17,112 nucleotides of DNA, from contig CP070758.1 in the NCBI GenBank assembly GCA_020348925.1, positions 853,849 to 870,960 of the forward strand. The letters run 5' to 3'. Source of the stretch: Gemmatimonadota bacterium. Its GTDB lineage: Bacteria; JBHIER01; G020348925. A program made the position numbers and the translations under genes. The notes below the pieces were generated by a model. It had not been told where the DNA came from, did not search any database, and was given only the letters and a program-made list of their open reading frames with translations. Of the stretch, positions 1 through 17,112 are shown one piece after another. Every line of letters begins with the position of its first letter. The first letter of the stretch is position 1.

Positions 1-55
1 AGAGGTAAATAACAGGTTGAGTATTGCATTCCGATGGTAGTCTGACATAGTGCGA

Positions 56-126
56 GCCTAAAGCGGGTTGCCGCAAAGGGTCGGTCGGCATATCACCCTA
101 CAAGCGGCTGACGCAGAGCGTTAGGT
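56..126 (+). other. attC: Integron attC recombination site
   Basis: The site runs from an R''-like box GCCTAAA (56-62) to a consensus R' box GTTAGGT (120-126). The two ends pair (CCTAA with TTAGG). Inside them GCG (63-65) pairs with CGC (112-114), GCCGC (70-74) with GCGGC (104-108), and AGGGT (77-81) with ACCCT (95-99). This gives one long imperfect hairpin with unpaired bases on one side, which is the architecture folded attC sites use for recognition by the integron integrase. The 71-base length is within the usual attC range. Recombination would occur between G120 and T121. The R'' box ends in AAA rather than the consensus AAC, a small departure. The gene to which this site belonged lies to the left, outside the window. 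Confidence 0.8.
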
Positions 127-1186
127 GTTTTCCAGGGAATAATAATGATAAATACAGTGTTGGGAAAGATATCAAAAGAAAAGCTAGGCCATACCAGAAT
201 TCACGAGCATATTTTATGGGCATGGACTGATAATGTAAGAATAAAATTTGACAGAAAAACGGTTGTAAGTATCATACTTCCACATTTAAAAGAATTGAAA
301 TCAATAGGTTGCGATACTTTAGTTGAGGCAACACCCAATGGAGCAGGTAGAGATGTAAGTGTATTAAAGGAATTATCTGAAAAAGCGAATCTGAACATTA
401 TTACTAATTGTGGAGTTTGGGATGGATTGGATTACAACGGCGCATATATTCCTCAAAGCATTAGGAAAAAGAGTTCCCACGAAATTGCTGAAGAATGGAT
501 TGATGAATATGAGAAAGGAATAGATAAAAGTGGAATTAAACCAGGAATTATTAAAATTGGACTTGGAGACAATGATGTCATATCGGATTTTCAGAGAGTA
601 TTTCTAAAAGCAGCAATAATTACAAGCAAATATTCCGGGCTTCCGATTTTATCCCATATCTGCTCTTCAAAATCTGCAATAGAAATAGTTGAAATAGTTG
701 AAAGTGAAAACTTGGAGTTAGACAAAATTATATGGAGTCATGCAGATTTTGCTTTTGATGACATTACTATAATTGAATTGGCAAAACGAGGAATTTGGAT
801 AGAGTTGAGTTGGCATACAGGCCAGGCAGAAGAATATAATTGGTACATCAAAACGATAAATAGAATGAGAGATTTGGATTTGCTGGACCAATTACTTGTG
901 TCACAGGATGCTGGTGGATTTCACGAAGGGAAGATAGTATCCTATAGAGATTTTTATACAAGATTTATTCAGGAATGTGTTAAAAATAATATCTCAAATG
1001 AAGTTGTTGATAGACTGCTAATATCAAATCCATCAAATGCCTTGGATAATTAGTAATGCGAAAAAAACACCTAACCCCGCGTGTAGCCACTCGCCTTCAG
1101 TGGAGGGTAAGCGGCGCGAAAAATACAAAGTTTGACTGTATGAATAGTGAAATCTTGCTCTTGTTGGCGGGCTGCTAACGCCAACG
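121..1186 (+). mobile_element. Integron gene cassette carrying a phosphotriesterase-like gene
   Basis: The segment begins at the cut point of the upstream attC (TTAGGT at 121) and contains one gene in the usual orientation. Its own R'' box, ACCTAAC, follows the gene at 1069-1075. The 12 bases GTTAGGTGTTTT at 120-131 are exactly complementary to AAAACACCTAAC at 1064-1075. This is expected when the cassette circularises and its two ends rebuild a single attC. There is little room for a promoter between the attC and the start codon, as is typical for cassettes. The right boundary is less certain: G1186 if R' is GTTAGCA (1186-1192), or G1193 if R' is the better consensus match GTTAAGC (1193-1199). 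Confidence 0.7.
145..1053 (+). CDS. Phosphotriesterase-family metal-dependent hydrolase
   Basis: A 302-residue amidohydrolase-superfamily protein of the phosphotriesterase (PTE/PHP/lactonase-like) branch. The binuclear metal ligands are all visible in order: HEH at 20-22 after strand 1, the bridging lysine K137 in GIIKIG (carboxylated in the family), H171 in ILSHIC, H199 in WSHAD, and D255 in SQDAGGF. The VEATPNGAGRD segment (60-70) matches the family's conserved strand-2 region. Members hydrolyse lactones, phosphotriesters or similar esters, but the substrate cannot be told here. No signal peptide is seen, so the enzyme is probably cytoplasmic. The ATG at 145 is preceded by AGGGA at good spacing. 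The length is slightly below the usual 320-330 residues. The gene is AT-rich and sits between attC-like sites, so it was probably acquired as a cassette. Family assignment is firm and function is open. Confidence 0.9.
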   Translation: MINTVLGKISKEKLGHTRIHEHILWAWTDNVRIKFDRKTVVSIILPHLKELKSIGCDTLVEATPNGAGRDVSVLKELSEKANLNIITNCGVWDGLDYNGAYIPQSIRKKSSHEIAEEWIDEYEKGIDKSGIKPGIIKIGLGDNDVISDFQRVFLKAAIITSKYSGLPILSHICSSKSAIEIVEIVESENLELDKIIWSHADFAFDDITIIELAKRGIWIELSWHTGQAEEYNWYIKTINRMRDLDLLDQLLVSQDAGGFHEGKIVSYRDFYTRFIQECVKNNISNEVVDRLLISNPSNALDN

Positions 1187-1192
1187 TTAGCA
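1069..1192 (+). other. attC: Second attC-like site (looser, about 124 bases)
   Basis: R'' is ACCTAAC (1069-1075), a perfect RYYYAAC match. The arm GCGT-GTAGCC that follows can pair with GGCTGC-TA-ACGC near 1170-1182 through ten pairs (one T-G) and a two-base bulge. CTAAC (1071-1075) then pairs with GTTAG (1186-1190). A small internal hairpin, CCACT/AGTGG, lies near 1088-1104. The R' box GTTAGCA deviates from the GTTRRRY consensus, and GTTAAGC at 1193-1199 is an alternative. The 5' half is convincing because it complements the start of the cassette; the 3' half is the weaker part. Confidence 0.55.
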
Positions 1193-1238
1193 GTTAAGCA
1201 AGGTTAAACCAAAAACAAATTCTATAGCAGGAGAAGAC

Positions 1239-2066
1239 ATGAAAATAATTACTTTCATTTCACTAGTAATTTTCAGTCAAAACCTTTTTGGCCAACCCAT
1301 TCCTTATGGTTACAACGAAGAAGCCGGCGGGTACTTTGATGTTGGCAACAATACTAAACTGTACTATGAAATCTATGGTGAAGGTGATCCGCTGTTAATT
1401 CTCCACGGCGGAGTTTTTGGATATATAGACGAATTTGAATATTTAATACCTAAGCTTGTTGAAAAATATCAGGTTATCTGCTTAGCCACACGTGGACATG
1501 TAAAATCAGATATTGGAAATGAACCATATACTTATGAGCAAAGAGCGACTGATGCTTATAAGCTCATTCAAAATCTGAAGTTAGAAAATGTTACTGTTGT
1601 TGGATTTAGTGATGGTGGTTTTACTGCCTATAAACTGGCAGCCATTTACCCCGATATAATTGAAAAAATTGTTGTCATGGGGGCAGGTGATGATCCGCCT
1701 AAGGACGAACCCGGAACAAGTTCATATTCTGCTGATAGCTTAATGAAGAATTATGGCGATTATTTCAAAAAAAGAGTAGAAAATATGCCTGAGCCTGATA
1801 GGTGGAATGAAAGCCTAAACATGTTAAACGATCTGTATAATAATAGTTTTGTCAGTCACGAAACTTTCAAAAAAATCAAATGTCCAGTATTGGTTATGAG
1901 TGGTGATGGTGACGAATTTTCAAGTCCGGAAGAATGTTTAGCAGCACATCGATATCTGCCAGATTCTCAACTTTCAATAATACCAGGTTGTGGTCATGTA
2001 CTGTTATATTGTAATTTTCCAGCAGTATGGGAATCAATGAAAATATTTTTAGGGTATAAAAATTAA
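1239..2066 (+). CDS. Secreted alpha/beta hydrolase
   Basis: A 275-residue alpha/beta-hydrolase-fold enzyme. The oxyanion-hole motif HGG is at 56-58 and the nucleophile elbow GFSDGG puts the serine at 124. A likely catalytic acid lies in SGDGDEF (D223 or D225), and H253 is in GCGHVLLY. Residues 1-19 form a signal peptide (charged start, hydrophobic core, end FGQ), so the protein is probably exported. The LFGQ ending is common in Bacteroidota secretory proteins. ATG 1239 has a clear AGGAG six bases upstream. The closest styles are prolyl-aminopeptidase-like or carboxylesterase hydrolases, and the substrate is unknown. The gene follows an attC-like site, which could make it a second cassette, but no good attC is visible after its stop codon. 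It is AT-rich, unlike the core genes downstream. Confidence 0.88.
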   Translation: MKIITFISLVIFSQNLFGQPIPYGYNEEAGGYFDVGNNTKLYYEIYGEGDPLLILHGGVFGYIDEFEYLIPKLVEKYQVICLATRGHVKSDIGNEPYTYEQRATDAYKLIQNLKLENVTVVGFSDGGFTAYKLAAIYPDIIEKIVVMGAGDDPPKDEPGTSSYSADSLMKNYGDYFKKRVENMPEPDRWNESLNMLNDLYNNSFVSHETFKKIKCPVLVMSGDGDEFSSPEECLAAHRYLPDSQLSIIPGCGHVLLYCNFPAVWESMKIFLGYKN

Positions 2067-2432
2067 ATAGGTTGAACTTGGAGTCCACGAGGTTTAGAGC
2101 TTAAATTTTAAATATTGAGAGTAAAAAAGACACTCTTGTAAAAGGGGGGGAGGATTAATCTCTCTGAGTTTGAATTATTACAAAATAATCCCATAAAGAG
2201 TGCTGAGAAAAATTTAATTTTGAAGGGTCGATCCTGGTAGAGAGTCCCCGAATTTCTGGACAAAGCCTCGGTGCGGTTCAAGAGCAATTGACTACGACTG
2301 CACCCGAAGTTGGGGGCGGTGTTCTCTCGAGCGTTTTGAGAGTTCATGACGTTTTTTCTCAATTTCATAACTCGGACTCTTTCCTCCGGGACGGGTGGGT
2401 CTCGCGTTTGCCGTAACATGAGAATTATTGAG
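2067..2432. other. Intergenic region with no supported gene
   Basis: This 366-base gap separates the hydrolase from the next gene. It contains a short hairpin, GAGAGT (2117-2122) with ACTCTT (2132-2137), not followed by a T run, and a run of seven G at 2144-2150. An open frame on the minus strand covers most of the gap but resembles no family and runs into the next gene's start. From about 2220 onward the sequence becomes GC-richer, suggesting a boundary between DNA of different origins. No RNA gene or clear promoter was recognised. Confidence 0.5.
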
Positions 2433-3341
2433 ATGAAGAAAATCCATTTCTTAAAAAGTTCAGACCAAATTTTCCTGGGGATGTGCGTCTCTGTCACAAT
2501 TGTCTTTATATTACTTTTTGCGGTTGGGGCTGTTGCGAGAATAAATTTGCCGCAGCTTTCAGATACACTTCAGGTTGCGAAAGAAGATCAAGATCGTTTA
2601 ATCAATTATTTTGAGGGGTTTGAGGGTTACTCTGATATTGAAATTGAAAAGGATGTAGAGAAAATTTTACTCAACGCCTTGAAAGGTATATATGATTCTG
2701 CCTGCTCGGAGATGATTTCCTACTGGGGAACAGTAGCCGAGGGAACAGCAACCCTTACTGTTCGTGTTGTTTTTATACACACTGACACAGTTTCTACGAA
2801 AAGAGGTGTACTCTTCACAATTAAATGTCATTCCAAGTACAAAGAATACGGAGAGAAATATTGCGATGAAAGACTGGCTGTACTCTCGACTGCACCGGGA
2901 AATGCATCCATCATATTGCTGCCTCATGCTGAGGATTGTAAAAATTGCTCTGAGTTATCAAGCATAAAATTCGAGCAAATAGTACAGAGGAATCCTCTCA
3001 TTATTGTTTTATCTATCAGGACCACAAACGATAATCCCTGCTGTGGGGGGGCTTATGCGTATAGCGACGAGAAAGTTTATTATTATGCCTTTCTTGAATC
3101 GGGAATAAAACAGGTGGCTTCCGTCGTTCGATACCGGTCTGAATACTCACATGATGATGTCGAGGGGGATTACAGTAAGATTTATGAATCAAAAATAAGG
3201 TATGCATCGGACCCGACGGGAAGCAGTACCCGGATAATTTCAGAATACGTAATCACAACGAACGGTGTTGAGGAAGGGAGTGGCACACAATCCTATTTTT
3301 GGAATTCGGAAAATGAGGAATTTGAAATCATGCAGAAGTAG
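2433..3341 (+). CDS. Membrane-anchored protein of unknown function
   Basis: The protein is not recognised. The start is placed at ATG 2433, which gives MKKIHFLKSS directly before a single hydrophobic segment at about residues 12-34. The frame is open further upstream (ATG 2418 and earlier), but that extension reads like non-coding sequence. The predicted protein is 302 residues: one N-terminal membrane anchor or uncleaved signal, then a largely extracytoplasmic domain rich in beta-forming stretches. It has a cluster of cysteines, including CKNC and a CC pair in NPCCGG, that could form disulfides or bind metal. The C-terminal third is rich in Tyr, Ser and acidic residues. Only a weak ribosome site is visible. 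Neighbours give no functional hint, and the gene sits in the accessory part of the window. Confidence 0.65.
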   Translation: MKKIHFLKSSDQIFLGMCVSVTIVFILLFAVGAVARINLPQLSDTLQVAKEDQDRLINYFEGFEGYSDIEIEKDVEKILLNALKGIYDSACSEMISYWGTVAEGTATLTVRVVFIHTDTVSTKRGVLFTIKCHSKYKEYGEKYCDERLAVLSTAPGNASIILLPHAEDCKNCSELSSIKFEQIVQRNPLIIVLSIRTTNDNPCCGGAYAYSDEKVYYYAFLESGIKQVASVVRYRSEYSHDDVEGDYSKIYESKIRYASDPTGSSTRIISEYVITTNGVEEGSGTQSYFWNSENEEFEIMQK

Positions 3342-3665
3342 TCCAATTATATAAAAATTCACACATACTGTTACTTGTCAAAAGCTGCAAAAAGAAGCTG
3401 AGGCGAGGGCGCGTTTCTTTTGGAAGTGAGCTTCCGACGGCCGATCATTCTCCTAAGATTTCGCCGAACCTCTGACGCTCCGCTGTCGCCAGTGAGGGGT
3501 TACCACCAGCTTCCACCTATCCCCTCTTTCTGAGATTCACCAAATATCATAAAGAGGAAGTTCGTCGGGTCGTAGAAAAGTCAAAAATTTTAGAATATTT
3601 GGTACACATTCGGCTTCGTACGGCTGAGCTCCTTTTTATCCGTCGAGGTACTTGGAGGTCAAAGA
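3342..3665. other. Intergenic region with a small hairpin
   Basis: A 324-base gap. A perfect hairpin GGAAG-TGAG-CTTCC lies at 3422-3435, but the four bases before it are TTTT rather than after it, so it is not a standard + strand terminator. The last 20 bases hold the ribosome site of the acetyltransferase gene (CTTGGAGG). No gene or RNA family was recognised. Confidence 0.45.
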
Positions 3666-4184
3666 ATGAAACTCGGTGTCAAGGATCTGGAAATTGAAGT
3701 GCGTGCAGGAACTGTCGACGATGTCCCTTTACTGATGTCCTTCATCAAGTCAATGGCGGAATTTGAGAATCTTGAAGTCACCACGACCGAGGAAATCTTA
3801 CGGGAATCGCTCTTTGGTAACCACCCGGCAGCGCATACGCTGCTTACTTTTGTTAATGGCAGGCCTGCTGCCTATGCGGTGTATTTCTTTACCTTTGCGA
3901 CCATGGTGGGAAAGCGTGGTCTGTGGCTGGATGACCTGTATGTTGAGCCCGACTTGCGGGGGAAGGGCATAGCCAGGGCTCTGATGGCTTACCTGGCCGA
4001 TCTCGCAGTGGGGAACGACTGTGGGCGCTTTGAGTGGATGGTACTCGACTGGAACAAGCCTGCTATCGATTTTTACCGGGATGTGGGCGCAACTGTGCTC
4101 GATGCCTGGCGAATATGCCGTCTTGATGAGGAGAGGCTGGCGAATCTTGCTGGACGGCTTGTACGAAAAGATGATGCCGAATAA
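3666..4184 (+). CDS. GNAT-family N-acetyltransferase
   Basis: A 172-residue GCN5-related acetyltransferase that would transfer an acetyl group from acetyl-CoA to an amine. Motif A is clear: LDDLYVEPDLRGKGIARAL at 88-106, with the R98-x-x-G101-x-A103 pyrophosphate-binding loop. The FYRDVGA segment (136-142) supplies the usual motif B tyrosine (Y137). The N-terminal IRAG-like strand and the overall pattern resemble spermidine/spermine or diamine acetyltransferase-like members (SSAT type), but the substrate is not certain. ATG 3666 follows GGAGG at good spacing. The first ten or so residues precede the domain and are probably a short extension. Its base composition is closer to the core genes than to the AT-rich neighbours. 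It is followed at once by a structured non-coding segment. Confidence 0.9.
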   Translation: MKLGVKDLEIEVRAGTVDDVPLLMSFIKSMAEFENLEVTTTEEILRESLFGNHPAAHTLLTFVNGRPAAYAVYFFTFATMVGKRGLWLDDLYVEPDLRGKGIARALMAYLADLAVGNDCGRFEWMVLDWNKPAIDFYRDVGATVLDAWRICRLDEERLANLAGRLVRKDDAE

Positions 4185-4243
4185 CTCGAGTTTGCGCCCG
4201 ACACCACAACCGACTGTGTCGACGAAACTTCGTAAAACTTGAG
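4185..4243 (+). other. Structured segment downstream of the GNAT gene (three-way junction)
   Basis: Directly after the TAA stop, CTCGAGTTT (4185-4193) can pair along nine positions with AAACTTGAG (4235-4243), with one G-U pair. The stem encloses two further hairpins: CGACAC/GTGTCG (4199-4204 with 4216-4221) and ACGA/TCGT (4222-4225 with 4230-4233). No T run follows, so it is not a standard intrinsic terminator. It could be a transcript-end structure, a REP-like element or a small RNA. The pairings are seen in the sequence; any role is inference. Confidence 0.4.
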
Positions 4244-4445
4244 AGTTTCACTTCGACGGGGTGGCACACTGCACGTCAGTCAGCAATCACAATGTCCATT
4301 TTATACCGCATACCGGAGCTTGTTCTTTTTTGGTTTTTCTACGTTCACTCGTGTTGGTCAACCAGCCCGGTGAGCTTGGTCGTTACCCGTTTGAGAGAAG
4401 TTCATTTAAATTCCTATTAAACTCTAAGCGTTTCGTGGGATGTTG

Positions 4446-4451
4446 TATAAT
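4446..4451 (+). promoter_or_regulatory. Possible -10 element before the secreted orphan gene
   Basis: A perfect TATAAT lies 18 bases before the chosen ATG. No good -35 box is found 16-18 bases upstream. A start about seven bases downstream would leave a leader of only about 12 bases that contains the GGAGG ribosome site, which is short but possible. Confidence 0.3.
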
Positions 4452-4469
4452 ATTTTTTGGAGGAAGAAA

Positions 4470-5264
4470 ATGAAAACTTACTTATCGATTTCTGTCTTTG
4501 TTTTCTGGTATAGCATCGGTCATTTGTTTGCGCAAGATACATCACACGTTACAGCACAAGGCACATTACCTGATAATCACCTTCTATTCTCTTTACACTT
4601 ACTCAACGATAAATTGGAGGGAGCAAATGAATATTTGGAAGGATTTAAAGTTTCAATGGATCTCCCCCATCGCTATTTACAGCAAGGATTAGATGGAGAC
4701 AGTTTATTGTCGGCAGTTCGAAATCGGGAAATAAGGGGCACCCTGACGTATCCAAACGGAAAAACGACTCCGATAAAATATGAAGTTGTCCATCACAGAG
4801 AAACCGAAGATATTTATATGAAAACAACATTGGGTTATTTTTTGTGGGAAAGTGTAGCCATTCGAAATGATACATTGTTTTTTGTTATTGATTGGTGGTA
4901 CTGCCCTCCTGCCCGTAAAGTTGATTTAGAAACTTTGGAATTGGCCGAGCAACTCTTAGGGAATCCAAACAATTGGCATAAAAACGATGACAGAAAGTGC
5001 GAGGATGATATTGAAAGTAATCGGTGGAGTCTTTTTTGTGCTTTAAAATACGCCTCAATCGAGATAATGGGTGAATACAATCATCATAATACTGCTATGC
5101 AGACAGTGAGATTCGTAATAGATGATATAATCCCTGCTCACGGATTCGAACATACTCTGATGGATTACAACAATTCACCATTAACGAAGCATGAGAATAT
5201 TTTAAATGTTATAGATGTTGCTCAGAAAAGAGTGAAACAAGAACTGGAGAAAATTGACAATTGA
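4470..5264 (+). CDS. Secreted protein of unknown function
   Basis: A 264-residue protein that I do not recognise. The start is ATG 4470, preceded by GGAGG seven bases upstream; an earlier in-frame start at 4440 would add residues before the signal peptide and lacks a ribosome site. Residues 1-22 form a signal peptide ending in LFAQD, so the mature protein is probably periplasmic or secreted. The middle contains paired aromatic residues (FVIDWWYCPP, about 138-147) and three cysteines (CPP, KCED, FCAL), and the C-terminal region is helical and charged. The gene is AT-rich and the signal peptide end is typical of Bacteroidota proteins, so transfer into this genome is likely. Neighbours do not indicate a role. 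Confidence 0.75.
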   Translation: MKTYLSISVFVFWYSIGHLFAQDTSHVTAQGTLPDNHLLFSLHLLNDKLEGANEYLEGFKVSMDLPHRYLQQGLDGDSLLSAVRNREIRGTLTYPNGKTTPIKYEVVHHRETEDIYMKTTLGYFLWESVAIRNDTLFFVIDWWYCPPARKVDLETLELAEQLLGNPNNWHKNDDRKCEDDIESNRWSLFCALKYASIEIMGEYNHHNTAMQTVRFVIDDIIPAHGFEHTLMDYNNSPLTKHENILNVIDVAQKRVKQELEKIDN

Positions 5265-5301
5265 AAAAGACCACACATCCAACGTATGCTCTGAGTGAAA
5301 C

Positions 5302-5344
5302 GCGATAGGCTTTTTATGAGCCGAAAGTAGCCGGGCGCTTTTTT
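5302..5344 (+). terminator. Possible intrinsic terminator after the secreted orphan gene
   Basis: GCG (5302-5304) and GGCT (5308-5311) can pair with CGC (5336-5338) and AGCC (5329-5332). A run of six T (5339-5344) follows. An alternative shorter stem uses AGCC at 5319-5322. The stem is interrupted, so strength is uncertain, but the position 37 bases after a stop codon fits. Confidence 0.4.
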
Positions 5345-6021
5345 CCCAACGATCCGTGACAGGGTGACTGGATACGTGAGAGGGGGAGGAGATAGCCGAG
5401 CAGGAGAGAGACGGGACAATCGAAGAGCTTCGGGGCAGGGGCCGAAGACGGACGTCTTGGATGCAACCGTGTGAATCTCACGACCAGTTTCACGTATCAT
5501 CGGTCAATGTTCTCAATCCCCAGTCATCCCTCCAATTCTTCAGCAAGAATCCGCTGTATCCGCTATCCTTTCTTAAGGTTATGAAAAAAACGAACGAGGA
5601 GAAAAAAAGTTTGAACTGGGCATAGTCAATTTTGAAGTCTGCGTCTTTCAAGTCACGACGATTTTCTGGCTCCCCAACTCCAGTTTGGAAGCCAAATTAT
5701 TATTGTGTTTGCACATATGATGGAACGAATTCTTCTTGATAAGCAACAAATACGCTGTTGGGAAGAACAGGCTCTGTTGCATTTGTCAGGCAAGGAATAA
5801 TAAGGAGACCCAGTTTCCCATCCAAGAGCGAGCCCAAAAGGGGTTTGGAACGAGGAGCAATCCTGGGAAAGGTTGGGGCGAGCGGCCGTTCGCCCCATCC
5901 GGTAAACGATAGTATGCTGCAAGACCAACGTACGGGGTTCTTTCAACGTGCCTGGTTCCGTCATTACGACAATGGGAATGTCTCCTTTTCAGCCGAATAA
6001 CAATGGTTTCTCAATTAATCC

Positions 6022-6048
6022 TTGACATTACCTCTTTCGTATACGAAA
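6022..6048 (+). promoter_or_regulatory. Promoter-like site with 14-bp palindromic operator
   Basis: A perfect -35 hexamer TTGACA (6022-6027) is followed by a perfect 14-base palindrome, TTTCGTATACGAAA (6035-6048). The best -10-like hexamer is TACTAT (6050-6055), but the 22-base spacing is too long for an ordinary sigma-70 promoter. Spaced promoters with a palindrome between the boxes are known for MerR-type control. The core TCGTATACGA also fits the TnGTnnACnA pattern of FadR-subfamily GntR regulators. No regulator gene lies nearby. The site would control the small hypothetical gene at 6092. Confidence 0.4.
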
Positions 6049-6091
6049 TTACTATGTTGTTTGAAAGGAAACATTGGGGAGTGTATCTGAT

Positions 6092-6466
6092 ATGGAGATT
6101 CGAGAGATAGACGAGCTGACAGACCGCAGGGAACTCAAAAAAGGGCAGAAAGTTGAATTGCTGCGCGATTTCTACGACACTACCGATTTGAGTGAAGACC
6201 GGAAGCCCGTCCATAGAATGGGCGACGTCGGAAAAATCAATGGCTTTGGAGAAATTTACAGCCAGGAGATCGTGACTGTGGAGATATGCCATCACGGCCT
6301 GGGTATCTTTGAGGTCGTTCCCCTCCGCCCCTCCGATGTAAAGATTGCTCCAGATGAGACGCCAGTCACAGAGCCCGATCAAAGGCTCGATGATCCGGAC
6401 GAATCCCCCCAGAGCCTGGAGGAGGATCAGCCCGTCATCCTTTTGGATATAAAGAAAGCTGAGTAA
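6092..6466 (+). CDS. Small SH3-like hypothetical protein with acidic tail
   Basis: A 124-residue protein, not assigned to a named family. The chosen start is ATG 6092, with GGGGAG about ten bases upstream; TTG 6074 would add six residues and is possible. Residues about 15-85 read like a small beta barrel of the KOW/SH3 kind: KKGQKVELLRDF, then a RMGDVGKINGFGE turn, then a strand with VTVEIC and GLGIFEVVPLRPSDVKI. The last 40 residues are acidic and proline-rich and probably disordered. There is no signal peptide or membrane segment, so it is probably cytoplasmic. It stands alone behind a promoter-like site and 300 bases ahead of the yggS run. Function is unknown. Confidence 0.7.
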   Translation: MEIREIDELTDRRELKKGQKVELLRDFYDTTDLSEDRKPVHRMGDVGKINGFGEIYSQEIVTVEICHHGLGIFEVVPLRPSDVKIAPDETPVTEPDQRLDDPDESPQSLEEDQPVILLDIKKAE

Positions 6467-6767
6467 GGCTGCTCAAATACCCGCAGTGCACTTCCTGCCT
6501 CCCGGATAATCCCTCTTCTATTCTAACATCTTGTTGTCCCTGTCGTTTCACAATTTCGGTCCATATTTTCAGGCTCGATATTCTTTCATGATTCGGAGCA
6601 ATGTGGGGGCGAAAAGAGGATGTTTTGGTCATTGAGTTGTTTTCTTTCATTTTAGGTAAATTCCTTGTGATACGTAGGCTAAAGGCCCTATATTATAAGG
6701 ATTTTTTGGTTGCATTTCAATAGGAGAATAGTATATTCATGGATCTCTTTTGAGGAGGATGAGCGTT
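6467..6767. other. Leader region before the yggS operon
   Basis: About 300 bases with no gene longer than a few codons. The left half is unremarkable. The right half holds a promoter-like pair near 6665-6694. Further downstream is a four-codon ATG-to-TGA frame at 6739-6753, whose stop overlaps the yggS ribosome site. No terminator or riboswitch fold was recognised. Confidence 0.45.
6665..6694 (+). promoter_or_regulatory. Probable sigma-70-type promoter for the yggS-ileS-rluD run
   Basis: TTGTGA (6665-6670) is followed after 18 bases by TATATT (6689-6694), with the overlapping alternative TATTAT. The pair lies in an AT-rich stretch about 75 bases before the yggS start. It is the best promoter candidate ahead of the tightly spaced gene run. 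Confidence 0.5.
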
Positions 6768-7457
6768 ATGGCTTCAGTTCAGGAAAACGTCGCTGACGTT
6801 CAGGAGAAAATAAACAGGGCCGCCGAACGGGCAGGACGAGATCCCGCCGATATCACCATAGTGGCTGTGGCCAAGGGGGTGGATGTGGAGCGGATACGAC
6901 AAGCCCTGGAGGCCGGCATACCAATCATTGGGGAGAATAAGGTTCAGGAGGCTCTTCAGAAAGTGAAAGCCCTGGGAAGCGGTGCTCCGTGGCACATGGT
7001 CGGCCACCTGCAGCGCAATAAGGTCAAAGAGGCAGTACGTATCTTCAGTCTCATTCAATCGTTAGATAGCCTTCGACTGGCCGAGGAGATCAATTCGAGG
7101 GCGCTGACGGCTGGTACCATAATGGATGTATTGGTTCAGGTCAATACCTCCCAGGAGGAGTCGAAATACGGACTTGAGCCCCAGGAGACCCTCGATTTTG
7201 TGAAAACGGTTTCTTCTTTCAAAGGGTTGAGTGTCCGGGGATTGATGACAATCGGGGCCTTTTTGCCCGAGCCGGAACAGGTTCGACCCTGTTTTCGACT
7301 CTTGAGAGAGGTGCAGGAACAAATAATCGATGCCCGTATCCCCAACATTGAAATGGATTATCTTTCCATGGGCATGACGAGTGACTTTGAGGTGGCCGTC
7401 GAGGAAGGGGCCAACATGCTCCGCATCGGGACAGCCATCTTCGGCCCACGGGAGTAA
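6768..7457 (+). CDS. yggS: YggS/PROSC-family pyridoxal phosphate homeostasis protein
   Basis: A 229-residue PLP-binding protein that buffers free pyridoxal phosphate; it has the alanine-racemase-like barrel but no known catalytic role. The PLP lysine is K36 in VAVAKGV. Other family signatures are GENKVQEA (55-62), WHMVGHLQRNK (75-85), QVNTSQEESKYG, GLMTIG, and the phosphate-binding end SMGMTSDFEVAVEEGANMLRIGTAIFG. The length matches the family (about 230). The start is ATG 6768, nine bases after GGAGG; in-frame TTG 6750 and ATG 6759 sit on or before that ribosome site and are unlikely. It is the first gene of the core run, with yggT following after 26 bases, an association seen in many bacteria. 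One small departure is AKGV where many homologues read SKT. Confidence 0.95.
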   Translation: MASVQENVADVQEKINRAAERAGRDPADITIVAVAKGVDVERIRQALEAGIPIIGENKVQEALQKVKALGSGAPWHMVGHLQRNKVKEAVRIFSLIQSLDSLRLAEEINSRALTAGTIMDVLVQVNTSQEESKYGLEPQETLDFVKTVSSFKGLSVRGLMTIGAFLPEPEQVRPCFRLLREVQEQIIDARIPNIEMDYLSMGMTSDFEVAVEEGANMLRIGTAIFGPRE

Positions 7458-7483
7458 TATAGAATTCAGGTATTTACAACGCC

Positions 7484-8308
7484 ATGGAATTACTTAATTT
7501 TCTCATCACCCTCTATATTATTCTGTTGCTGGTGCGGCTCTTTCTGCCGTGGAGTGGGGAACTGCTCTTCAATCCCCTTTACAGGGGCATCGTCAAATTG
7601 ACCGAGCCCGTGCTCCAGCCATTGAGACGAATTGTGCCGAAAACGCGCACCGGCTTTGATGTCTCGCCTCTTGTGGGTGCCATTGTATTGATCCTCCTCA
7701 GGGGCTTCATCCTCGGTCTGGCCCAAGGGTTGAAAGGATCGGGGGCTCTGCTTGTCAGTGCCGTAGGCCTTTTGAATCTTATTTACGGAGCCGTGGGAAT
7801 TCTATTGCTCGGCGTTCTTTTCGTCTCCATGGGAAGTGCTTTTTCCTACAGCCGCTTCACGCAGGTGATGCTGGCCTTAACAGACCCTATTATTTATCCT
7901 ATACGGCGTTTCACGGGCTTCCGGGAGAGGGGGGTTGACTGGGCCCCAGTGGTCGGCATAGTCCTTGTGATCGGTTTGAGATCCGCACTCATGTACGGTC
8001 TTTTTCACATGAGCGGGGCTTCACACCAGATTCCGAACATCCGTAATATATTCGCCGAGAGTACATACCTCATGGTCGATACGTTGATCACATTTTTAAT
8101 GATCGTTATGATTGCGCGAGCCGTTGTATCCTGGATCAATCTCGATCCGTATAATCCACTGGTGCAGACGGTTATCTTTTTTTCGGATCCAATCCTGACG
8201 CCCATCCGTCGGGCTGTACCTGCCTGGACCATGGGGTTGGATTTCTCGCCCATGTTTGGGGTCATCCTCCTTATGATCGTGCGGTACGTCGTGCACCGTG
8301 TTGTTTGA
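7484..8308 (+). CDS. yggT: YggT-family integral membrane protein with three repeats
   Basis: A 274-residue inner-membrane protein. Three copies of the YGGT unit are visible, each with a transmembrane helix, a (E/D)P(V/I)(L/I)xPxRR motif and a second helix beginning near D(V/W/F)(S/A)P. The motifs lie at residues 41-49, 134-142 and 235-243. Most YggT proteins have one or two units (the E. coli protein is about 190 residues), so this is an enlarged form. The family is poorly defined. It is linked to osmotic stress and, in some bacteria and plastids, to division or envelope organisation. The adjacent DivIVA gene fits a link to division or cell shape. The ATG at 7484 has only a weak ribosome site (CAGG), so translation may be coupled to yggS, 26 bases upstream. 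Confidence 0.92.
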   Translation: MELLNFLITLYIILLLVRLFLPWSGELLFNPLYRGIVKLTEPVLQPLRRIVPKTRTGFDVSPLVGAIVLILLRGFILGLAQGLKGSGALLVSAVGLLNLIYGAVGILLLGVLFVSMGSAFSYSRFTQVMLALTDPIIYPIRRFTGFRERGVDWAPVVGIVLVIGLRSALMYGLFHMSGASHQIPNIRNIFAESTYLMVDTLITFLMIVMIARAVVSWINLDPYNPLVQTVIFFSDPILTPIRRAVPAWTMGLDFSPMFGVILLMIVRYVVHRVV

Positions 8309-8327
8309 ATGTGAAGGAGATATTCTA

Positions 8328-9029
8328 TTGAAAATTACACCTTTAGATATACGTCGGCAGGAATTTAATCGAAAGGTGCGAGGACTCGATCCTGAGGAAG
8401 TCCAGACCTTTCTGGAGATGGTGGCCGATGAGTTCGAAGCCGTGATCAAAGAGAATACGACCCTCAAGGATCGTATGTGTGGCCTGGAGTCCCAAGTTAA
8501 CAGTTTCCGCGAGATGGAGAAAACGTTGCAGGATACGATCGTTACTGCTCAAAAGGCGAGAGATGAGGCCAAGTCTGACGCGCACAAAGAGGCGGAATTT
8601 ATTGTTCGAGATGCCGAACTGAAGGCAGAGCGATGGATCGAGGAAGCTCGTCAGGAAGTCATGTACCTGAAGAAGGAACTGGCAACACTCAAGGGGCACA
8701 AGGCCTCCTTTCTTGCAAAAATGAGGACGCTTCTCAATTCCCAGTCCGAGCTTCTCAATGTCCTGGAGCTGGACCAGAAGGACCTCCTTCAGGAAAAGAG
8801 ATCGGCGTCTTTTGGGAATGAAAAGACGACAAATGACCGGACAGCTGAGAAGAAATCAGCACCGTCTGTAACAGAATCAGGAAGCGTGGATAGGTCTTAC
8901 GGGCATGAAGGAGAAAAGCGTCGTCCTTCAGGTCCGGGTCCAACCGCGGGCATCGGTGAACCGGATCGAAGGTATTCTGGAGGACGGAACTTTGAAGGTG
9001 AAAGTCACGGCACCTCCGGAAAGGGGTAA
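8328..9029 (+). CDS. divIVA: DivIVA-domain protein
   Basis: A 233-residue coiled-coil protein. Residues 1-40 match the DivIVA N-terminal lipid-binding domain (MKITPLDIRRQEFNRKVRGLDPEEV and on), and about 35-155 form a long coiled coil. DivIVA proteins bind negatively curved membrane at poles and septa and recruit partners; in this group the partners are not known. The start is taken as TTG 8328, seven bases after AAGGAGA; GTG 8298 would overlap yggT and spoil the domain's N-terminus. The C-terminal 75 or so residues are low-complexity and charged. The last 41 codons overlap yggU in another frame, so this tail is either dispensable or produced by a frameshift in the sequence. The domain call is secure and the true C-terminus is not. 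Confidence 0.88.
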   Translation: MKITPLDIRRQEFNRKVRGLDPEEVQTFLEMVADEFEAVIKENTTLKDRMCGLESQVNSFREMEKTLQDTIVTAQKARDEAKSDAHKEAEFIVRDAELKAERWIEEARQEVMYLKKELATLKGHKASFLAKMRTLLNSQSELLNVLELDQKDLLQEKRSASFGNEKTTNDRTAEKKSAPSVTESGSVDRSYGHEGEKRRPSGPGPTAGIGEPDRRYSGGRNFEGESHGTSGKG

Positions 9030-9174
9030 AGCGAACCGAAGCGTTGTGCGTCTGTTGGCACATCACTTTGACGTGAAACCGTCTCAGATCGAAATTGTTT
9101 CCGGGCATACGTCCGGGCGGAAGACGGTCAGAATACTTGGCTTGGATGCCAATATTGGGAAACGAGATTTCTGA
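8905..9174 (+). CDS. yggU: YggU/DUF167-family protein
   Basis: An 89-residue member of the YggU (DUF167) family, a small cytoplasmic alpha/beta protein of unknown function. Conserved segments are VRVQPRAS (10-17), LKVKVTAPPERGKAN (30-44) and the EIVSGHTSGRKTVRI stretch near 63-77. The length is typical (about 90-100). ATG 8905 is inside the end of the DivIVA gene and gives a normal family N-terminus, with a weak GGATAGG ribosome site about 11 bases upstream. Translation is probably coupled to DivIVA. The yggS-yggT-yggU association is common in proteobacteria and supports the call. The conservation of this frame across the overlap argues that yggU, not the DivIVA tail, is under constraint there. 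Confidence 0.93.
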   Translation: MKEKSVVLQVRVQPRASVNRIEGILEDGTLKVKVTAPPERGKANRSVVRLLAHHFDVKPSQIEIVSGHTSGRKTVRILGLDANIGKRDF

Positions 9175-9198
9175 AGGCCATAGAAAGCTGACAAAGAG

Positions 9199-10020
9199 AT
9201 GCCGGAATTGAGAGAACAGATTGCCGAATCAGTGACATTCGTTCGTTCACAAACCGGAACTGAGCCTGAAATCGGGATTATTCTGGGGACGGGTCTGGGA
9301 GCTCTGGCCGATGACGTTGAGAAAGAAGCGGTTATCCCTTACAAGGAGATCCCCCATTTTCCCACCTCAACACTCTCTTTCCACGCCGGACAGCTCATTC
9401 TGGGTACGTTAAACGGAAAGAGGCTTGTAGCAATGGAGGGCAGGTCCCATCATTATGAGGGATACACTTTGAAGCAGATCACATTTCCGGTGAGGGTCAT
9501 GAAGGCTCTCGGGGCACAGACACTCATTGTTTCCACCGCCTGCGGGGCGATGAACCCTCAGTTTCAACCGGGTGACATTATGATCATTACCGATCACATC
9601 AATCTTTTTGGTGATAATCCTCTGATCGGACCGAACGACGACGAGCTCGGGCCGCGTTTTCCGGACATGTGCGAGGCGTACAGTCGGGAGTTGATCGCTC
9701 TGACGGAACAAGTGGCTTTGGCAGAGCGGATCAGAGTACAAAGGGGAATCTATGCGGCCATGACAGGCCCGAGCTTGGAGACGGCCGCAGAATATAGATT
9801 TCTGAGAATAATCGGGGCCGACGTTGTCGGTATGTCCGCAGTGTCAGAGGTGATCGTCGCCGTCCACTCCGGGATGAAAGTGTTGGGCCTCGCCGTGGTC
9901 ACCGATATCTGTCTGCCGGATCACCTCGAAAAAGCGGACATCGAAGGTATCATCAGGACGGCCGAAGAGGCCGAACCGAAGCTGACCACAATCATACGAC
10001 AGGTTGTGGAGCGCATGTGA
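9199..10020 (+). CDS. Purine nucleoside phosphorylase (trimeric PNP/MTAP superfamily)
   Basis: A 273-residue phosphorylase that splits purine nucleosides with phosphate to give free base and ribose-1-phosphate (salvage). Family motifs appear in order: GTGLG (31-35), HAGQL (62-66), GRSHHYEGY (81-89), GDIMIITDHINL (125-136), GPSLETAAEYR (190-200), GADVVGMSAVSEVIVA (206-221) and LAVVTD (231-236). E194 matches the base-binding glutamate of PNP (E201 in human). The position of human N243 is Asp here (D236), a feature of 6-aminopurine or methylthioadenosine enzymes, and L193 replaces the Phe of GPSFET. Base preference is therefore uncertain. The length fits. ATG 9199 has a modest AAAGAG site. It lies 24 bases after yggU and 36 before ileS, clearly in the same run. 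Confidence 0.92.
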   Translation: MPELREQIAESVTFVRSQTGTEPEIGIILGTGLGALADDVEKEAVIPYKEIPHFPTSTLSFHAGQLILGTLNGKRLVAMEGRSHHYEGYTLKQITFPVRVMKALGAQTLIVSTACGAMNPQFQPGDIMIITDHINLFGDNPLIGPNDDELGPRFPDMCEAYSRELIALTEQVALAERIRVQRGIYAAMTGPSLETAAEYRFLRIIGADVVGMSAVSEVIVAVHSGMKVLGLAVVTDICLPDHLEKADIEGIIRTAEEAEPKLTTIIRQVVERM

Positions 10021-10056
10021 TTCAGAGTAAAGAAGGTATCGTTGGAGTGAGAGCGT

Positions 10057-13000
10057 ATGTTTCGAGACGTAACGACGCACCTTGATTTTCCGAAACTTGA
10101 AAAGAGGATCTTAGAATTTTGGGAGAGAGAGGGGATCTTTCAAAAGAGTCTGGATCAGCGGGCCGACGGTGAGGGTTTTGTCTTCTTCGAAGGACCCCCG
10201 ACAGCCAACGGTAAGCCTGGTGTGCATCACGTTCAGTCAAGAACGTTCAAGGACTTCGTCTGCCGGTATAAGACGATGAAAGGGTTTCAAGTTTTGAGAA
10301 AAGGGGGGTGGGACACTCACGGCCTACCGGTCGAGATCGAGGTGGAGAAAGAGCTCGGTCTGAAGTCGAAGGATCAGGTCATTGAGTACGGCATTGATCG
10401 TTTTAATGCGAAATGCAAGGAGAGCGTCTTTCGTTACGAAAAAGAGTGGCGGGAGGTGACCCGGCGGATCGGTTTTTGGCTGGATATGGAGCACGCATAT
10501 ATCACCTGCACCAACGACTATATCGAATCGGTGTGGTGGAGTCTGAAACAATTCTGGAAGGATGGTAAAATTTACCGCGGTCATAAAATACTGCCTTTCT
10601 GTCCCCGTTGCGGTACACCGCTCTCCAGCCACGAAGTGGCCCAGGCTTATAAGGACGTGACAGAACCTTCCGTCTACGTGAAGATGAAACTGGCGGATGA
10701 GGAGAACACCTATTTCCTCGTCTGGACGACAACACCTTGGACTCTCATCTCAAATGTTGCCCTGGCCGTGCATCCGGGCTCAGAATATGCCAAGGTGAAG
10801 GTGGGCGATGAATATTGGATCCTGGCTTTTTCACGACTCGAGGTTCTTGACGAGAAATACGAAGTGGTCGAGCGATGCAAGGGCAGTGCTCTCAAGGGGG
10901 TAAGATACGAGCCGCTCTTCACATTTTCTGAGACGGACAAATCCGCTTTCTATGTGGCCACCGCTGATTTTGTGACCATGGGGGAGGGGACGGGGATCGT
11001 GCATATAGCTCCGGCCTTTGGGGAGGACGATTACAACTTGGGAAAAGAGTACGATCTGCCCATTGTCCAACCGGTGGATGAACGGGGTGCCTTCACCGAT
11101 GAAGTGACACCGTGGGCGGACCGGTTTGTGAAGGATGCTGATGCGGAGATCATGGAGGATCTGAAGGGACGAAACCGGTTGTATAAGATCGTCGACTACC
11201 TCCATAGTTACCCTCACTGCTGGCGCTGCGACACGCCGTTGCTCTATTACGCCCGGGCGTCGTGGTTTATTCGCACGACGGCCTTCAAGGATCGGCTCAT
11301 CGCTCGGAACAGCGAAATTCACTGGTACCCCAGAGAGGTTGGATCGGGGCGGTTTGGCGACTGGCTGGAGAACAACGTCGACTGGGCACTCAGTCGCGAT
11401 CGTTTTTGGGGGACGCCGCTGAATATATGGATCTGCGCTCAATGTGGGCAGGAACACAGTGTTGAGAGTCTGAAGGCATTGAGACAATTGAATCCGGAGG
11501 TTCCTGAGGATCTCGATCTCCATCGGCCTTTCGTTGATGCCGTGTCGTTTCCCTGTGCATCCTGCGGTGGAGAGATGAGGAGGACACCGGAAGTGATTGA
11601 TGCCTGGTTTGATTCCGGTTCCATGCCTTTTGCCCAGTGGCATTATCCCTTCGAGAACACGGAGATTTTTGACGAAAACTTCCCCGCCGATTTTATCAGT
11701 GAGGGGATCGATCAGACCCGGGGTTGGTTTTACTCGCTGCTGACGATTGCGGCCTTTCTCTTTGACAAGCCGTGTTTTAAAAATTGTGTGGTCACAGAGC
11801 TCGTTCTGGATAAAGAGGGCCTGAAGATGAGTAAATCCCGGGGAAATGTCGTCGATCCCTGGCAGGTCCTGGAGACCCAGGGTGCCGACCCTCTGAGGTG
11901 GTACCTCATGACGGTCAGTCCGCCGTGGGTGCCCACATGCTTCGATTACGAAGGCGTTGCGGAAGTGACCCGGAAACTCTTCGGAACCCTGATGAACGTT
12001 TACTCATTTTTCGTCTTGTATGCCAATATCGATGGATTCGAGCCAAGCGAGGTCACAATCGCAGTGGCTGACAGACCGGAAATCGATCGCTGGATCACCT
12101 CCAGGCTCCATTCAATGTTGAAGGCAGTCAACGAGTATTTGGAACGGTATGATATTACGAAAGCAGCGCGTCTGATTCAAAATTTTATCATTGACGATCT
12201 TTCGAATTGGTATGTTCGACGATGCCGACGCCGTTTCTGGAAATCGGAACTGAACGCGGATAAGAATTCGGCTTATCTTACGTTGTACGATGTCCTGGTA
12301 ACAACCGTCAAAATGTTGGCACCCTTTGCACCGTTCATATCCGAAGATATCTATCAGAATATCGTGCGTTCGATATCGGAAAAGGTGAGTGAGAGCATCC
12401 ATTTATGTCAGTATCCTGAAGCCGACGTTGGACGTATTGACGTAAGTTTGGAGTCCAGAATGGGCGCAGTTCAAAGCATCGTCGTCTTGGGTCGGGCGGC
12501 GAGAAACAGGTCTGGCATTAAGGTGCGGCAGCCGCTGCCGAAAGTGTCGGTCGTTTATACGGGCGACGGGGAGCAACCCGACGTCGGGGATATGGAATCG
12601 CTCATTTCGGAGGAGTTGAATGTGAAGGAGATTCGCTTTCTGGCGCAGAAGGAGAATCTCTATGTCTTGAAGGCGAAACCGAATTTCAAGACCCTCGGGC
12701 CGAAGTTCGGAGGGGACGTAAACACAATTGCCCAAGCGATCAAGGAGCTTGCTCCTGAAGACGTGGCTCAAGTAAAAACTGCGGGAAGCGTGTCGCTCCC
12801 TGTGCAGGATCAGGTGATTGAGATACGCCTTGAAGATGTTGAAATTACAAGTGCCGAAGGTGAGGGATGTATTATTGAGGAGGACGGTCAGTTTGCCCTC
12901 AGTCTCGATACTCTTATTACGGAGGAGTTGAGAGATGAAGGATATGCTCGAGAATTCGTGAACAGAACTCAGGCCACGAGAAAGCATGCCGGCTTTAACG

Positions 13001-13191
13001 TTACCGACCGAATACATATCTCTTTTCAGGCCTCGGAACGGCTGAAGAAAGCCATTCAGGCAATGGAGCAGTATATCAAGGAGGAGACATTAGCGTTAAC
13101 GATTGTTCCTGAGGAACGCGCAGGCATGTTTCGGAAGGAATGGGACATAGATGGTGAAAACGTCATCATAGGTGTAGAAAGAACACACTGA
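10057..13191 (+). CDS. ileS: Isoleucyl-tRNA synthetase, eukaryote-like type (IleRS2), with GVHH signature
   Basis: A 1044-residue class I synthetase that charges tRNA-Ile. The sequence from GPPTANG through GWDTHGLPVEIEVEKELG, and the overall length, fit the IleRS2 branch rather than the common bacterial IleRS1. The KMSKS loop is exact (590-594). The CP1 editing domain has its Thr-rich loop WTTTPWTL (223-230) and GEDDY (322-326). Cysteine pairs CPRC (182-185), CWRC (388-391), and later CAQC and CASC suggest zinc sites. The HxGH ATP-binding signature reads GVHH at residues 55-58 (10219-10230), with the first and third positions exchanged. This swap is known from some IleRS2 enzymes and goes with extreme mupirocin resistance. 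ATG 10057 follows GGAG by nine bases. No T-box fits in the 36-base gap upstream. Confidence 0.97.
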   Translation: MFRDVTTHLDFPKLEKRILEFWEREGIFQKSLDQRADGEGFVFFEGPPTANGKPGVHHVQSRTFKDFVCRYKTMKGFQVLRKGGWDTHGLPVEIEVEKELGLKSKDQVIEYGIDRFNAKCKESVFRYEKEWREVTRRIGFWLDMEHAYITCTNDYIESVWWSLKQFWKDGKIYRGHKILPFCPRCGTPLSSHEVAQAYKDVTEPSVYVKMKLADEENTYFLVWTTTPWTLISNVALAVHPGSEYAKVKVGDEYWILAFSRLEVLDEKYEVVERCKGSALKGVRYEPLFTFSETDKSAFYVATADFVTMGEGTGIVHIAPAFGEDDYNLGKEYDLPIVQPVDERGAFTDEVTPWADRFVKDADAEIMEDLKGRNRLYKIVDYLHSYPHCWRCDTPLLYYARASWFIRTTAFKDRLIARNSEIHWYPREVGSGRFGDWLENNVDWALSRDRFWGTPLNIWICAQCGQEHSVESLKALRQLNPEVPEDLDLHRPFVDAVSFPCASCGGEMRRTPEVIDAWFDSGSMPFAQWHYPFENTEIFDENFPADFISEGIDQTRGWFYSLLTIAAFLFDKPCFKNCVVTELVLDKEGLKMSKSRGNVVDPWQVLETQGADPLRWYLMTVSPPWVPTCFDYEGVAEVTRKLFGTLMNVYSFFVLYANIDGFEPSEVTIAVADRPEIDRWITSRLHSMLKAVNEYLERYDITKAARLIQNFIIDDLSNWYVRRCRRRFWKSELNADKNSAYLTLYDVLVTTVKMLAPFAPFISEDIYQNIVRSISEKVSESIHLCQYPEADVGRIDVSLESRMGAVQSIVVLGRAARNRSGIKVRQPLPKVSVVYTGDGEQPDVGDMESLISEELNVKEIRFLAQKENLYVLKAKPNFKTLGPKFGGDVNTIAQAIKELAPEDVAQVKTAGSVSLPVQDQVIEIRLEDVEITSAEGEGCIIEEDGQFALSLDTLITEELRDEGYAREFVNRTQATRKHAGFNVTDRIHISFQASERLKKAIQAMEQYIKEETLALTIVPEERAGMFRKEWDIDGENVIIGVERTH

Positions 13192-13223
13192 AGAGCATTA
13201 GGATAGAAAGGAGCGATACACTT

Positions 13224-13598
13224 ATGAACAAACGGGACCGAGAATTTTTCAGGAAATTGATACTGGAAAAGCGAGAGAAGCTCATGAAGGAGCTCGGTTA
13301 CCTGGAGAATACCGTATTGACTGCTACGACGAAGGAGTCCTCCGGTGATCTCTCTTCGTATTCTTTTCACATGGCCGATCAGGGTACTGATGCCGAGGAG
13401 CGCGAGAAGGCTTTTCTCTTGGCTTCCCGCGAAGGGCGCTATATATACCATCTCAACGAAGCCCTGAGACGTCTCGACGATGGGACCTATGGCAAATGTG
13501 CTGTGTGCGGATGTCAGATAAAGAAGGAACGTTTGAAGGCTGTTCCTCATGCTACGAAATGCATCACATGCAAGTCGAAAGAGGAGAGAGGCGAATAG
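13224..13598 (+). CDS. DksA/TraR-family C4 zinc-finger protein
   Basis: A 124-residue protein of the DksA/TraR family, which enters the secondary channel of RNA polymerase and alters transcription, often with ppGpp. Two N-terminal helices form the coiled coil (about 1-85), with an acidic tip ADQGTDAEER near 51-60. The C4 zinc finger uses C92, C95, C113 and C116, in GKCAVCGCQI and TKCITCK. It is shorter than E. coli DksA (151) and close to the small family members found next to ileS-lspA in many deltaproteobacteria. ATG 13224 follows AAAGGAG at slightly long spacing. It lies 32 bases after ileS and 58 before lspA. Whether it is the genome's main DksA or a paralogue cannot be judged from the window. 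Confidence 0.92.
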   Translation: MNKRDREFFRKLILEKREKLMKELGYLENTVLTATTKESSGDLSSYSFHMADQGTDAEEREKAFLLASREGRYIYHLNEALRRLDDGTYGKCAVCGCQIKKERLKAVPHATKCITCKSKEERGE

Positions 13599-13656
13599 CA
13601 TTACGGCAGAGTCCTTATAATGATCACTTTTTTATGTTCGTAATGATGGGGGTCTT

Positions 13657-14130
13657 TTGTCAGAAAAAAGTCGATTCGGTGTGGTCCCTTGGGTTGCCTT
13701 TCTTCTGACCCTTGTATTGGACCAGGCGACCAAGGTCTTTGTCCAGAACTCATTGCACCGGGGGGAATCGATTCAGGTTGTGGGTTCGTATGTTAAAATC
13801 ACATACATCCATAACCCGAAAGGTGCTTTTGGATTACCGATTGGTGGAAAACTGTTTTTCGTCATCTTTTCCATTTTGGCGAGTCTCTTCATTCTGTACT
13901 ACCTGTTTAAAATACCGAAACAAAAAATATGGTCCAAAGGAGCATTGGCCCTTATTCTCGGGGGTGCTGTCGGCAATCTCATCGATCGATTCCGTTTGGG
14001 AGAGGTTATCGATTTTATAGACGTGGGGGTTCGCGCCACACGCTGGCCGATCTTTAATGTAGCCGATAGCGCTGTCACGATCGGAGTGATCCTTCTCCTG
14101 TATGCGTTGCTGTTGAAGAAGGAGTCGTAG
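13657..14130 (+). CDS. lspA: Lipoprotein signal peptidase (signal peptidase II)
   Basis: A 157-residue inner-membrane aspartyl protease that removes the signal peptide from prolipoproteins. Four transmembrane helices are visible (about 8-26, 65-84, 94-108, 133-153). The conserved LDQATK (21-26), GGAVGNLIDR (102-111) and FNVADSAV (133-140) motifs are present. The catalytic aspartates are D110 and D137, equivalent to D114 and D141 of E. coli. The loop usually read as N-x-GAAF is HNPKGAFG here. TTG 13657 is used as the start, with a GGGGG run about five bases upstream; nearby ATG codons are out of frame. The gene stops one base before the rluD-type gene. ileS-lspA linkage is widespread in proteobacteria. 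Confidence 0.95.
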   Translation: MSEKSRFGVVPWVAFLLTLVLDQATKVFVQNSLHRGESIQVVGSYVKITYIHNPKGAFGLPIGGKLFFVIFSILASLFILYYLFKIPKQKIWSKGALALILGGAVGNLIDRFRLGEVIDFIDVGVRATRWPIFNVADSAVTIGVILLLYALLLKKES

Positions 14131-14131
14131 T

Positions 14132-15097
14132 ATGGAAAAAAGGCTGAAGGTGGTGGTTCCGAAAAAGGTAAAGCCGAAAAGAATTGATCTCTACCTTGTG
14201 GACTTCAAGAAGGGCATCTCAAGAAATCTCATACACAAACTGATCTCCGAGGCCCATATTACGGTCAACGGACTTCCAGTGAAAGCCCATCATCTCGTGA
14301 GACCTGGCGAGGAAATCGAAATCTTCTTCCCTGAACCTGAGAAGCCGTCCATTGATCCGGAGGATATCCCTCTGGATATCTTCTATGAAGATGAGGCTTT
14401 ATTGGTCGTCGATAAACCGGCGGGCATGGTTGTTCACCCTGGAGCGGGAAACTTCGCAGGTACTTTGGTCAATGCCCTTCTGCATCACTGCAATCACCTT
14501 TCAACCTTGGGTGGTCCATTGCGCATGGGTATTGTCCACCGTCTGGACAAAGATACATCGGGTTTATTAGTCGTAGCCAAAACAGACAGCGCTCATTTAA
14601 ATTTAGCGCGGCAGTTGCAGTTTCGCACAGTAAGACGTCAATATCTTGCCATCGTCTGGGGTACTTTTGATGAACCGTGGGGTCGGATTGAAGTGCCAAT
14701 AGGAAGGGATCGCATCGATCGGAAAAAGATGACTGTAGCTCCGATCTACGGTCGAATTGCTGCGACGAACTTCGATGTGTTGGAGCGGTTCGGATTATGT
14801 TCGTACATATCGTTGGAGCTTGAGACGGGTCGTACACATCAGATTCGGGTACACTTGGCCCATATCGACCATCCTGTCTTTGGTGATCCCCAATATGGAG
14901 GCCGCCGGAAGAAACTGGGCGGCTTGAGTCCGAAGAAGCGAGATCGGGCTGCGGAATTCCTCAGGTTGATGCCTCGTCAAGCACTCCACGCGGCAGGGCT
15001 CGGATTCGTCCATCCTGACACCGGCAGGAAGATGGATTTCTGTTCCGACCTCCCTGACGACATGGCCAGCCTTTTGGCGACGCTTCGGGCCGGCTAA
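14132..15097 (+). CDS. rluD: RluD-family 23S rRNA pseudouridine synthase
   Basis: A 321-residue RluA/RluD-type pseudouridine synthase, which turns specific uridines of rRNA (1911/1915/1917 in helix 69 for RluD itself) into pseudouridine. An S4 RNA-binding domain spans about residues 17-75. The catalytic domain follows, with HRLDKDTSGLLVVAKT (136-151) carrying the nucleophilic D139. The conserved ETGRTHQIRVHLAHIDHPVFGDPQYGG segment also appears (about 231-257). Length and domain order match RluD. ATG 14132 lies one base after the lspA stop, so translation is coupled. lspA-rluD pairs are common in bacteria. The exact target uridines are inferred from the family only. Confidence 0.94.
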   Translation: MEKRLKVVVPKKVKPKRIDLYLVDFKKGISRNLIHKLISEAHITVNGLPVKAHHLVRPGEEIEIFFPEPEKPSIDPEDIPLDIFYEDEALLVVDKPAGMVVHPGAGNFAGTLVNALLHHCNHLSTLGGPLRMGIVHRLDKDTSGLLVVAKTDSAHLNLARQLQFRTVRRQYLAIVWGTFDEPWGRIEVPIGRDRIDRKKMTVAPIYGRIAATNFDVLERFGLCSYISLELETGRTHQIRVHLAHIDHPVFGDPQYGGRRKKLGGLSPKKRDRAAEFLRLMPRQALHAAGLGFVHPDTGRKMDFCSDLPDDMASLLATLRAG

Positions 15098-15317
15098 GCG
15101 CCTGAGCCCACTCCTCCTTTTCAACCGATAGATAAAAATATGACATGATAGAAGCGCGTCCCTGTTTCAATGTACTGACAATTAAAATCTTGGATCATTT
15201 GACCTCGAAAACCAAAGACGTAAGCGGAACGGGTGTATCTCAGTTTGCTGTGCACCACAGTTGTCTGCGAAAGAATCGAGAGAAAGAGTATTCCCAACAC
15301 AAGGAGAGGCCCTATCA
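15098..15317. other. Intergenic gap between rluD and the transsulfuration-family gene
   Basis: A 220-base gap with no gene. A small perfect hairpin CTGTG-CAC-CACAG lies at 15248-15260. No T run follows the rluD stop, so no intrinsic terminator is supported, and no clear sigma-70 pair or riboswitch was recognised. The last 17 bases hold the AGGAGAGG ribosome site for the next gene. Confidence 0.4.
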
Positions 15318-16451
15318 ATGAAAAAAGAGACGCAATGTGTTCACAGTGGGAGCTATCGGGACAGCCAGGAACGCGGCATCAATACGCCGATCTTCACTTC
15401 CTCCTCTTACGAATATTTGGACAGGGAAGAGACGCCGTATCCTCGAAACTTCAATACGCCCAATCAGGATGCGGTCGTGCGCAAGGTGTGCGCCCTGGAA
15501 GGAGCAGAAAGCGGCGTTCTCTTCAGCTCCGGCATGGCGGCCATGAGCACTGCCATACTGGCCTTTGCCGTTTCCGGAGATCACGTGGTCATGCTGGACG
15601 AGTTGTACGGCGGAACCCATGCCTTCGCCACGGATGCCTTCGAAAGATTGGGGATCGAGTATTCTTTCGTGGCCACGGATGCAAAATCGGTGTGCCAGGC
15701 CATCGCCCCTCATACCAAAGTGATTGTGATTGAATCGCCGACAAACCCGCTGTTACATGTTTTCGACATACGCGAAATAGCGAAGCGTGCCAGGGAGAAG
15801 GGTATAACGACGATTTTCGACAACACCTTCGCATCCCCGGTGAACCAGAATCCTCTCAAGCTGGGGATAGACATCGTGGTTCACAGCGGCACCAAATACC
15901 TGGGCGGTCACAGTGACATCTGCAGCGGTGTCGCTGTCACTTCACGCGAAAGAGCGGAGCACATACGTGCCCTGGCAAAACATCTGGGCGGGAGTCTCAA
16001 CGCCGTGACCTGCTACTTGCTGGAGCGAAGTCTCAAGACCTTGGCCCTGAGAGTGGATCGCCAGTCGGATAACGCGCTTCGGGTTGCGGAATTTCTTGAG
16101 ACCGAGGAGAGGGTGTCGCGAGTGTACTATCCCGGATTGCCCGGCTTTCCCGGTCACGACATCGCTGCGTCACAGATGAAGGCATACGGAGGAATGCTGT
16201 CATTTGAATTGGACGAAGGGTTGGTCGACACGTCAACATTTCTGAGACGACTGCTGATTATCAAGCCCGCTGTGAGCTTGGGAGGTATTGAGTCAACCAT
16301 TTGTGCTCCAGCGGTCACATCGCATGCCAGGATTTCTGCCGAAGAGAGGAAACGAATCGGGATTACGAATTCCCTGCTGAGACTCTCGGTGGGAATCGAG
16401 CACGTGGACGATTTGATTGACGATCTGGAACAGGCCATGCATACGAAGTAG
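15318..16451 (+). CDS. Cys/Met-metabolism PLP-dependent enzyme (transsulfuration family)
   Basis: A 377-residue fold-type I PLP enzyme of the cystathionine gamma-synthase, cystathionine lyase and methionine gamma-lyase family. Seen motifs: the YPR tripeptide (41-43, usually YSR), LFSSGMAA (68-75), DELYGGTH (94-101), ESPTNPLL (139-146), DNTFASP (168-174), and the PLP lysine K193 in VHSGTKYLGGHSD. The C-terminal KPAVSLGGIESTICAPAV also fits. The reaction cannot be fixed from sequence: gamma-synthase, beta/gamma-lyase and homocysteine-forming enzymes share these motifs. The start is ATG 15318, eight bases after AGGAGAGG; the frame is open further upstream but without a ribosome site. It follows the core run after a 220-base gap and is followed after 41 bases by a cupin gene. 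Confidence 0.92.
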   Translation: MKKETQCVHSGSYRDSQERGINTPIFTSSSYEYLDREETPYPRNFNTPNQDAVVRKVCALEGAESGVLFSSGMAAMSTAILAFAVSGDHVVMLDELYGGTHAFATDAFERLGIEYSFVATDAKSVCQAIAPHTKVIVIESPTNPLLHVFDIREIAKRAREKGITTIFDNTFASPVNQNPLKLGIDIVVHSGTKYLGGHSDICSGVAVTSRERAEHIRALAKHLGGSLNAVTCYLLERSLKTLALRVDRQSDNALRVAEFLETEERVSRVYYPGLPGFPGHDIAASQMKAYGGMLSFELDEGLVDTSTFLRRLLIIKPAVSLGGIESTICAPAVTSHARISAEERKRIGITNSLLRLSVGIEHVDDLIDDLEQAMHTK

Positions 16452-16492
16452 GAATTGATGCCTATTGTATTGAGCATGTCAGGAGGATGCAG

Positions 16493-16804
16493 ATGATTGA
16501 ATATAAAGTCGATTTTGATTCGATTCCGTGGGAATCGCCTATGACTGGGCTTCGTGCAAGAAAGAAGATACAAGAGAACAAACAATTGCGGCTCGTTGAG
16601 TACACGAAAGAAATGGAACCTCACTGGTGTGAAAAGGGACATATCGGGTACGTCCTGGACGGTCAATTCGAGATACAATTTGAAAAAAAAGTGATTGTCT
16701 TCAATCCGGGCGATGGTATTTTCATACCCTCAGGTCCTGAGCACAAACACATGGGCAGGGTTCTGTCGGATGTGGTGCGAGTCATATTTGTTGAGGATGT
16801 CTGA
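16493..16804 (+). CDS. Small single-domain cupin protein
   Basis: A 103-residue single cupin barrel. Cupin motif 1 is HWCEKGHIGYVLDGQFEI (44-61), with likely metal ligands H44 and H50 (and possibly E47). Motif 2 is PGDGIFIPSGPEHKH (72-86), with H84 or H86. Such proteins bind a metal ion and can be dioxygenases, isomerases or small-molecule sensors; the substrate is unknown. ATG 16493 sits six bases after AGGAGG; ATG 16487 is adjacent to the ribosome site and less likely. It lies 41 bases after the transsulfuration-family gene, so the two probably share a transcript. A link to sulfur amino acid metabolism is only suggested by position. Confidence 0.88.
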   Translation: MIEYKVDFDSIPWESPMTGLRARKKIQENKQLRLVEYTKEMEPHWCEKGHIGYVLDGQFEIQFEKKVIVFNPGDGIFIPSGPEHKHMGRVLSDVVRVIFVEDV

Positions 16805-17112
16805 CATAGATATGCACGTAACGGAAATATGGGTCACTTCCTTTTGAACCCGAATAATATACGGAACAGGACAACAGTTGTCATTTCTGTCCCGCAACAA
16901 GTGCGGGATAAACTCCTGCAGAGCCTGCCCCGACTGTCTTGCGGGGAATCTCCACGAGCGGTGCAACGGACGTCTCTGTTCATGAGATTCCGGGAAGCTG
17001 GGGTGGATACACCCCATAAACGTAAAAATGGTCATGATAGAGTGTTCGAAACCAGTATTCTTTAGCCTGGTTTATTCATGAGCTGTCATTCCGGCCCCCG
17101 TAATAGAATACG
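16805..17112. repeat. Palindrome-rich non-coding end of window
   Basis: About 308 bases with no supported gene. Inverted repeats visible: CCCGCA/TGCGGG (16891-16907, loop of five), CCCCG/CGGGG (16928-16946), GGAATCTC/GAGATTCC (16945-16952 with 16984-16991), and the perfect hairpin GGGGTG-GATA-CACCCC (17000-17015). None is followed by a T run. The GTCATT and GGGAATC-like words resemble dispersed REP-like repeats of deltaproteobacterial genomes, and a further GTCATTCC begins at about 17085 and may run off the window. Confidence 0.45.

Follow-up and report, generated by a model that had tools for sequence, protein, structure and literature searches.

An inherited housekeeping type 2 isoleucyl-tRNA synthetase carrying the exchanged class I motif GVHH in a Gemmatimonadota bacterium

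The ileS gene in a 17,112-nucleotide stretch of a Gemmatimonadota genome (contig CP070758.1; "the window") encodes a type 2 isoleucyl-tRNA synthetase (IleRS2) in which the class I signature HxGH reads GVHH. This gene is, with high confidence, that of an active, inherited housekeeping enzyme in which residues 1 and 3 of the motif are exchanged, with predicted catalysis by His57 and predicted mupirocin binding in the millimolar range. Its sequence, IleRS2 membership, single detected copy, synteny, and tree placement are observed here and are presented below, together with a survey of the motif across bacteria.

The gene (10057..13191, + strand, as are all features below) starts with ATG, is full-length with no internal stop codons, and codes for 1044 residues; the window contains no ambiguous bases. 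The motif occupies residues 55-58 (10219..10230, codons GGT GTG CAT CAC), precisely where class I synthetases have HxGH; the surrounding sequence is FFEGPPTANGK-P-GVHH-VQSRTFKD. The motif aligns column-for-column and gapless with the HVGH of PmIleRS2 from P. megaterium (Pm54-57) and of T. thermophilus IleRS2. The register is fixed because the flanking residues FFEGPPTANGKP (before) and VQSRTFKD (after) align as well, and the motif is not a chance match since, besides the register, GxHH stands at the same columns in 47 of the 115 full-length rows of the tree described below. Translation and alignment thus agree with the initial annotation, which had read GVHH at codons 55-58 in an otherwise intact enzyme. 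The second class I signature KMSKS (residues 590-594, 11824..11838), the TTTPWT of the CP1 editing domain (residues 224-229, 10726..10743), and the CxxC pairs at residues 182, 388, 460, and 500 are all present. The best PDB match of the product is 8c8w (8c8w/8c8u, E=0), itself GVHH at the same place, and its sequence fits an engineered mutant of PMC10485003.

Several markers assign the enzyme to IleRS2. The product scores 975.2 bits with TIGR00392, the NCBIfam model for isoleucine-tRNA ligase, against a curated cut-off of 621.4. It carries HYPFE (residues 529-533, 11641..11655), the IleRS2/eukaryote-like marker named in PMC4861432, where the absence of a C-terminal Cys4 cluster and of NKIL also serves as a type criterion. 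In the query protein, the C-terminal Cys4 zinc cluster is absent, the last CxxC being at residue 500, and NKIL has no match. At the site of PmIleRS2 Trp130 the query likewise has Trp, in line with other IleRS2, versus mostly Gln in IleRS1 rows. A C-terminal DUF5915 domain (PF19302, 184.9 bits) spans residues 848-1042 (12598..13182).

Tree reconstruction, by quick trees throughout, places the query with the P. megaterium and T. thermophilus IleRS2 and MupA, apart from IleRS1, the IleRS2 branch having an SH-aLRT support of 100. In a 115-row tree from which the four motif columns had been left out, the query falls in a branch of 38 rows, 37 of which are GxHH; in a later 93-row tree, it lies inside a starred 30-row set from the same kinds of bacteria. 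The alignment and tree with IleRS2 of both motif types, a check that had been proposed beforehand, therefore yield an IleRS2 in a mostly GxHH branch. Its closest named relatives are from Zixibacteria (~56% identity), and none of the sampled relatives has a rank below domain in common with the host. A deep-branching GVHH IleRS has also been observed (L099, genome G034); in it, GPMTANNKM precedes the motif and SMHKS replaces KMSKS.

The first, third, and fourth motif residues (Gly, His, and His) are those that define G/AxHH IleRS2 by sequence. Judged from its sequence, the window ileS is an IleRS2 carrying this published state and, following the description of Brkic et al. 2023 (PMC10485003), a further member of the described kind. 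In that work, G/AxHH was found in 86 of 379 IleRS sequences, every one an IleRS2, with a minimum of two gains and one reversion across the bacteria as a whole. The natural ALHH IleRS2 of D. radiodurans has a mupirocin Ki of 6.6 mM, which falls 823-fold upon conversion to HVGH, while the reverse change in the T. thermophilus and P. megaterium enzymes raises the Ki ~170- to 430-fold (Table 1, PMC10485003). In IleRS1, the motif swap abolishes activity. Structures reveal that the third His occupies the place of the first (PMC10485003). The statement in the initial annotation that GxHH is known in IleRS2 and confers strong mupirocin resistance with activity kept matches this paper; no later papers on the swapped motif were found in the literature searched.

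By homology with the solved IleRS2 structures, His57, at the third position, would supply the catalytic imidazole otherwise provided by the first His; such a substitution would be allowed by the motif helix, whose tip in IleRS2 is shifted away from the adenine. A closed KMSKS loop is a further structural hallmark of the type. The bulky His57 would also clash with bound mupirocin, so that binding of the drug is expected only in the millimolar range. Near-normal activity, His57 as the catalyst, and a millimolar mupirocin Ki are thus expectations drawn from published homologues, and hyper-resistance of the window enzyme is a prediction by homology. In the published enzymes, introducing GVHH worsened kcat and KM by as much as 10-fold, for which reason equal activity of the window enzyme cannot be assumed, and a natural millimolar Ki is cited for two enzymes only, those of S. 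griseus and D. radiodurans (PMC10485003). Resistance at the level of the organism also depends on uptake and on ever meeting the drug.

The G/AxHH IleRS2 of D. radiodurans (ALHH) and S. griseus share with the query the residue-1/3 swap, the IleRS2 background, and the housekeeping role; the window host differs in belonging to an uncultured lineage, known here from sequence, with no phylum-level relatives in the sampled genomes, and its ileS adds one more lineage to the published phenomenon. The HxGH enzymes PmIleRS2 and T. thermophilus IleRS2 have the same domain set, HYPFE, KMSKS, and the Trp at Pm130 at ~50% identity to the query, but possess the canonical HVGH, with published mupirocin Ki values of about 1 and 0.2 micromolar. 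Staphylococcal MupA is likewise of the IleRS2 type (43-44% identity), but it is a plasmid-borne extra copy with HTGH and sits on another branch of the tree. IleRS1 of the E. coli / S. aureus type catalyzes the same reaction with the same class I fold, yet shares only ~30% identity with the query and has GPPYANG before HxGH and a C-terminal zinc cluster.

The locus bears the signs of a housekeeping gene. The ileS gene is preceded by a purine nucleoside phosphorylase gene (PNP; 9199..10020, PF01048) and followed by genes for a TraR/DksA-type zinc-finger protein (13224..13598, PF01258), signal peptidase II (lspA; 13657..14130, PF01252), and a pseudouridine synthase named rluD-like by reading of its sequence (14132..15097). 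The order PNP-ileS-TraR-lspA-rluD is common to loci from Zixibacteria, Ignavibacteria, and Eisenbacteria, including an HTGH Zixibacteria locus (L035); ileS is therefore a housekeeping gene in an old neighbourhood. No RNA element such as a T-box has an Rfam match upstream of ileS in the window. Elsewhere in the window, two open reading frames (2346-3341, 331 aa; 6074-6466, 130 aa) have no Pfam match, and a third (4440-5264) matches DUF6197 in its last third.

A search of the 5.04-Mb assembly (G000) detected no second ileS, the remaining matches being far weaker and identifiable by motif context as ValRS, LeuRS, or MetRS. The assembly is 96.3% complete and has 100-N gaps, which leaves a small chance that one of them hides a second ileS. 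As the sole IleRS detected, the enzyme must be active, provided that the assembly misses no other. The earlier proposal of a main or only housekeeping ileS, and not an acquired copy, is borne out by this single detected copy and the conserved gene order. Around G000:C1:1980000-1998000 (L132), runs of 100 N recur about every 4.3 kb, and a 16S match (model positions 54-354) stops at one; the single contig is therefore a scaffold and not a gapless chromosome.

The swapped motif is widespread. Of 386 bacterial genomes sampled across the domain, 43 (~11%) carry the signature GPPTANGxPGxHH and 24 its HxGH version; as the pattern requires exact GPPTANG codons, both counts are lower bounds. A degenerate pattern admitting the intermediates GxGH and HxHH matched 67 of the 386 genomes, exactly 43+24, and hence no intermediate was seen. 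The IleRS1 signature was present in none of the 43 GxHH genomes, versus 16 of 43 control genomes. Because this signature misses IleRS1 with HxGT, the genomes were searched again with a complete IleRS1 protein: at 1e-60 or better, the GxHH gene was the only match in 40 of the 43, nothing matched in two partial genomes, and a second IleRS-like gene is present in one (G333). GxHH IleRS2 is therefore normally the sole housekeeping enzyme. The initial annotation's interpretation stands in part, as to an IleRS2 with the published state in single copy; the motif itself is not peculiar to this organism. The survey depicts the swapped motif as a common inherited state of the sole housekeeping IleRS2 in uncultured bacteria. 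GxHH is the common state in the query's part of the IleRS2 tree and gives no evidence of mupirocin selection here. By its sequence placement, the GVHH state of the window enzyme is inherited within this large GxHH branch and is not a recent acquisition; it would have been passed down within that branch. In another sampled genome (G028), an IleRS2 with HNGH and a long insert (L100) and an IleRS1-type signature (C79:149093-151561) lie on the same contig.

Zixibacteria offer a closer view of how the motif changes. Genome G009 is assigned to Zixibacteria since the L035 sequence is found in G498, a genome of the same phylum. The degenerate pattern matches 109 of 132 Zixibacteria genomes, 101 with GxHH and 8 with HxGH, and none of the 109 carries a GxGH or HxHH intermediate. 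In a 32-row quick tree, the motif needs at least four changes, counted irrespective of direction, and a single common origin of the HxGH rows, a group chosen by motif, is strongly rejected (AU p = 3e-74). HxGH and GxHH members coexist within families f273 and f275. The HxGH loci (L143-L150, L035) belong to a mostly GxHH phylum and are unchanged as far as their flanks were read. For both families, gene conversion confined to the motif region was considered and set aside: no imported tract is apparent, as the residues adjoining the motif differ no more between a GxHH and an HxGH member than between two GxHH members. Co-varying residues that might explain the swap were also sought; the best columns after the motif (440, 627, 427, 117, and 69) were rejected, and no compensating residue was found, as these columns mostly follow clades and switch inconsistently in the HxGH Zixibacteria row and the Thermus rows.

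It may be proposed, tentatively and at somewhat less than even odds, that HxGH and GxHH form a reversible two-state switch in housekeeping IleRS2, flipped at least four times in Zixibacteria by paired exchange, with no surviving intermediate or sign of drug selection. If this were true, hyper-resistance would come as a side effect of a different catalytic arrangement. Such switching within one gene lineage extends the findings of PMC10485003, and the motif-discordant pairs within Zixibacteria families, at ~66-75% identity, provide natural material on the exchange of catalytic residues and on the role of mupirocin as a driver.

Why the lineage carries GVHH is a matter distinct from what the enzyme is. 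The motif may be a neutral or mechanistically equivalent IleRS2 alternative, its mupirocin insensitivity a by-product never selected in the lineage; we consider this an evenly balanced proposition, and it leaves the identity of the enzyme unaffected. The presence of GxHH in the sole housekeeping IleRS of many bacteria (the 43 genomes above, in which IleRS1 was not found) and the repeated switching in Zixibacteria, with the locus unchanged where its flanks were inspected, are explained by a by-product no less well than by selection through mupirocin-like compounds. The motifs of enzymes tied to the antibiotic point the same way: one staphylococcal MupA reads HTGH and the IleRS on the plasmid of a thiomarinol producer reads HHGH, so the acquired-resistance MupA and the antibiotic-cluster IleRS read here do not use the swap. 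However, this motif evidence comprises one MupA and one producer enzyme only, ancient selection by mupirocin-like compounds is compatible with the sequences, and antibiotic selection is what the authors of PMC10485003 argue for. The producer's enzyme, encoded on pTML1 (L136), has His at three of the four motif positions.

That ileS is instead a mupirocin-resistance gene acquired by horizontal transfer is very improbable. The NCBIfam exception models for MupA and MupB do score the protein (967 and 938 bits), but at about half of their curated cut-off of 1900; moreover, MupA groups with PmIleRS2 in the tree and lies far away from the query, no second ileS was detected in the assembly, and the gene order is shared with relatives, with no mobile-element flanks seen. 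Transfer from a plasmid is rejected given the tree, synteny, and the MupA/MupB cut-offs. Even less credible, to the point of being negligible, is an error of sequencing or assembly, or decay of the gene, a notion that draws on nothing except the oddity of the motif against the textbook HxGH: four or more bases within a 12-base stretch would have to differ to turn any set of HxGH codons into GVHH, the same swap recurs in most of the closest relatives, which come from independent projects, and the frame is open throughout with its motifs intact. The reading of an active, inherited housekeeping IleRS2 is therefore retained.

Two observations concern other organisms and enzymes. Peptoniphilus and a related Firmicutes isolate (L077, L086) possess a GIHH IleRS2 that branches with Cloacimonadota, which looks like horizontal transfer on sequence grounds; mupirocin insensitivity of Peptoniphilus is predicted from this enzyme. 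In the host assembly itself, ValRS (G000:C1:3083966-3086272; L002/L003) has TMGH instead of HMGH, so that, with the IleRS, two of its class I synthetases are without the first His; Thr at that ValRS position occurs in 13 of 192 sampled genomes and is thus uncommon, not unique.
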